DNA of 64,000 nucleotides, taken from contig NZ_AQXE01000006.1 in NCBI RefSeq assembly GCF_000375485.1, forward strand, positions 18,963-82,962, read 5' to 3'. Made by a program: the position numbers and the translations under genes. The DNA is from Desulfovibrio oxyclinae DSM 11498. GTDB lineage: Bacteria > Desulfobacterota > Desulfovibrionia > Desulfovibrionales > Desulfovibrionaceae. How positions within the stretch are numbered: position 1 is the stretch's first letter; each line of letters starts with the position of its first letter. This document shows, in pieces, positions 1 to 64,000 of the stretch. Under the pieces are notes generated by a model, which worked only from the letters and a program-made list of their open reading frames with translations, was not told the DNA's origin and did no database searches.

Positions 1-639
1 GCTGAGTCCGAAGCGGTAGTAGTCGCGGCCGAAGTCGTCCTTGTTGCGACGCATGACAAGGTAGGCAAGGCTCAGTCCGGCGCCGGAAGCCATGGCGACC
101 AGCAGATACTGGACAGTCATGGCGGCGGTGAAGGGATCGAGTGCCGTGGGCCACTGCGGTGCGTTTTCAGCGCGCAGGGCGGGAAGCAGCTGGATGGCGC
201 CAATGGTGCCGGCGGCGATGGTCGCGAAGGATGCTACGGCGGCCAGCAGTCCGAGGGCGGAGTGTGCGCCTTTTTGCTTGCGCATCTTCTTCCAGAGCGG
301 TGCCCAGAGGACAAGCAACAGGACGGTGGCTGCGCAGAGAATGAAAACGTGGGTCACGGGTGAGGCCGGGTGTGCCAGCCATTGTTTCAGTCCGGGGAAC
401 CGTTGCAGGGCGGGAAAGGCGCTCATGCCGGCGCCGAGAATGGCGAGAAAGGCGAGCTTGAGGGCCATGGTCGCGGTCTGCTGGGCGTATTTGTCGAGCA
501 GGACACGTTTGCCGATGCGTGCGGTCCATTCGCAGATCGCGGCGACAACGATGGCGCCGAGAGCCGCGAGACCGATGAGGTCGGCGAGCGCCGGCAGGCT
601 CATCTTTGCGGCTGTAGCCATGAGTTCGGTAGCGTTCAT
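1..639 (-). CDS. Partial multi-pass membrane protein, C-terminus beyond window
   Basis: An open frame of 213 codons runs off the left edge. It starts at the ATG at 639, which reads MNATELMATAAKMSLPALAD. I see about four hydrophobic segments, around residues 15-40, 60-80, 100-115 and 130-150, and one more near the edge, separated by basic loops such as KKMRKQKG. This pattern supports an integral inner-membrane protein. I do not recognise the family. It is transcribed divergently from the lipoprotein gene to its right. The plus-strand frames over this region look like shadows because their products are basic and repetitive. Confidence 0.6.
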   Translation of the reverse strand, partial: MNATELMATAAKMSLPALADLIGLAALGAIVVAAICEWTARIGKRVLLDKYAQQTATMALKLAFLAILGAGMSAFPALQRFPGLKQWLAHPASPVTHVFILCAATVLLLVLWAPLWKKMRKQKGAHSALGLLAAVASFATIAAGTIGAIQLLPALRAENAPQWPTALDPFTAAMTVQYLLVAMASGAGLSLAYLVMRRNKDDFGRDYYRFGLS

Positions 640-816
640 GTCGATGGTCTCCGTGGGGATGAAATGGGCGGCGGTCGTACGAGCGTCCCCCGCGACGGTG
701 TTGTGCCTCAAATCCGCAGCAGAGGCAAGGCGGGGGCACGCGGCATTCCTTGCAAAATAATCCCGTATCAACTAAAGATTGAAAAACCTTTGCCTGTTAT
801 TCAAACGGAGCCCCGG

Positions 817-1683
817 ATGAAACACCGTATCCTTGCCCTTGCGATCCTTCTGAGCATATGCCTCGCCGGATGCGTGACCACCGCCACCTCGTCTCGGACG
901 GACAACGCCAGCATGGAGTGGCGCATGCGCAGCCTTGAGGAAAGTTTTCTCGATTTTCGTGAGAACCAGAAGGAACAGATGCGCAGCCAGCAACAGTTTC
1001 AGGCGCGCATGGAAAACCGGCTCAACGATCTTGAGGACCGTCTGACCAGAGTGGCGGGCGGTGCGGAGCCCGATGAAAGCGCGGCGGTTTCCGATCAGGG
1101 ACAGGGCCAGAAAGCGCAGGACGAAGGCTGGGTGACGGATCTGGAGCCGGAAGAGGACGGCAAGGGGTGGACCAGCGTGACTCCCAAGGGCAAGGCTCAG
1201 GCCCCTGAGGAAGGTGACGTTGCCCAAGAGGCTCAAAAGGAAGAGGCTGTGGCCGAAAGCGCCGAGCCCAAGCCGTGGGCGGAGGTCCCCGGACCGAAGA
1301 TGCCGGATACGGCTCAGGGATTGTATGATCTCTCCCTCGACATGTACCGTGACAAAAAGTTTCCGGCAGCGCGCGAAGGGTTCGATGCATTTCTTTCCAA
1401 ATACCCGGACAATAAATTGGCCGGGAACGCCATGTACTGGAAAGGCGAGACCTATTACTCCGAAAAGGATTTCGCTCAGGCTATCCTGACGTTCAAGGAA
1501 GTGGCCATCAAGTATCCGCAGCACTCCAAGGTTCCGGCGGCCATGCTGAAAACCGGCATGTCCTATGAAAAGACCGGCGACCGGGACAATGCGGTTTTTT
1601 ACATGCAGACCCTTGTTCAGGAATACCCCGACTCCTCCGCGGCCGACGTCGCCCGCAGGCGTCTTCGCGCACTCGGCGCGTGA
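817..1683 (+). CDS. cpoB: Tol-Pal associated periplasmic lipoprotein CpoB/YbgF-like
   Basis: The 288-residue product starts with a lipoprotein signal peptide, MKHRILALAILLSICLAGC, with lipobox L-A-G-C19. The open frame extends upstream, but the ATG at 817 fits the signal peptide and has GGAG about seven bases upstream. Residues 30-75 form a predicted coiled coil rich in Glu, Gln and Arg. An acidic linker follows, and the last 120 residues contain three TPR-like repeats, for example AMYWKGETYYSEKDFAQAI. This order is typical of YbgF/CpoB, which works with Tol-Pal and peptidoglycan synthesis during envelope constriction. The lipid anchor is common in deltaproteobacterial versions, whereas the E. 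coli protein is soluble. No tol genes are visible nearby, so the pathway link is by family only. Confidence 0.85.
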   Translation: MKHRILALAILLSICLAGCVTTATSSRTDNASMEWRMRSLEESFLDFRENQKEQMRSQQQFQARMENRLNDLEDRLTRVAGGAEPDESAAVSDQGQGQKAQDEGWVTDLEPEEDGKGWTSVTPKGKAQAPEEGDVAQEAQKEEAVAESAEPKPWAEVPGPKMPDTAQGLYDLSLDMYRDKKFPAAREGFDAFLSKYPDNKLAGNAMYWKGETYYSEKDFAQAILTFKEVAIKYPQHSKVPAAMLKTGMSYEKTGDRDNAVFYMQTLVQEYPDSSAADVARRRLRALGA

Positions 1684-1689
1684 TGAGCC

Positions 1690-2904
1690 ATGGACCACCA
1701 GCGGGAGTATTTCGCCTGTCTCGCCCTGCGCCATACTCCCGGCGTGGGGGCCCGCACGTGGAAATCCGTTCTCCAGTCCTACCCCACCGCTTATGATGCG
1801 GTTCAGGATGCCGCAAACTGGCCCGGGCGCGGCGTGGCGGGTAAGCGTCCGGCCAAGGCCTGTGCCGAAGAGTCGTGGCGGGAAGCGGCTGAAAATGAAT
1901 ACCGCGACGCTCGGCACCGCAGGCTCGGGGTCATCTCATGGCATGATCCGCGCTATCCGCAGCGCCTCAAAGACATCCCCGCCCCCCCGGCATATTTCTA
2001 TTATCGTGGCGATCCGTCGCTGCTGAAGGCGCCCGCCGTAGCCGTGGTCGGCGCGCGCGAGTGCACCCGTTTCGGCCTGGAGGCTGCCGACCGCATATCG
2101 CGGGATCTGTCGCAGGCGGGCGTGACGGTGGTCTCCGGATTGGCCGCAGGCATCGACAGACAGGCGCATCAGGCGGCGCTGCAGGGTGTGGGCTCCACCG
2201 TGGCGGTACTGGGTACCGGCATTGATGTTCCCTATCCCGCCAGCAATGTGGAACTGCTCAAGGCTGTAAGCCGCAAGGGCTGCGCGGTTTCGGAGTTCGC
2301 CCCCGGCACCCGCCCCGAATCCAGAAATTTTCCGACTCGCAACCGTATCATCAGCGGCCTGAGCCTCGGCGTGCTTGTTGCCGAAGCGTCCGGCAAAAGC
2401 GGCAGTCTGATAACGGCCCGACTCGCCGCGGAGCAGGGGCGCGAAGTCTTTGCCCTGCCGGGTCCGGTGGGACACGCCACCTTTACCGGCTGCCACCGGC
2501 TGATCCGTCAGGGCGCGACGCTGGTCGAGGGCGCGGAAGACATTGTAAATGAACTGCGCTATCAGTTCAGCCTTGAGCTGGCCTCCGCAGATTCGGAAAA
2601 GCGGGAGAATTCGGGAAAGAACGGCGCGGAAAGTGCGCCTGACGAGCCCTCGTTTGCCGAGCAGGTTCGCAAGGAAGCCCGGAAACAATCAAGGCATCTT
2701 CCCGAGGAACAGCTTCCCGAGCTTGAAGGCGACGAACTGGTGCTCTTTGAGCGGCTTGTGGGCACGGACAGGCTGCACGTGGACGAGATAGCGCGTGCGC
2801 TCCAGTGGGAGAGCTCGCGCGTGAGTACCGGGCTGATCATGCTGGAGATGAAGGGATTGCTGCGCCAGCTGCCGGGCATGTGGTACACTGCGCGGGAGGC
2901 ATGA
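1690..2904 (+). CDS. dprA: DNA-processing protein DprA (Smf)
   Basis: The 404-residue product is a full-length DprA, which loads RecA on incoming single-stranded DNA in transformation and related recombination. Residues 1-80 contain a helical N-terminal region with an HhH-like PGVGARTW. The Rossmann-like core at about 115-300 shows VVGARECTRFG, VVSGLAAGIDRQAHQAAL, VAVLGTGIDVPYPASN, RNRIISGLS and SGSLITARLAAEQGREV, all hallmarks of the family. After a variable charged linker, the last 60 residues resemble the winged-helix domain found at the C-terminus of many DprA proteins. The ATG lies six bases after the cpoB stop, so the two genes are probably cotranscribed. Confidence 0.95.
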   Translation: MDHQREYFACLALRHTPGVGARTWKSVLQSYPTAYDAVQDAANWPGRGVAGKRPAKACAEESWREAAENEYRDARHRRLGVISWHDPRYPQRLKDIPAPPAYFYYRGDPSLLKAPAVAVVGARECTRFGLEAADRISRDLSQAGVTVVSGLAAGIDRQAHQAALQGVGSTVAVLGTGIDVPYPASNVELLKAVSRKGCAVSEFAPGTRPESRNFPTRNRIISGLSLGVLVAEASGKSGSLITARLAAEQGREVFALPGPVGHATFTGCHRLIRQGATLVEGAEDIVNELRYQFSLELASADSEKRENSGKNGAESAPDEPSFAEQVRKEARKQSRHLPEEQLPELEGDELVLFERLVGTDRLHVDEIARALQWESSRVSTGLIMLEMKGLLRQLPGMWYTAREA

Positions 2905-3003
2905 GCCCCGGCCGTGTCCTTTCAATACGCTCGCGTGCGGGCTTGAGCGCAATCCGCCATGCGTGTAGAATATTTCCTATCCATTGAGCAAGGAGCCTCG
3001 TGA

Positions 3004-3411
3004 ATGCAGAAGATACCCACCGATCTGGCAAAACCGGGCATGAAGCTGGCCCGTCCCGTGGTCAAAGACGGCGGCATCACCGTCATGGCCGAGGGCATGG
3101 AGCTGACCGAGGCGCTCATCGACCGGCTGTCCAGCATGAAGATCGACAAGATCGTGGTGCACGGCAACCCCGTGGACATGGCCGGATCGGGCGGAGGAAC
3201 CGCATTTGACGAGCGGCTAGCGCGCATGGATCACCTTTTTCGTCATTATTCCAATGATAAATGGATGTCCCGCGTGCACGACCGCATGAAGGAATATTTT
3301 CGGTTCAAGGCCGCGCAGCAGGCGGCCCGACAGCGCGCAGAGCAGGAGCGCGACAAGCTCGTTGAGGAACCCGGCACTGCCGGTGAAGCCGTCAACGGCG
3401 AGGAGGCATAG
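3004..3411 (+). CDS. Small unknown protein paired with HDOD gene
   Basis: The 135-residue product starts at ATG 3004, preceded by AAGGAG at a suitable distance. The first 60 residues (IPTDLAKPGMKLARPVVKDG, then ELTEALIDRLSSMKIDKIVV) resemble the N-terminal module that precedes many HD-GYP domains. No HD motif follows. The C-terminal half is a charged Ala/Gln/Glu/Arg helix, probably coiled coil. The HDOD gene starts two bases after the stop, which suggests translational coupling and a joint role in signalling. No specific function can be assigned. Confidence 0.75.
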   Translation: MQKIPTDLAKPGMKLARPVVKDGGITVMAEGMELTEALIDRLSSMKIDKIVVHGNPVDMAGSGGGTAFDERLARMDHLFRHYSNDKWMSRVHDRMKEYFRFKAAQQAARQRAEQERDKLVEEPGTAGEAVNGEEA

Positions 3412-3413
3412 GC

Positions 3414-4247
3414 ATGGAAGACCTTCGCACCACGGTCAAGGGAGAGATCCTCTCCATTCAGGACCTGCCCACGCTTCCCGGCGTTCTCGACGAAGTTTCC
3501 AAACTGGTGGAAGACCCGGACGCGTCCACCGAGGCCATCGCCAAGGTCATCTCACGCGACCAAGTGCTCTCCGCGAAGGTCCTGAAGATGGTCAACTCAC
3601 CCATCTACGGCTTTCCCGGTCGCATCGGGACCATTCAACACGCGCTGGTCCTGCTGGGGTTCAACGTCATCCGCGGCATCATCATTTCCACTTCGGTGTT
3701 CGATATGATGGTGGCGGCCATGAAGGGGCTCTGGGAACACAGCCTCGGGGTGGCCACGGCCTCGAACATCGTGGCCCGCAACGCCGGATTCGAGGACCCG
3801 GAGGAATACGCGGTGGCCGGGTTGCTGCATGATCTGGGCAAGGTTGTCACGGCTGTGCAGCTGCCGGAACTGCATGACACCATCCTTGAGACGGTGCGCG
3901 AGCGCGACCTGACCTATCTCCGCGCGGAAAAGGCCGTGCTCGGCTTCGGGCATGACCGCATCAACGCATGGCTGGCGCGCCACTGGCATCTTCCCGGCAA
4001 TATCCGGGAGGCCATGAGCCGTCATCACAGCCCGCATCTGGCGGAGTTCTACAAGCCAGTGGCCTGCGTGGTGCACATTGGGGATTTCATGGTCAGACTG
4101 TTCGAGTTCGGCACGTCCGGGGACGATCAGACGGCCTATCTCCGGCCCGAGGCCATGAAGGAGCTCGGGTTCAAGATGAGCGATCTGGAGCGGTGCCTAG
4201 ACGAATTGTCCGAACAGATGATCGACATCGCGGATCTGAGTCTGTAA
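3414..4247 (+). CDS. HDOD domain signalling protein
   Basis: The 277-residue product has the HDOD fold over most of its length: DLPTLPGVLDEVSKLVEDPD at the start, then KVLKMVNSPIYGFPGRIGTI and HALVLLGFNVIRGIIIS, which are the signature segments. Further on, VAGLLHDLGKVV keeps an HD dipeptide, so phosphohydrolase activity is not excluded. HDOD proteins are regulatory scaffolds in chemotaxis, cyclic-di-GMP and cell-cycle signalling. The start at 3414 has a GAGGAGG ribosome site inside the preceding gene's last codons. Its stop is three bases from the stop of the convergent gene, leaving no room for a terminator. Confidence 0.88.
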   Translation: MEDLRTTVKGEILSIQDLPTLPGVLDEVSKLVEDPDASTEAIAKVISRDQVLSAKVLKMVNSPIYGFPGRIGTIQHALVLLGFNVIRGIIISTSVFDMMVAAMKGLWEHSLGVATASNIVARNAGFEDPEEYAVAGLLHDLGKVVTAVQLPELHDTILETVRERDLTYLRAEKAVLGFGHDRINAWLARHWHLPGNIREAMSRHHSPHLAEFYKPVACVVHIGDFMVRLFEFGTSGDDQTAYLRPEAMKELGFKMSDLERCLDELSEQMIDIADLSL

Positions 4248-4250
4248 CGG

Positions 4251-4736
4251 CTAGTCCGCCGAAAGCGTCGAGTGGTGGAGGCCGATGGCCTTGACCACGC
4301 CTTTGGCCGCTTCCATTTCAACGTATCCGAGCGTGATACACACCCCCAGATAATCCATGTTCATGGCTTCCATCTTGTTGATGGCGCGTTCGCTCTGGTC
4401 GATGGTGATCAGGCCCTTGTTGATCATGTACTCGGCGGCCCGTTGCAGGTCGGGATCGTTCCTGTCCTGCGGCGTGTCCTTGATGGGTTCCCTGTCTTCG
4501 GCCTGATGCTCGGCCAGACTGATGTCCTTGCGGGCGAGAACGGCCCTGTTCTTGAGATCCTTGAGTTCCCGTTGCAGAGTTTTCTTTCGGCGGCTCAAAT
4601 GCAGGTAGCGCTCCTCGGCCTCCCGTTCCTCGCTTACGAGCGCACGAATGCGATTGCGCATGGAATTCATCATGGACCGGTAGATCCATACCGTGAGCAA
4701 CAGCGAGATTCCGAATATGATCAGGGGGAGTACCAT
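4251..4736 (-). CDS. Membrane-anchored coiled-coil protein, unknown
   Basis: I place the start at ATG 4736, giving 161 residues, because it begins with a transmembrane helix (MVLPLIIFGISLLLTVWIYR) and the longer frame overlaps the upstream gene. After the membrane segment, residues 25-75 form a charged coiled coil. The last 70 residues (AAEYMINKGLITIDQSERAI onward) look like a small soluble domain. The gene follows another single-helix coiled-coil gene on the same strand with a 13-base gap, so they probably form a pair of inner-membrane partners. I do not recognise a known family. Confidence 0.7.
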   Translation of the reverse strand: MVLPLIIFGISLLLTVWIYRSMMNSMRNRIRALVSEEREAEERYLHLSRRKKTLQRELKDLKNRAVLARKDISLAEHQAEDREPIKDTPQDRNDPDLQRAAEYMINKGLITIDQSERAINKMEAMNMDYLGVCITLGYVEMEAAKGVVKAIGLHHSTLSAD

Positions 4737-4749
4737 GGAAGCCCTCGGT

Positions 4750-4971
4750 CTAGGAGTCCACGAGGTAGCGGATGTTGGTGACCTGCGTCTCCAGCCGTTC
4801 GATCTCCTGCTCAAGCACGTCGGACTTGAGCTCCAGTTTGTTCTTCTTGGCTCGCACCGATGTCCGCTTGCGACGCACATGGTCGGAACAGCTCTGGAAC
4901 TGAACGAGCAACACACCCAGCTCGACAAACAAGAGCAGCGCGAGAAGCATGTATAATGTTGCGTCGTCCAT
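4750..4971 (-). CDS. Small single-helix coiled-coil membrane protein
   Basis: The 73-residue product has an N-terminal hydrophobic helix (LYMLLALLLFVELGVLLVQF) followed by a Lys/Glu-rich coiled coil (KKNKLELKSDVLEQEIERLE). The ATG at 4971 is preceded by GGAG on the coding strand. The shape resembles FtsB/FtsL-type bitopic proteins, but there is no sequence basis to name it. The downstream gene has the same architecture, suggesting that the two products associate. Confidence 0.65.
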   Translation of the reverse strand: MDDATLYMLLALLLFVELGVLLVQFQSCSDHVRRKRTSVRAKKNKLELKSDVLEQEIERLETQVTNIRYLVDS

Positions 4972-5058
4972 CGAGGAGTCTCCTTTTCAAACGTGCACTA
5001 CATACTCTCTGCGGAGTAAATGTTCAAGCAAAATAGGCTTCTCGGAAAAAGGTGAGGC

Positions 5059-5325
5059 TTATTCGACCACTGATGCATCGTGTGCGGCAAGAAACGCAGT
5101 CTTTTCCCGGCGCGGGCGTTTCTTTACGGCCATCTCCAGTCGCAGCGCCGCGCTTTTCCCCTGCACTTCCACGCTCTGGACCAGTTCCACGGGAAGCCGC
5201 GAGCGCGTGTAGCGGGCTCCCGAGCCGTCGTTGTGCGCGGCGAGCCGCCTTGCCAGGTCGGTGGTGATGCCGCAGTAGAGAGTCTGATCGGCGCAGCGGA
5301 CCAGATAGACGTGCCATGTTCGCAT
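5059..5325 (-). CDS. GIY-YIG nuclease family protein (YhbQ/UPF0213 type)
   Basis: The 88-residue product is a minimal GIY-YIG domain. It shows VYLVRCADQTLYCGITTDLA, where VYL and YCG stand for the GIY and YIG motifs. The conserved arginine (ARRLAAHN) and glutamate (LRLEMAVKKR) follow. Stand-alone proteins of this size belong to the UPF0213/YhbQ group, which has been linked to DNA repair, but the in vivo role is uncertain. It is transcribed away from the ABC-F gene. Confidence 0.88.
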   Translation of the reverse strand: MRTWHVYLVRCADQTLYCGITTDLARRLAAHNDGSGARYTRSRLPVELVQSVEVQGKSAALRLEMAVKKRPRREKTAFLAAHDASVVE

Positions 5326-5417
5326 GGCCTACCGAATACCCTCGGGATGCGCGCTAGTCAAAGCCGCTCTTGCCTTCGCGCGCCTGCCGTTATATCCCCC
5401 TTGCGGAAGGTAAACAC

Positions 5418-7439
5418 ATGTCGAAAATCACCGTCAATTCACTCGCAATGCACTTTGGCGGAGAAGAAGTCTTCTCCGACGTCTCCTTTGAAGCCGGACC
5501 GGGCGTGCGCATGGCCGTTACCGGCCCCAACGGCTGCGGCAAGTCCACGCTGCTGCGCATCCTTGCCGGGGTCACGGACCACGACGCGGGCACGGTCAGC
5601 ATCGACCGCGGCGCGCAGATCGGCTACGTGGCGCAGGAACTCTCGGGAGCCGACCTCGAACGCAACCTGCTGGCATGGGTCATGGACGCCCTGCCTTCAT
5701 GGAGCGGCTTCTGGGAACGCTGGGAAAAGGCCGTGGCCGACGGCGATCAGGCGCGCATCACGGAGCTTTCCCACGAGCAGGCCGAATTCGAGGAGAAATA
5801 CGGCTACAGCCCGGAACACAAGGCCAGAGCCATCCTCACCGGCCTCGGTTTTTCCGAGGACGACCTGTTCAAGCGTCTCGCGGAGCTCTCCGGCGGCTGG
5901 CGCGAACGCTCCAAGCTCGCCCGCGTGCTGCTTCAGGGCGCGGACGTGCTGCTTCTGGACGAACCCACCAACCACCTTGATCTGGAAGCCGTGGAATGGC
6001 TGGAGCAGTACCTGCTCAACTTCCGGGGCGCGTTGGTCTTCGTGGCGCACGACAGGGTCTTCCTGAACCGCGTGGGCACCCACGTGCTGTTCCTCGGCGG
6101 CAAACGCAGCGTCCTGCGCAAGGGGAACTTCGACGAATTTCTGGAATGGCAGGAAGAGGACGCCCGCCAGCGCGAAAAGGAGATGGAGAAGCTCTCCGCG
6201 CGCATCGAGCACGAGCAGAACTACATCAGCCGCTTCCGGGTCAAGGCCCGCAAGGCCGCCCAGGCCCAGAGCAAGATCAAGAAGGTCGAGAAAATGGCCG
6301 AGGAACTTGATCAGATGAAGAAGCAGGGCTCTTCCACGCGGGTCAAGGGCCGCTCCCTCGCTTTCAAGCTTCCGGCTCCGGCGCGGGGTGACAAGGTCGC
6401 CATCGCCGGGGTGGATCTGCGCTTCGCCTACGACAAGAGCAACCCCTCCGTCTGGGACGGGCTGAATTTTCAGCTCTACCGCGGGCACAAGGTGGCGCTG
6501 ATGGCACCCAACGGCGCGGGCAAGACCACGCTTCTCAAGCTCATCACCGGCGATCTGACACCGGACGAGGGGCACGTGAAGATCGGCAACAAGACCAAGC
6601 CCGGTTACTTCAGCCAGCATCAGCACGAAATCCTGAACCTCGACGGCACCGCCCTGTCCGAGATTCGCCGCCTGAGCGACCCGAATCTCACCGAGGAACA
6701 GCTCATGGGCGTGCTGGGCCTTTTCCTGCTGGGCGAAGACTTCTTCGATCGCAAGGTCTCCGGGCTTTCCGGCGGTGAAAAGAGCCGACTGCTGCTTGCC
6801 AGCCTCTTTCTGGCCCACCCGAACCTGCTCATCCTCGACGAACCCACCAACCACCTCGACATCGAATCCCGCGAGGGACTCATCGCCGCGCTCAAGGACT
6901 ACGAGGGCACACTCCTTTTCGTGGCGCACGACCGTTACCTGCTCTCGGAAGTGGCTGAAGAAGTGTGGGAACTCTCACCTTCGGGCATCGAGCAGTACCT
7001 CGGCGGCTTCGCGGATTACGACGAAAAACGTCGCCAGCGGTTGGCCGAAGCCGCACGCGCAGGCAGCGGCAAATCCTCTGCAAAACAGGAGGAAGCTCCG
7101 GCTCTCGATGAGAAGCCTGCGGAGAAGCGGCGTCTGACCAAGGAAGAAAAACGGCGTCAGGCTGAACGGCGCAACGCCCTGTACCGTGAGCTCAAGCCGC
7201 TCAAGAAGGATTACGCCAAGCTTGAGCGCGACCTTGAAAAGGCCATGGAGGACCACGGCCGCCTTGAGGAAGCCCTCAACGACCCTGCAACCTACGAAAA
7301 GCCCGAGCTGGCCGTGAAGTCCCAGTCGGAGTACACCGAGGTCAGTGACTGGGTGGACACTCTCATGGCCCGCATGGCCGAGCTTGAGGAACGCATCGCC
7401 GATATCGAACGGCAACGCGGCGAGCTGGAGGAAGGCTGA
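5418..7439 (+). CDS. ABC-F family ATPase (Uup/EttA-like)
   Basis: The 673-residue product carries two ABC ATPase domains and no membrane segments, as in the ABC-F family that acts on ribosomes. The first domain has GPNGCGKST, signature LSGGWRERSKLARVLL and Walker B LLLDEPTNHLD. The second has APNGAGKTT, LSGGEKSRLLLASLF and LLILDEPTNHLD. A charged linker at about 240-310 joins them. A Lys/Glu-rich C-terminal extension, coiled coil at about 575-670, resembles that of Uup and related members. I use ATG 5418 because GGAAGG lies eight bases upstream. The longer frame beginning at 5370 lacks a site. Confidence 0.92.
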   Translation: MSKITVNSLAMHFGGEEVFSDVSFEAGPGVRMAVTGPNGCGKSTLLRILAGVTDHDAGTVSIDRGAQIGYVAQELSGADLERNLLAWVMDALPSWSGFWERWEKAVADGDQARITELSHEQAEFEEKYGYSPEHKARAILTGLGFSEDDLFKRLAELSGGWRERSKLARVLLQGADVLLLDEPTNHLDLEAVEWLEQYLLNFRGALVFVAHDRVFLNRVGTHVLFLGGKRSVLRKGNFDEFLEWQEEDARQREKEMEKLSARIEHEQNYISRFRVKARKAAQAQSKIKKVEKMAEELDQMKKQGSSTRVKGRSLAFKLPAPARGDKVAIAGVDLRFAYDKSNPSVWDGLNFQLYRGHKVALMAPNGAGKTTLLKLITGDLTPDEGHVKIGNKTKPGYFSQHQHEILNLDGTALSEIRRLSDPNLTEEQLMGVLGLFLLGEDFFDRKVSGLSGGEKSRLLLASLFLAHPNLLILDEPTNHLDIESREGLIAALKDYEGTLLFVAHDRYLLSEVAEEVWELSPSGIEQYLGGFADYDEKRRQRLAEAARAGSGKSSAKQEEAPALDEKPAEKRRLTKEEKRRQAERRNALYRELKPLKKDYAKLERDLEKAMEDHGRLEEALNDPATYEKPELAVKSQSEYTEVSDWVDTLMARMAELEERIADIERQRGELEEG

Positions 7440-7441
7440 TC

Positions 7442-7846
7442 GTGCCGCGCATCATCGACGTGGCCGCAGGCATTCTCTGGCGTGACGGGCTCTACCTGGC
7501 CGTTGATCGCCCCAAGGGCGAGTGGGCCGGATGGTGGGAATTCCCCGGCGGCAAGGTGGAGGAAGGCGAGGCTCCGGAAGCCGCGCTGGTGCGGGAGCTT
7601 CGCGAGGAGCTCGGCGTGCAGGTCGGCGATTTCGAGTTCTGGTGCGAAAAGGTCCACCATTATCCCCGGATTTCCGTGCGCCTGCTGTTCTACCACGTCA
7701 CCGCCTTCGAGGGCGATCCCCGCGGGCTGGAGGGGCAGAGCTTCGCATGGGTGCACCCCGCCCGGCCAGAGGGCATCCGCTTTCTTCCCGCGGACGACGA
7801 CATCGTGGCAGCACTCGCCGAAGGGGCCGGTCCGACGGGGAAATAA
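7442..7846 (+). CDS. NUDIX hydrolase, MutT-like
   Basis: The 134-residue product has a complete Nudix box, GGKVEEGEAPEAALVRELRE followed by ELGV, at about residues 37-60. The N-terminal strand AAGILWRDGLYLAVDRPKGE is typical of 8-oxo-dGTP diphosphatases. The start is a GTG two bases after the ABC-F stop, with GGAGGAAGG as ribosome site, so the two genes are translationally coupled. A nucleotide pool cleaning role is likely. The exact substrate cannot be read from sequence. Confidence 0.9.
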   Translation: MPRIIDVAAGILWRDGLYLAVDRPKGEWAGWWEFPGGKVEEGEAPEAALVRELREELGVQVGDFEFWCEKVHHYPRISVRLLFYHVTAFEGDPRGLEGQSFAWVHPARPEGIRFLPADDDIVAALAEGAGPTGK

Positions 7847-7962
7847 CCTCGCCGGAAACAGCCGGTTGAAGCCTGACGGGAAAAGGAGTATCTTCATTGG
7901 CCCTTCCCGCGCCATGGTCAGTGCGCGGAAAGGGATACACCGTCAAGCAAAGGAGTGATGCA

Positions 7963-8835
7963 TTGCGGATCTGCGATTCGATTCGTCCGAATTCCCCGTT
8001 CATTTCCCTTGAGTTCTTCCCGCCCAAAGAGCGGGACGCGTGGCCGAAGTTTTTCAACGTGGTTGACAAGCTCAAGACCCTCGACCCGCTGTTTGCCTCG
8101 GTCACCTACGGAGCGGGCGGCGGCACGCAGGACAACACGCTGGAAATCGCGCGGCGCATCAAGGCCGACCACGGCATTGAGCCGCTGACCCACCTCACCT
8201 GCGTGGGCGCGTGCGATGATGCGCTCAAGGATTACGTGGGCGCACTTGAGGACGCCGGAATTGAGAACATTCTCGCCCTGCGGGGAGACCCGCCCAAAGG
8301 CGAGGAAAATTTCGATTTCAACAAGCAGGAATACAAGCACGCCACCGACCTGGTGGGCTTCCTGCGTCAGCACTACAAGAAAATGTGCGTTGGCGTGGCC
8401 TGTTATCCCGAGCCGCACCCCGAATCCCCGAGCGTGAGCTTCGACCTTGCCATGAGCAAACACAAGGTGGAGCAGGGCGGCGAATTCATGGTCACCCAGC
8501 TGTTCTTCGACAATCGCGTTTATTTCGATTTCGTGGACCGGATGAAGGCCATGGGTGTGGACGTCCCGGTGATTCCGGGCGTACTGCCCATCATGAACAT
8601 CCGCTCGGCCAAGTTCATTCTCGGCCTCTGCGGCGCCAGCATCCCGGGCAATTTCCTGCACGAACTGGAAAAAGCCAATGACGAGGGCGGTGACGACAAG
8701 GTATACGAGGTCGGCATGGCCTACGCCCAGCGGCAGGCACAGGACCTCATCGACAAGGGCGCGCCCGGTGTGCATCTGTACACCCTCAACAGCGCCAAGG
8801 CCTGCCTTGAACTGGGCAGCAGCCTGAAGTTGTAA
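7963..8835 (+). CDS. metF: 5,10-methylenetetrahydrofolate reductase
   Basis: The product is a MetF-type flavoprotein that reduces methylene-THF to methyl-THF for methionine synthesis. In anaerobes it may also serve the methyl branch of the Wood-Ljungdahl pathway. Family segments are SLEFFPPKERDAW, FASVTYGAGGGTQ, HLTCVGA, ILALRGDPPKG, VACYPEPHPES, TQLFFDNRVYFDFV and PVIPGVLPI, spread over about 290 residues. The open frame begins at a TTG at 7897. I prefer the in-frame TTG at 7963 because AAAGGAG lies seven bases upstream and the protein then starts MRICDSIRP, matching family length. The 7897 start also has AAAAGGAG, so this choice is not certain. Confidence 0.92.
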   Translation: MRICDSIRPNSPFISLEFFPPKERDAWPKFFNVVDKLKTLDPLFASVTYGAGGGTQDNTLEIARRIKADHGIEPLTHLTCVGACDDALKDYVGALEDAGIENILALRGDPPKGEENFDFNKQEYKHATDLVGFLRQHYKKMCVGVACYPEPHPESPSVSFDLAMSKHKVEQGGEFMVTQLFFDNRVYFDFVDRMKAMGVDVPVIPGVLPIMNIRSAKFILGLCGASIPGNFLHELEKANDEGGDDKVYEVGMAYAQRQAQDLIDKGAPGVHLYTLNSAKACLELGSSLKL

Positions 8836-8854
8836 GCTTTTGGAGAGTGAAGCT

Positions 8855-9883
<1,029 letters not shown>

Positions 9884-9901
9884 CAAGCCAAACAATTCAT
9901 C

Positions 9902-9932
9902 CGGTCCGGGGGCGTGCCGCGTCCCCGGACCG
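9902..9932 (+). other. Strong hairpin between asd and aminotransferase gene
   Basis: CGGTCCGGGG at 9902-9911 pairs exactly with CCCCGGACCG at 9923-9932 around an 11-base loop. No T-run follows, so it is not a standard intrinsic terminator. It could be an RNA stability or processing element in the asd to aminotransferase intergenic stretch. Confidence 0.6.
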
Positions 9933-9953
9933 TCACCCGCTGAGGAAACCGCC

Positions 9954-10898
9954 GTGAAGAAAATCGTGGACAGCCGGGAATACCTCGACCGCATGCTCGC
10001 CGCACCCCGTCCCGGAACGGAAAAGGTGCGCGCCTTCTATGAACAGCGCGTGGGCGTCATCTGCAAAGACCCCAAACTCATGCTCATGCCGTGGGATGAC
10101 CACCTCGTCCACCGCGGCGACGGCGTGTTCGAGGCCATGAAGTGGGTGAACGGCAAACTCTACCAACTCGGCGCACACCTGGAGCGCATGAAGCGCTCCG
10201 CCAAGGCTATTCACCTGACCCCACCGTGCTCGTGGGACGAACTTTCCCAAACCATCCTCGATGTGGCCCGCGCCGCCGAGAGTGATAGCGGCATGATCCG
10301 CGTGTTGCTCGGCCGAGGGCCCGGCGGCTTCGGCATCGACCCGGCCGAATGCCCGGTTGCCAGCCTGTACGTGGCAGCCTTTGATTTTCAGCCCAAGCCG
10401 GACAGCTTCTACGAAAAAGGCTCCACCGCCTTCAAGACCTCTGTCCCGGCCAAACAGCCGTACCTCGCCGCCATCAAAAGCATCGACTACCTGCCGAACG
10501 TGCTCATGAAACGCGAGGCCGCCGAAAAGGGCTACGACTATCCCTTCTGCTTTGACGAACACGGCCTGCTCGCCGAAGGAGCCACCGAGAACGTCTGCAT
10601 CGTGGACAAAAACGGCAAGGTGCATATCCCCGAATTCACCAATGCCCTTGCCGGAACCACCCTCATGCGCGTCGTGGACCTGATCAAGGACGAAATGGAC
10701 ATCATCTTCCGAGGCATCACCGAGCACGAAATTCTCGAAGCCAAGGAAGTAATCATCGTCGGCACCACCGGCGACGCCATCCCCGTGGTCCGCTTCAACG
10801 GCAAACCCATCCACGACGTTCGCCCCGGCCCCGTCGCCAAGCGCATCCGCGAACTGATTCGTCAGGACATCGAGGCAAACGGAATTCCCGTCAGCTAG
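9954..10898 (+). CDS. Class IV PLP aminotransferase (branched-chain/D-amino acid type)
   Basis: The 314-residue product belongs to the fold-type IV aminotransferases. The PLP lysine is K175 in AAIKSIDYLPNVL, and LAEGATENV supplies the conserved glutamate region near 208. HRGDGVFEAMKW and the C-terminal EVIIVGTTGDAIPV are also family segments. Branched-chain aminotransferase, D-amino acid aminotransferase and aminodeoxychorismate lyase share this fold. The length and neighbours (asd, metF) fit an amino-acid role, but substrate is unassigned. It starts with GTG 9954 after TGAGGA. Confidence 0.88.
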   Translation: MKKIVDSREYLDRMLAAPRPGTEKVRAFYEQRVGVICKDPKLMLMPWDDHLVHRGDGVFEAMKWVNGKLYQLGAHLERMKRSAKAIHLTPPCSWDELSQTILDVARAAESDSGMIRVLLGRGPGGFGIDPAECPVASLYVAAFDFQPKPDSFYEKGSTAFKTSVPAKQPYLAAIKSIDYLPNVLMKREAAEKGYDYPFCFDEHGLLAEGATENVCIVDKNGKVHIPEFTNALAGTTLMRVVDLIKDEMDIIFRGITEHEILEAKEVIIVGTTGDAIPVVRFNGKPIHDVRPGPVAKRIRELIRQDIEANGIPVS

Positions 10899-10918
10899 TT
10901 TTCAGGGCATCGCCCGCC

Positions 10919-10957
10919 AAAAAGCCCCCGCCGGAATATTCCGGCGGGGGCTTTTTG
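10919..10957. terminator. Bidirectional intrinsic terminator
   Basis: The palindrome AAAAAGCCCCCGCCGG / CCGGCGGGGGCTTTTT surrounds AATATT. It carries an A-run on one side and a T-run on the other. It sits between the aminotransferase gene and the convergent histidine kinase gene and should stop transcription from both sides. Confidence 0.95.
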
Positions 10958-10994
10958 GGTCTTCGAGGGAGCTCAAAGACCCGCCTGCGGCTTG

Positions 10995-13301
10995 TTAAAC
11001 AGGCAACCTAACCGTGAAGGTACTGCCCCTGCCGAGGGTGGAACTCACTTCCATGGTTCCATTGTAGTGGTCCACGATCTCACGGCAGATGGCGAGACCG
11101 AGGCCGCTGCCTCTGCGGGTGCGGCGTAGGGTATCCCCCTGCTCCACTCGGTGGAATCGTTCGAAAATACGTTCTTTTTCGTCTTCGGGAACGCCGCGGC
11201 CGGTATCGCGCACCTGAATGACGAGTTGATCGTCTTCGGAGGATGCCTTGAGCTGGACTTGGCCCTTTTCAGTGAATTTGGCCGCGTTGCCGATGAGATT
11301 ATTAAGCACCTGTTCCAGGCGCTTGGGGTCGGCGTTCATGGTCGGCAGCGATTCGGGGATGTCCCACGTGAACTCCACCTGCCCGTCTTCGGCAAAGAGC
11401 CGTTCGCCGCGGCGGGCGGCCACCATCAGCGTTTCTACGGGGTCAATGGCGGAATCGTCCCATTCAAGGCCGCCGGTTTCGAGCTTGGAGAGATCAAGGA
11501 AATCACCGACAAGCCGGGTAAGGTGGTTGCCCTCGTCTTCTATGATATCGAGATTCTTGAGAACGCGTTCGGTCAGGGTTCCGTGTTCGTCACAGACGGC
11601 TTCGTCCTTTCGCATGCTCAGGATGTCCTTGCGCAGCAGCTTGGTGAAGCCGATGACAGAGGTCAGCGGTGTGCGCAGGTCGTGCGAGACCGTGGTCAGC
11701 ATGCTGGATTTCATCTTGTCGAGCTGCAGAAGTCTGGCATTGGCCTTTTCCAGCTCGCGGCTTTTGTCCACGAGGGAGGCTGTTCTGGCCTGAACGAGTG
11801 CTTCAAGCTCGTTGCTCGTCTTGGCAGCCTTCTGTTCCAGTTCGCGACGACGGGTGATATCCATGAGCATTATCAGGTCAGCGGGCTGGCCGTCCTGCAT
11901 GACCGTCAGGGAGTGTATCTCCACCCATCCTTCGGAGCCGTCCTTTCTGAGGTGTCGGAAGGTGTAGTTCTCCACGGCGTTGCCTGCCGCACCCTGCTTG
12001 ACGGCCATCTGTTCCGAAACGAGCCTGCGGTCATCGTCATGCACAAGGGCGAGGATGTCCTCACGATCGAAGGTGAGCATCTCTTTCGATTCGTATCCGA
12101 ATATTTCGGCAAAGGCATGGTTCACATACTGAAAACGGTTGTCCTGAAGCACGGCAATGCCCAGAGGAGCCTGATCTGTATATATCCGAAAGCGTTCTTC
12201 GCTTTCATTCAGATCCTGCCTGGTCTGAAGACGATTGATGGCGTCGCTCAGACGCCTGACCATCTCCTTGAAGAGACTCATTTCGGCCGGTTTCCATATT
12301 TTGTCGTGGCTGCACTGATGCAGTCCCACGGCCCACAGATGCCCGTCCGAGGAGCGGAAACACATGACCAGCATACTCCGCACGGAGAAATTTCGCTTGA
12401 GCAGCTTGGGGACATCCCATTCCGTGGTAGGATCGGCCGCGAGAGGGCCATCTATGTCCATGAGCTTTTTCTGCATGGCGCTCATGGTGTTGTCCATCAC
12501 CAGCTTGCGATCAAGCGCCTTGAGGCCGGGAAATTCCATGCTCGTGCGTTCGGCCACGCTTTCCCATTCCACGAGGCTGTCTCCGGCCTGAGCCAGCAGC
12601 CATGCGCGGTCTACTCCGAAATACCGTCGCATGTCTTCCATGGCGGAATCCATGACTTTCTCTATGGAACTGGCGGAATGAAGGCTTCGATCCAGCTCTT
12701 CCAGTCCCTTGTCGAGCCACTTGCGCTGATTATTGTCCTTTTCCGCCCTTTTCCGGTCCATTATGTCCACCAGCACGGAATCGATTCGGGTCCCGGACTC
12801 CATCTCGAACAGCCTGCCCCGCTCCTGCACCCAGCGAACAACACCGTCAGCATGCATTATCCGGTATTCCGCCACGAACTCTCTGGCTTCGGCAGCCGCC
12901 TCCTGTATGCGGGCGGCGACTCGATGACGGTCATCAGGCAGTATTATGGAAACGAAATCCCTGCCATTTTTGAGAAATGACTCAGGAGCGTAACCCGCCA
13001 GCTTCTGAATGTGTTCGCTCACATAATCCACTGGGCGGCGCTCGTCATATGCCGTGCGCAATATGGCGGCTGGGAGGTTGTCGCTGACGGAATGAAAACC
13101 GTGCGCCAACGATTCGGAGCTCGCGAGCTCCTGGCTTTTTCCGGTTCTTGAATAGAAAAGCAACAGCACCAGACAGCATACGAGCAGCAAGAGAAGCATC
13201 ATGCTGAAGGCCATCGGCCGTCCCGGCAACAGCACCCAAGCAAGCACCGCGAGGAACGCGCACGCTACCGCCGGAAGAAGCCATCGCATCGCTGTATTCA
13301 T
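10995..13301 (-). CDS. PAS-GAF-PAS sensor histidine kinase
   Basis: The 768-residue kinase begins with two membrane helices (about residues 7-25 and 30-48) with almost no periplasmic loop, so sensing is probably cytoplasmic. A PAS domain with a PAC-like motif (YRIMHADGVVRWVQERGRLF) follows at about 75-190, then a GAF-like region at about 200-365, then a second PAS at 375-495. The HisKA box reads VSHDLRTPLTSVIGF, the N box LNNLIGNAAKF, and G boxes DTGRGVPEDE and GSGLGLAI. ATG 13301 is preceded by GAGGAGTGAG. There is no adjacent response regulator, so it is an orphan kinase in this window. Confidence 0.92.
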   Translation of the reverse strand: MNTAMRWLLPAVACAFLAVLAWVLLPGRPMAFSMMLLLLLVCCLVLLLFYSRTGKSQELASSESLAHGFHSVSDNLPAAILRTAYDERRPVDYVSEHIQKLAGYAPESFLKNGRDFVSIILPDDRHRVAARIQEAAAEAREFVAEYRIMHADGVVRWVQERGRLFEMESGTRIDSVLVDIMDRKRAEKDNNQRKWLDKGLEELDRSLHSASSIEKVMDSAMEDMRRYFGVDRAWLLAQAGDSLVEWESVAERTSMEFPGLKALDRKLVMDNTMSAMQKKLMDIDGPLAADPTTEWDVPKLLKRNFSVRSMLVMCFRSSDGHLWAVGLHQCSHDKIWKPAEMSLFKEMVRRLSDAINRLQTRQDLNESEERFRIYTDQAPLGIAVLQDNRFQYVNHAFAEIFGYESKEMLTFDREDILALVHDDDRRLVSEQMAVKQGAAGNAVENYTFRHLRKDGSEGWVEIHSLTVMQDGQPADLIMLMDITRRRELEQKAAKTSNELEALVQARTASLVDKSRELEKANARLLQLDKMKSSMLTTVSHDLRTPLTSVIGFTKLLRKDILSMRKDEAVCDEHGTLTERVLKNLDIIEDEGNHLTRLVGDFLDLSKLETGGLEWDDSAIDPVETLMVAARRGERLFAEDGQVEFTWDIPESLPTMNADPKRLEQVLNNLIGNAAKFTEKGQVQLKASSEDDQLVIQVRDTGRGVPEDEKERIFERFHRVEQGDTLRRTRRGSGLGLAICREIVDHYNGTMEVSSTLGRGSTFTVRLPV

Positions 13302-13479
13302 GTCTTCTCACTCCTCTTCGATTCCAGTGCATCATTCATAACAATCTCCAAGGGAAAAGGCTACCTGGAGACTGTTTCATTTTACGATATCAATACATGG
13401 ACGGACAACCGGCAATCGTGCTACGGGTGAATAGGGACATAGTCCATATGCCAATTCAACTTCATTGGGGAGTCCTGCC

Positions 13480-14730
13480 GTGAATGATTCCGCTTCGCTA
13501 AACGATCACAACATTCTCATGAATCGCGCCCCAGTATTCGATCGGGAAAGCAACATTCAGGGCTATGAGCTGAGTCTGCATGAAGATGACTCCACGCCTA
13601 CGGGCGCTGCGGAACAACTCTCCGAATTGCTTCGGACATTCGAAGAAGAGCTTTCACAGGACAAGCAGATTCTGCTGGGTATAGACGGGCGACTGGGCGC
13701 CATGGCGCTTTCGAACGCAACCGAGCGTCATGTCATCGCGCTTCGTCCGGACGCCTCAACCGAAGAACTGGCAGCGGCCAAAAGATTGCGCGACAGCGGG
13801 GCGAAGATCATGGTGCATTACCGGCCGGGATTTCACGAGGCCGACTCCCTGCTTGCAGATGCGGACATCATTCGCCTGTCCATCCGCAACCGCAGCCCCA
13901 GAGAGGTCATGGCAGCACAAAAGAATCTCAAGGATGTTCCGGGGATGAGGATGGCTGCGGATATAGACTCATGGGAAGCGTTCGAGGGCACCCGGGCGCT
14001 GGGTTTTCAATGGTTCCACGGGCCGTTTTTCACGCGCCCCTACTTCAGCCCCGGCGAACCGGTCAAAACCGGTGCAGTTGCCAAGCTGCAGGTCCTGCGC
14101 GAACTCAACATGCCGGACTGCGACCTGATACGGCTTTCCGAAGCCATCTCAACGGATGTGGGCCTGAGCTACAGGCTGTTGTCCTACATCAACTCGGCCG
14201 CCTTCAGCCTGCCGAACAAGATCAAGTCAATACAACAGGCCGTTGCACTGCTGGGGCTTGAGGAAACCAAAAAATGGGCCATGGTCGTTTTGATGTCCGG
14301 ACTGGACGAGAGCGACAAGGGAAGCGAACTCGCCTTCATGGCCCTGCAGCACGCGCGTTTCCTTGAAGACATGGCGTCACTGGAGTCGGTTCCGCACTCT
14401 CCCGGAACCATGTTCCTGCTGGGACTTTTTTCGAGACTTGACGCCCTTCTCTCGCACCCCATGCCACAACTGCTGGAGAGGCTTCCGCTGGATGACGAGA
14501 TAAAACTCGCCCTGTGCGGACGCGAATCGCCTCTGCGCAGCTGGCTGCGGATGCTGGACGCGGTTCAAAGGGAAGACTGGAAAAAGGCCAACGAAATTCT
14601 CTGCGGATACGGGGCATGTCTGCCGCAGGCCGCGGCAAGCTATCTACGAGCCTCCACGTGGGCGAATCGCCAATGCTCGGCCATGTCCTGCGCACACGCC
14701 CCTGAAGAGGAAAGCGACACGACTCACTGA
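13480..14730 (+). CDS. EAL-HDOD signalling protein (YuxH type)
   Basis: The 416-residue product has a degenerate EAL-like domain over residues 15-190. It starts NRAPVFDRESNIQGYELSL, where the motif reads YEL rather than EAL. An HDOD domain follows at about 200-390 (LSYINSAAFSLPNKIKSIQQ, then AVALLGLEETKKWAMVV). These proteins are usually enzymatically inactive cyclic-di-GMP effectors or scaffolds. I choose the GTG at 13480 because GGGGAG lies seven bases upstream. The TTG at 13465 overlaps that site. Its stop overlaps the stop of the convergent receiver-STAS gene by seven bases. Confidence 0.88.
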   Translation: MNDSASLNDHNILMNRAPVFDRESNIQGYELSLHEDDSTPTGAAEQLSELLRTFEEELSQDKQILLGIDGRLGAMALSNATERHVIALRPDASTEELAAAKRLRDSGAKIMVHYRPGFHEADSLLADADIIRLSIRNRSPREVMAAQKNLKDVPGMRMAADIDSWEAFEGTRALGFQWFHGPFFTRPYFSPGEPVKTGAVAKLQVLRELNMPDCDLIRLSEAISTDVGLSYRLLSYINSAAFSLPNKIKSIQQAVALLGLEETKKWAMVVLMSGLDESDKGSELAFMALQHARFLEDMASLESVPHSPGTMFLLGLFSRLDALLSHPMPQLLERLPLDDEIKLALCGRESPLRSWLRMLDAVQREDWKKANEILCGYGACLPQAAASYLRASTWANRQCSAMSCAHAPEEESDTTH

Positions 14731-15410
14731 CGCAGCTGCGCCAGACGGAAGATTCCCATCATCTCGAAGACAGCCCGAAAGTTTTCGGAAAGCCCCGAAA
14801 TATAGATGTGCCTGCCGTCCTCAACGCATTTGGACATTCGCCCCGCCAGCGAGGAAAGCCCTGCCCCGTTGATGGAGGTGTTTTCATCGAAGCTCAGCAG
14901 GATATCCCCGTTCGTCGAGCAGGCCTCGTCGAAGGCGCGGTTGAGAACCGGCCCGCTCAGGGCGGTGACGTTGCCGCGCACACGGATATGCGTCTGATGA
15001 TCCTCGGGTTCCACCGACACCAGACTTTCTTCGTTGCGCGACAGGGCAATGCGCTCTTCCGCCCGTTTCAGCGCCTGCACGAGGGCCTCGCGCTGCACCG
15101 GTTTGTTGATGAAGTCCGTGGCGTCGAGGTTCAGGGCCTCCATGGCCAGATCCATATCGCCATGCCCGGTGATGACGATCACCTCCGCCAGCGGCGAAAG
15201 CTCTTTCACCCGGCGCAGCACTTCAATGCCGTCCATGACGGGCATCTTGATGTCCGTCAACACGATGTCCGGCCGTTCGCGGTCGAACATCTCGACGCCC
15301 TGCTGTCCGTCCGATGCAGCAAGCGTCTCGTAACCCATGGCGCCAAGCAATAGCTTGAACATGTTCAGCGTGGGTTTTTCGTCATCTATGACCAGTATTC
15401 TGCGGCTCAT
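14724..15410 (-). CDS. Receiver-STAS fusion response regulator
   Basis: The 228-residue product has a receiver domain at residues 1-120 with DD9-10, phospho-acceptor D53 (VLTDIKMPVMDG), T81 in VITGHGD and K103 in INKP. A STAS (anti-anti-sigma) domain follows at about 135-228. In the STAS active loop the sequence is NTSINGAGLSSLAG. The usual phosphorylatable serine of the DSxG motif is glycine (G182), so kinase control through this site is unlikely. There is no DNA-binding domain. The start overlaps the upstream kinase stop by four bases. Confidence 0.88.
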   Translation of the reverse strand: MSRRILVIDDEKPTLNMFKLLLGAMGYETLAASDGQQGVEMFDRERPDIVLTDIKMPVMDGIEVLRRVKELSPLAEVIVITGHGDMDLAMEALNLDATDFINKPVQREALVQALKRAEERIALSRNEESLVSVEPEDHQTHIRVRGNVTALSGPVLNRAFDEACSTNGDILLSFDENTSINGAGLSSLAGRMSKCVEDGRHIYISGLSENFRAVFEMMGIFRLAQLRQ

Positions 15411-17413
15411 TGCTTTCGTCCCCTCTCAGGCGCGGCCGGAAGATCGAGGGTGAATCTCGTGCCCACCCCGGCCTCGCTCTCAATGTCCATGGTTCCGCCG
15501 TAATCTTTTACTATACCGTAGGAAATGGCAAGTCCAAGCCCCATCCCCTGCCCCGTTTCCTTGGTGGTAAAGAACGGTTCGAAAACCTTATCGCGAACGT
15601 CCTCGGGTATACCGCCTCCGGTATCTGTCACGGATATCAGCACCCTGCCGTCTTCCTGCCGGGTCTCTATGCCGATGCGCCGCTGATAATCGTCGGTGCT
15701 CTCATTGATGGCATCGCGCGCGTTGGTGACCAGATTGAACAGCACCTGCTGCAACCTGTTGCTGTGCCCCAGCACTTCCAGCCCGTTCTCGGCCATGGAC
15801 AGATCGAAACGGATATTGTCCAGCTCGAACTGCCTCTTAAGGATGGACAGCACGTCGTTGACCACCGCATTCATGGACACCCTTTCGCGCACGAGGTCCG
15901 ACTTTCTGCCGAAAGAACGCAGCGTATTGATGATCTCGGAGGCCCGGTCCACCTGCGTGCTCATCTCGCGCACCACATCGCGGTACTGATCCGGCCCGAC
16001 CGGCACCTCGCTTTCGTCCATCATAATGAGATATTCGCTGCCCATCTTGATGGCATTGAGCGGCTGATTCAACTCATGGGCGATGCCAGCGGACATTTCG
16101 CCGAGGGACTTCATCTTGCCCGCCTGAATAAGCTGAGCATCCTTTTCGATCATTTCGGTTATGTCCGTGGCAGAAACAACCACCGCCCTGCGCCCCTTAT
16201 ACGAAATGGAACAGGCGTGCACGTTCACATAGAAAGGCTCGCCGCCCGACTTGTAATGCAACACCTTGGGACGATAGAGGCATTCACTTCCCGGATTATT
16301 GGATTCGAGACTGCCCGGCACGTACTCCGGCCAGAGCGTCTTGAATTCCATCCCCACCACTTCCTGACGGGAGTACCCGTACAACTCCTCCACCCTCGGA
16401 TTCGCATCCAGAATCCGGCCCGTGTCGCAGTCGAGCACGAACACCGGGTCCGGGCCTGAATCGAACAGGGAACGGTATTTTTCCTCGGACTCCCGAAGCC
16501 GGCGACGGTAGAGCTTGATGCTCCAGACCATGTTGCGAAACGAGTTCCCCAGTTGCAGGACCTCGTCCCCTTCGCGCGTGCCGTAGAAAAGACAGCTGCC
16601 GCAGTTCTTGTAGACTTCCGTCTTTTCCAAATCCGCCTGCTCGCGCGCGGAAAGGTCGAAATGCCAGCACGGAAGGTTCGAGTCACGATACGCCGGACAC
16701 TCATCGGGATTCCAGTCCTTCCCGGCGCTTTGCAGCAAGGGTACGTCAAAGTTGCCGCGGCTCACGTCGTCGGCAATCCGCGTCAGGTTACTGATGGGTC
16801 TGGTGATGTAGTGTGAGAGTCGATTGGAAAGATAAACCGCGATGAGCACGATGCCGGAGATGAATCCCAGAAAGGCCACGCGCAATTTGGATACGAGGTT
16901 GTCGATGTGACTCTTGCTCAGCCCCACGTGCACGGTGCCGATGCGGTACAACCCCTCGTTGATGGGCACCGCGATGTCGATCACCGGGGTCTCGCCGAAA
17001 TTGATGAGTTTGACGCTACGGATGGCTCCGTCCGGAACGGAGTTGTCCTTGAAGCCTTCCGGCACGGGCCGCGTCAGGGTGTGGGCGACGATTTCGTTGT
17101 TCTGATCTTCGATGAAGATATAGGAAACAAGCCGCCTGCGCTCATGCAGCCGCACCTCGTCGAAAATCAGCGCCAGCAACCTCGGATGATCGTGATCGAG
17201 AATGAAGCCGCCGCCGCGCTCGGCAATGGAGTGCGCGATGGCGCTGCCGCGCATCTCCAACTCGCTGGTGAGCGAGGAAACGAGAATCCAGCGGGCGATG
17301 AACGCGATGGCCACGCTGATGAACATCACGCCGGCCAGCATGGACAGCACCAGTTTGTTCTTGAGGCTCATGGCCTCGAAGCGCTGTCTCGCCCTCCTGA
17401 AAAAATCCATCAT
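15407..17413 (-). CDS. HAMP-PAS histidine kinase with four-cysteine insert
   Basis: The 668-residue kinase has a membrane helix at about 20-45, a periplasmic domain at 46-175, a second helix at 178-196 and a HAMP region at 197-250. Between the HAMP and the following helix lie C239, C249, C271 and C274 ([24 protein letters not shown]), a layout suited to a metal or Fe-S site. A PAS domain (305-425), the HisKA box [21 protein letters not shown] box [12 protein letters not shown], and G boxes [10 protein letters not shown] and GMGLGLAI complete it. It overlaps the binding-protein gene and the receiver-STAS gene by four bases each, so the three form one operon. Confidence 0.92.
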
Positions 17414-18645
17414 CTCGGCACCCCGAACGTATGGCAGGCCCGGAGCTTGTCCCAGGAATTGAACGGAATGAACCGCCCGTCCTGCAGGCGCGTGAAAAAG
17501 ACCCGGTCCATGCCCTGATGATCCTTCGGGCCGAACGAAATCCGCGTGGATTCCCCGATGCGCAGGTCGCGTATGGATTCAATGGCGTCGATAAAGCCCT
17601 CACGCGTCAGGTCTCTTCCGGCACGGCGCAGCCCCTCCACGAGCACCCGGGCGTTAAGATACCCTTCAAGTCCCACAAAGCTTGGCGGTTCGCCCGGATA
17701 ATAACGGTTCAAAAGCGCAATGTAATCCAACGCGGCCTCGGCAGGCCGATGCTGGCTGTCTCCAAACGGAGTCGGCACCACCTGAGACATGACAACGGGA
17801 GCCTCGGGGTCACGTCCCAGCCTGCGAGCGAGCTCTTCCGCACCGACGAAGGACACCGTGTAATACAACGGATGATAATCGTCCCGAGCGGCCTTCATGA
17901 TGAACTCTGCACACGCGCCGTAAGTACCTATCATGACCACGGCCTGAGCCCCGGAGCCCTTGATTCGATTGAGCCCCTCTTCCACGTTCAGGGTGCCGCG
18001 AATGTACGAGCCGCGGGCCACCGGTTCGAGTCCGAACCGCTTCAGGGCCAGTTCGGTGCCCACCAGCCCGTCAAAGCCGTAGGCGTCGAACTGATAAAAG
18101 ACGGCGATTTTTCGCAGCCCCATGTCCTGAACCATATGCCGGACTGCGGCCTCGGTCTCCTGATAATAGGATGCACGGATGTTAATGACGTATCGATTGA
18201 ACGGCGTTCGCAGGGCATTGGCGCCGGTGAAAACGCCGAGCAGCGGCACCTTGGCCTCCTCGACCATGGGCAGCACCCTTACGGTGGTCGGGGTCCCCAC
18301 GTAGCTGAAGAGGGCGAAGACCTTGTCTTCGATGAGCAGTTTCTGGGTATTGGCGAGGCATTTCGGCGGGTCATAGGCATCATCCAGAGCCAGAATCCGG
18401 ATTTTTCTTCCGTGCACGCCGCCGCTTTCATTGACATGACGAAGATAACTCATCGCCCCACGCAGGGTCTGGGTTCCCAGATATCCCGCATGTCCGGTCA
18501 GCGCGAGCGAAGACCCAAGCAGGATCTCGCCATCGGATACTCCCGGAACCTCGGCTCGCGTCCCGCCTTCCCCCTGCGAGGGCGAGCACGCGGCCAGCGC
18601 CAAAACGAGTAGGGACAACAGCAACCGGACCATGACACCCCTCAT
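17410..18645 (-). CDS. Periplasmic binding lipoprotein, branched-chain amino acid ABC type
   Basis: The 411-residue product has a lipoprotein signal (LLLSLLVLALAAC) and a type I periplasmic binding fold. It shows GEILLGSSLALTGHAGYLGT, then LRHVNESGGVHGRKIRILAL and DDAYDPPKCLANTQKLLIED, all typical of the LivJ/Leu-Ile-Val group. No permease or ATPase genes are present. Its neighbours are a histidine kinase and a receiver protein, so it probably acts as ligand sensor for that kinase rather than in transport. The start is either ATG 18645 or the in-frame ATG 18633. The latter has AGGGG just upstream and a shorter signal peptide. Confidence 0.88.
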   Translation of the reverse strand: MRGVMVRLLLSLLVLALAACSPSQGEGGTRAEVPGVSDGEILLGSSLALTGHAGYLGTQTLRGAMSYLRHVNESGGVHGRKIRILALDDAYDPPKCLANTQKLLIEDKVFALFSYVGTPTTVRVLPMVEEAKVPLLGVFTGANALRTPFNRYVINIRASYYQETEAAVRHMVQDMGLRKIAVFYQFDAYGFDGLVGTELALKRFGLEPVARGSYIRGTLNVEEGLNRIKGSGAQAVVMIGTYGACAEFIMKAARDDYHPLYYTVSFVGAEELARRLGRDPEAPVVMSQVVPTPFGDSQHRPAEAALDYIALLNRYYPGEPPSFVGLEGYLNARVLVEGLRRAGRDLTREGFIDAIESIRDLRIGESTRISFGPKDHQGMDRVFFTRLQDGRFIPFNSWDKLRACHTFGVPR

Positions 18646-18743
18646 TTCACCAACTTATGAAAATAATGCCGACAGTACTTTTCTTAAACGGAAAATACAA
18701 GACCATACCGAAATGGCCAGTATAGCCACATTCCACCCAGTTT

Positions 18744-18771
18744 TTGACTTGACTCCCCACCACACTATCGA
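18744..18771 (+). promoter_or_regulatory. Sigma-70 type promoter of tRNA-Thr
   Basis: TTGACT at 18744-18749 and TATCGA at 18766-18771 are separated by 16 bases. They end about 18 bases before the mature tRNA 5' end, as expected for a tRNA promoter. Confidence 0.6.
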
Positions 18772-18789
18772 TTATTTTCTCCCTCCTTC

Positions 18790-18975
<186 letters not shown>

Positions 18976-19119
18976 CCTCCGCTCAAAGAACGAAGCTTAA
19001 CATATGGGCTTGATTTGAACGGATAATCGTTAACTCTTGACTGGATTTACAAAGCACGCTTAAAGTTTTCGATCTGATCTAGGATGACCATTAAGGTATA
19101 GCCGCAATTAGGATTTCAA

Positions 19120-22100
19120 ATGACAGAACAGCAGCTTGAGCAGAGTTTAATCAACACTCTAACTGACCTAAAATACATTTATCGTGACGACATTCGCGAC
19201 CGCACTGCCTTGGAAAACAACTTTCGTCAGAAATTCCAAGAGCTAAATCGCGTCCAGCTCACTGATGGCGAATTTAAACGCCTCCTTGATGAGATCACCA
19301 CCCCCGACGTTTTCACCGCTGCAACTCTGCTGCGTGAGATCAATGGTTTCACCCGTGACGATGGCACTCCGCTCAACTACACCCTTGTCAACATTAAGGA
19401 CTGGTGTAAAAACACTTTTGAGGTCGTCAACCAACTCCGCATCAACACGGATAACAGCTTCCAGCGCTATGATGTGATGCTGCTGATCAACGGCATTCCC
19501 GCCGTTCAAATAGAGCTCAAAACCCTCGGCATCAGCCCCCGCCGAGCAATGCAGCAGATAGTCGACTACAAAAAAGACCCGGGCAACGGCTACACCAAAA
19601 CTTTGCTTTGCTTCGTTCAGCTTTTCATCGTGTCCAACCAGACCGAGACCTATTACTTCGCCAACAACAACGACCGCCATTTTGCCTTCGACGCCAATGA
19701 AAACTTCCTACCCATTTATCAGCACGCCGCCGAAGACAACACTAAAATCACTCACATCGACGATTTCGCTGAGTCTTTCTTACCTAAATGCATCCTCGCC
19801 ACAACGATCAGCCGCTACATGGTACTCGTTGCCTCCGAGCAGAAAATGCTCATGATGCGCCCCTACCAGATATACGCTGTCGAGGCCATTGACCAATGTA
19901 TCCGGGAAAACCGTGGCAACGGCTACGTCTGGCACACCACTGGATCGGGCAAAACTCTTACTTCCTTCAAGGCTTCCACGCTCCTCAAGCTCAATCCCGA
20001 TATCCATAAGTGTCTTTTCGTTGTTGACCGCAAGGACCTTGACCGCCAGACCCGCGAAGAGTTTAACCGCTTCCAGGAGGGTTGCGTCGAGGAAAACACA
20101 AACACCGCCGCGCTTGTCCGTCGCCTTGCCTCCGAGGACTACTCGGACAAGGTCATCGTCACCACCATCCAGAAACTCGGTCTCGCCCTCGACGAAACCA
20201 GTAAATACAACAAGCCCGACAAAAAGAACGGCAGGCCCACTTTCAAAGAACATCTTGAGCCGCTCAAAGACAAACGCATGGTCTTCATTTTTGACGAGTG
20301 CCACCGCTCCCAGTTCGGGCAAACTCACCAGACCATCAAGAACTTTTTCCCCAATGCACAACTCTTCGGTTTCACCGGTACGCCGATATTCCCTGAAAAT
20401 GCCACGACCCGACAAATCGAAGGTGATGTCCAGACGCTCCGCACCACTCAGGACCTTTTTCAGAGCGAACTCCACGCGTACACCATCACACACGCTATCG
20501 AAGACGAAAACGTCCTACGCTTCCACGTTGACTACTTTAAGCCCGACGGTGAAAACTTGCCCAAGCCTGGCGCTCCGCTCGCCAAACGAGCCATTGTCGA
20601 GGCAATTCTCGACAAGCACGACGCCGCCACCGGCGAACGCTGCTTTAACGCACTCTTCGCCACAGCCTCGATCAATGACGCCATCGAATATTATGAGCTT
20701 TTCAAGAAGATTCAGGCCGAGCGTCAGGCAGGAGAACCTGATTTCGTCCCCCTCAAGGTTACCGCCGTCTTCTCCCCTCCCGCAGAGGGCAACCCTGACG
20801 TCAGGCAGCTTCAGGAAGATCTGCCTCAGGAGCTCGAAGACAACCAGCAAGAACCGGAGAAGAAAAAGGAAGCCCTCAAGAGAATTATTGCCGACTACAA
20901 CACGAACTACGGAACGAACCATTCCATAGGCGAATTTGACGCTTACTATCAGGACGTCCAAAAACGCGTAAAAGACCAGCAATACCCAAACCGCGACCTC
21001 CCGCGAAAAGGCGCGGAAAAAATCGACATAACCATCGTCGTCGATATGCTTCTGACCGGCTTCGATGCGAAATACCTCAACACCCTCTATGTTGACAAAA
21101 AACTCAAGCACCATGGCCTTATCCAAGCCTTCTCTCGCACCAACCGCGTCCTCAATGCTGCGAAGCCTTACGGTCATATCCTCGATTTTCGCGGACAGCA
21201 GGACAATGTAGATGAGGCCATCAGCTTGTTTTCCGGCGCAAAAGGTGAACAGGCCAAGGAAATCTGGCTCGTGGACAAGGCTCCTGTTGTCATCGAACAA
21301 CTCAAGACCGCCCGTCAGAGGCTGGACAAATTCCTCAAGTCCGAGGGCCTTGATCCACGCCCCGAAGCCGTCCCCAACCTTAAGGGCGACGACGCCCGTG
21401 CCGCCTTCGTCAAACAGTTCAAGGAGGTCCAGCGCCTCACTACCCAGCTGGACCAGTACACTGACCTCACCGACGAACAACGGCAGGAGATCGAGCAGAC
21501 GCTTCCCAAGGACGAAGCCCGTGCTTTTCGTGGCGTCTACCTGGAAACGGCCAAACGCCTCAAAGCCAAACAGGATAAGACCGGTAGCGGCGAGACCGCA
21601 GGGGACAATGACAAGGCAACGCAGGATGTGGTTGACCAGCTCGATTTTGAATTCGTGTTATTTGCTTCGGCCGACATCGACTACGACTACATCATGAATC
21701 TTATTTCTCGCTTCAGCGGGCAAACGGCTGTCCAGCAGGAGATGGGACGTGATCAACTCATCCGACTCATTCGGTCCGATGCCAAGTTCATTGATGAGCT
21801 CGACGAAATTACCGAATATGTGCGAACGCTCGAAACCGGACAGGCGCTGACTGAAGAAGAGGTCCGAAACGGCTACCAACGTTTCAAGGACAAACACCAC
21901 GCCGCAGAACTCGCCTCCATCGCTGACAAGCACGGCCTGACGAATGAGGCTTTGCAAACCTTTGTCGATACCATCCTCGACCGCATGATTTTCGACGGCG
22001 ACTTGCTCACCGATCTCATGGAGCCGCTCGACCTTGGCTGGAAGGAACGCCGGGAGAAGGAACTGGCGCTGATGGACGATCTGGTTCCGCTCCTGAAAAA

Positions 22101-22149
22101 ACGCGCCGATGGTCGAAGCATCTCTGGGCTAAACGCATATGAACAATAA
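19120..22149 (+). CDS. hsdR: Type I restriction enzyme R subunit HsdR
   Basis: The 1009-residue product is the motor and nuclease subunit of a type I restriction system. The PD-(D/E)XK nuclease residues are D118 in FQRYDVML, then E132 and K134 in VQIELKT. The SF2 translocase has Walker A TTGSGKT (273-279), DECH (392-395) and downstream LFGFTGTPI. HGLIQAFSRTNRVLNAAKP fits motif VI. The C-terminal region is helical and should contact the methylase. The gene begins 145 bases after the attL segment and overlaps hsdS by 11 bases. Confidence 0.96.
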   Translation: MTEQQLEQSLINTLTDLKYIYRDDIRDRTALENNFRQKFQELNRVQLTDGEFKRLLDEITTPDVFTAATLLREINGFTRDDGTPLNYTLVNIKDWCKNTFEVVNQLRINTDNSFQRYDVMLLINGIPAVQIELKTLGISPRRAMQQIVDYKKDPGNGYTKTLLCFVQLFIVSNQTETYYFANNNDRHFAFDANENFLPIYQHAAEDNTKITHIDDFAESFLPKCILATTISRYMVLVASEQKMLMMRPYQIYAVEAIDQCIRENRGNGYVWHTTGSGKTLTSFKASTLLKLNPDIHKCLFVVDRKDLDRQTREEFNRFQEGCVEENTNTAALVRRLASEDYSDKVIVTTIQKLGLALDETSKYNKPDKKNGRPTFKEHLEPLKDKRMVFIFDECHRSQFGQTHQTIKNFFPNAQLFGFTGTPIFPENATTRQIEGDVQTLRTTQDLFQSELHAYTITHAIEDENVLRFHVDYFKPDGENLPKPGAPLAKRAIVEAILDKHDAATGERCFNALFATASINDAIEYYELFKKIQAERQAGEPDFVPLKVTAVFSPPAEGNPDVRQLQEDLPQELEDNQQEPEKKKEALKRIIADYNTNYGTNHSIGEFDAYYQDVQKRVKDQQYPNRDLPRKGAEKIDITIVVDMLLTGFDAKYLNTLYVDKKLKHHGLIQAFSRTNRVLNAAKPYGHILDFRGQQDNVDEAISLFSGAKGEQAKEIWLVDKAPVVIEQLKTARQRLDKFLKSEGLDPRPEAVPNLKGDDARAAFVKQFKEVQRLTTQLDQYTDLTDEQRQEIEQTLPKDEARAFRGVYLETAKRLKAKQDKTGSGETAGDNDKATQDVVDQLDFEFVLFASADIDYDYIMNLISRFSGQTAVQQEMGRDQLIRLIRSDAKFIDELDEITEYVRTLETGQALTEEEVRNGYQRFKDKHHAAELASIADKHGLTNEALQTFVDTILDRMIFDGDLLTDLMEPLDLGWKERREKELALMDDLVPLLKKRADGRSISGLNAYEQ

Positions 22150-23425
22150 GACTGATACAATGAAGAATGACAGCACACGCACATTGACGCCGAAACTGCG
22201 GTTCCCAGAGTTTCGAAACGATCCGGAGTGGACGGAGGTTCCGTTGGAGCAGATTGCTGACCGAGCCACAACAAAAAACCATGATGGAAGCATTGCCCGC
22301 GTTCTGACCAACTCTGCGGAACATGGTGTCGTTGATCAGAGAGACTACTTCGACAAAGACATCGCTAAGGCTGGTAATACTGGCGGATACTACATTGTTG
22401 ACCTTGACGATTTTGTCTACAATCCACGAACATCCAGCCTTGCCCCTGTCGGCCCTATTTCAAAAAACGATCTCGGCAAAGGGGTCATGTCACCTTTATA
22501 CACCGTCTTTCGATTTAAAGATGAAAACACGGACTTCTATCAATGCTACTTCAAGAGCGCATCATGGCACTCTTACCTGAGACGAGTGTCGAGCATGGGG
22601 GCCCGACACGATCGAATGAACATTTCGAGCGGTGACTTCATGGCAATGCCAGTCCCAAGACCGCAAGCAAAAGAACAACAAAAAATCTCCGATTGCCTGA
22701 ACTCACTGGACGAGCTGATCACCGTTGAGGATCGCAAACTAAAGGCCCTGCGTAATCACAAACGGGGTCTCATGCAGCAACTCTTCCCTCAGCCTGGTCA
22801 GAGCCAACCGCGACTGCGGTTTCCGGAGTTTCGGGATAAAGGGGAGTGGGAGAGGTTGCCATTTGCTCGAGTCATCAAAATTGCATCCGGGCAAGTTGAT
22901 CCCACAAAATCGCCATATTGCAATTGGGCACACATTGGCGGTGAAAACATCCAGAGCCACACCGGTATTATTGAAAACATAAAGACAGCAAAAGAACTCC
23001 AGCTCATAAGCGGTAAGTATGTCTTTGATGAAAAAGACGTTCTCTATTCAAAGATTCGTCCCGCTTTGAACAAGATTGCCACCCCCAACTTTAAAGGTCT
23101 TTGCAGCGCTGACATTTACCCGATCCGCCCGTCTAGCCGTAAACTGCGCCGGGACTTCTTGGGTTATCTACTCCTATCTGACACCTTTTTGGAGCATGCA
23201 ATTATGCACTCCGACCGAGGCAAAATCCCCAAAATCAATCGCGAGACTCTGCTGGCGTTTAAGTCCTCACTCCCATCCCCTAGCGAGCAGAAAAAAATCG
23301 TCAATGTTTTCAAAGCAATTGACAGCCAGATAACTACACAGACGGAAAATATTAAAACCCTCAAGCAGCACAAGCGCGGCCTGTTACAGCAACTCTTTCC
23401 CACACCGGAGGAGAGTGAAGCATGA
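22139..23425 (+). CDS. hsdS: Type I restriction specificity subunit HsdS
   Basis: The 428-residue product has two target-recognition domains. Each is followed by a repeated conserved helix: LKALRNHKRGLMQQLFPQPG in the middle and IKTLKQHKRGLLQQLFPTPE at the end. The segments PKLRFPEFR and PRLRFPEFR open the two halves. This internal duplication is the classic HsdS layout and defines the bipartite DNA target. The start at 22139 overlaps hsdR. ATG 22160 is an alternative and neither has a strong ribosome site. The stop overlaps the next gene by four bases. Confidence 0.93.
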   Translation: MNNKTDTMKNDSTRTLTPKLRFPEFRNDPEWTEVPLEQIADRATTKNHDGSIARVLTNSAEHGVVDQRDYFDKDIAKAGNTGGYYIVDLDDFVYNPRTSSLAPVGPISKNDLGKGVMSPLYTVFRFKDENTDFYQCYFKSASWHSYLRRVSSMGARHDRMNISSGDFMAMPVPRPQAKEQQKISDCLNSLDELITVEDRKLKALRNHKRGLMQQLFPQPGQSQPRLRFPEFRDKGEWERLPFARVIKIASGQVDPTKSPYCNWAHIGGENIQSHTGIIENIKTAKELQLISGKYVFDEKDVLYSKIRPALNKIATPNFKGLCSADIYPIRPSSRKLRRDFLGYLLLSDTFLEHAIMHSDRGKIPKINRETLLAFKSSLPSPSEQKKIVNVFKAIDSQITTQTENIKTLKQHKRGLLQQLFPTPEESEA

Positions 23426-24594
23426 GCGGAATACGTTCTTACAACAATTTAAGAAACATAGTACGACGACTGCGCGACGATCTCAACCAACGTGAGATCG
23501 TAACCAAAAAGAAGATCGTAAAACATCCAGCAACGATCCTTCTTCTTTATGCTTACAATCGTACCGGAAAGACGAGACTTTCCATGGAGTTCAAGGATGA
23601 AGGCAAGCATAGATCCAGAAGAAATCCTGAGAGCAAAGCGGATACCCTTTACTTCAACGCGTTCACTGAGGACCTGTTTACCTGGGAAAACGACCTGGAA
23701 GGCGACAGTGTGCGCTATCTCCAGATCAACCAGGCGTCAGAATTCTTAAAAGCCCTCACCGAACTTGCTTTGGACGAAACCATTGCAAGTTACCTCGGTC
23801 GTTATGCCGACTTTGAATTCGATATCGACTATGATGAATGGATAATTACTTTCCGAAAGGATAAAGAGGAGAATATCAAGATATCACGTGGCGAACAAAA
23901 TATCTTCATCTGGTGCATTTTCATGGCTATCTGCGAGCGCATGCTCGACGGTCACGACTCGTATCAATGGGTGAAATATCTTTACATCGACGATCCCATT
24001 TCCTCCCTTGATGACAACAACGCCATTTCGATGGCCTGCGATCTCGCCAAGCTTTTACGCCGCGCAGCCAGCCGCAAGGACAATAACGGCGAGCCCGCGC
24101 CCATCAAAATTATTTTTTCTTCTCACCATGCTCTCTTCTTCAACGTGATGTGCAATGAAATTGGCAGGCCAAAAGAGGGGGAGCCTAGAGTCACACACAG
24201 GCGCTACTTCCTCCACCGCCCGAATGGAGATGGAGTCTATACCCTTAGAGCGACCGACGACACTCCGTTTTTCCATCACGTCGCGACTCTCGCCGAACTC
24301 CAGCAAGCAGCAGATCCCGTTAACGGAAAGCTCTACACCTTTCATTTCAACGCTCTACGTAGCATTATGGAAAAGACGGCCTGTTTCTTCGGGCATTCAG
24401 GCATTTCCTTCTGTCTCAAAGCTCTCGACAAAGAGGAGGATATGGCTCTCTACAACCGGGCGCTTAATCTCCTTAGCCACGGTAAATATGCCATCTATGA
24501 GCCAACCGAAATGGTTGAGGATAACAAGGACCTTTTTCGCCGTATTCTCAACGATTTCGTTACTGAATTTCAATTCAACCTGCCTGTTATATAA
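23422..24594 (+). CDS. PrrC-like anticodon nuclease candidate, ABC ATPase with C-terminal R-E-H triad
   Basis: The 390-residue product has an ABC-type ATPase core: Walker A-like AYNRTGKT (44-51, first glycine replaced), signature ISRGEQN (154-160), Walker B LYIDDPISSLDD (187-198) and H-switch FSSHH (232-236). In the last third, R313, E317 and H353 (NALRSIMEK, LLSHGKY) match the spacing of the catalytic triad R320-E324-H356 reported for E. coli PrrC, and total length is nearly the same. PrrC is a tRNA-Lys anticodon nuclease held silent by a type Ic restriction complex. The gene sits between hsdS and hsdM with a four-base overlap to hsdS. The nuclease role is inferred from motifs and context. 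Other ABC-ATPase partners of restriction loci remain possible. Confidence 0.7.
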   Translation: MSGIRSYNNLRNIVRRLRDDLNQREIVTKKKIVKHPATILLLYAYNRTGKTRLSMEFKDEGKHRSRRNPESKADTLYFNAFTEDLFTWENDLEGDSVRYLQINQASEFLKALTELALDETIASYLGRYADFEFDIDYDEWIITFRKDKEENIKISRGEQNIFIWCIFMAICERMLDGHDSYQWVKYLYIDDPISSLDDNNAISMACDLAKLLRRAASRKDNNGEPAPIKIIFSSHHALFFNVMCNEIGRPKEGEPRVTHRRYFLHRPNGDGVYTLRATDDTPFFHHVATLAELQQAADPVNGKLYTFHFNALRSIMEKTACFFGHSGISFCLKALDKEEDMALYNRALNLLSHGKYAIYEPTEMVEDNKDLFRRILNDFVTEFQFNLPVI

Positions 24595-24636
24595 ATTAAC
24601 TTCTACCGAAACAACACGCGCAAAGGCAACTATATC

Positions 24637-26256
24637 ATGACTGAAAGCAACCAGATACAACTTGGCAAAACTCTCTGGAACATCGCAGACCGACTGCGAG
24701 GCGCGATGAACGCGGACGATTTCCGTGATTACATGCTCGCCTTTCTCTTCCTGCGCTATCTCTCTGACAATTACGAGAAAGCGGCAAAGAAAGAATTGGG
24801 GCGTGACTACCCGGATCCGAACGCCGTTGGCAACGGTGGCCGCACTCCTCTGTCGGTATGGTACGACGATAATCCCGGCTACATCGACGCATTTGAAAAA
24901 CAGATGCGCCGCAAGACCCATTACGTCATAAAGCCAAAGCATTTGTGGACAAACATTGCCCACTTGGCTCGGACACAGGACGCGGACCTGCTGAACACCC
25001 TTCAAGAAGGTTTCAAGTACATCGAGAACGAGTCGTTCGATAGCACTTTCTCAGGACTGTTCTCGGAGATTAACCTCAGCTCGGAAAAACTGGGCAAATC
25101 TTACTCGGATCGCAACGAAAAGCTCTGCAAGATCGTCAAGGAGATTGGCGAAGGGTTGGCCGAGTTTTCCACAGATTCCGACACAATGGGTGATGCCTAT
25201 GAATACCTGATCGGCCAATTTGCCGCCGGGTCCGGGAAGAAAGCTGGAGAATTCTATACGCCTCAGCGCATCAGCGACATCCTGTCCGCCATCGTCACAC
25301 TCGACGGGCAAGACCCCGAAACCGGTCCCCGAAAAAAACTGTCAAGCGTAATGGACTTTGCATGCGGCTCCGGATCGTTGTTGCTGAATGTTCGCCAACG
25401 CATGCTCAATGCGGGAGGCAGCGTCGGGAAAATTTATGGGCAGGAGAAGAATATCACAACCTACAACCTCTGTCGCATGAACATGCTGTTGCACGGGGTG
25501 AAGGATTCTGAGTTCGAAATTTACCACGGTGATGCGCTGACCAACGATTGGGACATGCTCCGTGAACAAAACCCCGCAAAGAAGCCGACCTTCGACGCGG
25601 TCGTCGCCAATCCGCCCTTCAGCTATCGCTGGGACCCAACCGAGGCTCTTGGCGAAGATATGCGCTTCAAAAATCACGGACTGGCCCCCAAAAGCGCAGC
25701 GGACTTCAGCTTTTTGCTACACGGGTTTCATTACCTTAAAAATGACGGCGTAATGGCGATTATCCTCCCCCACGGAGTCCTGTTCCGTGGCGGCAAAGAA
25801 GCTGCAATACGCAGAAAACTGCTCGAAGACGGACACATCGACACGGTAATCGGACTACCGGCGAACCTGTTCTACTCCACGGGCATACCCGTGTGCATTC
25901 TCGTGCTCAAGAAATGCAAGAAAAGCGATGACGTTTTGATCATCAATGCCTCCGAGGACTTTGAAAAAGGCAAGCGACAAAACTTCATGAACGCCGATCA
26001 AATCGCCAAGATCATTGATACCTACCAGCATCGCAAGGAAGAGAAGCGGTATTCTAAGCGGGTCGGAATGGAGAAGATCGAAGAAAATGACTACAACCTC
26101 AACATCTCGCGCTATGTCAGTACAGCCAAGCCAGAACCAGAGATCGACTTGAAAGCGACCCATGCCCAACTGGTTAAGGCTGAGAAGGATATCAAGACGG
26201 CCAAGGAGAAACACAACGCATTCCTCAAAGAACTGGGACTGCCGCCGTTACCATAA
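24637..26256 (+). CDS. hsdM: Type I restriction modification methylase HsdM
   Basis: The 539-residue product is an N6-adenine methyltransferase subunit. The HsdM N-terminal helical domain spans residues 5-140. The AdoMet motif I is VMDFACGSGSLLLN (238-251) and the catalytic motif is NPPF (325-328). FYTPQRISDIL before motif I is characteristic of the family. The start follows AAAGG and is 42 bases from the previous stop. Together with HsdS it forms the methylase, and with HsdR the restriction complex. Confidence 0.96.
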   Translation: MTESNQIQLGKTLWNIADRLRGAMNADDFRDYMLAFLFLRYLSDNYEKAAKKELGRDYPDPNAVGNGGRTPLSVWYDDNPGYIDAFEKQMRRKTHYVIKPKHLWTNIAHLARTQDADLLNTLQEGFKYIENESFDSTFSGLFSEINLSSEKLGKSYSDRNEKLCKIVKEIGEGLAEFSTDSDTMGDAYEYLIGQFAAGSGKKAGEFYTPQRISDILSAIVTLDGQDPETGPRKKLSSVMDFACGSGSLLLNVRQRMLNAGGSVGKIYGQEKNITTYNLCRMNMLLHGVKDSEFEIYHGDALTNDWDMLREQNPAKKPTFDAVVANPPFSYRWDPTEALGEDMRFKNHGLAPKSAADFSFLLHGFHYLKNDGVMAIILPHGVLFRGGKEAAIRRKLLEDGHIDTVIGLPANLFYSTGIPVCILVLKKCKKSDDVLIINASEDFEKGKRQNFMNADQIAKIIDTYQHRKEEKRYSKRVGMEKIEENDYNLNISRYVSTAKPEPEIDLKATHAQLVKAEKDIKTAKEKHNAFLKELGLPPLP

Positions 26257-26272
26257 ATGACCGGAGCAACTC

Positions 26273-27127
26273 ATGTCGATTCCGTATTCCATACGAATGT
26301 TCCTTCCCGATGGTGATCCTGATGGCCTGCGTTTGATCGAGAAGTCTAACTGGACAGGCATGGGGGTGGTATTTTCTCGTTCCGGCTACAAAGAAGCCCT
26401 TACGCGAGAAGAGTTCCAGCGCACCGGCGTATATGTGCTCGTCGGGACTTCAGAAGAAAGCAGTTTGCCGACCATCTACATCGGCGAAGGCGATCCGGTA
26501 CGGCCTCGGCTGGACAGCCATTACGCCAAAAAGGATTTCTGGAACTGGGGGGTGTTCTTCGTCACGAGCAACCAGAGCCTCAACAAAGCGCACGTTAAAT
26601 ACATGGAGAGCCGTCTAATCCAGCTGGCAAAGGATGCCAAGCAGTGCAACCTGGACAACTCCAACGACTCAGGCAGGCCTACTCTCTCTGAAGCAGACGT
26701 CGCTGACATGGAAAGCTTTATTCACGACATGCTTAAGGTCTTCCCACTCGTCGGCCTCTCTGTCTTCGAAAAGCCGAACCAGACCCAAAGTCAAAGAGAG
26801 ATGCTTTTCATCAAGGCGAAGGGGATCAAGGCTAAAGGCTACGAAACCAGCAGAGGCTTTGTCGTCGTTGAAGGCTCCGAGGCTGTGACGGCTGAAGTGC
26901 CATCTATCCACCAATATCTCACCAATCTGCGGAATGATCTGGTCCAAAAAGGCGTACTTCAAGAGCAGAACGGGCATTACGTTTTCGCAGAAGATTATGC
27001 GTTTTCATCACCAAGCACCGCTGCCGGGGTTGTCTTAGGAAGGAGCTCGAACGGCAGAACATGCTGGAAAAACGCCAAAGGCAAAGACTTAAAGGCTATT
27101 CAGGCTGCAAATACGATGGATGCATGA
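26273..27127 (+). CDS. GIY-YIG nuclease family protein with C-terminal DUF4357
   Basis: The 284-residue product has GIY-YIG-like motifs in residues 50-115 (TGVYVLVG, then IYIGEGDPVRPRLDSH) with a glutamate in MESRLIQLA. The end, FSSPSTAAGVVLGRSSNGRT, matches the DUF4357 module. Proteins with this pair are common next to type I restriction genes and phage-defence loci, but their role is not established. The gene starts 16 bases after hsdM and completes the operon. Confidence 0.82.
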   Translation: MSIPYSIRMFLPDGDPDGLRLIEKSNWTGMGVVFSRSGYKEALTREEFQRTGVYVLVGTSEESSLPTIYIGEGDPVRPRLDSHYAKKDFWNWGVFFVTSNQSLNKAHVKYMESRLIQLAKDAKQCNLDNSNDSGRPTLSEADVADMESFIHDMLKVFPLVGLSVFEKPNQTQSQREMLFIKAKGIKAKGYETSRGFVVVEGSEAVTAEVPSIHQYLTNLRNDLVQKGVLQEQNGHYVFAEDYAFSSPSTAAGVVLGRSSNGRTCWKNAKGKDLKAIQAANTMDA

Positions 27128-27243
27128 TATTTGACAGCGTACTGTAAAACCCGGTCCCTCATCCTTTCCAGCAGCACATGCATGAAGCGGTTCCAACAAC
27201 TCTTTGTTCTCGTAAAGGATGCCATTTCTGCAGGCCGAACCTG

Positions 27244-27567
27244 CTAGCCATTCGTTCTATCGAACTGTTCATCCATGACCTCTCTGAACTCACGCACCCG
27301 CCACCCTTCCTCGACGCAGACCACGAACGGCCCCACCCTGAGCTCGGTCAGCTCGGCCAGCGAGAAGTATCCCCACTCCGAGTTCATTATGTCGCCGTTC
27401 AGGACCGCGTATCCGAAGAACGTGTCCTTGCCGTCGAACTCGGCGGCGTACCAGTGAGAGTCGCCGAGGAAGAAGTGCGCCCAGATCAGCTTCTCGTAGG
27501 CGGGCGTGTCCTCGGTTTCGTGGAGCCGGGGCATTCTGGGGACCCGGCTATTAGCCTTATTCGTCAT
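27244..27567 (-). CDS. DUF2958 family protein
   Basis: The 107-residue product has the DUF2958 pattern: PRMPRLHETEDTPAYEKLIW, then HWYAAEFDGKDTFFGYAVL and EWGYFSLAELTELRVG. The family is frequent on plasmids, integrative elements and phages, and its function is unknown. I choose ATG 27567 because AGGAA lies eight bases upstream. The open frame reaches 27624. Two damaged relatives are present at 42199-42687, outside the island's right repeat. Confidence 0.82.
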   Translation of the reverse strand: MTNKANSRVPRMPRLHETEDTPAYEKLIWAHFFLGDSHWYAAEFDGKDTFFGYAVLNGDIMNSEWGYFSLAELTELRVGPFVVCVEEGWRVREFREVMDEQFDRTNG

Positions 27568-27671
27568 ATATAATGTTCCTGCTGTGCCGCCTGGACGCGG
27601 CTGCTTCGCGAGTTGGTGAATCATGCCGGGCGACGATTAGACACGCCCAGGCCCGGCCCTAGGAAACGAGA

Positions 27672-27697
27672 AGGCCCGCCGTGATCACGGCGGGCCT
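27672..27697 (-). terminator. Palindromic terminator-like hairpin after MucR-like gene
   Basis: AGGCCCGCCGTGA / TCACGGCGGGCCT is a perfect 26-base palindrome seven bases beyond the MucR-like gene's stop. The T-content after it on the minus strand is modest, so efficiency is uncertain. Confidence 0.7.
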
Positions 27698-27703
27698 CCC
27701 AAT

Positions 27704-28147
27704 CTAAGCATCCTTTGCGGCGTCCTTGGCTTTGCCCTTGGTGGGCTTATCCTTGTCATCGGGCTCCTTTCCCGTCCGCGTCCAGAGCTTCATCTCCTTC
27801 ATCCGATCGGCCCTCGCCTTGGCCGTCTCCCGGCACGAAAGCGGAGCCCGTTTCCTATAGCCCCACTTGGCGCGGTACTCGTCCGGCGTCAGCCCGTGCG
27901 ACTCCAGGTGCTTTTTCGAAAGGGTCTTGAAGGTCCGACCACACTCCAGGCACACGATCGACTTGTTCCTGATCGCCCGCTTTGGATCGCAAGGCGGCTC
28001 CTGCTTGGGCGGATCGGCCTCACCTTGGGCGATCTTCTGGAGCCCATCGCTCAGGCTCTTGACCATCTCGCAAGCCTCGTCGGCGGTCATCTGCCTGACA
28101 CCAGCCTGCGCCTCCACGATCTTGAGGGCATTGTCCATGTGACTCAT
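27704..28147 (-). CDS. MucR/Ros family zinc-finger transcriptional regulator
   Basis: The product of about 147 residues has a MucR-type zinc finger: VCLECGRTFKTLSKKHLESH gives a C2HC/C2H2 site, followed by GLTPDEYRAKWG and the basic PLSCRETAKARADRMKEMKL. MucR/Ros proteins are DNA-binding repressors and silencers. A Lys/Asp-rich tail ends the protein. Two ATG codons lie close together. ATG 28147 has GGGAG at six bases, whereas at 28153 the site touches the start codon. A role in silencing island genes is plausible but not shown. Confidence 0.8.
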   Translation of the reverse strand: MSHMDNALKIVEAQAGVRQMTADEACEMVKSLSDGLQKIAQGEADPPKQEPPCDPKRAIRNKSIVCLECGRTFKTLSKKHLESHGLTPDEYRAKWGYRKRAPLSCRETAKARADRMKEMKLWTRTGKEPDDKDKPTKGKAKDAAKDA

Positions 28148-28530
28148 GCTCATCTCCCTGTTTTATCTTGAGATTCAGGGAGACGTCATTATCTCGCCCT
28201 GTGGGTTTCGTACATACCGAAATCCACGAGAAAACCCTCAGCTGCTCAGGTTTCTCCCGAGTGTTTAAACAGTTTCAGAATCAGAAATCACAGGCGAGAT
28301 TTTAGCCCGGAATGCTCATAAAGATGAGAGAAACCTAAAAGTCTAGACTTTATTATTCAAGCAAGTCTCTATTTTAATTACACTTTAAAAAAAAGATGCA
28401 ACTATTTTCCTGAAGTTAAGTTCACGTAGCTGCCGGGCTCAGGCATAATGGGGAAATCTTTCAGTCGACGGAAGAATGTCAGAGGATCTAACCAAACTAA
28501 AACTAAAATAAAACTAAAGGATTTAAAAAA
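28148..28530. other. Intergenic stretch, 383 bases, promoter region
   Basis: The stretch separates the divergent MucR-like and primase-helicase genes. It is AT-rich in its right half, with T/A-rich segments around 28330-28395. Short ACTAAA repeats lie at about 28493-28518, just before the primase-helicase start. I see no coding capacity or RNA gene. Confidence 0.5.
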
Positions 28531-30240
28531 ATGAAAAGCCATAACGGACTGACGTACAGGAAGGAAGATATCTCTAGCAAGAACAAACCGCTTTTACCGA
28601 CTTTACCAACTTCCAGATTAGCCGAGGAGAACGCTTCTCTTGTCGCTACTACGATTTCGTCCGGACCTGGTAATCTGGGTCCGGTCAGTGATGAAGCTAT
28701 CGAGTTCGTGCAAAACGTCATCGACGATGGCCTCACCCACCCTAACGACATCATAAAGCTTGTGCAGATGAACCACGAATTTTTCGTCGCACGCCACAAC
28801 GGAAAGGTCAGCGTACTCCAGGAAACCACGAACGAAAACGGACAGACAGAAATCGTTGCGCTGACGGACCGCGAGTTGATGCTGCTCAAGTCTCACGAGA
28901 CAATCAGGCAGATCAAGAGTTATGACAAAAATCACCAGCCTCAGTACAAAAATGTTAGAATTGCCGATGCATGGCTAACCTGGAAGTTCAGACGGACGTA
29001 CGAAGCAACGGTATTCCGTCCCGGCGGCTTAAACGAGGATGACGCCAAGCGTTTCTATAACTTGTTTCAAGGCTTTGAGGTAACCCCGGCAGCAGGGCAG
29101 TTCCCTAGGATTGAGTACCACCTTAAGGAAGTCTGGTGTAGGGGAAATTGGAGACATTACAGGTTCCTGACGAACTGGTGGGCACATCTACTCCAGTACC
29201 CCAATGAAAAGGCTAAGGTCGCTCTCGTGATCAAGGGCGGCAAGGGCGCGGGCAAGTCCACGATTTTTGAAGGCATATTCGAACGCATCTTGGGGGCCGC
29301 ATATTGCAAGGTCGATAGGCCTGAGCAGGTCACTGGCAAATTCAACGCTCACCAGCGAGGTAAGCTCCTCCTGGTTCTCGAAGAGGCTGTCTGGGCCGGA
29401 GACAAAGCCGCAGAAGGGGCACTCAAGAGCATGATCACCGACAGGAAGACCATGATCGAACCCAAATGCGTGGACGCCTACCAAGAAGACTCTTACTTCC
29501 GTCTGGCGTTCGTCTCCAACGAGCGTAGGGCTGTCCCCGCCACCGCAGACGAAAGGCGATATTTCGCGCTGTCCGTTTCCAGTGACAAGGCCATGAACAT
29601 TGACTACTTCCGCGCCCTGTGGGAGGAGATCGAAAACGGCGGCGTAGAAGCCTTCATGCACCATCTGATCAACTGGAAAGTGGACAGAACAGAGCTGTTC
29701 AACCCGCCCCTGACTGAAGCCCTGTTCGAGGACATCTACGAATCATTCAGCGCATTCGAAAAATGGGTGTACGAGTTGCTCCACGACGAAGACGCCATCG
29801 ACTGGGGAAAACCCGTTCGGACCAAGGACCTCTTCGACCACTACAAGGCGTGGTACGAGGAAGCCCGGGGGCTTGGCAGCTACCTCAAGGGAGGGCAGAT
29901 CACCAGCCAAGGTAAGATGAAGTCAATGGCCGAAGCGTTCTTCTCTGCCCCTCACAGGAAAATCGGCGGGCAGTCACACCTGGAGATGCCGACTATGAAG
30001 AATGCTCGCAAGATTTTTGAATCCAAGGTCAAGGCCGTGGTCATGTGGCGTGACGAAATGAGCAATGAGCGCATCCCCGGCAACCGTTTGGCCCCATCTG
30101 CCAGTCAGGTCCACGACAAGGACGCCGTTGATTGGTTCTTTGAGGACGAAATGAGCCCTGAGCCAAGCGAACACTTCAACATTCGCAGCAATGATCCATT
30201 TTTTCAGGATGAGATAGCGGCTGCATGCACTGACGACTAG
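28531..30240 (+). CDS. Primase-helicase family protein (SF3/D5-like, DUF5906)
   Basis: The 569-residue product contains an SF3-type helicase core with Walker A GGKGAGKST at 236-244. RGKLLLVLEEAVWAGDKAAE forms the Walker B region, and VSNERRAVPATADERRYFAL the sensor/arginine region. These features match the DUF5906/D5-like replication proteins of phages and mobile elements. The N-terminal 200 residues have no primase motif that I can see. The CHC2 zinc-finger gene at 33019 may supply the priming part. The protein probably drives replication of the excised element. Confidence 0.85.
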   Translation: MKSHNGLTYRKEDISSKNKPLLPTLPTSRLAEENASLVATTISSGPGNLGPVSDEAIEFVQNVIDDGLTHPNDIIKLVQMNHEFFVARHNGKVSVLQETTNENGQTEIVALTDRELMLLKSHETIRQIKSYDKNHQPQYKNVRIADAWLTWKFRRTYEATVFRPGGLNEDDAKRFYNLFQGFEVTPAAGQFPRIEYHLKEVWCRGNWRHYRFLTNWWAHLLQYPNEKAKVALVIKGGKGAGKSTIFEGIFERILGAAYCKVDRPEQVTGKFNAHQRGKLLLVLEEAVWAGDKAAEGALKSMITDRKTMIEPKCVDAYQEDSYFRLAFVSNERRAVPATADERRYFALSVSSDKAMNIDYFRALWEEIENGGVEAFMHHLINWKVDRTELFNPPLTEALFEDIYESFSAFEKWVYELLHDEDAIDWGKPVRTKDLFDHYKAWYEEARGLGSYLKGGQITSQGKMKSMAEAFFSAPHRKIGGQSHLEMPTMKNARKIFESKVKAVVMWRDEMSNERIPGNRLAPSASQVHDKDAVDWFFEDEMSPEPSEHFNIRSNDPFFQDEIAAACTDD

Positions 30241-30248
30241 CAACAGAC

Positions 30249-30277
30249 AGGGCGTCCTGGTCACATCAGGACGCCCT
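30249..30277. terminator. Hairpin terminator between convergent genes
   Basis: AGGGCGTCCTG pairs with CAGGACGCCCT around a short loop, followed on the plus strand by ACTTGTTT. It lies between the primase-helicase gene and the convergent secreted-protein gene. Confidence 0.8.
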
Positions 30278-30301
30278 ACTTGTTTCAGATACCAAAGAAA
30301 A

Positions 30302-32053
30302 CTATTGCTCCATCCTTGCCTTGATAACCTCCGGAGCTGCCTTAATCATATAGCTTAGCCCAGTTGTCTCGGACACCTTGGGGCCTACGTCAAACCAGTA
30401 CCCATGCCAGATCTTTTTTGAAAAGAATGAAACCCTGTCCTTTGCATGGAACCCAAACGTGCTTTCCTGCCCTCCCGCTGTAGAGGAAAACGAAACATGC
30501 ACCCCGTTGAATTCAGCCAAGTCTTTAGAAGATACCATTTTCATTTTTCTGGCTTCATCCGCAAGAGAGATCGCACTGCCAAGCAACCGTATGAGTTCTT
30601 GTGTGTCTTCAGCCGAAAGGATGTACTCATACTCTCTGGGAGACTTGCCGTCCTTCGAAAGGCTCACGGAATACGATAGCTCCCCGTCTACGCTGACGCA
30701 TAACTTTCGGTAAGCAAATGCAACGGAACTCATGTCATTATTCAACGGATACATTTCTGGCTCTGAAGGCTTGTCCTGGAAGAGGACAAGGCCGCGGTCA
30801 CTCATCGGATTATTGCGAATGGCATAGGCAGCCTCGTCTATGAGCTTACGCTCAAAATTGACGTCATTAATAACAATGATGGTCGCGTCATCAACCACGA
30901 GAGATACGCCACCATGTCGCGCTCCAGATGTGTGTAATTGTGACAGCCTGTCATACGCCTCTTGGTTCATCGCGTTGCGCTTGAGCATAAACAAATACAT
31001 GTTGTCGTTATTCGTTTTAAAATAAATTGCGCCCTTGTCACCGACATACGTCCGCCCGCCCCAGTCAGCCACCTCCGTAACCTTGAACGCGTTTGAGATG
31101 TCGCCGATTGCGTTCCAGCGTATTCCTCCCACGCCCTTCACCCAATCACCTTGAGCAGAGGAGGAAATGGCAGCATACACCGTGTCGAACTGATCCCTTT
31201 CGTAAGCCATGCGCTGAGAAAGCAGATCTTCCGCCTGGGTAGCCTTCGCAAATGCATCCTTGTATGGGCCAATGGCTTTGAACGTGTAAACGAGAGACTC
31301 AAGGCTTCTCGTATCAGCTTTCTCCATCGGCACTGTTAGTTTTTTCGCTGCTGATGAGTATATTTCGCCCAACCTCGCCATGAACTTTTCAATCTTGCGA
31401 ATATTTGACTTGCTGGTCCTGTCGCTAATGCCACTTTCGTCGGCTAATCTTTTCGCTTCAATGAAGGCGTAAATCCCCATGAAATCGCCTGCCTCCATCT
31501 TCTGTCTCATGTCTGATGGCGTCATTTGTTTGCTGTCGGCCACGACATCAAGCAGTTCCATTGCACCACGAATATGGTCGTATATGAAATCGCCATACCC
31601 AAAACCCGGGTTGACGCCTCTGACCCTTTCACCCCTAGCGAATTTCAAAAGCTTCGAATAATGCTCTTTGGACCAATCTTTGGCATCGCCTGCCACTGCC
31701 AAAAACATGTTTTCCTTTGGAAGGAGTGATGTTGACGACGCTTGTGCGGTCTTCTGCTTCGTCCCCGGCAACTCTGGGGCATCAATACAAAAGCCCCAGA
31801 TCGGGCTGTCTATGACGGCCCCCTCAATCTCGGCGCGCTTCCCCACATTGTTAGCGAGGTAGCTACGCACATCCTCGCTCAGCATGGAATCATCGCCGCA
31901 CCCGACCAAGAATTGCATGCCTGGATCGTAGAGCCGATAGAATGTCTCGCTGCCGCTCTCCGATCGCTCGACCACGCCCGTCACCGACTCGGCAGTAGCA
32001 TTCACACACATCGTCGTGAGTACAAAGGCCAACGCCATCAGCAATCTCCTCAT
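30302..32053 (-). CDS. Secreted protein of unknown function
   Basis: The 583-residue product has a signal peptide (MRRLLMALAFVLTTMCVNAT, cleavage near AESV). About residues 25-95 form a small domain with YRLYDPGMQFLVGCGDDSML and FCIDAPELPG, reminiscent of staphylococcal-nuclease or OB-type periplasmic modules, but I cannot assign it. The remainder is mixed helix and strand without motifs I recognise. The ribosome site is GGAGG, nine bases upstream of ATG 32053. It is cargo of the island, flanked by terminators, and is probably transcribed alone. Confidence 0.7.
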   Translation of the reverse strand: MRRLLMALAFVLTTMCVNATAESVTGVVERSESGSETFYRLYDPGMQFLVGCGDDSMLSEDVRSYLANNVGKRAEIEGAVIDSPIWGFCIDAPELPGTKQKTAQASSTSLLPKENMFLAVAGDAKDWSKEHYSKLLKFARGERVRGVNPGFGYGDFIYDHIRGAMELLDVVADSKQMTPSDMRQKMEAGDFMGIYAFIEAKRLADESGISDRTSKSNIRKIEKFMARLGEIYSSAAKKLTVPMEKADTRSLESLVYTFKAIGPYKDAFAKATQAEDLLSQRMAYERDQFDTVYAAISSSAQGDWVKGVGGIRWNAIGDISNAFKVTEVADWGGRTYVGDKGAIYFKTNNDNMYLFMLKRNAMNQEAYDRLSQLHTSGARHGGVSLVVDDATIIVINDVNFERKLIDEAAYAIRNNPMSDRGLVLFQDKPSEPEMYPLNNDMSSVAFAYRKLCVSVDGELSYSVSLSKDGKSPREYEYILSAEDTQELIRLLGSAISLADEARKMKMVSSKDLAEFNGVHVSFSSTAGGQESTFGFHAKDRVSFFSKKIWHGYWFDVGPKVSETTGLSYMIKAAPEVIKARMEQ

Positions 32054-32105
32054 AAAAATCCGCCTCCGTGGTCCAGGGGATACCCTGTGTAAGCTTTAGT
32101 TTCAC

Positions 32106-32132
32106 AAAAAAGCCGGGGGCTGCGCCCCCGGC
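32106..32132 (-). terminator. Terminator downstream of TM2 gene
   Basis: GCCGGGGGC pairs with GCCCCCGGC around TGC. On the minus strand it is followed by a run of six to seven T residues, so it ends transcription of the TM2 gene. Confidence 0.9.
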
Positions 32133-32159
32133 TCATCCTTTCGCGCGGAAAGTCCACTT

Positions 32160-32452
32160 TTACCACTCCCTAAGCGGAGCCCCTGCATTATCCTTGAACC
32201 CGCCACTCCAGATGGCAATGAGGTCCATGGTCGCCCCTATGCAGAACAGCCCGCCAGTAAGGGCATACAGGACACCCTTGCCGATCCTGCCCACGTAGAA
32301 AAGGTGTGCGCCTACGATGCCCCCGATCAGGCATGCGATAAGTGCGGTCTTCCTGCTCTTCTCGGACGACATCGTCGTATACCTGCCCCCGCCAGCATTC
32401 ACATTAACGTTGATGCTCTGGCCGCAGCCTGTTCGGTGGTCCCTTGAGTCAT
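32160..32452 (-). pseudogene. TM2 domain protein gene with probable N-terminal frameshift
   Basis: The distal part encodes a TM2 domain: IACLIGGIVGAHLFYVGRIG followed by a second helix, GVLYALTGGLFCIGATMDLI. Upstream in the same frame lies SINVNVNAGG, an N-terminal feature often seen before TM2 domains. The only ATG with a good ribosome site (AAGGAG, ATG 32452) is in another frame and reads MTQGTTEQAAA before stopping. A single-base change near 32420 would join them. If the gene is intact, translation must start inside the frame, for example at ATG 32372, giving about 70 residues. Confidence 0.6.
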
Positions 32453-32505
32453 GTGAGTTCTCCTTGTCTTCAGTTTGGACGTTACAAATATCAAGACTGA
32501 ACACC

Positions 32506-32574
32506 GATATATCCACCCTCTTGCTAAAAGTAAATGTATATCAGGTCCACATTAAGGGATGTCAGATATATCCA
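32506..32574. promoter_or_regulatory. Two GATATATCCA repeats between divergent TM2 and XRE genes
   Basis: The ten-base sequence occurs at 32506-32515 and 32565-32574. Its core, GATATATC, is a perfect palindrome. The position in a divergent promoter region beside an XRE gene suggests operator sites for that regulator. Confidence 0.5.
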
Positions 32575-32592
32575 TGGACGGTGGAGGCGAAC

Positions 32593-32919
32593 ATGGAAGA
32601 CATCCTGTTTACGGTTGGTAGGCGGATTCGAGAGCTACGAAAGAGAAAAAGGCTGTCGCAAAGCAAGCTGGCCGAGAAGGCTGGCCTGAACGACAAGTAC
32701 CTCGGCGAGGTCGAGAGAGGGTCGAACAACATTTCGATTAGGAACCTCGGACAGATCGCCATAGCCCTAGAGGTAGAGACGGCAGAACTGCTCGACGACT
32801 CACACCAGCGCGAGATCGACAGGAAAGAGATCGCATTGAAGCTCCAGAAAATCATCGAATCGGCATCTGACGAGGACCTCTGCGCCATCTACGGCTTCGC
32901 CTCAAGCATCATCGGCTGA
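32593..32919 (+). CDS. XRE-family helix-turn-helix regulator
   Basis: The 108-residue product has a Cro/C1-type HTH at about residues 8-65: FTVGRRIRELRKRKRLSQSK, LAEKAGLNDKYLGEVERG and NISIRNLGQIAIAL. A short charged C-terminal helix probably dimerises. I choose ATG 32593 because GGAGG lies six bases upstream. The longer frame beginning at 32317 reads through the intergenic region. It probably controls its own divergent promoter region and island genes. Confidence 0.88.
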   Translation: MEDILFTVGRRIRELRKRKRLSQSKLAEKAGLNDKYLGEVERGSNNISIRNLGQIAIALEVETAELLDDSHQREIDRKEIALKLQKIIESASDEDLCAIYGFASSIIG

Positions 32920-33018
32920 ACATCCTTTCCGCCCATATAAATAGAAACGTGAAAGGCTTGCGGACCGACCGCCTGCCTCGCTCACACGTTTTCACTATAT
33001 GTAACACGGGAGGATGTG

Positions 33019-33609
33019 ATGACCGAATCCATCAATTTTAAAGACCTTTTTGTCGAGCTCGGGCTCGACCCAATGACCAAGGGCGGCAACCATATTTGCC
33101 CACTCTGTGGCAAGACGGCATTCACGCCATACAGCGATAACGGCGTTGCCCGATGTCATGCCTGCGGCTGGGCTGGCAACGCAATAAACCTCTATGCCAA
33201 GATAAAAGACGTGGACACTCAGGAGGCGTTCGCGGAGCTCTTGAAGCTGTACGGCCAGGATCGCATCAGGCTGAAGGCGAAGACACGCAGTGAGGCCATC
33301 AGCAAGCTCGCTGGTGACCTTGAGTTCCTCGCCTGGGTCCGTGCCTACTTCGCCTTCTACAAGTCCGAGCGCATGGGCGCTGCCCACTACCAGCGAAAGT
33401 CCGGCTACAGCCGATCGCACTTCACCAAGGTACTGAACGGCCAACCCGACAAGGTCTCGCGAAAGGCCTGGAACGAGATCGTGCTGCTCCTGAGACAGTC
33501 AATCAACCTCGGCCAGCTTAAGAATGACATGGGGATGGGGGACAAATACTGGAAAGACCGCATCAAGGGCGACGACCAGCTTAAGGAGTGTGTGGCCAGA
33601 TACCAATAG
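33019..33609 (+). CDS. CHC2-type zinc-finger protein, primase-like
   Basis: The 196-residue product has a primase-type zinc ribbon with C27, C30, C46 and C49 (CPLCGK, then ARCHACGWAGNAINLYAKIK), as in the N-terminus of DnaG and phage primases. No Toprim catalytic domain follows. The C-terminal 120 residues look like a helical DNA-binding region. The ATG at 33019 has GGGAGG five bases upstream. It may act with the SF3 helicase to start element replication. Confidence 0.78.
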   Translation: MTESINFKDLFVELGLDPMTKGGNHICPLCGKTAFTPYSDNGVARCHACGWAGNAINLYAKIKDVDTQEAFAELLKLYGQDRIRLKAKTRSEAISKLAGDLEFLAWVRAYFAFYKSERMGAAHYQRKSGYSRSHFTKVLNGQPDKVSRKAWNEIVLLLRQSINLGQLKNDMGMGDKYWKDRIKGDDQLKECVARYQ

Positions 33610-34083
33610 GGCTTATCGGCGGATAAATCGGACCGGGTATTTACGGGCATGGCCTGTGAATGCCCCTTTTTGCGTCTTGGTAGGCAAAGGTCTGCTTGTT
33701 TATTGGCTTAGGCTTGCACAGGTTGAGCTCACATCGGCATAACCTTTTTCCATAAGTTCATCACGGCCACATCACAATTTTTCATCTTCAGAATCTTCAT
33801 CCACACATGTTCAAATCAAATTTCAAATTCAGTGGATGAACCATTGTGCGCGAAGCGCATGACCACACTCACCGGAAGAGGTGGGCAAGGCCCACCCATC
33901 CGATGAGCGTTGCTCATTGTTGCATTTCTTGAAAGAAATCCACCAGGCTGAATCGCTCCCGCCGCTTCACCTCTGCTTGCTATTATTTATCAGAACAATG
34001 TTTCCGAAATCAGGCTTCTCCGTGTTTTTTTTCCCAAAATACCCACTTTTCCGCGACCCTTCAGTTTACGATAACAGTCCGGA
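33610..34083. other. Non-coding segment with origin-like features
   Basis: No convincing gene is present. At 33796-33804 TTCATCCAC is mirrored by GTGGATGAA at 33832-33840 around an AT-rich 27-base stretch. TCATCCACA (33797-33805) differs from the DnaA box TTATCCACA at one position. Four perfect mini-hairpins follow: TGCGC-GAA-GCGCA (33847-33859), GTGGGC-AAG-GCCCAC (33881-33895), ATGAGC-GTT-GCTCAT (33903-33917) and ATTTCTT-GA-AAGAAAT (33924-33939). Position beside primase-like and recombinase genes suggests a replication or transfer origin. Confidence 0.5.
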
Positions 34084-34215
34084 AATGTTAAGTTTTTATC
34101 AAAAGTTAACATTCTCCGAAAAGTGACTGTTATTATGAAGACTTATCGACGACTCGAAATCGCCCGTCCTGAGAATGTTAAAAAAGCACGCAAAACCAAG
34201 CAGATACTTAACATT
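34084..34215. promoter_or_regulatory. Four AATGTTA half-sites before the small recombinase gene
   Basis: AATGTTA occurs at 34084-34090 and 34174-34180, and the reverse TTAACATT at 34106-34113 and 34208-34215. They form two inverted pairs, the last ending five bases before the recombinase start. They could be recombinase arm sites or operators. Confidence 0.5.
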
Positions 34216-34220
34216 AGAAA

Positions 34221-34820
34221 ATGAGCCCCAGAAACGACAATCATCCCCTCAGAGGAAGTTCCATCACCGTCGAGCCCATCCGCTCCCTGGAAGCGATCTC
34301 GGCCATCAAGGACATGCTCCACGACAAGCCGCGTGACCTGTTGCTCTTCGTGATCGCGACCAACAACGGCATCCGTTGCGGAGACCTCCTGCGGCTCATG
34401 GTCGGAGACCTGCGCGGCAAGAACGTCGACGACACCATCGCCGTCAAGGAGTCGAAGACGGGCAAGACCAATGTCCTCGCCGTCAACGATTCCGTCCACT
34501 CAGCACTGACGCGGTTCCTCGCGTCAGGCTCGTTCAGCGACGACGAGTACATGTTCCGATCACAGAAGGGAGACAACAAGCCCCTTACCATCCAGTCCGT
34601 CAACCGAATGGTGAAGTCGTGGTGCCGCGAGGCTGGCCTCGACGGCAACTACGGAGCCCACAGCTTGCGAAAGACGTTCGGCTACGTGCAGCGCGTCCAC
34701 TTCGGCGTCGGCTTCGAGGTCTTGTGCAAGAGATTCAACCACGCCTCGCCAGCCGTCACCATGCGCTATCTCGGCATCAACGATACGGAAGTGGTCAGTA
34801 TTTTGAAGAATTCGATTTAG
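34221..34820 (+). CDS. Short tyrosine recombinase (catalytic domain only)
   Basis: The 199-residue product has the full catalytic set of tyrosine recombinases: R52 (NGIRCGDLL), K82 (SKTGKT), H147 and R150 (HSLRKTFGY), H174 (FNHASPAVT) and nucleophile Y183 (MRYLGI). It lacks the N-terminal arm and core-binding domains of usual integrases, which are about twice as long. Short recombinases of this kind occur in phages and mobile elements and may depend on other proteins for DNA recognition. The gene stands before the excisionase-like and full integrase genes on the same strand. Confidence 0.88.
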   Translation: MSPRNDNHPLRGSSITVEPIRSLEAISAIKDMLHDKPRDLLLFVIATNNGIRCGDLLRLMVGDLRGKNVDDTIAVKESKTGKTNVLAVNDSVHSALTRFLASGSFSDDEYMFRSQKGDNKPLTIQSVNRMVKSWCREAGLDGNYGAHSLRKTFGYVQRVHFGVGFEVLCKRFNHASPAVTMRYLGINDTEVVSILKNSI

Positions 34821-34925
34821 TTTGGTTCGTCGAGTTTACTTCAACCCTTGGGTTTTGAGAAATTAATGAAGTCGAGGGAGTTGGTCCCTCATAGGAATCA
34901 ACCATTTAACAGGAGGATATCAGCA

Positions 34926-35162
34926 ATGGGCAGGCCCATCACAGTCGAAAGACAGTTCTACACACAGAAGGAGGCAGCCGAGTACTGCGGATACTGCGTC
35001 GTCACGTTCCGACAGTTCGCCAAGGATTACGAGATTCCCAAGTGCGGACCTAAGCGGGACCGATACCGCAAGGAGGATTTGGACGACTTCATGACCGATC
35101 CGGCCAGCTTCCACAACCCCGTGCGCACTCGCAAGTCCGGTTTCGTTCCGGTGGAGGTTTAG
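34926..35162 (+). CDS. Excisionase-like helix-turn-helix protein
   Basis: The 78-residue product has a MerR/AlpA-like winged HTH: YTQKEAAEYCGYCVVTFRQF, then IPKCGPKRDRYRKEDLDDFM. I choose ATG 34926 because AGGAGG lies ten bases upstream. The longer frame from 34848 lacks a site. Its stop codon overlaps the GTG of the integrase gene by one base, the usual coupling of xis and int. It probably sets the direction of recombination. Confidence 0.82.
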   Translation: MGRPITVERQFYTQKEAAEYCGYCVVTFRQFAKDYEIPKCGPKRDRYRKEDLDDFMTDPASFHNPVRTRKSGFVPVEV

Positions 35163-36184
35163 TGAGCGTAGGAAAAACCAAGGACGGACGTTTCTACGTC
35201 CAATACAGAGTATCGTACCGAAAAAGCCCGAAGCGTGAGTATTTCGGGAGAGGAGCTGAAGCAAAGAAAGCAGCCAGGGAACGCGACGCGGAAGTCAAGC
35301 TGATGAAAAGCCGTGAAGAGGAGGTCAGGGAGAGCCATGTCTACCTTGACGAGCTTGCCCAGACGTACCTCGACCACGAGAAGGCTAGAGGGCGTAAGCA
35401 GAAGTTCCTCAACGAGGTCCGAAACCGACTCAACAAGTCGTACCTGCCTGCCCTCAACCACGTTCCGATCCACAGGCTCACGGCGAAGGACTTCGACAAG
35501 CTGGCGGTGGAGTACTCCGGTCTCTCCAACAGCTCGTTCAACCGCTACATCACGTACCTGAACGTCATCTTCAACTTCGGGGTGGACTTCGAATACATCG
35601 AAAAGAACCCGATGGCGGCATGGCGAAAGCGCGTCATGAAACGCGAAAAAACACGAGAGCTTGAGATTACCCTTGAGGACATCCAAGCCATATACGACCA
35701 CGCCGCGCCGCACGTGCAGAAAGCGATCAAACTGGTCTTCAACACCGGATGCCGCCCTGGTCAGTCCGAGTTGCTCAAGATCAAGTACAGCGATGTGGAC
35801 TACGCCAACGAGCGTGTCAGGATTCGCGGGACAAAGACGGCCAGGAGCGACCGATACGTTCGCCTGCTGCCGGAATTCCTCAACGAAATCAAAACATGGG
35901 AAAAGGAGGCAAAATGCGAGTACATAGTCGAGTTCAGAGGTAAGCCCGTCAAAGGGTATGCCAACGCGTTCAGGAACGCAGTCAAGAAGTCCGGCATCGG
36001 CAAGGAGGTCGTTCCGTACCACCTGCGCCACTTCTTTGCTTCCACCCTGATCGCGGGCAAGGCTGACATCAAGGCGGTCTCATCCCTCATGGGTCACTCA
36101 GGCCCGGGGATGCTGTTCAAGACATACTACCACCTGATCGGCGAAGGCGAAAAAGAAGCCATAGAGAAACTGCCAAAGATCTAA
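35162..36184 (+). CDS. Tyrosine recombinase, phage integrase family
   Basis: The 340-residue integrase has an N-terminal AP2-like arm domain (SVGKTKDGRFYVQYRVSYRK), a core-binding domain at about 58-155 and a catalytic domain at 165-330. Catalytic residues are R198 (TGCRPGQSELLKI), K225, R289, H312 (LMGHSGPG) and nucleophile Y322 (FKTYYHL). Box II reads YHLRH, so its first position is Tyr instead of the usual His. It starts at GTG 35162. This is the likely enzyme for integration at tRNA-Thr. The gene is 3.9 kb from the right repeat. Confidence 0.93.
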   Translation: MSVGKTKDGRFYVQYRVSYRKSPKREYFGRGAEAKKAARERDAEVKLMKSREEEVRESHVYLDELAQTYLDHEKARGRKQKFLNEVRNRLNKSYLPALNHVPIHRLTAKDFDKLAVEYSGLSNSSFNRYITYLNVIFNFGVDFEYIEKNPMAAWRKRVMKREKTRELEITLEDIQAIYDHAAPHVQKAIKLVFNTGCRPGQSELLKIKYSDVDYANERVRIRGTKTARSDRYVRLLPEFLNEIKTWEKEAKCEYIVEFRGKPVKGYANAFRNAVKKSGIGKEVVPYHLRHFFASTLIAGKADIKAVSSLMGHSGPGMLFKTYYHLIGEGEKEAIEKLPKI

Positions 36185-36249
36185 ACCAACCAACAGGTTG
36201 GGTGCTGTTTTGTTGCCCCGAGCTCCATCCCCCAATCCTGGACAAGACC

Positions 36250-37458
36250 ATGAAGAATTTCCTTTCCATCGCGGAAGGCAAGCTCGTCAACGACGGAATG
36301 CAGCCGACCATGAAGGCCAAGATTGACCTTCTGACAGACTCCGAGGACGTTCAGCCCACGTTCCCGTTCATACTCGAAAGCCTCGGCCTTCACGCCTGCC
36401 TGGATGCCATGGATGCCGTGCCTTACCAATACGAAGACTTCATAGAGAAGACGCTCAGGCTGCTCGCCATCGACGCCGCATACCGCGTCATGCCCCTCTG
36501 GGAGAACGCCGAAGTCGCCCAGGACGGCCTCAAGGACCTCCTGCGACTGGCGCACCTTTACGCGCACGGCGAGGTAGAGCACGAGGAGTACCAAAAACGC
36601 ATGTGGGAGGTCGCCCAGCCGATCATGCGCGATGACAAGTCTCATTCCAGCATAACCGCTGCCCAGACGGCAAGGGACTGCGCCCTGCTCTCCGCATCAC
36701 ATAGCCTCATCCCTGCCCTGAGCAAATCCGTCGAGGCCGTGCAGGCCTACCACGGAGACATCGCAAGAGGCTGTGCATACAGCTACAAGGCCAACCAGGA
36801 GCACGCCCTGCGCTCCGCTTGGAAGCACGGAGGCCCGATCTCGTTCGGTGCAACGTTCGCCGTCACGTCAAAGCACGTCCTGGCCGCAGTCGAGGCCGAA
36901 ATTTGGCACGTCGCATACACCATCGCCGACGAGTTACTCGGCTTCATTGAGTACGACAACGTTAGTATCACTGAAAAAGCGATGGAGGACTTCCTCCTGG
37001 AAGCCCTGGCGTCAGCGGGCGAGGACATCGCGCACGAAGTGTTGCACAAGAGCGCACGGCTCATGATCGACTCGGCCATGGCTACCGGATCGTTCGATGA
37101 AGCAAAAGCGTTGGCGAGTGAAGCCGCTCTGGAAGTGTTCAGGGACGCCTGCTCCGATCCCAACATGTACGAGCAACTAGCGATCGGCAGGACGGCAATC
37201 GCAGCAGCCTGCTACGACTTCGAGGACCACGAGGCATTCGCCATCTGCCACGCCCTGCACTACCTTCACGAGGGGAGCTTTTACAAGGCTCATCCGATCA
37301 ACGCTAAAGCAGATGAGATAGCCAGGGATGTTGCTCTGGATGCCAGGAAGCAGCTTTGCTTGGAGCAGATGGCGTATGCTGCTGCAGGCAGTTACGCAGG
37401 AAAGATTGAAATGGGCATTCAAGTAGATGTCCTGGCTCGGCTTTTGTCAGACGCTTAA
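36250..37458 (+). CDS. Alpha-helical island protein of unknown function
   Basis: I do not recognise this product of 402 residues. It is rich in Ala, Glu, His and aromatic residues and looks entirely helical, without membrane segments or a signal peptide. ATG 36250 is preferred because the next upstream start, GTG 36202, begins inside a hairpin-like AACCAACC/GGTTGGGT sequence after the integrase stop. The ribosome site is weak for both. It may be cotranscribed with the integrase. Codon use is GC-rich like the integrase and unlike the next gene. Confidence 0.6.
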   Translation: MKNFLSIAEGKLVNDGMQPTMKAKIDLLTDSEDVQPTFPFILESLGLHACLDAMDAVPYQYEDFIEKTLRLLAIDAAYRVMPLWENAEVAQDGLKDLLRLAHLYAHGEVEHEEYQKRMWEVAQPIMRDDKSHSSITAAQTARDCALLSASHSLIPALSKSVEAVQAYHGDIARGCAYSYKANQEHALRSAWKHGGPISFGATFAVTSKHVLAAVEAEIWHVAYTIADELLGFIEYDNVSITEKAMEDFLLEALASAGEDIAHEVLHKSARLMIDSAMATGSFDEAKALASEAALEVFRDACSDPNMYEQLAIGRTAIAAACYDFEDHEAFAICHALHYLHEGSFYKAHPINAKADEIARDVALDARKQLCLEQMAYAAAGSYAGKIEMGIQVDVLARLLSDA

Positions 37459-37591
37459 TACCGCTGCCTAATGGCCCAACAAAGCCGCCCTACTTGTACA
37501 GTAGACAACACAGTGATTGTAAACAATAATACTCAAACTATATCGTCACGCTTGTAGCTATACACTCACACAGCCTAATCTGGAGAATGAT

Positions 37592-38488
37592 ATGGAAATT
37601 AGTTTTAATGATGAGATAAGAGCCTTTATTGAACAAAATTGTAGTTCTGGACTGATTACCCACTTCGACTCGGTCCTTCATGTTACCGAAGAAGGCCATA
37701 AGCATAACTACTCAACAATTTACTGCCCATTTGGTGCTGGAGAGTATAAAAAAACGACTCCCTTGATCGACTCTTTACTTTTCTTTAACCTGCTAGATAT
37801 TTCAATCGACTCTATTTCTCACATCAGCGAAGACATTAACTTCTACGACAAATACAAAAGAGGGATTTCAACACACTCTGACAATCCGTTCTTTTTATGT
37901 GTATATGAAATATATAGAATTTTTCTTGTTATAAGAAGCACACTTGTTCACCACAACGATGGCTTTTCGCGATCAGGTTCCACATTAAAATTTGAATATA
38001 TGTTTAAAGACAGAGAGTACAGGTTACACATTACACAAAAAGGTATTGAAAGACTATTTCAAGCAGCATACCTTGTATCTAAATATTTGCCTCTCGATTC
38101 GATATACATTCAAGGTATGGTAGTATGGCTTTATGAAGACATATTAAAAGGTGTCAATGCGTTTAGTGATCGAAAATCAAGGACCCTAGAAGCTCCCCCT
38201 TCGATCATTAAAATTCGCCCCTTCCATCGGGATATTCTTCGTGATGATCGGCTTATTATCAAAGGTAATGAGATTTCTTTTCCTGAATCACCACACTCTG
38301 ACTATCCAGAAGGATCATATTCAATGCTTGATCATTTCATCACACAGGGAGACAAATCATATTTAATCCCAAACGAAGCGTTTATGTTTGGTAAAACAGT
38401 CCAATATAGCAAGTTGTCCATATGGCAAACACCTCATCACCTTGAAAATTCTGCACAGCGTATGATTTCTCAAATCAAAAACACCTAG
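37592..38488 (+). CDS. AT-rich cargo gene encoding RX4H (HEPN-like) protein
   Basis: The 298-residue product has no close match that I recognise. It contains R115-STLV-H120 in a helical context (YRIFLVIRSTLVHHNDG), which is the RX4H signature of HEPN ribonucleases and related abortive-infection proteins. A nearby segment, FEYMFKDREYRLHITQKGIE, suggests a strand-rich part followed by helices. The gene is much more AT-rich than the integrase operon, a sign of separate acquisition. A defence role is a hypothesis from motif and location only. Confidence 0.55.
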   Translation: MEISFNDEIRAFIEQNCSSGLITHFDSVLHVTEEGHKHNYSTIYCPFGAGEYKKTTPLIDSLLFFNLLDISIDSISHISEDINFYDKYKRGISTHSDNPFFLCVYEIYRIFLVIRSTLVHHNDGFSRSGSTLKFEYMFKDREYRLHITQKGIERLFQAAYLVSKYLPLDSIYIQGMVVWLYEDILKGVNAFSDRKSRTLEAPPSIIKIRPFHRDILRDDRLIIKGNEISFPESPHSDYPEGSYSMLDHFITQGDKSYLIPNEAFMFGKTVQYSKLSIWQTPHHLENSAQRMISQIKNT

Positions 38489-38590
38489 GCAATATTCTCT
38501 ACGCCTCTTGGCAAATAACCCCAGAGCGTACAACCTGCGTCGCGGCCCATTTATTAATTCGGGAATTGACATTAAAACTTAGGTTGAAAT

Positions 38591-38619
38591 TTTACCATTT
38601 AGTGGTAAATATTTTACCA
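38591..38619. promoter_or_regulatory. TTTACCA palindrome and extra half-site at ATPase start
   Basis: TTTACCA (38591-38597) and TGGTAAA (38603-38609) form an inverted repeat with a five-base spacer. A further TTTTACCA at 38612-38619 reaches the first base of the ATPase start codon. The position suggests an operator over the ribosome site or start codon. Confidence 0.55.
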
Positions 38620-39845
38620 TGATTAGACGAAATATCACCCAAGAACTCCTTGAAGCACTGGCCGACTCCCCTGTTCTCTTCCTGCGCGGAGCGCGGCAGG
38701 TAGGCAAGAGCACTCTGGTCAAGGACCTGCTCGCTGACGCGTTCGAGGCCAAATACGTCACCTTGGACAACGCCACGGTTCTAGCCTTAGCTGGTGGCGA
38801 TCCTACGGCATTCATCGCAGGTCAACCAAGGCCATTGATCATAGACGAGGTTCAACGAGTGCCGGAGTTGCTGCTGGCAATCAAGGAGGCTGTGGACGCA
38901 GATCGGAAACCAGGAGATTTCCTGCTGACTGGCTCTGCAAATCTTCTGACCCTCCCCCTAGTGAGTGACTCCCTTGCCGGACGCATGGAAATACAGACTT
39001 TGTGGCCGCTCTCCCAGGCAGAGGTGCATGAGCGCAAGACGGATTTCGTGCAAGCTCTGTTCGACAAAGATTTCGGGCAGCAAGGCGTAGCGGAAGAGTA
39101 CGACCTGCCAGACATATTGATAGCGGGAGGCTACCCGGAAGCCATGACGCGTAAAACGCATAAGCGAAGAAACGCATGGTTCGATTCTTACCTGACAACC
39201 ATCGTTGAGCGAGACATCCGCGACATTGCACGTGTCCAGGAGACAGCCACCATGCTCAGACTGGTGCGCCTGCTCGCAACGCGCACGTCGAGCCAGCTCA
39301 ACCAGTCCGAAGTGTCCAGAACCATGCAAATGCCAAATGCGACGCTCGGACGGTACATAGACCTGCTTGAGAAGGTTTTCCTCATCCACTTTCTTCCGGC
39401 CTGGGCCCCCAACCTCGGCAAACGCCTCGTCAAGTCGCCCAAGCTTTACATGGTGGACTGCGGCCTTGCAGCCCACCTCATGGGCGCTGACGCTGATAGG
39501 TTGCTAAACACGCCGGAACTCGCAGGCCAGCTCCTCGAAACCTTCGTGGTCAACGAAATACTCAAGCACCTGACGTGGAGTAATGTTTCGGCCACCCCCT
39601 ATCACTTCCGCACTCATGCAGGCCTTGAGGTAGACCTCATTCTGGAAAAGCCGTCCGGCAAGATCGGATGCGTTGAAATCAAACACTCCGCACAAGTCGC
39701 ACCGAAGCACTTCCGTGGGCTGAAAGCAGTGAAAAACGATCTCGGAGACAAGTTCCAATCAGGTGTGGTGCTGTATGGAGGGACGGAGGTAGTCCCATTT
39801 GGTGAGGATATGTTTGCAGTCCCCATCAGCGCACTATGGGGATAG
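38619..39845 (+). CDS. AAA ATPase with DUF4143 (AAA_14 type)
   Basis: The 408-residue product begins with an AAA_14 domain: Walker A LRGARQVGKSTLV at about 22-34, Walker B PLIIDEVQRVPELL at about 71-84, and sensor FLLTGSANLLTLP. The C-terminal DUF4143 part shows YFR-type nuclease-like elements: HFRTHAGLEVDLILEKPSGK then IGCVEIKHS, a D-x(n)-E-x-K pattern. Such ATPases are widespread and are often mobile or toxin-like, but their function is unknown. There is no ribosome site. The start codon immediately follows the TTTACCA repeats. Confidence 0.85.
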   Translation: MIRRNITQELLEALADSPVLFLRGARQVGKSTLVKDLLADAFEAKYVTLDNATVLALAGGDPTAFIAGQPRPLIIDEVQRVPELLLAIKEAVDADRKPGDFLLTGSANLLTLPLVSDSLAGRMEIQTLWPLSQAEVHERKTDFVQALFDKDFGQQGVAEEYDLPDILIAGGYPEAMTRKTHKRRNAWFDSYLTTIVERDIRDIARVQETATMLRLVRLLATRTSSQLNQSEVSRTMQMPNATLGRYIDLLEKVFLIHFLPAWAPNLGKRLVKSPKLYMVDCGLAAHLMGADADRLLNTPELAGQLLETFVVNEILKHLTWSNVSATPYHFRTHAGLEVDLILEKPSGKIGCVEIKHSAQVAPKHFRGLKAVKNDLGDKFQSGVVLYGGTEVVPFGEDMFAVPISALWG

Positions 39846-40092
39846 GCACATTGGATGCTCACCCTCCTGACAATTACTCAGTAAGTCATCTCAAGCGAAT
39901 TGGCTGGATTTATTAAAAAAATGGGTCACACCTTCTATTGTAGCAAAGTCAAAAACAACAAGTAACCGCCTAAAAATCATGCCTTTTTCCTTGGTATACC
40001 GAGTGTATACCAGGATACGCCTTTTTGCCCCGGTATACGGAAATCTTAAAAATAAATTCAATCATTTCAAGACTTAATTCCCAGATTTTGTC
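39846..40092. other. Non-coding stretch before right repeat, with GTATAC palindrome
   Basis: The stretch has no gene. TGGTATAC at 39992-39999 and GTATACCA at 40005-40012 form a perfect inverted repeat with a five-base spacer, and GGTATAC recurs at 40032-40038. They match the motifs inside both attachment repeats and are candidate recombinase arm sites. Confidence 0.6.
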
Positions 40093-40256
40093 TTCGTAAT
40101 CAGTAGGTCGTCAGTTCAACTCTGATCTCTGGCTCCAACGAAATCAAGCACTTACGACAAGTCGTAAGTGCTTTTTTTGTGCCTTGGTATACGCCTTGGT
40201 ATACATTTGAGTGCAGGGGGATGTCCTGGGGTGGCCGGGGTGTATACATTAGAAAG
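40093..40256. repeat. Right attachment repeat (attR) of the island
   Basis: The first 25 bases equal 18821-18845. The next part is the tRNA-Thr 3' end with substitutions (T loop TTCAACT instead of TTCGATT), then CCAACG, the terminator hairpin, two TTGGTATAC motifs and a GGTGTATAC near 40239-40247. It lacks the tRNA 5' half, so it is not a functional tRNA gene. Confidence 0.9.
40147..40178 (+). terminator. Duplicated tRNA-Thr terminator hairpin
   Basis: AGCACTTACGAC pairs with GTCGTAAGTGCT, followed by seven T residues, identical to the hairpin behind the intact tRNA gene. Confidence 0.85.
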
Positions 40257-40420
40257 GACGGCATACACTTGGTAACGACGGTAACAATATTACATCAAAA
40301 CAGTCTGTAACACCCTCAGATACTAAAATGTTGGCAAAATGAAAAATTTTAGCCTATATGAAATTCTCGAAATCAATAATCACACACGAATATCTCAGTC
40401 TAAACACTAGGTAATACTAC
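40257..40420. other. AT-rich promoter region, no gene seen
   Basis: The segment between the right repeat and the HEPN-like gene is AT-rich and probably contains that gene's promoter. I see no distinct motif. Confidence 0.4.
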
Positions 40421-42202
40421 ATGCGCTTTCGAAGCATTCAAAAATGGAATGATTTAGAAAACTCAAAGAATTTATTATTCTTTGCCCAAATAGTTGATGA
40501 ATTACTATTTGATTTCTCGCTAGACACATACAAGCCTTCAGCTATGAACCCTAGCATACTCTGCAACGAAGCGATGTTAACAATAATCAACATCGATGAG
40601 GGAGTAATATCACGACCGAACCTAACTCATATTTTAGATGAGTTACATGACCAAATTTCCAAAGATGAAGTTGCACAGTCCCTCATATCACAAGACTTGG
40701 GATTCACATACAAGATACTGAAGGATCCTGGATGCACTTTTGAAGAAAGGAAGACATTAATTGGTATTCTTTTAACGCAACTCGATATTCCACAATACAA
40801 AAATAAGATCGAAAAGCTTATAGAGCAATCAATTATTGATGAACAATTCTCCCCTTCTAGGATTCGAGCATTAGCCCGCTCATACATTACAACACTTATA
40901 AACTTCGGATACAGCCAAAGACATATCAATAAAGCCTCTCAAAACTATTTTTTCTATGGCGCAAACACAATTTCTGGGAATAATGACATTAAGGTGTATT
41001 TTGAACTATTTAAATCGACACTTAAGGAATACACACTCATATACAAAGCATCTAAACAAATAGTTTCGATTAAAGATTCCTGCATAAAACTTGGAATACA
41101 AGTTCATGAAAACACCGACGGTTTCGGCGCGGATTTTGATCAAGAGCTATTCAAGCTGGGTGAAAACGAAGTCTATATAAGCATACTCAAAAACTCATTA
41201 GACAAATACAGAGCAAGATCTTTAGCAGACAAAGATATTGAACAAGCTCTTACGGTATACAAAATATTCAATCATAAAGAGCCTATCGCCATTTCCTCAA
41301 AATGCATAATTTTTGACAAAGACTCTGAGTCATATTCTTCTTCCCCTGCACCTATAAACACAATGCTAAAGTGCAGTGATTCAAAATCATCAGTTGCAGC
41401 GAAAAAAATGAACCAGTTCGTGCCCGACTTCTCACTTGCACATGAATCTTTTTTAAAATTCCATCGCGCAGCAGAACTCCACTCGATGGCCTTGGAAAGC
41501 AGGTTCGAAGAAAATCAATTAATCAACCTATGGATAGCCCTTGAGTCAATTGTTCCCGTTAAATGGGAGGACAAAGACATCTCCAAAATCAAACACATTG
41601 TTGATTCAATCACCCCAGTGCTCAATATCAACTATTTTGACACATTGATGAATAACCTCCTCAAAGACTTGATACGCTGGAACAGAAGAGAATTAACGCA
41701 TGCAGTTACTGGAGTTCAAGGGACAAGCTTAAGGGAAAAACTGACCAAGATTATAGCTCTTGGAATATATAAGACAAAAAGGGAACGATTAGAACAACAG
41801 TTTGGCGATTTTCATTTACTACGAGATCGCTTCAGTTTTTTTGTGTCTGCGTTTTCTTCACCCAAGACTATTGGAGCTATGCTAGAAAAACATACCCAAA
41901 GAGTTGGATGGCAGATTCGGAGAATTTATCGGGCAAGAAATATGATTGTACATAGTGGTAAGACTCCCTCCTTCACTAATATTCTCATTGAAAACACTCA
42001 CGACTACCTTGATACAATCATGAAAACTACGATAAAATTATCGACTCACAACAAAAAAATAAGTTCAATACAACAAGCATTTATGTACTCAAATATCCAA
42101 TACTCAGCCTTGATAAAATGGCTTTCAAAAAAAGACACAGAATTTTCCGATGATAACATCAATCGTATAATAGGAAATCCACTCGCAACTAATGATTTCT
42201 AA
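40421..42202 (+). CDS. Large AT-rich HEPN-like protein
   Basis: The 593-residue product is mostly helical. The C-terminal third contains RRIYRARNMIVHSGKTPSF, where R506-NMIV-H511 is the RX4H signature typical of HEPN and ApeA-like abortive-infection proteins. A second RX4H-like site lies in WNRRELTHAVTG. The segment ENQLINLWIALESIVP before it is also seen in such proteins. The N-terminal 350 residues are unassigned. The gene lies just outside the right island repeat and is very AT-rich. Its stop overlaps the convergent DUF2958 pseudogene. Confidence 0.65.
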   Translation: MRFRSIQKWNDLENSKNLLFFAQIVDELLFDFSLDTYKPSAMNPSILCNEAMLTIINIDEGVISRPNLTHILDELHDQISKDEVAQSLISQDLGFTYKILKDPGCTFEERKTLIGILLTQLDIPQYKNKIEKLIEQSIIDEQFSPSRIRALARSYITTLINFGYSQRHINKASQNYFFYGANTISGNNDIKVYFELFKSTLKEYTLIYKASKQIVSIKDSCIKLGIQVHENTDGFGADFDQELFKLGENEVYISILKNSLDKYRARSLADKDIEQALTVYKIFNHKEPIAISSKCIIFDKDSESYSSSPAPINTMLKCSDSKSSVAAKKMNQFVPDFSLAHESFLKFHRAAELHSMALESRFEENQLINLWIALESIVPVKWEDKDISKIKHIVDSITPVLNINYFDTLMNNLLKDLIRWNRRELTHAVTGVQGTSLREKLTKIIALGIYKTKRERLEQQFGDFHLLRDRFSFFVSAFSSPKTIGAMLEKHTQRVGWQIRRIYRARNMIVHSGKTPSFTNILIENTHDYLDTIMKTTIKLSTHNKKISSIQQAFMYSNIQYSALIKWLSKKDTEFSDDNINRIIGNPLATNDF

Positions 42203-42509
42203 TAGTCACTCCTCACCTCCACGACAACGTCCGCAAATCGTCTGACCTTGCTCCGGCACAGGACCATCAGCCCAGGAGCTGTCCCCATCTCGGCAAGCGT
42301 GAAGTAACCCCACTCTGCGTCATCGAAATCGCCATCCAGGACGACGCAGCCGAAGTACAGCCCCCTGCCGTTGGCCTCTGCCGCCATCCAGTGAGAGCCC
42401 GAGCCCAGCCGGAAGAAGTGCAGCCATATCTCCTTATCCTCGAAGGGGACGCCATCGTCTCCCCAAGCCTGGGCATCTTTGCTGTGTGCAGCCGGAACCC
42501 GTCAGCCAT
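42199..42509 (-). pseudogene. Frameshifted DUF2958 gene
   Basis: The frame opens at ATG 42509 (GGAGGGGG upstream) with MADGFRLHTAKMPRLGE, the family's start. The rest of the match is in another frame: DGVPFEDKEIWLHFFRLGSG, then HWMAAEANGRGLYF and EWGYFTLAEMG. A one-base deletion near 42453 explains the break. It is related to the intact gene at 27244 but not a recent copy. Confidence 0.78.
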
Positions 42510-42687
42510 TCCATCCCCCTCCGTGCTGTTCCGACATGACCTCCTTGAACTCACGCACCCGCCACCCGTCCTCGACGCTAACCACGAACGGCCCTACCCT
42601 GAGTTCGGTCAACTCTGCCAGCGAGAAGTATGCCCACTCCAAGTTCATCATGTCGTCGTCCTGTGGTCCGAAGAACGGAGGCCACTT
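42502..42687 (-). pseudogene. C-terminal fragment of a DUF2958 gene
   Basis: After an in-frame stop at 42688-42690 the frame reads NLEWAYFSLAELTELRVGPF, then EDGWRVREFKEVMSEQ. This closely matches the C-terminus of the intact protein encoded at 27244-27567. The N-terminal half is missing. Its stop overlaps the start of the next DUF2958 remnant, so an ancestral tandem pair was present. Confidence 0.78.
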
Positions 42688-42711
42688 CTAAAACACGCTT
42701 ACATGAAAAAA

Positions 42712-42739
42712 CGCCCTGATAATCATGCAGGGCGGTTTT
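42712..42739 (-). terminator. Terminator after the small membrane protein gene
   Basis: CGCCCTG pairs with CAGGGCG. On the minus strand it is followed by six T residues, ending the Rhs transcript. Confidence 0.85.
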
Positions 42740-42751
42740 CATTAGTCCTTA

Positions 42752-42970
42752 TTATCTTTTTTCGCGAGATGAAGACCGAAGTATCCAAGCAACAATTGGA
42801 ATTGCAACCCCTAAAGCAATGAGTATGCCTCCTGACAGTCTGGGATACGCAATTGGAATATCTCGAATAGACATTTTCCCATCAATTGCTCCTTCCAACC
42901 CCATAAGAATCAGCGCAATCCCCAAGCCTAGATCCATCCACTTCAATCGCTTCAACGCCTTTTCCTCCAT
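42752..42970 (-). CDS. Small two-helix membrane protein, possible Rhs partner
   Basis: The 72-residue product has two hydrophobic helices (MDLGLGIALILMGLEGAI and LSGGILIALGVAIPIVAWIL) and basic ends. Its start overlaps the 3' end of the Rhs gene by 19 bases, so it is translated from the same message. Genes in this position after Rhs proteins often encode immunity proteins. That role is inferred from position only. Confidence 0.6.
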   Translation of the reverse strand: MEEKALKRLKWMDLGLGIALILMGLEGAIDGKMSIRDIPIAYPRLSGGILIALGVAIPIVAWILRSSSREKR

Positions 42971-44250
42971 TCTTCAAGACGATCTATCGTTTCCTTTACA
43001 CCCAATCCAAGTATTCCTGCTGATGATTGCGGCGGCTGCCCAGAGTTAAATGCGCCGTCAATCAACTCCGTCGCAGTCGCAACGTATCCCGGATTCAGCC
43101 TTCCAAATCTGGCAACAGCAGCCCCTCCCGCCCCCAAGACACCTGCTCCGACCGTACCCGCCTGGATTCCAGCAACTTTTTTCATGGAATCATGCACCCC
43201 CTCAGTAGCCGTGGGCTTATCCTTGCCATAGTTCTCGTCGATATTCTCGCCCAGCAAGTCTACGCCTTTGGCGGCTCCGTATAATCCAGTGCCTGCAATT
43301 GCCGTTACAAGCGTTTTCCCTATTATGAGAGGTGCTATAACTCCCATCAATCCGTTAGGATCATGGGCGTTAACCGGATCATCCAGACAATACCCGTACC
43401 AGTCCGGATCGCCGCCAGCGTCACCAATCGGGTCAGGGGCTGTCCAGCGCCCGGTGAAGGGATCATAGTCCCGCCAGCCGAACCTTACGAAGCCCAAATT
43501 CCTGTCATGAAGACCACCTGCAAACCCTATTGGCACCCGTATATCCGGGTTGGTGTCTCTGATTATTCCACCGAATGGGTCGTACAGGATTTCCTTTATC
43601 ACGTTGTTTGCTGAGTCAGCAACAACACGGAGCGAGCCGACCTGGTCGTAGTGCAGCGTATAAACGGCGCCATCTTCACGGCGCATGGCCGAAGGCAACC
43701 GTTCATCGTTTTCGTACTCAAATTCATATCCCACGCCTCCGTCGTGGAATGCTGCAAGGCGAAGAAAGTCGAGCCACTGATATACTTCCACGGTCTGACC
43801 GTTGAGTTGCTTGGCGACCCGTTGCCCGTTGTCATCATGCAGAAAGGTAACGACGTGGTCCTGATTCTCTATCTTCATACTCAGCAGCCGATAGTCCGGC
43901 GCATATTCGTAGAGGTGGTACGTGCCACCATTTGCCCAAATACAGCGGAACCCGTTTGCGTCATGCGTGTAACCGCTGTTCCCCGCGGCCTGAAGTCGGT
44001 TGTCCGTTGTATACCGGTAGTCACGAAAGCGAGGTCCCACCGTTACAGGCAGATAGTCCCGCATGCGGCGACCTTCATTATCGTAGTACCCCTGAAAAAT
44101 CAGGCGGTCATCCAGATGGGCTTGAAAAAGACGCCCTGCGTCATCATAGGAATAATTCCAGGTGACCTGCCGCCCTGCCACTGTTTCCTTTTTCTCGACT
44201 ATGCGACCGTGTTGGTCGCCTTTCACCCGATATGAATACACTTCAGTCAT
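42952..44250 (-). CDS. Compact RHS-repeat protein
   Basis: The 432-residue product contains YD repeats from its first residues (YSYRVKGDQHGRIVEKKETV, then WNYSYDDAGRLFQAHLDDRL). The conserved Rhs core ends with FGWRDYDPFTGRWTAPDPIG followed by DPNGL. The 120 residues after the core are hydrophobic and Gly/Ala-rich (LVTAIAGTGLYGAAKGVDLL) and contain no toxin domain that I recognise. Full Rhs proteins exceed 1,000 residues. This is either a short orphan type or a truncated tip. The ribosome site of ATG 44250 is weak, and the frame stays open upstream. Confidence 0.75.
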   Translation of the reverse strand: MTEVYSYRVKGDQHGRIVEKKETVAGRQVTWNYSYDDAGRLFQAHLDDRLIFQGYYDNEGRRMRDYLPVTVGPRFRDYRYTTDNRLQAAGNSGYTHDANGFRCIWANGGTYHLYEYAPDYRLLSMKIENQDHVVTFLHDDNGQRVAKQLNGQTVEVYQWLDFLRLAAFHDGGVGYEFEYENDERLPSAMRREDGAVYTLHYDQVGSLRVVADSANNVIKEILYDPFGGIIRDTNPDIRVPIGFAGGLHDRNLGFVRFGWRDYDPFTGRWTAPDPIGDAGGDPDWYGYCLDDPVNAHDPNGLMGVIAPLIIGKTLVTAIAGTGLYGAAKGVDLLGENIDENYGKDKPTATEGVHDSMKKVAGIQAGTVGAGVLGAGGAAVARFGRLNPGYVATATELIDGAFNSGQPPQSSAGILGLGVKETIDRLEEWRKRR

Positions 44251-44585
44251 AACGATACACCACTCATCATTTTGTTCCCGAAGACCATTCCCGGAAATCA
44301 GGACAAGAATACCACGGGTTTGGCGACAAAAGTGGGTGAAACAGCTTCGGAGGGACGAAATGCAACATTATGTCGGTCCTCGGCGCGTCCAGACAGGCAA
44401 GATACTTACTCTGGTTGACCGATTTGTCTTGACAGGATTTTGAACGAAGGACGTCTCCCCTCTCCTCCTGCTCATGAAAAGCGCACCTGTAACATGATAC
44501 AAGTGCGCTCTCATTGACGATGTTTTCCACACAGCCACACGATGGCAGGCTGGCCGAAGGTGGACTAATGCATCAGGACCGCTCG
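44251..44585. other. Intergenic stretch, 335 bases, with terminator
   Basis: The stretch holds no supported gene. The hairpin at 44480-44509 terminates the oxidoreductase transcript. The left part probably contains the promoter of the Rhs gene. This seems to be the right edge of the accessory region. Confidence 0.5.
44477..44509 (-). terminator. Terminator of the pterin oxidoreductase gene
   Basis: AGCGCAC pairs with GTGCGCT, and an inner TGTA/TACA continues the stem. Four T residues follow on the minus strand. Confidence 0.75.
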
Positions 44586-46772
44586 CTATTCTCCTTCCTT
44601 CTCGATGCGACACATTAACGCGGAATGGGGCCAGCTGCCGATTTCCGGGCTACAGAATTCAGGAGCGTCCGGGCACAGGACGTTGGTATTCGACTCAAAA
44701 ACTCCGAACAGTTCCGGTAGCTTGTCGCTTCTTTCAGGGAACCACCACGAATGTTGTGCGTCCGCCATGTGTGGGTGGATGGCATCCGTGACATGCACCC
44801 GCTGCCGGATCGATCCTAGCGGTGTCGAAATCACGGCCCAGTCGCCCTCGGCCAAACCAAGCTCTTTGGCGGTATCCGGATGAATCGATACCAGAGGATC
44901 CGGTATCTTCTTGCGGGCCTTTTCAATCTGCCGCTGCTCTGAATGATACATCGGCATGAATCTGCTTCCGGTTATCAGAATGATCGGATATTCGTCCGAT
45001 ATTGAGGAATCCCTGCTCTCGGGGCTCCAGATCGGCTCGCGATATGTGGGCAGGGGCTCCGCTCCAAGTTCTTCGAAGATAGAAGACTTCAGTTCAACCT
45101 TGCCGGACGGAGTGCCGAACCCGTGATTTTCGTACTGTCTGTATTCCCTCTTTCCGAGAAGACCGTTCTGCTCCGCCAGCTGCTGGAATGTCAGTCCGAC
45201 CGGTTCCAGACAGTGGTCATAAACCTCTTCCACGGTCTCCCACGGCCAGTACTCTTCCTGTCCGAGCCGCACTCCAAGCCCGCGATAGAAATCATAGCTG
45301 CTGCGACGCTCCTCTATGCGCTCAATACCTTGCGGGCAGGCCACGCAGAACCCGCTGGTCAGCCACAGCTCCGGCTGTTCCACGGTGGTCGCTGCCGGGA
45401 AAACATAGTCGGCCATGGCTGCGGACGGAGTCATGTAATACTCCATGACCACATAGAGCTGAAGAGCCTGCAATGCCTCGAACACCTGCTTTGTATTGGG
45501 CAGGGCCAGAAGCGGATTGTTGGCCAGCGTGATGGCGGCGGTCACAGGGTACGGCTCGCCGGTTGTGATGGCGCTCATCACTTCCCTTGCATGAGCCAGA
45601 TTGGAATGCCATGCCTCAGGCGCAGCGACGTATCCATGAGGCAGTTTCTTGTTGGCCGCCGAGTTCATTTCCCACCCAGGGAAACCGAAGAACGGATACT
45701 TGTCTATGCCCAGCTGCTTGGCCCGCTGCTCACCGGAGATCATGTCATTGAGTTCAAGAAACTCAAGGTCTCGAATCTTTCCGACTTCACCGGCCATACT
45801 GAAACCGTCGCCGCCCTCAATTTCCAGATTGCCCGTGATGGCGCGCAGGATCGCCCTGCCCCTCGCGCATTGCGTGGAGTTGACGCCTTGCTTGTCCAAC
45901 CCAAGCCCGAAGGGAATGACCGCCGGGCCGGAGGTGGCGTACATTCTGGCGGATTCGGCAACCATCTCGGGAGGCACCGAGGTAATTTCGGCCACCTTTT
46001 CCAAGGTATAGGAATCCACTGCTTCCCAGAGCTCTTCAAATCCCACTGTCCAGTTGGCCACAAAATCCTTGTCATGCAAATCGTTTTCGATGATGTAGCG
46101 TATCCAGCCCAACATCAGGGCGAGGTCCGTCCCGGGGCGAATCTGCAGCCACAGATCGGCGGATTCAGCTTCTTTCGTCCGACGCGGGTCGATGACGATG
46201 AGCTTCGCGCCGTTTTTGCGTGCCTTGCTCACTTTGGGGTACATTCCCACGGGGCTCGACTTTGAAGCATTGCACCCCCACATGACGACGCAGCTCGCGG
46301 TCATGACCTCGCTGCCCATGACCATGCCGCCGTATGTGGCATACTCGGTGGCATAACTCGGACACATGCAGATGGTGTTCACGCCGCAGGTGTTGGGAGA
46401 GCCGAAGAGGTTGAAGAAGCGGCGGCAGTCCCAGTGGTAGGTCCGTTTGGTGCCGTGGGTGAAAGTCAGCGTTTCCGGGCCGAACTCATCCTTCAGCTTC
46501 CGCAGTTTATCGGCCACCTCGTCAAGAGCCTGATCCCAACTCACCCGTTCCCAGCGACCTTCCCCGCGTTTGCCGACACGCTTGAGCGGGTAATTCAACC
46601 TGTCCGGATGATATATGTGATCCAGCATCAGCCGTCCGCGTTCGCAAATGGCTCCGCGGGTGATCGGATGATCCGGATCCCCGGTGACTTTCACGACCTT
46701 GCCGTCTTCAATATGTAACAGCGTTCCACAGCGTGGATGACATAGGCCGCAATAACTTCTGCGCACTTCCAT
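44586..46772 (-). CDS. Mo/W-bisPGD oxidoreductase, acetylene-hydratase-like
   Basis: The 728-residue product belongs to the DMSO reductase family. An N-terminal 4Fe-4S site uses C8, C11, C15 and C43. YPLKRVGKRGEGRWERVSWD and DPRRTKEAESADLW match molybdopterin-binding segments. C135 in NTICMCPSY aligns with the tungsten-ligand cysteine that I recall for Pelobacter acetylene hydratase, which also has similar length and no Tat signal. The protein lacks a signal peptide, so it should be cytoplasmic. No Fe-S or membrane partner gene is adjacent. The substrate is unknown; acetylene hydration is only one option. It starts after AGGAG. Confidence 0.85.
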   Translation of the reverse strand: MEVRRSYCGLCHPRCGTLLHIEDGKVVKVTGDPDHPITRGAICERGRLMLDHIYHPDRLNYPLKRVGKRGEGRWERVSWDQALDEVADKLRKLKDEFGPETLTFTHGTKRTYHWDCRRFFNLFGSPNTCGVNTICMCPSYATEYATYGGMVMGSEVMTASCVVMWGCNASKSSPVGMYPKVSKARKNGAKLIVIDPRRTKEAESADLWLQIRPGTDLALMLGWIRYIIENDLHDKDFVANWTVGFEELWEAVDSYTLEKVAEITSVPPEMVAESARMYATSGPAVIPFGLGLDKQGVNSTQCARGRAILRAITGNLEIEGGDGFSMAGEVGKIRDLEFLELNDMISGEQRAKQLGIDKYPFFGFPGWEMNSAANKKLPHGYVAAPEAWHSNLAHAREVMSAITTGEPYPVTAAITLANNPLLALPNTKQVFEALQALQLYVVMEYYMTPSAAMADYVFPAATTVEQPELWLTSGFCVACPQGIERIEERRSSYDFYRGLGVRLGQEEYWPWETVEEVYDHCLEPVGLTFQQLAEQNGLLGKREYRQYENHGFGTPSGKVELKSSIFEELGAEPLPTYREPIWSPESRDSSISDEYPIILITGSRFMPMYHSEQRQIEKARKKIPDPLVSIHPDTAKELGLAEGDWAVISTPLGSIRQRVHVTDAIHPHMADAQHSWWFPERSDKLPELFGVFESNTNVLCPDAPEFCSPEIGSWPHSALMCRIEKEGE

Positions 46773-46936
46773 GGCTTCGGCTCCTGCTTTTCGATTCTTC
46801 GCCCTGACACCGCATACACCTGCATGCCAGTATACACATTACTGGCTCCGGCGTTCAAGGCTTCTCGCACCGCACTGCCATTGCGAGCGCCCTCCGCACT
46901 CTGCCGACAGGGCTGAATCCAGCCTGAACCAAAATA

Positions 46937-46973
46937 GACCGACGGTCAATTTTAAATTCGACTTGCGGTCGAA
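46937..46973. promoter_or_regulatory. Two palindromes between oxidoreductase and TetR genes
   Basis: GACCGACGGTC at 46937-46947 is a perfect palindrome around A. TTCGACTTGCGGTCGAA at 46957-46973 is a second, almost perfect one. Their position in the divergent promoter region suggests TetR operators. Confidence 0.65.
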
Positions 46974-47052
46974 AAAACTGTTATTGACCACATATGCATT
47001 CGCGCAGAGTATTTTCCGCAAAGGATAACGCTCAGAGAGAAATCGGGGATAT

Positions 47053-47691
47053 ATGAAGAAAAGCACGCAAGTATCTGTCCACTCAGACGACAGGCCCACA
47101 TCGCGCCGCGGCGCGCCTCCGGGGCCCCGCAAGGCAAGCCTTCGGCGCGCTGCGCTGATGGAAGCCGCCGAGAAGCTATTCATGGAGAAGGGATACACCG
47201 CCACGACCATGAACGGAGTAGCCGCTGCGGCCGGGTTCGCCAAAGGGACCTTATATCATTATTTCGCGAACAAGGCCGAACTGCTTCAGGCGCTGAGGGA
47301 CGACTTTGACAAAGAGGTGACAAAGCGTATTCAGGCGCACGTCGAACGCTGCCCCGCCGGGGACTGGCGAGGACGGGTGAAAGCCTGGATCGAAGGCGCG
47401 GTGGAGAGTTATTTCGCCATGAGCGCGCTGCATGACGTGGTCATCTACGGCTCCGGGCAGCCGTTTCGCAACGCGATGACACACTCCGAGGTGACGCGCC
47501 ATCTTGCCGGGCTTATCAGCGACGGGGCACGAGCCGGAGCATGGAAGGTCGATGATGAACGCTGGCTTGCGGTGATGATGTTCTACAGCTTTCGCGGCGG
47601 CTGCGACGAAGCCATGCTCGGCACGCAACGCCCCGAGGACCTTCCGGAAAAACTCTACGAGCTGTTTCTGCGGATGCTTGGAGTCAGCTAA
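47053..47691 (+). CDS. TetR family transcriptional regulator
   Basis: The 212-residue product has a TetR HTH at about residues 30-80: LRRAALMEAAEKLFMEKGYT, then ATTMNGVAAAAGFAKGTLYH and YFANKAELLQ. The C-terminal ligand domain is helical and variable. A basic 28-residue N-terminal tail precedes the HTH. It is divergent from the pterin oxidoreductase gene and probably represses it until a substrate-like ligand binds. Confidence 0.92.
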   Translation: MKKSTQVSVHSDDRPTSRRGAPPGPRKASLRRAALMEAAEKLFMEKGYTATTMNGVAAAAGFAKGTLYHYFANKAELLQALRDDFDKEVTKRIQAHVERCPAGDWRGRVKAWIEGAVESYFAMSALHDVVIYGSGQPFRNAMTHSEVTRHLAGLISDGARAGAWKVDDERWLAVMMFYSFRGGCDEAMLGTQRPEDLPEKLYELFLRMLGVS

Positions 47692-47724
47692 CTATGGGCG
47701 TATCTTTTGATATTCAGATCTCTA

Positions 47725-48714
47725 TCAGCCTGCCGGCGCTCGCTTCCCTTTCAGGCCATACTTTGCTTCAAATAAATCAATCCAATCACTATGGATATTA
47801 TGGCGTTTGATTTCCGCGACCAAATCCTGAACGGTCACCCTCCCTATCCTGTCACGGTACTGGTCGGGTATAGACTCAAGCAAGAAAGGCCAGAGCCCGG
47901 CCTGCTCTCCATCGCCATCCCTTTCCTTCACGTAAGCAGGGTTTCTGGAATCATGCAGCAGGAGAAAACTGCCCCCCAGATGAAGAGCGAACATCGCCTC
48001 CCGGAAGAACTGATAATAACTGACGAATGGACATATCCGACCTTGTAAAAGCGGTGACTCTGTCATTCCCAGTTCTTTCATTCTCTGCCAGTAGGCTCTC
48101 CCTATGTGATGAAGATAACACTCCGAAAAACGATCAGGACTCGGATTTCTTCCTGCGCAGTCTCCCCGTGAAAAAACGGAACACCCACCGAATCCGCTTT
48201 CCGCGAACTTTGCCTCTATGAAGACCGCATTGCCAGAATCTCCATGCAGGCAGGCGTCTATGGATGTCGGCTGTCCCGCGTCCTCATTGAAAACCGAGCG
48301 GTCGTCGAACTCGAAAGTTAGATCAACATTTCCGACGGGGCCTTTGATGCCAGCAGCTGCCACCATGTTCTCAAGTGGAGTCAGGTCACCCCTCACCTTA
48401 AGCGGCCCCAAAAGATTAAACAACATGGCCTGACTGCTCAGACCGTGATGCAAATACTTGTGGAGAGGAAAGCAGGTCCTTTCCTGTTCGTGCTGTTCTT
48501 TAGTGCTCTGGATATACTCCACCACTTGATCAGAGATGATATTGCCAGGCCAGCTTTCCCGCCCACCGCTCAGGCAGTAGGGCCTTTTGGCGGCAGTTGC
48601 ATATTCTTTATCTTCAAACCATTTTTCCGCAGCAGCTCGAACCTCACTCTGAAAGGCGCTATAGAGCTTATAATGCCAACTTTTCCTCAAGCCTTTGCTG
48701 TTTTTGGCAGTCAT
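47725..48714 (-). CDS. PD-(D/E)XK-like nuclease candidate
   Basis: The 329-residue product has a pattern fitting a PD-(D/E)XK nuclease: VGNVDLTFEFDDRSVFNE, then SIDACLHGDSGNAVFIEAKF with D and E-x-K. Related proteins of this length are annotated as putative restriction endonucleases of the PGN_0703 type. The remainder, including SPDRFSECYLHHIGRAYWQR, is helical. No methylase gene is next to it. The function is inferred from a weak motif. Confidence 0.6.
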   Translation of the reverse strand: MTAKNSKGLRKSWHYKLYSAFQSEVRAAAEKWFEDKEYATAAKRPYCLSGGRESWPGNIISDQVVEYIQSTKEQHEQERTCFPLHKYLHHGLSSQAMLFNLLGPLKVRGDLTPLENMVAAAGIKGPVGNVDLTFEFDDRSVFNEDAGQPTSIDACLHGDSGNAVFIEAKFAESGFGGCSVFSRGDCAGRNPSPDRFSECYLHHIGRAYWQRMKELGMTESPLLQGRICPFVSYYQFFREAMFALHLGGSFLLLHDSRNPAYVKERDGDGEQAGLWPFLLESIPDQYRDRIGRVTVQDLVAEIKRHNIHSDWIDLFEAKYGLKGKRAPAG

Positions 48715-48906
48715 ATCCAGCCCAATAGTAATGTTATAAGGTCATCAGGGTAACGAATCATCACTGTCCAGAATAGAAAAGCAGACAGCACTTCTCATAT
48801 AAAAACGGGCAGCTGATTCTTGCGCACCCAAGCCGACATTGACACTCGCTCATGCCCCCCTGCTATGGCGGAGTTGGTATGATTCTACAGGGGCCTTTTC
48901 AGCCCC

Positions 48907-50256
48907 CTACGAATTGATGCCCAGATCCTTCATCTTTTTCCAGAGAACCTTGCGGCTGATGCCGAGCTGCTCGGCGGCGAGCTGTTTTCTGTTGCCGGTC
49001 TGTTCCAGTGCGTGGATGATGCGCTCGCGTTCGTACTGGCGCACGCCGTCCTCAAGACCCACGGTATCTTCCACGCACCCCGGAGCGGCGGGCGGTTCCT
49101 CACCCCGCACCCGCTGCGGCAGATGCCCGAGGCGAACCACACCCTCCTGCGTGAGCAGCACGGAGCGCTCCACGATATTGCGCAATTCCCTGATATTGCC
49201 CGGATAGTCATAGCTCAGCAGGGCGTTCTGGGCCTTGGGCGAGATGGTGATGCCTTCCTTGCCGTGTCGCGCTCCGTAGAGTTGCAGGAAGTGCTGCATG
49301 AGCTTGATGATGTCGTCTCCGCGTTCGCTGAGCGGAGGCAGCGTAATGGGCACCACATTGATTCGGTAGTAGAGGTCTTCGCGGAAAGCTCCTTCTTCAA
49401 GCGCCGCGTCAAGGTCCTTGGCTGTGGCAAAGACCGTGCGCACCTCCACCCTGATGGGTGTGTTGCCCCCCACGCGGGTGATCTCCCCGTCTTCCAGAAC
49501 GCGCAACAGCTTGGCCTGAAGCGAAAGCGGCATGTCCCCGATTTCATCAAAGAAAAAGGTTCCGCCGTTGGCAGCCTCGAACTTGCCCACCCGCCGCTTG
49601 TGCGCGCCGGTAAACGCTCCCTTCTCATGCCCGAACAGTTCCGATTCCAACAGGTGCTCCGGCAGCGCAGAGCAGTTGATCTTGATGAATTCGCAGTCGT
49701 TTCGGGCGCTCAGGTTGTGCAGAGCATTGGCCACCAGCTCCTTGCCGGTGCCGCTCGGCCCCAGAACAAGCACCGGAGTACAGGCGTCGGCAATAGCCCG
49801 GATCCGCTCGAACACCGGCTGCATGGCCTGCCCGCCGATCATCTCGTCCAGCCCGGCGCTGGTCTTGAACTGGACGTTTTCGCGCTTGAGCTCGCGGTAA
49901 TTGAAAAACCGCTCCACGGCGATGAGCAGCCCTTCGTTGCTGAAGGGCTTGCAGAGAAAATCGAAGGCGCCCTGTCGCATGGCCTTCACGGCCAGCTCAA
50001 TTTCGGGGAAGGCAGTGATGAGCATGGTCCCGGTTCCGGGATACAGCTCTTTGACCCGCCCCAGCAGATCGAGCCCGGAGATGCCCGGCAGGCGCATGTC
50101 CGTGATGAGCAGGTCAAAGCTGCGTTCCGTCATGGCCTGTAGCGCGCTGTCCGCATCCTCGTAGGATTCCACGGAATATCCTTCCGCCGTGAGTGTGTGC
50201 TGAATCCCGATGCGGATGGAGAGTTCGTCCTCCACAACTAAAACATTCCGACTCAT
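48907..50256 (-). CDS. Sigma-54 dependent response regulator, NtrC family
   Basis: The 449-residue activator has a receiver domain (D53 in LLITDMRLPG, K103 in CKPF) and an AAA+ domain with Walker A GPSGTGKE (166-173), GAFTGA (213-218) and FFDEIGDMP. The C-terminal Fis-type HTH reads EQTGNRKQLAAEQLGISRKV. GAFTGA means that it contacts sigma-54. It overlaps the kinase gene by four bases. A sigma-54 promoter with flanking palindromes lies upstream of this operon, so it probably activates its own operon. Confidence 0.95.
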   Translation of the reverse strand: MSRNVLVVEDELSIRIGIQHTLTAEGYSVESYEDADSALQAMTERSFDLLITDMRLPGISGLDLLGRVKELYPGTGTMLITAFPEIELAVKAMRQGAFDFLCKPFSNEGLLIAVERFFNYRELKRENVQFKTSAGLDEMIGGQAMQPVFERIRAIADACTPVLVLGPSGTGKELVANALHNLSARNDCEFIKINCSALPEHLLESELFGHEKGAFTGAHKRRVGKFEAANGGTFFFDEIGDMPLSLQAKLLRVLEDGEITRVGGNTPIRVEVRTVFATAKDLDAALEEGAFREDLYYRINVVPITLPPLSERGDDIIKLMQHFLQLYGARHGKEGITISPKAQNALLSYDYPGNIRELRNIVERSVLLTQEGVVRLGHLPQRVRGEEPPAAPGCVEDTVGLEDGVRQYERERIIHALEQTGNRKQLAAEQLGISRKVLWKKMKDLGINS

Positions 50257-51713
50257 CTATCCTTCTCCCTGCGCGGCAGATGTATGGCGAACACGCTGCC
50301 CTCTTTGTCCGATTTGGCCAGAACAAGCCTGCCGCCGTGCTGCTCGGTGAGCGACTTTGCCAGCGCCAGCCCGAGTCCGGTGCCCTCGCCCACGTCCTTG
50401 GTGGTGTAGAACGGATCGAAAATTCGTTCGCGTATTTCTTCCGGGATGCCGGGCCCGGTATCCGAAATCATCAGGGTGAGCCAGTCCTTCTCGGCGTAGC
50501 CTTCGATGATGATGGAGCCGCCCTCGGGCGTGGCGTGCACCGCGTTCACCAGCAGGTTGACGACCACCTGCTGCATCTTCGCGCTGTCCATGGGAACCTG
50601 CGGAAGCTCATCCGGCAGGGTCACTTCAATGCGCACATGACGTTTCCTGCTGAACAGCTCAAGCAGCGAAACGCTTTTGCGAACCACGTCCTCCACATCG
50701 GCGGGCTGAATCACCAGCGACGACTGGCGCGAGTAGTCCAGCAGGTCCCGCATAATCTTGCGAATACGCTCAATGCCGGAATGGATGACCTCGATGTGCT
50801 GCTCCCGGGCCTGCTCGTCAAGTTCTCCCTTGGTCAGGTTGTTGAAGCACAGAATGACCCCGCCGAGGGGATTGTTGATTTCGTGCGCGATGCTCGCTGT
50901 AAGCTTGCCGATGGTCGCCATCTTCTCGGTGTGGAACATCTGCTCTTCCGCTCTGGCGCGCTCCTCTTCCTCGTCACGAAGCCGGCGAACCATCCACGCG
51001 AAACTCTGCTGAAGCTGGCCAATTTCGTCCTTGCGTGCGGGCAGCTCCGGGAAAGGTCGTGAAAAATCCTTGTTCACGGTGAACCGTTCCATGGCCCCGG
51101 AAAGCTTCTTGAGCGCCTTGACCTGAAAATGAATGACGATCCCGACCAATAGTGCGGAGATCAGCAGGCACAGCCCGGCGATGAGCAGAATTTCGTTCCG
51201 CGCGGAAACCCTTGAGCGCTCGATGTTCTCCAGCGAAAAGACGAGACGACAGTAGCCCCAGCGCTTGGACTCGATGGCCAGCGGCATGGAAACGGCGAGG
51301 GCGGCGTCATAGCCCTCCCCGACAACCACCGTGCGCAGTCCGGACAACCCCTTGAGCTGTCCGACGTCTTCCCACGCCTCGGAGCGGCTGTTGTTCGCCA
51401 CCACTTCCCCGCGCTTGTCGAGCACCGCGAAGGCCAGAATCCTCGGGTCGGTGCGCATGACATCGGAGACATAGTAGGAGAGGTAGTCCACCATGTCCGT
51501 CTCGTCGAGCATCTCCAACTCTTCGTAGATAAAGGTGTTGGTGAAGACGATGGCGGAGGCCTTTGTCAGCGACACCGCCTGCTGCCGTGCAGTCTTCATG
51601 AGCAGCTCACGCTCTTTTTCGAGCATGGAATAGGCGGTGGCGAAAATAGCGCCTGAGATGCACAGCAAGACTATCGCGATGGATCGAAACCGCAGTCCTC
51701 CGGGGAGAGCCAT
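50253..51713 (-). CDS. Membrane sensor histidine kinase
   Basis: The 486-residue kinase has a membrane helix at about 10-28, a periplasmic domain at 30-150 and a second helix at 155-175, then HAMP. The phosphorylation box is TASIAHEINNPLGGVILCFN, N box NLLVNAVHATPEG, and G boxes DTGPGIPEEI and GTGLGLALAK. I choose ATG 51713 because GGGGGTAGGG lies upstream and the longer frame overlaps the binding-protein gene. It begins two bases after that gene's stop. The response regulator follows with a four-base overlap. Confidence 0.92.
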   Translation of the reverse strand: MALPGGLRFRSIAIVLLCISGAIFATAYSMLEKERELLMKTARQQAVSLTKASAIVFTNTFIYEELEMLDETDMVDYLSYYVSDVMRTDPRILAFAVLDKRGEVVANNSRSEAWEDVGQLKGLSGLRTVVVGEGYDAALAVSMPLAIESKRWGYCRLVFSLENIERSRVSARNEILLIAGLCLLISALLVGIVIHFQVKALKKLSGAMERFTVNKDFSRPFPELPARKDEIGQLQQSFAWMVRRLRDEEEERARAEEQMFHTEKMATIGKLTASIAHEINNPLGGVILCFNNLTKGELDEQAREQHIEVIHSGIERIRKIMRDLLDYSRQSSLVIQPADVEDVVRKSVSLLELFSRKRHVRIEVTLPDELPQVPMDSAKMQQVVVNLLVNAVHATPEGGSIIIEGYAEKDWLTLMISDTGPGIPEEIRERIFDPFYTTKDVGEGTGLGLALAKSLTEQHGGRLVLAKSDKEGSVFAIHLPRREKDR

Positions 51714-51715
51714 CC

Positions 51716-52579
51716 CTACCCCCCGTACCCGTACCGGGCGGCGCATTGGAGCAGGTCCCGGACCTTGGAGTAATCGGAGTCGGCAACCGAGACGAACCCG
51801 TTGCGCAGCAGCGGACTCCATCCTTCAGCCTTGGAACGCAGTTCAGGCGAGGAATAATCCATCCCCAGCAGAAACTGCCTGAAACGCTCGACCCTCGGAA
51901 TCCCCGGCGCTCTGGCGGCAAAGACGAATCCCGGATGCGACGGGGTGCGGGCAAGGGTTTTCAACCCTTCCCCGGCAAACCGCATGAACGTGGACGCCGA
52001 AACCGCTCCTGCGTCATAGTTGCCCCGGAGCACTGCCCGGACAACGGCCTCGTGGGTGCGCAGATTCTCCGCCTTGACGAAATCGGCGCGCTCCACGCCG
52101 TTTTTTCCGAGAAAGCACAGAGGGTGCAGATAGCCGGAGGTGGAATGACGGGAGGCAAAGGCGAAACGTTTGCCCCGCAGGTCCTTCAGGGTGGCAATGC
52201 TCCCGCCGGTTTCGCGGGTGAAAATGACGGTGCGATTCGTGGGGGTCCCGTCGCCTGAAAGGACACCGCACAGGGGCGTGATGTCGGCGGAAGCCCGGCG
52301 TGCTTCGAGGTAGGACAGCCCGCCCAGCAGAGCCACGTCTATCTCGTCATCCAGCAGATCCCGGATGATGCTCTCGTAGTCCTTGGCGAGCACAAGCTCG
52401 ACGGTCAGCTCGGAGTGTTCGGAAACATGGTCGGTGAACGGCAGGTACTGCCGATACATCATGAGCGGATGACTCAGGGTGATGACGCCCAGCCGCAACG
52501 GGTCGCCGGAACCCAAGGCAGGGGTTGATGCGACCAGCAACAGCAGCATTAGGGCCAGAATACGCGCCAGCCTTGTCAT
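51716..52579 (-). CDS. PhnD-like periplasmic substrate-binding protein
   Basis: The 287-residue product has a signal peptide (MTRLARILALMLLLLVASTP, then ALGS) and a type II periplasmic binding fold of the phosphate/phosphonate group: LRLGVITLSHPLMMYRQYLP, then DDEIDVALLGGLSYLEARR and LRGKRFAFASRHSTSGYLHP. No ABC transporter genes are present. Its place directly before the kinase suggests it reports ligand to the kinase's periplasmic domain. The ligand is probably a small oxyanion, which is an inference from the family. Confidence 0.88.
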   Translation of the reverse strand: MTRLARILALMLLLLVASTPALGSGDPLRLGVITLSHPLMMYRQYLPFTDHVSEHSELTVELVLAKDYESIIRDLLDDEIDVALLGGLSYLEARRASADITPLCGVLSGDGTPTNRTVIFTRETGGSIATLKDLRGKRFAFASRHSTSGYLHPLCFLGKNGVERADFVKAENLRTHEAVVRAVLRGNYDAGAVSASTFMRFAGEGLKTLARTPSHPGFVFAARAPGIPRVERFRQFLLGMDYSSPELRSKAEGWSPLLRNGFVSVADSDYSKVRDLLQCAARYGYGG

Positions 52580-52600
52580 CCGTTTAGCGACTCCCGGGAG

Positions 52601-53068
52601 TTAGAATACCTTCCTGACCTGACACGGCACCTTCCGCGTGAGGCAGTGCGAAAGACTGAACGGGTTGAATCGTTTCCGTTCCCCGCCGATCACCAGAAGC
52701 TCGGAGCGCGTCTCGCGCACATGCTTCGTGATGCAATATAAGGGAGCATCCCATTCTATGTACAGTTCATAATCCACGTTCAGGGCCTCGGCTTTGGCGG
52801 TTACGCGCTCCAGCCGCTGCCGGACGTCATATTCCTCCTGCCTTCGGGCGTGAATGATGAAATCGCTCCGGTCGCCCTCGGTGGCAAGCGAGTCCACCTG
52901 ACCGTAATGGCTCAGGTCGGATTCCACCACATGCACGATACCGAGTGTGGCAGCGTTTTCCGCGCAGTAGGAAAGCGCAAACTCTTCGGCCTTGAGACAG
53001 TTGTCCCTGCCGGTGGTGGCCAGCAGGACGTTTTTCGTTCCGGATGCAACCGCTGCGTCTGACTGCAT
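52601..53068 (-). CDS. Universal stress protein family protein
   Basis: The 155-residue product has a UspA-like alpha/beta fold: NVLLATTGRDNCLKAEEFAL at the start, ATLGIVHVVESD, and ELLVIGGERKRFNPFSLSHC at the end. The ATP-binding GXXG(X9)G(S/T) motif is degenerate. I choose ATG 53068 because GGGAGGG lies upstream. The longer frame reads through a hairpin. It is part of the YeiH operon, and its role there is unknown. Confidence 0.8.
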   Translation of the reverse strand: MQSDAAVASGTKNVLLATTGRDNCLKAEEFALSYCAENAATLGIVHVVESDLSHYGQVDSLATEGDRSDFIIHARRQEEYDVRQRLERVTAKAEALNVDYELYIEWDAPLYCITKHVRETRSELLVIGGERKRFNPFSLSHCLTRKVPCQVRKVF

Positions 53069-53090
53069 GGTCGATCCCTCCCTGTGAAGA

Positions 53091-53170
53091 TGCACCGGCA
53101 GCCGCATGTTTTTCGGGGCTGCCGGTGCAAGAAAATATTTATGGAGCCGCACCGTCGGTTGTGCGGCTCC
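53091..53170 (-). other. Two strong hairpins before universal stress gene
   Basis: TGCACCGGCAGCC (53091-53103) pairs with GGCTGCCGGTGCA (53117-53129), and GGAGCCGCAC (53143-53152) pairs with GTGCGGCTCC (53161-53170). The second is followed on the minus strand by an AT-rich stretch and could be a partial terminator within the operon. Confidence 0.7.
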
Positions 53171-53183
53171 ACCTGGACCTCGT

Positions 53184-53288
53184 TTAACTGTTCATTGCAA
53201 TGGCAACGAAGACCAACCCTATACCGAGCAAGCAGACCATGAGGTCCTGCTTGCGACTGGAGGAGAGACGTTTCAGATAACTCAGCAT
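53184..53288 (-). CDS. Small 34-residue membrane protein
   Basis: The short frame encodes MLSYLKRLSSSRKQDLMVCL followed by LGIGLVFVAIAMNS. It has a basic N-terminus and one membrane helix. GGGAG lies about nine bases upstream of ATG 53288. It sits 20 bases downstream of the YeiH transporter gene on the same strand. Small subunits of this type often stabilise a transporter. That role is inferred. Confidence 0.68.
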   Translation of the reverse strand: MLSYLKRLSSSRKQDLMVCLLGIGLVFVAIAMNS

Positions 53289-53308
53289 GGCGTAATACTC
53301 CCTGCTTA

Positions 53309-54388
53309 TCAGTTGATGAAGTACAGAACCGCGAGCAGCGCCAGCCCCGCCTTGAGAGACGCGACGGTGAAGCCCACGACAAATCCGGACACGCCCGCGG
53401 CCTTCAGGTCGGACAAGCGCGTGGTCAGGCCGATGCTGGCGAAACCAAGAAGGAACGCCCATTCCATGAAGCCCTTGGCGGTTTTGACGGCGGGATCGCT
53501 CAGCATGCCCATGGTGTTCATCATGACCACGGCGAGGAAGCCGAGGACGAATACGGGGAACTTGGACAGGATGATCTGCTTCTTGTTCACCGGCTCGCAG
53601 GACAGGCTTGATTCGCGCTGGCAGGCCATGAGCGTCAGCATCAGCACGATGAACGGCAGGAATATGACCCGGCCGATATTGTACACGCCCGCAATGATCC
53701 CGGCCTCGTCGCTGAATCCGAATCCGGCTGCCAGCACCTGTGCGGAGTTGATGATGCCCACGCCGGAGAATGCGCCGTACTGGGCATCGGAAAGATTCAG
53801 CAGCTGCCCCAGCGGAGGGAAGACGATCAGCGCCAGCAGGCCGAACATCAGCACCACCGCGATGGAGTAGGCCATTTCCTCTTTCTTGGCGTTGACGGCC
53901 GGGGCCACGGCGATGGTCGCCGAGACACCGCACACTGAAAGTCCGGCCGCGAGACATGCCGTCAGGGACGTGGGCATGTTGACCTTCTTGCCGACCCACA
54001 TGAGCACGATCGCGGACATGAAAAGGAAGAAGAAGATCATGCCCAGTGCCTGTCCGCCCACGGTCACCAGCCCCGCGAGGGAATACTTGGCTCCCATGAC
54101 CACGATGCCGGTCTTGGTGAGAATGGTCGAAAAGCGAAGCCCCGGACGCATGATCTGGGGAACGCCCACCGTATTGCGGATGGCGATACCAACGATAATG
54201 GCGAGGATGAAGTCCTTCAGAGTCAGGTATTTCTGAAAGAATTCATAGTTCTTCAGCATCGGCGCGGCCTGATGCGCGCCCACCGCCACGGCTATGACCA
54301 GGAAAAGCCCCGGAAGGCTGTCGATCACTTCCTGGGCAAAGGTTCTGGGGAGCGGAGCTCCGTTTGCACTTGCGTAGTTGTTTGACAT
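53309..54388 (-). CDS. YeiH/UPF0324 family membrane transporter
   Basis: The 359-residue product is a YeiH-type putative anion exporter with about ten helices. Family segments are TKTGIVVMGAKYSLAGLVTV, CLAAGLSVCGVSATIAVAPA and SGVGIINSAQVLAAGFGFSD. The start at ATG 54388 follows GGAGG. Relatives are called putative sulfate exporters, and substrates differ and are mostly unproven. It is the first gene of the operon that encodes its probable sensor and sigma-54 activator. Confidence 0.88.
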   Translation of the reverse strand: MSNNYASANGAPLPRTFAQEVIDSLPGLFLVIAVAVGAHQAAPMLKNYEFFQKYLTLKDFILAIIVGIAIRNTVGVPQIMRPGLRFSTILTKTGIVVMGAKYSLAGLVTVGGQALGMIFFFLFMSAIVLMWVGKKVNMPTSLTACLAAGLSVCGVSATIAVAPAVNAKKEEMAYSIAVVLMFGLLALIVFPPLGQLLNLSDAQYGAFSGVGIINSAQVLAAGFGFSDEAGIIAGVYNIGRVIFLPFIVLMLTLMACQRESSLSCEPVNKKQIILSKFPVFVLGFLAVVMMNTMGMLSDPAVKTAKGFMEWAFLLGFASIGLTTRLSDLKAAGVSGFVVGFTVASLKAGLALLAVLYFIN

Positions 54389-54410
54389 GTATACCTCCGA
54401 CTCTCCCAAT

Positions 54411-54426
54411 GGCAAAACACGTGCCA
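54411..54426 (-). promoter_or_regulatory. Sigma-54 promoter of the YeiH operon
   Basis: On the minus strand the sequence reads TGGCAC-GTGTT-TTGCC, a match to the -24/-12 consensus with correct spacing. It is located about 25 bases upstream of the YeiH start codon. The sigma-54 activator in the same operon is the likely partner. Confidence 0.88.
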
Positions 54427-54500
54427 GCCTTCACAAGTCGGTAAGTATCCGATTTATAGAGCATTTATTCTACAACCGACGACACCTTCGCATACGCATT

Positions 54501-54548
54501 GTTCCCCACCGGGAACAAAACGAACCAGATCGGTTCCCGAAAGGGAAC
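54501..54548. promoter_or_regulatory. Paired GTTCCC-N4-GGGAAC palindromes, probable activator sites
   Basis: GTTCCC-CACC-GGGAAC lies at 54501-54516 and GTTCCC-GAAA-GGGAAC at 54533-54548. Their centres are 32 bases apart, close to three helical turns. They lie about 80-120 bases upstream of the sigma-54 promoter, the usual distance for enhancer sites. Confidence 0.8.
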
Positions 54549-54768
54549 AAAAACCTCAGCTTCCTCTCTGTATTGCTCATACAGACGACAAGCGCCCTCT
54601 GGATGAGTAATGGTTGAGAAAGATATCACATCGTCAACACACTCCCATAACAACCTGAAATACTGTGATATCATCCCGAAAGGTCGTCTTCTGACTTTCC
54701 CTACGCAACGACGCATAGCCCTTCGTTCAGAAGGTCTTTTTTTCTACGACCATCGCGGTAGGGATTGC

Positions 54769-54784
54769 GTTCCCAACAGGGAAC
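54769..54784. promoter_or_regulatory. Third GTTCCC-N4-GGGAAC palindrome
   Basis: GTTCCC-AACA-GGGAAC repeats the same palindrome about 350 bases upstream of the sigma-54 promoter and just beyond the secA terminator. It may be a remote enhancer site of the same activator. Confidence 0.7.
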
Positions 54785-54812
54785 AATGCCTCTGAAAGAT
54801 ATAAAGCAGGAC

Positions 54813-54846
54813 AAAAAAAAAGCGGAGCCCCGTTTCGGGACTCCGC
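54813..54846 (-). terminator. secA terminator
   Basis: GCGGAG pairs with CTCCGC and inner bases continue the stem. On the minus strand nine T residues follow. Confidence 0.93.
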
Positions 54847-54875
54847 CTTTGATCTGCTATAGCGTAACGGGCCTG

Positions 54876-57407
54876 CTAGCGCCCGCAGCACTTCTTATGC
54901 TTGCGACCGGATCCGCAGGGGCACGGGTCGTTGCGCCCGACCTTGGGTTCCGAGCGGCGCACCGGTTTCTTTTCCTTCTCTTCCTCGCCGCCGGAGTACT
55001 CCAGTTCCTTTTCCGAGCCGTGCTGGAATTCGTCCTCGGTCACCTCGGCCTGAATGCGCAAGTGCGAGAAGGCCCGCATGGCATTTTCCTTGATGGTGAA
55101 GACCATTTCCTGGAACAGGTTGAAGCCTTCGCGCTTGTACTCCTGCTTGGGGTCCTTCTGGCCGTATCCGCGCAGGCCGATGCCGTCGCGCAGATGGTCC
55201 ATGTTGAGCAGGTGCTCCTTCCAGTTGCGGTCCAGGGAATCCAGCAGGAAGTAGCGCAGAATCTCTTCATAATGATCCGGGGCGGATGCCTTGAGCTCCG
55301 CAAGAATCTGTTTCACCCACTGATGCGCCTGCTCCATGCTCGGCAGGCCGCCCTCGCGGAAGTCCTCAAAGCGTGAGAAGTTGAATATCTCATCCAGCCG
55401 CTTGCGGACGGTGTCGAGCTCCTCCTCGTCCAGCTCCTTGGCGTCGAGCGCCGGGGAGAGGTATTCCTCAAGCAGGTCGTCGGCGTATTCAAACGCAACG
55501 CTTTCCGTGGATTCCTTGCTCATGAGTTCGCGGCGCAGGGTATAGACCACTTCGCGCTGCTGGTTCATGACGTTGTCGAAGTCCAGCAGCTGCTTGCGGA
55601 TTTCAAAGTTGTGGTTTTCCACGCGGCGCTGGGATTTTTCAATGGCGTTGGAAACCATCTTGTTCTCGATGGCCTCCCCTTCCTTCATACCCAGCTTGCC
55701 CATGACGTTCTGCAACTTGTCCGAGCCGAACAGGCGCATAAGGTCATCGTCGAGCGCAAGGTAGAAGCGCGAGGACCCCGGGTCGCCCTGACGGCCGGAA
55801 CGGCCTCGCAGCTGGTTGTCGATACGGCGGGATTCGTGCCGCTCGGTGCCTATGATATGCAGGCCGCCAAGCTCCTTGACGCCTTCGCCGAGCTTGATGT
55901 CGGTACCGCGACCCGCCATGTTGGTGGCGATGGTCACGCGTCCCACGTGACCGGCCTCGGCCACGATCTCCGCTTCCTTGTCGTGCTGTTTTGCGTTGAG
56001 CACGTTGTGCGGCACGCGCAGCTTCTTGAGCATTCTGGAAAGAAGCTCCGACTTTTCAATGGAGACGGTACCCACCAGCGCAGGCTGTCCGCGCTTGTAG
56101 CAGTCCGCGATATCGTGCGCGATGGCGTTGTACTTCTCGTCCTGGGATTTGAAGATGGCATCGGGATGGTCCTTGCGGACCATGGGCTGGTGCGTGGGAA
56201 TCACGATGACTTCAAGCTCGTAGATCTGGCCGAATTCCACGGCCTCGGTGTCTGCGGTACCGGTCATGCCCGCAAGCTTGTCGTACATGCGGAAGTAGTT
56301 CTGGAAGGTGATGGAAGCCAGCGTCTGGTTCTCGGACTCGACCTTCACGTTCTCCTTGGCCTCGATAGCCTGATGCAGCCCGTCCGAGAGACGGCGGCCC
56401 GGCATGAGACGGCCGGTGAATTCGTCAACCAACACCACCTGACCGTCCTTGACGATGTAGTCCACATCGCTCTGGAAGATGTGGTGCGCCTTGAGGGCCT
56501 GAAGCACGTGATGTTGCAGGCTGATGTTCTGAGTGTCGAACAGGTTGTCCACGCCCAGCAGCTTCTCCACCTTTTCCACGCCGGCGTCGGTGAGGGTCAC
56601 GCTCTTGGCCTTCTCGTCGATCTCGAAATCGCCGTCCGGCGGAGTCTCGTCCTCGGCCTCACGCGGGGTGGAGCGCACAAGGTTGGGGATGATGCCGTCG
56701 ATCTTTCGGTACAGGCCGACGTTCATCTCCACCTGTCCGGAGATGATGAGCGGGGTTCGGGCTTCGTCGATGAGGATGGAGTCGACTTCGTCAACGATGG
56801 CGTAATTCAGGTCGCGCTGCACGAGCTGTTCTTCATAGAACTTCATGTTGTCGCGAAGATAGTCGAAGCCGAATTCATTGTTGGTGCCGTAGGTGATGTC
56901 GGCGGCGTAGGCCTGCTTGCGTTCCTCGTCGTTGAGCCCATGCACGATGACGCCGTAGGTCAGGCCGAGGAAGTTGTAGATCTCGCCCATCCACTCGGCG
57001 TCGCGGTGCGCAAGGTAGTCGTTGACCGTAATGACGTGCACGCCCTTGCCGGAGAGCGCATTGAGCACCACGGGCAGGGTCGCCACGAGGGTCTTGCCCT
57101 CACCGGTCTTCATTTCGGCGATCTTGCCCTGATGCAAAACGATGCCGCCGATGAGCTGCACGTCGTAGTGGCGCATCTGCATGGTGCGCACGCCCGCCTC
57201 GCGGACCAGTGCAAAGCATTCGGGCAGCACGTCATCAAGCTTTTCGCCCTTGTTCTGGACGCGTTCCTTGAGTTCCTCGATGCGCCGCGGAAAATCCTCG
57301 TCCGCCAGGGCCTGCATCTCGGGCTCCAGCGCGTTGATCTTGTTGATCACCGGCTTGAGCTTTTTCAGATACCGGTCGTTCTTGGTTCCAATGATATATT
57401 TGAGCAT
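54876..57407 (-). CDS. secA: Preprotein translocase ATPase SecA
   Basis: The 843-residue product is a complete SecA, the motor that pushes preproteins through SecYEG. It has the nucleotide site [14 protein letters not shown], the DEVD box in [33 protein letters not shown] and [13 protein letters not shown]. The C-terminal zinc motif is [13 protein letters not shown], used for SecB or ribosome contact. I choose ATG 57407 ([13 protein letters not shown]) after AGGAG. The frame extends eight codons further upstream. Confidence 0.97.
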
Positions 57408-57542
57408 CGTATATGACTCCTGAGGCCGCAACTGTCGGATGCGGCACGGATAGGCTGTGGGCAGACCCCGGGCCTGCCTTGAATTGTCGTGGCTTTGGAC
57501 GTCCCTTTCCCTTTCGAGAGGACTTGTCCAACGGCGATTGCG

Positions 57543-57974
57543 CTAGGCGCGGATGGCGGTGGGTGCGCGCGGCGGCGCTCTGCCCGTTATCGGGCGGGAA
57601 ATGACAAGCGGCGGCGGGAGCACGCTTGCGTCGGGGAAATCGACCTGCCGGTTGGCAGCGGTCCAGCCGTCGCGGCGCGCGGCAAGAGCCAGCTGATACG
57701 ACGGCCCATCACCCGCCGCTGCGGCCTCCGGAGAGCCCGAAGGCTTATGGCTGACGCGGCCAAGCAGGTGCAGCCCGGAACGGTTTCTGCCGTTTGGCCT
57801 GACGCTTTCCTCCTGCATGAGCGGAGAGGCCAGCGCCTCGGCGGCCACTGCGGGACAGGCCACGGTCGCGGCCACTTCGATGAAACCCACCGCCACGGCG
57901 AGGGCTACGAGGGAAACGGATTTCCGGGCGAAGTGTCTCTGCAAGGGTCTGTCCAGCGTTCGGGTATCATTCAT
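57543..57974 (-). CDS. Hypothetical exported protein upstream of secA
   Basis: The 143-residue product has a hydrophobic N-terminal stretch (SVSLVALAVAVGFIEVAATV, then ACPAVAAEA) that looks like a signal peptide. The remainder is Pro/Arg/Ala-rich without motifs. No clear ribosome site precedes ATG 57974. It lies 135 bases before secA on the same strand. I consider it possible rather than certain. Confidence 0.4.
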   Translation of the reverse strand: MNDTRTLDRPLQRHFARKSVSLVALAVAVGFIEVAATVACPAVAAEALASPLMQEESVRPNGRNRSGLHLLGRVSHKPSGSPEAAAAGDGPSYQLALAARRDGWTAANRQVDFPDASVLPPPLVISRPITGRAPPRAPTAIRA

Positions 57975-58107
57975 GCGGCCAATAATGGAAGTATGCCCGC
58001 AGCATTGAAAGTCAACGGGCCGGAGCGGTTTTCCGCCTCCGGCCCATGGTCGATAGCATATTCGTTTGCGTCAGTAAAAGCTTTCCGGACGCTCCCGGCG
58101 GAGCGTG

Positions 58108-58833
58108 TTACTGAGCGGCAACCGGCTCGCTGGTCATTTCATCATACGCCACCGAGCAATACAGGCACAGAATGACAACCATCAGCCCCCTCAGGACGAC
58201 CAGCCCTATTGAGGGAAACAAGCCGCCTCCCAGGTACATCCAGAGATAGTCGAGCGCCGTGCTCAGCACGAAGGCAATGATCAACGGCAGCAGATAGGAA
58301 ATGGTCCTGCCACTCGTCAACCGCCAGGAAGCGGCCATGGGCACCTCATGGTTCGCCAGCGGAGCCATTGCATAGGGCAGAAGACGAAGCCCGATGTACC
58401 CAATGAGTATGGTGCTGATGATCCCGTTGGCGACCAGAAGAGTCGTCACGACATCGGTCGAGAAATTCGTGGCGGCAAATGCCGTGGAAAACGACATGAT
58501 CAAGAACGGGATGGAGGCAAGGAGAAGCACTATGAGAAAGCGACCAAATGCTTTGACAAGCGGACGCACTGGTCGCAGGAGAACCAGTTCAGATTCTCCC
58601 TTAAGACGCTGCATTCCCATGCGGACGATCATAAACGGAATTGCCATAAGGACAAGAAACAGAGCAAGGCCGACAGGCACCATGATCAGACCGATAGGCT
58701 GCTCGAAAAAATCGGGCGGAAGACTGATGAGGGGAAGTAGGCAAAGCGCCATGAAAATCGCCGTAAGACGTCTCAGCGGACCGGAGGTGCTTTTTGCAAG
58801 AGAAAAGACACGGTACCACAAATCCATACGCAT
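58108..58833 (-). CDS. Multi-pass membrane protein, unknown
   Basis: The 241-residue product has about six hydrophobic helices, including RLTAIFMALCLLPLISLPPD, then GLIMVPVGLALFLVLMAI and SISTILIGYIGLRLL-like segments. ATG 58833 is chosen for AAGGAG seven bases upstream. The frame is open to 58905. I cannot assign a family. It is on the same strand as the iron-sulfur protein gene, 83 bases downstream of it. Confidence 0.72.
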   Translation of the reverse strand: MRMDLWYRVFSLAKSTSGPLRRLTAIFMALCLLPLISLPPDFFEQPIGLIMVPVGLALFLVLMAIPFMIVRMGMQRLKGESELVLLRPVRPLVKAFGRFLIVLLLASIPFLIMSFSTAFAATNFSTDVVTTLLVANGIISTILIGYIGLRLLPYAMAPLANHEVPMAASWRLTSGRTISYLLPLIIAFVLSTALDYLWMYLGGGLFPSIGLVVLRGLMVVILCLYCSVAYDEMTSEPVAAQ

Positions 58834-58916
58834 GAAGAGCTCCTTAAAAGGGAAAAGGGAGAGAGTGAGGGAGAGGTCGAGTTCGACAAGGATTCCCGGC
58901 AGCAAAAAAAGGGGTG

Positions 58917-60023
58917 CTAAATATCAAACATCATTACATCTATCCAGTGTCCTGCATTGCCTTTTTCCGACAGGATGGACGGCAGACGCGCCGCACAGGC
59001 GGAGCAGCCCGTCAGCACCAGCTCGGCCCCGGATAACGCACGCGCGCATTCCGCCCCGGCGCGGTCCGCGGTGTCAGGATCCGCAAGACGCATCAGTCCG
59101 CCGAAACCGCAGCATTCGCGGCTGGTGCGGACATCCGGTTCCGCTCCTAGCATGGCCCCGACGAGCGCAGCGTCCGTGTCGCGCCCCACCGTATGGCACG
59201 GCCTGTGATAGCCCACCGGCTCAGGTCTTTCCCCGGCAACGGCAAACTCACAGTCGAGCAGCGCGCCGGACAGGGGACGCAGTGACGCGCGCCAACGTTC
59301 AGCCTCGTCCGAATCGGCGAACACGTTCCCGGAATAATCCGTCAACGAATGCAGGCAGGAAGCGCACGGTGTGACGATCAACGGCTCCCCGGCCTTCCGC
59401 CATGCCTTCACGTTGCGCACATTCAGCCTGTCGGCGTCCTCGAAGCATCCGGCAAGGCGGAGCGACCCGCCGCAACACTCAAAAGATGCGGGCAACACCT
59501 CTGCTCCGAGGCCTTCCAGCAGGTGCAGCGCCCCCCGAAGCCAGTGCTTGCGCACATGTCTGGCCATGCAGCCGGGGAACAGGGCCACCCGCTGTCCGCG
59601 CAGGGCGTCACCAAAGGCCTTCACCCGCACAAAGGGCTCCACGGCTGGGCCGCGCCGTGCATCCGCGAGCATCTTGAGCATCGGCCCCAGTCGTTCGGGG
59701 CGCATCCGCCCGGGCAACAGCCGCGCGGCAAGTCCCGTGGACGGCCAGAGCTCTCGGGAACGCGTCAGCCACATCTTCCAAAGCCACGAATGAAAATCGG
59801 GATGCTCGCTGCGAAGCCGCGCCACGAGCATGGGCACGTCCACACCCTGCGGGCATTTGTCGCGACACCGCTGACATCCGAGGCACAGCCCCGCAAGCCT
59901 TGCCGCATCCTCGCCCGAGAGATCGGACAGCACGGCCTTGGCGCGCGGGGAAAGCTCCTCGCGGTCCGTGGCCCGAAGCAACGGGCAGACTTCCATGCAC
60001 TTGCCGCACAGAATGCAATTCAT
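58917..60023 (-). CDS. GlcF-like iron-sulfur protein with two CCG domains
   Basis: The 368-residue product has two 4Fe-4S sites, C3-x2-C6-x2-C9-x3-C13 (CILCGKCMEVCPLL) and CLGCQRCRDKCPQG. Two CCG cysteine-rich domains follow (FECCGGSLRLAG with CASCLHS, then ECCGFGG with GCSACAARLPS). This is the layout of glycolate and lactate oxidase subunit GlcF and related heterodisulfide reductase-like proteins. ATG 60023 has GGAGG eight bases upstream. A GlcD-like flavoprotein is encoded 2.3 kb upstream on the same strand and may be its partner. Confidence 0.88.
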   Translation of the reverse strand: MNCILCGKCMEVCPLLRATDREELSPRAKAVLSDLSGEDAARLAGLCLGCQRCRDKCPQGVDVPMLVARLRSEHPDFHSWLWKMWLTRSRELWPSTGLAARLLPGRMRPERLGPMLKMLADARRGPAVEPFVRVKAFGDALRGQRVALFPGCMARHVRKHWLRGALHLLEGLGAEVLPASFECCGGSLRLAGCFEDADRLNVRNVKAWRKAGEPLIVTPCASCLHSLTDYSGNVFADSDEAERWRASLRPLSGALLDCEFAVAGERPEPVGYHRPCHTVGRDTDAALVGAMLGAEPDVRTSRECCGFGGLMRLADPDTADRAGAECARALSGAELVLTGCSACAARLPSILSEKGNAGHWIDVMMFDI

Positions 60024-60094
60024 GATCAATGCCTCCGATGCGGCCGGAACTCCTGTTGGAGTCCCGACCGCAGGGTCAAGGCATAGTCATTTCA

Positions 60095-61282
60095 TCAGGC
60101 GTTGGCAACTTCGCGCAGCGTTCGCACGAACAGACCGTTTTCATAGGAACTGCGCATGGTCATGCGCAGGAACCCGCTGCCTTCGATGCCGGTCACGCCG
60201 TTGAGGTTGGCGGTCAGGAATCCCCGGTTCGACAGTTTCTCGTGCAGGCTTCCGGCGGGAACGTCCTCGTGCCGGAACATGACGGTGTTGGTGTCCGTGG
60301 AGAGAGCCTGAATGCCGGGGATGGACTGCAACTCGGGAAGCAGCCGGTTTCTGCGCCGCAGATTGCGCCCCCGGCACTGGCAGACGTAGGGGTCGTCCAT
60401 GATGGCGATCTGGGCCATCTGGATGGAGCTCCACGGCAGGGGGAACGTGGGCCGGAACGCGTTCACGGCCTGAATCAGTTCCTGCGCCGCGCACATGACG
60501 TACCCCACGCGGGCGCTCGGCAGCGCGTACATCTTGGAGAACGTCCGCAACACCATCAGGTGCGGGTATTCTTCCAGATACCGTGTTGCGCTGACCACGG
60601 CGTCCTCGTGGTCCGTGTATTCCCCGTAGGCCTCGTCCACCGCCACCAGCGTACCGGTCCGCTCCGCCTGCTCGCAGATTTCCCGGATGGTCGCCAGCGG
60701 GAGCAGCTGGCCCGTGGGGTTCACGGGGTTGCTGATCCAGATGAGCTTGGGGTTGCGACGGCGCATCACCTCGCAGATGCGTGCCACCGTCGCGGCGGTC
60801 CATCGATGATTCGGCGGCGAGGTGCTCACCGGGATGACGGCCGCCCCGGCCCGGCTGGACATATCCTCGAACACGCTGAAGTTGGGGACCGGAAACAGCA
60901 CTTCGTCATCCGGTTCCAGCACGGCACGGCAGATCTGGTCGATGATCGACTCCAGCCCGGCGCCAAAGGCCATGTGCGCCGGGTTGATACCGTGACGCAT
61001 GGCGATCTGCCGCCGCAGCTGGCGAAAGTGGTTGTCCGGATACTCCACCATGTTCCGGGTGACGTTTTCGGCGGTTTCCGGCAGGGACAGCACGCCCCGG
61101 ATAAGCGGGGTCACGCCGTCGGTGTTCTTGCCGATGTCGAAACGATAGACATGACTCAGGCCGCCGGCGGCCATGATTTCGTCGATGTGCGCCTGCTCGT
61201 CCACGTCCTTGCTGACGTAGTCGCCGGACTGGCGAGCGAGAGCCTGCTGTGCCTGCGTCGCGAGCATGGTCTGCATGTTCAT
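60095..61282 (-). CDS. HisC-like class I/II PLP aminotransferase
   Basis: The 395-residue product is a fold-type I aminotransferase. PLP lysine is K250 in RTFSKMYALPSARVGY, with SNPVNPTGQL (184-193) and D216 in VAVDEAYGEY. The C-terminal SGFLRMTMRS matches the histidinol-phosphate group. The first 45 residues form an extension not usual in HisC. Overlap with the GNAT gene by four bases suggests a joint biosynthetic role. The substrate is unknown. Confidence 0.85.
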   Translation of the reverse strand: MNMQTMLATQAQQALARQSGDYVSKDVDEQAHIDEIMAAGGLSHVYRFDIGKNTDGVTPLIRGVLSLPETAENVTRNMVEYPDNHFRQLRRQIAMRHGINPAHMAFGAGLESIIDQICRAVLEPDDEVLFPVPNFSVFEDMSSRAGAAVIPVSTSPPNHRWTAATVARICEVMRRRNPKLIWISNPVNPTGQLLPLATIREICEQAERTGTLVAVDEAYGEYTDHEDAVVSATRYLEEYPHLMVLRTFSKMYALPSARVGYVMCAAQELIQAVNAFRPTFPLPWSSIQMAQIAIMDDPYVCQCRGRNLRRRNRLLPELQSIPGIQALSTDTNTVMFRHEDVPAGSLHEKLSNRGFLTANLNGVTGIEGSGFLRMTMRSSYENGLFVRTLREVANA

Positions 61283-62040
61283 GCGGCCTCCCCTTTTTCG
61301 AGCAGATAGCGACCGGTGGCGCCGTCGTCGGGCAGAACCACCCCCACGGCCTGATATCCGCGGTTGTTCAGGTACTCCGAAAGCACTTCGCGCGTCTGCA
61401 TCCTGTACTCGGCGGCCCGCTCCAGATCGGCCTTCTTCAGCCCGGCCAGATCGCGCGGAATCTCCACCAGCACATGCTTTTCCTCGGGCATGGAGTCGGG
61501 CATGGCCAAGGGGGCGTCGTCATGCAGGTTCTTGCTCGGCGGCTCCACGGTCACCGGGAAGCTGAGCAGCATCCGGTCCAGTGGCAGCCCCTTGTGCATC
61601 TCGCACTCCACGTCGTAGCATTCGGGCACGTACCCGTAGGCCACGGCCCCCATCTTGTTCAGATAGATGTGGGCGTTCTTGCATTCCAGCGGATCGAACG
61701 TCCCGGCCATGCTCCTGATGCCACGGTCGGAAAGCTCGTGCATCATTTTGGCATAAATGCGCGTCCCAAGGCCCATGTTGCGGTACTTCGGCAGCACGCC
61801 GAACATGTGGGCGTAGGCCATGTCGTTCCGGAAGGAGGGAATCACCAGCATGAACCCGGCCAGCACGCCATCGACGAACGCTCCCAGATTCACGCTCATG
61901 TTGGGGTTCTCGAAAGTCAACGCTTTGAGCGTCACCGGCGACATGGTGCCCTGCGCGTCGAGCCCCCAGATTTCTTCCTGAAGCGCGATGCATTCACGCA
62001 ATTCGCCGTGGGTTTTGATCTTCCTGATTTCCTGTGCCAT
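61279..62040 (-). CDS. GNAT family acyltransferase
   Basis: The 253-residue product has the GNAT acetyl-CoA site in MFGVLPKYRNMGLGTRIYAK, preceded by GVLAGFMLVIPSFRND. It resembles the predicted GNAT group with a start reading EIRKIKTHGELRECIALQEE. A C-terminal 70-residue extension is present. ATG 62040 is chosen for AGAGGA upstream. It is translationally coupled to the aminotransferase. Confidence 0.83.
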   Translation of the reverse strand: MAQEIRKIKTHGELRECIALQEEIWGLDAQGTMSPVTLKALTFENPNMSVNLGAFVDGVLAGFMLVIPSFRNDMAYAHMFGVLPKYRNMGLGTRIYAKMMHELSDRGIRSMAGTFDPLECKNAHIYLNKMGAVAYGYVPECYDVECEMHKGLPLDRMLLSFPVTVEPPSKNLHDDAPLAMPDSMPEEKHVLVEIPRDLAGLKKADLERAAEYRMQTREVLSEYLNNRGYQAVGVVLPDDGATGRYLLEKGEAA

Positions 62041-62341
62041 CGCTTCGTCCTCTTTTCCGAATGTCTTGATGATACGGCGGCTTACTGACCACCCGCGCCG
62101 CACCGCTTCGGATACGGCACAGCGCATACGACAACCCGTTATCATCTAGACTATTGCAGCGGACATGCCAAAAGACACGACATATCGTTAGAAATATCGT
62201 GTACGGCCCTGCGACCCCGAAGGATGCAGGGAAAACGTTTTTTTCAAACAGTCAAGCTATTGAAAAGAAGAAGGGAAATTGGTCCGATAGCGGCCCGCGG
62301 GTGCGCACGCATCCGGCACTGGTGCGCAACTGACGAAGCGT
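62041..62341. other. Intergenic stretch, 301 bases, promoter region
   Basis: No gene is seen. ATATCGT occurs twice as a direct repeat near 62180-62200 in a short AT-rich block. The region should contain the promoter of the GNAT-aminotransferase pair. Confidence 0.4.
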
Positions 62342-63730
62342 CTACCAGCCCTTGCCGGGATTCATTATCCCGTGCGGATCAAACGCCGCTTTTATCTCGT
62401 GCATGAGTCCCCGCTCCACCTCTCCGAGCTGGTCGTCGACGTGATCTCTCTTGGTCAGGCCGGTGCCGTGCTCGCCCGAGATGGTCCCGCCGAGGTCGAG
62501 GGCCAGCCCGAAGACCTCCCTTTTGGCGGCACTGGCGGCGTCGGCTTCTTCGGGCCACGAGGCGTTGTACATGATGTTCACGTGAATGTTGCCATCCCCG
62601 AGATGCCCGAAGCACATGATGGGCAGGTTCAGCCTGGAGCCGATGCGGTGCGCGGCCTCCACGGCTTCCGGCACTCTGGAGCGAGGCACGGCGATGTCCT
62701 CGCCCATCTTGTCGGGCCTGAGGTTGAACGATGACGGGCTGATCCGCCGCCGCACATCCCATATCGCGGTTTCAGCGTCGCCCGTGCCCGAGACAATCTC
62801 CAGCGGCCCGCTCTCCCCGAGGGCCTGCTCCAGCGTCGCTAGCTCCGACTGCACGCAGGCGTGCGAGCCGTCCACCTGCAACAAGAGCGCGGCCTGCGCC
62901 GCATCGGGCAGAGGCAGGGAGTCGCCCAGACGAATGGCGGCGAGCGTGGCGCGGTCCATGAACTCGCAGGCGCAGGGAAGAATCCCGGCGCGAAAGACCG
63001 AGGCTGCCCCATCCATGGCCGAGCGGAGGTCACCGAAACCGGCAAGCACCGAAGCCGTGGCCTCTGGCCGGGGAACGAGCTTCATGGTCAGTTCCGTCAC
63101 GATGCCGAGTTTGCCCTGCGATCCGCAGAACAGGCGTCCGAGGTCAAGGCCCACCACATCCTTGTGCGAGCGTCCGCCAAAGCGCACGACGCTCCCGCCC
63201 GGGAGCACAGCTTCGAGCCCCAGCAGATAATCGCGCGTCACACCGTACTTCACGGCTCGCAGACCCCCGGCGCAGGTGGAGACGTTTCCTCCCACGGTGG
63301 AGAAGCCCGAGCTGGCGGGATCCGGCGGATAGAGCAGGTTTTTTCCGGCAGCCTCGCGTTGCAGCTCTGCCGTGACCACGCCGGGTTCGACCACAGCGGC
63401 GAAATCGCGCTCGTCGATGTCGAGGATGCGGTTCAATCCGAGCAGGGAGACGGCGATTCCGGGCACGGACGGCACGCTGCCGCCCACGGTGCCGGTGGCG
63501 CGGGCGCGGGGATACAGAGCTATGCGCTCCCGCTGGGCGAAACGCAACAGCTCCTCGACCTGCTCGCGGGTTCTCGGGCGCGTCACGGCGAGCACTTCAC
63601 CGCGCAGCCGGCTGGCGTCCATGCCGTGAACGTAGCGGCAAGCCTCGGTCAACATGCAATCGTCGCCGGGAAAAAGATCGGCGAGAAAGCGTTCGTGATT
63701 GGACGAGAGCTTGCTGACGAGGTTGGGCAT
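62342..63730 (-). CDS. FAD-linked oxidase, GlcD-like
   Basis: The 462-residue product has the PCMH FAD-binding fold: LAVTRPRTREQVEELLRFAQ, then SSGFSTVGGNVSTCAGGLRA and LFCGSQGKLGIVTELTMKLV. The C-terminal domain ends with FGHLGDGNIHVNIMYN and GTISGEHGTGLTKRDHVDDQ. It belongs to the glycolate/D-lactate dehydrogenase GlcD group, which oxidises 2-hydroxy acids. ATG 63730 follows AAGGAA. The GlcF-like protein encoded downstream may accept its electrons. Confidence 0.9.
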   Translation of the reverse strand: MPNLVSKLSSNHERFLADLFPGDDCMLTEACRYVHGMDASRLRGEVLAVTRPRTREQVEELLRFAQRERIALYPRARATGTVGGSVPSVPGIAVSLLGLNRILDIDERDFAAVVEPGVVTAELQREAAGKNLLYPPDPASSGFSTVGGNVSTCAGGLRAVKYGVTRDYLLGLEAVLPGGSVVRFGGRSHKDVVGLDLGRLFCGSQGKLGIVTELTMKLVPRPEATASVLAGFGDLRSAMDGAASVFRAGILPCACEFMDRATLAAIRLGDSLPLPDAAQAALLLQVDGSHACVQSELATLEQALGESGPLEIVSGTGDAETAIWDVRRRISPSSFNLRPDKMGEDIAVPRSRVPEAVEAAHRIGSRLNLPIMCFGHLGDGNIHVNIMYNASWPEEADAASAAKREVFGLALDLGGTISGEHGTGLTKRDHVDDQLGEVERGLMHEIKAAFDPHGIMNPGKGW

Positions 63731-63831
63731 GGGCGTTCCTTGTTCGGTGCGTGGGGTCGTTTCTTCGCCTCGAAACGGGCGAGCGGATGACGAAAAGGTA
63801 AGCGGGGCACGCGGGAGTGTCAACGCGAACG

Positions 63832-63857
63832 AAAAAGGCCGCCCCGAAGGAGCGGCC
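63832..63857 (-). terminator. Terminator of the receiver gene
   Basis: GGCCGC pairs with GCGGCC around a short loop. On the minus strand it is followed by five T residues. Confidence 0.88.
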
Positions 63858-63883
63858 CTGATAGTTTCGCATCGCGTGCCCGC

Positions 63884-64000
63884 CTAGGCGAGCAGATCGT
63901 TGATCTTGGTCTTGAGATCGTGCGGTTTGAAAGGCTTGGTGATGAAGGTGGTAACCCCGGTCTTCTCGGCCAGACTCTGCTGGGAGCCTTCGGACTCGGT
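63884..64000 (-). CDS. Partial CheY-like receiver protein, N-terminus beyond window
   Basis: The last 38 codons encode SLAEKTGVTTFITKPFKPHD, then LKTKINDLLA. The KP dipeptide and helix 5 are typical of a receiver domain end. The stop directly after the domain suggests a stand-alone CheY-like protein. The start is outside the window. Confidence 0.82.
   Translation of the reverse strand, partial: TESEGSQQSLAEKTGVTTFITKPFKPHDLKTKINDLLA

Follow-up and report, generated by a model that had tools for sequence, protein, structure and literature searches.

A probable self-activating sigma-54 circuit joining a PhnD-like sensor and paired palindromes to a YeiH-family exporter in Desulfovibrio oxyclinae

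The window analysed here is a 64,000-nucleotide stretch of the Desulfovibrio oxyclinae DSM 11498 genome. An operon on its minus strand, running from 54388 to 48907, carries in order yeiH, a 34-codon ORF, usp, phnD, a kinase gene and the gene of an NtrC-type regulator, and is preceded by a sigma-54 promoter and three palindromes. The features are as follows.

48907 to 50256, minus strand: NtrC-type response regulator with receiver, GAFTGA-containing AAA+ and Fis HTH domains (domain matches)
about 50253 to 51713, minus strand: membrane histidine kinase with HAMP, HisKA and HATPase domains (domain matches)
51716 to 52579, minus strand: PhnD-like periplasmic oxyanion-binding protein, the probable sensor (PF12974)
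52601 to 53068, minus strand: universal stress protein, usp (PF00582)
53184 to 53288, minus strand: ORF of a 34-residue one-helix microprotein with the motif S-S-S-R-K-Q-D; homologues follow yeiH genes of the same type
53309 to 54388, minus strand: YeiH/PSE-family transporter, yeiH, 359 residues (PF03601)
54411 to 54426, minus strand: sigma-54 (-24/-12) promoter TGGCACGTGTTTTGCC, TGGCACG-N4-TTGCC, one mismatch to TGGCACG-N4-TTGCW
54501 to 54516, no strand assigned: palindrome 1, GTTCCC-N4-GGGAAC, exact match, an enhancer-like site of the conserved pair
54533 to 54548, no strand assigned: palindrome 2, GTTCCC-N4-GGGAAC, exact match, its enhancer-like partner at 32 bp
54769 to 54784, no strand assigned: third upstream palindrome, GTTCCC-N4-GGGAAC, exact match, by eye with no tandem partner

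A sequence-only reading of this DNA had described an operon that joins an anion-exporter-like protein, a PhnD-like sensor and a kinase and closes with its own sigma-54 activator. The domain matches agree with these three proteins, but the usp gene and the short ORF were missing from that list. The closing gene (50256-48907) encodes an NtrC-type sigma-54 activator as proposed, with a receiver, a sigma-54 AAA+ domain bearing GAFTGA and a Fis-type HTH, and the genome contains an rpoN-type (sigma-54) gene (PF04552, 208.8 bits). The YeiH protein scored 188.6 bits against PF03601 (curated cut-off, 24.5), the family it has in common with the YeiH/PSE exporters (TIGR00698, PF03601), such as SuyZ and E. 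coli YeiH. It differs from them in that it reached just 99 bits against the YeiH subfamily model TIGR00698, below the curated cut-off of 232.6, and in that it is trailed by the one-helix microprotein. A PDB search found no sequence relatives of YeiH, and its structure model was set aside as poor (pLDDT 40.1). The PhnD-like protein stayed below the cut-off of the PhnD equivalog model TIGR03431 (102.5 against 261.1 bits) and barely exceeded that of the broader TIGR01098 (114.2 against 112.05 bits), and the operon contains no ABC transporter genes. The structure model of the PhnD-like protein (pLDDT 90.8) gave a tie among PtxB, AioX, ArrX and PhnD, which bind phosphite, arsenite, arsenate and phosphonate, respectively. 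Outside the genus, the sensors diverge to 35–44% identity, so that the ligand may differ among relatives.

The promoter (54426-54411), noted earlier as near-perfect, departs from the consensus at one position, and it alone, among the window's 127,970 positions, attains a score of 22.6 with a sigma-54 weight table made by hand from the consensus. Counted from start to start, palindromes 1 and 2 are 32 bp from each other and precede the promoter by 90 and 122 bp, in agreement with the two phased palindromes at enhancer distance that had been proposed; the third, also recognized in the sequence-only reading, is an exact copy lying 236 bp further upstream than the pair. The 3,324,581-base genome contains three exact palindromes, all of them at the yeiH operon, compared with about 0.3 expected for independent bases and two matches of the reversed control pattern. 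Relaxed patterns were not enriched in the window, where sigma-54 consensus sites with up to two mismatches numbered 7 against 12.3 expected, and palindromes with up to three mismatches numbered 35 against 32.5 expected. Since the latter count is at the level of chance, it is the exact copies, and the fact that they are conserved, that carry the signal.

Relatives of the operon were collected by YeiH and sensor searches and defined by the joint presence of yeiH, usp, phnD and the regulator gene. Twelve genomes contain it: that of the window, G128, G340, G327 (the same contig as L004), G347, G196, G094, G124, G085, G026, G376 and Desulfocapsa sp. NORP205 (L008). In every one of them, the 700 bp upstream of yeiH contain a sigma-54-like site with a score of 20.0 or more (background, 0.073 per 700 bp, as estimated on the same operon loci) and a palindrome in which 10 or more of 12 positions match (just 10 in G376). 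A partner site matching at least 9 of 12 positions is found at 31 or 32 bp, a spacing of three helical turns, in 8 of the 12 genomes. The partner at this spacing in G347, G094, G124 and G085 matches just 7–8 of 12 positions; an alternative offset scores better in G347 and ties in G085 and G376. Three of the operons are irregular: a transposase gene splits yeiH in G128, the sensor homology ends near residue 228 in G094, and the G376 cassette has no kinase between sensor and regulator, a second sensor-kinase cassette lying on another contig.

A yeiH of the same kind (54–69% identical) also occurs at 12 loci that have no phnD, kinase or regulator of the operon type in the sequence covered (L005–L007, L009–L014 and L050–L052; the sequences of L009 and L014 break off inside yeiH or shortly behind it). 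None of these yeiH-only loci has a palindrome with up to two mismatches within 2 kb of yeiH.

The specificity of the paired site was assessed with the pattern GGGAAC-N15/16-GTTCC-N6-GGAAC in the 348 genomes of the class, 10 of which contain the operon. The pattern matched eight genomes: G000, G128, G327, G124, G085 and G196, in each case at yeiH, and two more, G088 and G233, in which no operon-type sensor was found at E ≤ 1e-40. The matches thus cover 6 of the 10 operon genomes and 2 of the 338 others (nominal P = 2.4e-9, a descriptive value only, given a pattern built on known sites and uncorrected relatedness). With a pattern taken from operon sites, part of its success among operon genomes is built in. 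The matches in G088 and G233 are at chance level, as the reversed control matched five genomes (G046, G016, G270, G313 and G160), and G340, G347, G094 and G026 went unmatched because their pairs are degenerate. A stricter pattern of two full half-site pairs was found only in G196 and G376 among the five genomes tried. Exact palindromes away from the operon in G128, G085, G026 and G340 were treated as chance, since all of them fall inside or overlap open frames 120 codons or longer, and no sigma-54 score nearby exceeds 17.8. The earlier reading had proposed searching for the palindrome upstream of YeiH operons and had taken a lack of conservation as evidence against itself. This objection falls away, as regulator and sites are found together in 12 genomes and few other members of the class have the paired site.

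In a tree of 53 regulators, the 13 operon regulators (Desulfocapsa contributes two in tandem) form one clade with support of 100/99, whereas 18 regulators near more distant YeiH-family genes fall into a separate group (100/100) and the Arr-type regulators described below also stand apart. This tree, which leaves out the G778 regulator and the truncated L092 copy, has several weak deep branches and some long rows. The recognition helix reads SRKVLWKK or TRKQLWLK in the operon clade and is SRVALQKI-like in the 18 distant regulators. The Arr-type helices SRKTLWEK and SRKNLWEK are close to SRKVLWKK, and the Arr-type loci are without the palindrome. The well-supported clade and the co-occurrence of regulator and sites suggest that the activator binds its palindromes.

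The short ORF after yeiH is conserved together with the transporter gene. A homologue of 26–41 residues lies within about 250 bp after yeiH at all 23 testable loci, comprising all 12 operon loci and all 11 yeiH-only loci whose sequence continues beyond the gene, which that of L014 does not. Its layout consists of a positively charged start, an S-[SKA]-[ST]-R-[KR]-Q-D-like motif, with variants in G026, L010 and L052, and a hydrophobic helix. When the collected loci were all scanned with a text pattern, the microprotein turned up only at yeiH genes of the same kind, apart from one unlike 24-residue match in L013, and it was not seen after the more distant yeiH paralogues L053, L054 and L129. A Shine-Dalgarno-like stretch precedes it in the 10 copies listed, and synonymous codon differences outnumber nonsynonymous ones in all six pairs of the four nearest copies (8–14 versus 4–8). 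The Pfam and NCBIfam models gave no match for the window's microprotein and nothing above cut-off for four other copies. The conservation of the microprotein suggests that the YeiH exporter may not act as a single subunit.

The circuit had also been called self-contained. This holds for the window's genome, which has no exact copy of the site beyond these three, but does not hold for two relatives. In G376 (L093/L112), three further palindromes, two of them exact and one with one mismatch, precede genes for an OprP-type porin, a Rex repressor and a molybdoenzyme with a Tat signal, and each has a partner at 31 or 32 bp matching 8–10 of 12 positions. The best sigma-54 score is just 17.2 for the porin; the rex gene has a sigma-54-like site of 21.9 at +236, and that of the molybdoenzyme gene lies at L093:14152, about 420 bp from the palindrome. 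An iron-sulfur subunit and then an incomplete frame, cytochrome b-like by eye, follow the molybdoenzyme. In G778 (L165), the genes for a molybdoenzyme, an FeS subunit, (after a gap) a chaperone-like protein, PhnD, kinase and regulator stand in a row, preceded by a palindrome matching 11 of 12 positions and a sigma-54-like site (21.8); the 19.5 kb read contain no yeiH. No partner site stands 31 or 32 bp from the G778 palindrome, and the HTH homology of the regulator is in a different frame from the remainder, so this copy may be broken or misread.

The G376 and G778 molybdoenzymes are 77% identical to each other. Their best NCBIfam match is PhsA (318 and 300 bits, respectively; cut-off, 694), and the best PDB match of the G778 protein is 2vpw, a thiosulfate reductase entry. 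The presence of the site at these Phs/Psr-like enzymes hints at sulfur oxyanions. At E ≤ 1e-60 the enzyme was found in just 2 of the 14 genomes searched and was absent from that of the window. The window's own molybdopterin protein (44586-46772) was considered as a regulon member and rejected as a different protein with no tie to the regulon. Searches with the G376 sensor (E ≤ 1e-60) gave 12/395 in the phylum, with those examined being Arr-type or already in the known set, and 1/46 in the order of G376, namely G376 itself. A sensor search in the family of the Desulfocapsa genome gave 3/93, namely Desulfocapsa itself, G778 and G806. In G806, the sensor and kinase genes adjoin DsrP-like and TtrA-like genes; neither a palindrome nor a regulator homologue above 55 bits is present there among the matches listed.

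Taken together, the co-occurrence of sites and regulator in 12 genomes and the regulator clade (100/99) support the interpretation of the locus as a sigma-54 circuit controlling a YeiH transporter, and on this comparative evidence the circuit is probably real. From the gene order, the domains, the promoter, the paired sites and their co-occurrence with the regulator, we infer steps of ligand recognition, phosphorylation, binding, looping and transport, as well as a role for the short ORF. A small oxyanion would be bound by the periplasmic PhnD-like protein and the signal passed to the adjacent kinase, which would phosphorylate the NtrC-type regulator. The regulator would bind the two palindromes, three helical turns apart and about 100 bp upstream, and would activate sigma-54 polymerase at the -24/-12 promoter by looping. 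The predicted output is the YeiH-family exporter with its one-helix partner and Usp; the sensor, kinase and regulator would also be switched on, providing positive feedback. We consider it likely that the window's operon is a self-activating circuit of this kind, with an oxyanion sensor, paired palindromes and a YeiH exporter.

The gene architecture is like that of AioXSR and ArrXSR, in which a PhnD-family binding protein, a kinase and an NtrC-type regulator are encoded together; those systems drive arsenite oxidase or arsenate reductase, whereas the operon here has the YeiH exporter instead. The YeiH system resembles them in its presumed working, and its membership beyond architecture is putative. 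It could accordingly be an arsenic-oxyanion branch of AioXSR/ArrXSR whose YeiH exports arsenic species, and the sensor fold, which ties AioX and ArrX, fits this idea. So do the next relatives of the cassette, 18 Arr-type loci (L094–L111) with sensors 30–38% identical. A DMSO-reductase-family molybdoenzyme adjoins the sensor in at least 10 of the 18, and two of the three classified match ArrA (L098 and L107; 1,026 and 1,049 bits, cut-off 1,600), the best match of L094 being TtrA. Clusters C6 and C7, an SBF-family transporter and an LMWPc-type ArsC-like gene, occur in 6 of the 18. However, the palindrome is absent from all 18 at up to one mismatch, and the arsenic-type clusters C6, C7 and C10 are confined to Arr-type loci, with none at the operon loci compared (flanks of a few kb; clusters present in at least three loci). 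Within such flanks, no arrAB or ars genes were found beside the operon, and the molybdoenzyme beside the G128 operon scored 117 bits against ArrA (cut-off, 1600). The cysteine of the AioX EDCQGD stretch, presumably the arsenite ligand, aligns with a leucine in the sensors of the operon clade, although the alignment there is of moderate quality. An arsenic function therefore appears unlikely.

Lactate- or pyruvate-linked regulation like that of DVU0542-0545, DVU0943-0946 and DVU2133-2132, with YeiH carrying an organic anion, would have a precedent in D. vulgaris, where sigma-54 operons with PSE-family transporters are reported to be under DVU0539/DVU0946 (PMC3333781, PMC4641369). These NtrC-type regulators control their own and each other's operons (PMC3333781), as the regulator here would control its own, and two PSE-family transporters are co-regulated with lactate genes (PMC4641369). 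In the present data, the sampled relatives of the distant YeiH genes use another palindrome, TGC[AT]AA-N6-TT[AT]GCA, exact in 6 of 11 promoters and, as a guess, the same site as the DVU0539/DVU0946 motif, and the sampled regulators beside those genes are separate from the operon clade. The operon is also rare, at 10 of 348 genomes, whereas DVU0946 orthologues are reported throughout all environmental Desulfovibrio. The word "phosphonate" does not occur in the main texts of PMC3333781 and PMC4641369, so a PhnD sensor is undescribed there for these regulons. The sequence-only reading knew of no described regulon with the palindrome; GTTCCC is absent from the same main texts, motif figures and tables aside. 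A lactate link is thus, in our judgement, quite improbable. It is conceivable that the palindromes belong to a different activator, or to a repressor, whose gene lies elsewhere, the adjacent regulator being incidental. This is nevertheless very improbable, because the 12 yeiH-only loci lack the site near yeiH, whereas in G778 a site is kept beside the sensor-regulator cassette and the stretch read has no yeiH.

Under the self-activating circuit favoured here, the sensor is joined to the exporter, so that the sensor's ligand becomes a strong candidate for what is exported, or for a precursor of it. The most likely cargo is a small oxyanion or a product of its reduction, with a sulfur oxyanion as the leading guess. 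A more specific proposal, which we put forward only tentatively and with low confidence, is a dedicated sulfur-oxyanion (sulfite/thiosulfate) sensor-regulator. Its targets would be an exporter of two subunits, YeiH and the microprotein, joined in relatives by a Phs/Psr-like molybdoenzyme, Rex and an anion porin, and the system would let product sulfite or sulfate exit, for example in sulfur disproportionation.

The circuit extends the known sigma-54 systems of three components, and the microprotein beside its exporter was not expected. Kazakov et al. give the substrate specificity of TSUP and PSE transporters under sigma-54 control as being without data (PMC4641369); with an oxyanion-sensor fold and an exporter under one switch, the question of substrate becomes testable. 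The pairing of site and switch recurs in distant relatives and offers a testable lead to the role of the poorly understood YeiH pumps.

A one-helix microprotein of 26-41 aa is conserved 3' of the operon-type yeiH subfamily, in the window and at the compared loci L005-L013, L045-L052, L065-L068 and L093. Among these loci, it accompanies the yeiH subfamily both with and without the regulator. The features considered here are as follows.

Window 53288-53184, minus strand: microprotein ORF, after yeiH
Window 44586-46772, minus strand: molybdopterin oxidoreductase, 728 aa, model matches below cut-offs
L113:14362-15202 (genome G128): split yeiH with an IS1595-family transposase gene inside
L008:12646-15071 (Desulfocapsa sp. 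NORP205): tandem regulator genes, two copies
L165:7353-16475 (genome G778): Phs/Psr-like molybdoenzyme gene row, with the palindrome and a sigma-54-like site ahead

At the yeiH-only loci L005, L011 and L012, a cysteine synthase–cysteinyl-tRNA ligase fusion lies downstream of yeiH, and L009 is a further member of this fusion cluster. In G128, the transposase gene interrupts the exporter in a natural disruption, and the promoter upstream appears intact.

The first of the Desulfocapsa regulator copies (320 aa) is homologous only to residues 1-323 of the window regulator. The G778 row includes a sensor, a kinase and a regulator alongside the molybdoenzyme, and contains no yeiH; the HTH homology of its regulator falls in a different frame. 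The window molybdopterin oxidoreductase matched the formate dehydrogenase alpha and PhsA models, both below the cut-off, and no link between this gene and the palindrome regulon was found.

Sigma-54-like sites were also seen upstream of more distant YeiH-family genes (L129-L135, L137, L141, L142, and L148), most of which have NtrC-type regulators nearby. When the regions upstream of 11 such genes were inspected, an exact TGC[AT]AA-N6-TT[AT]GCA palindrome was present in 6.
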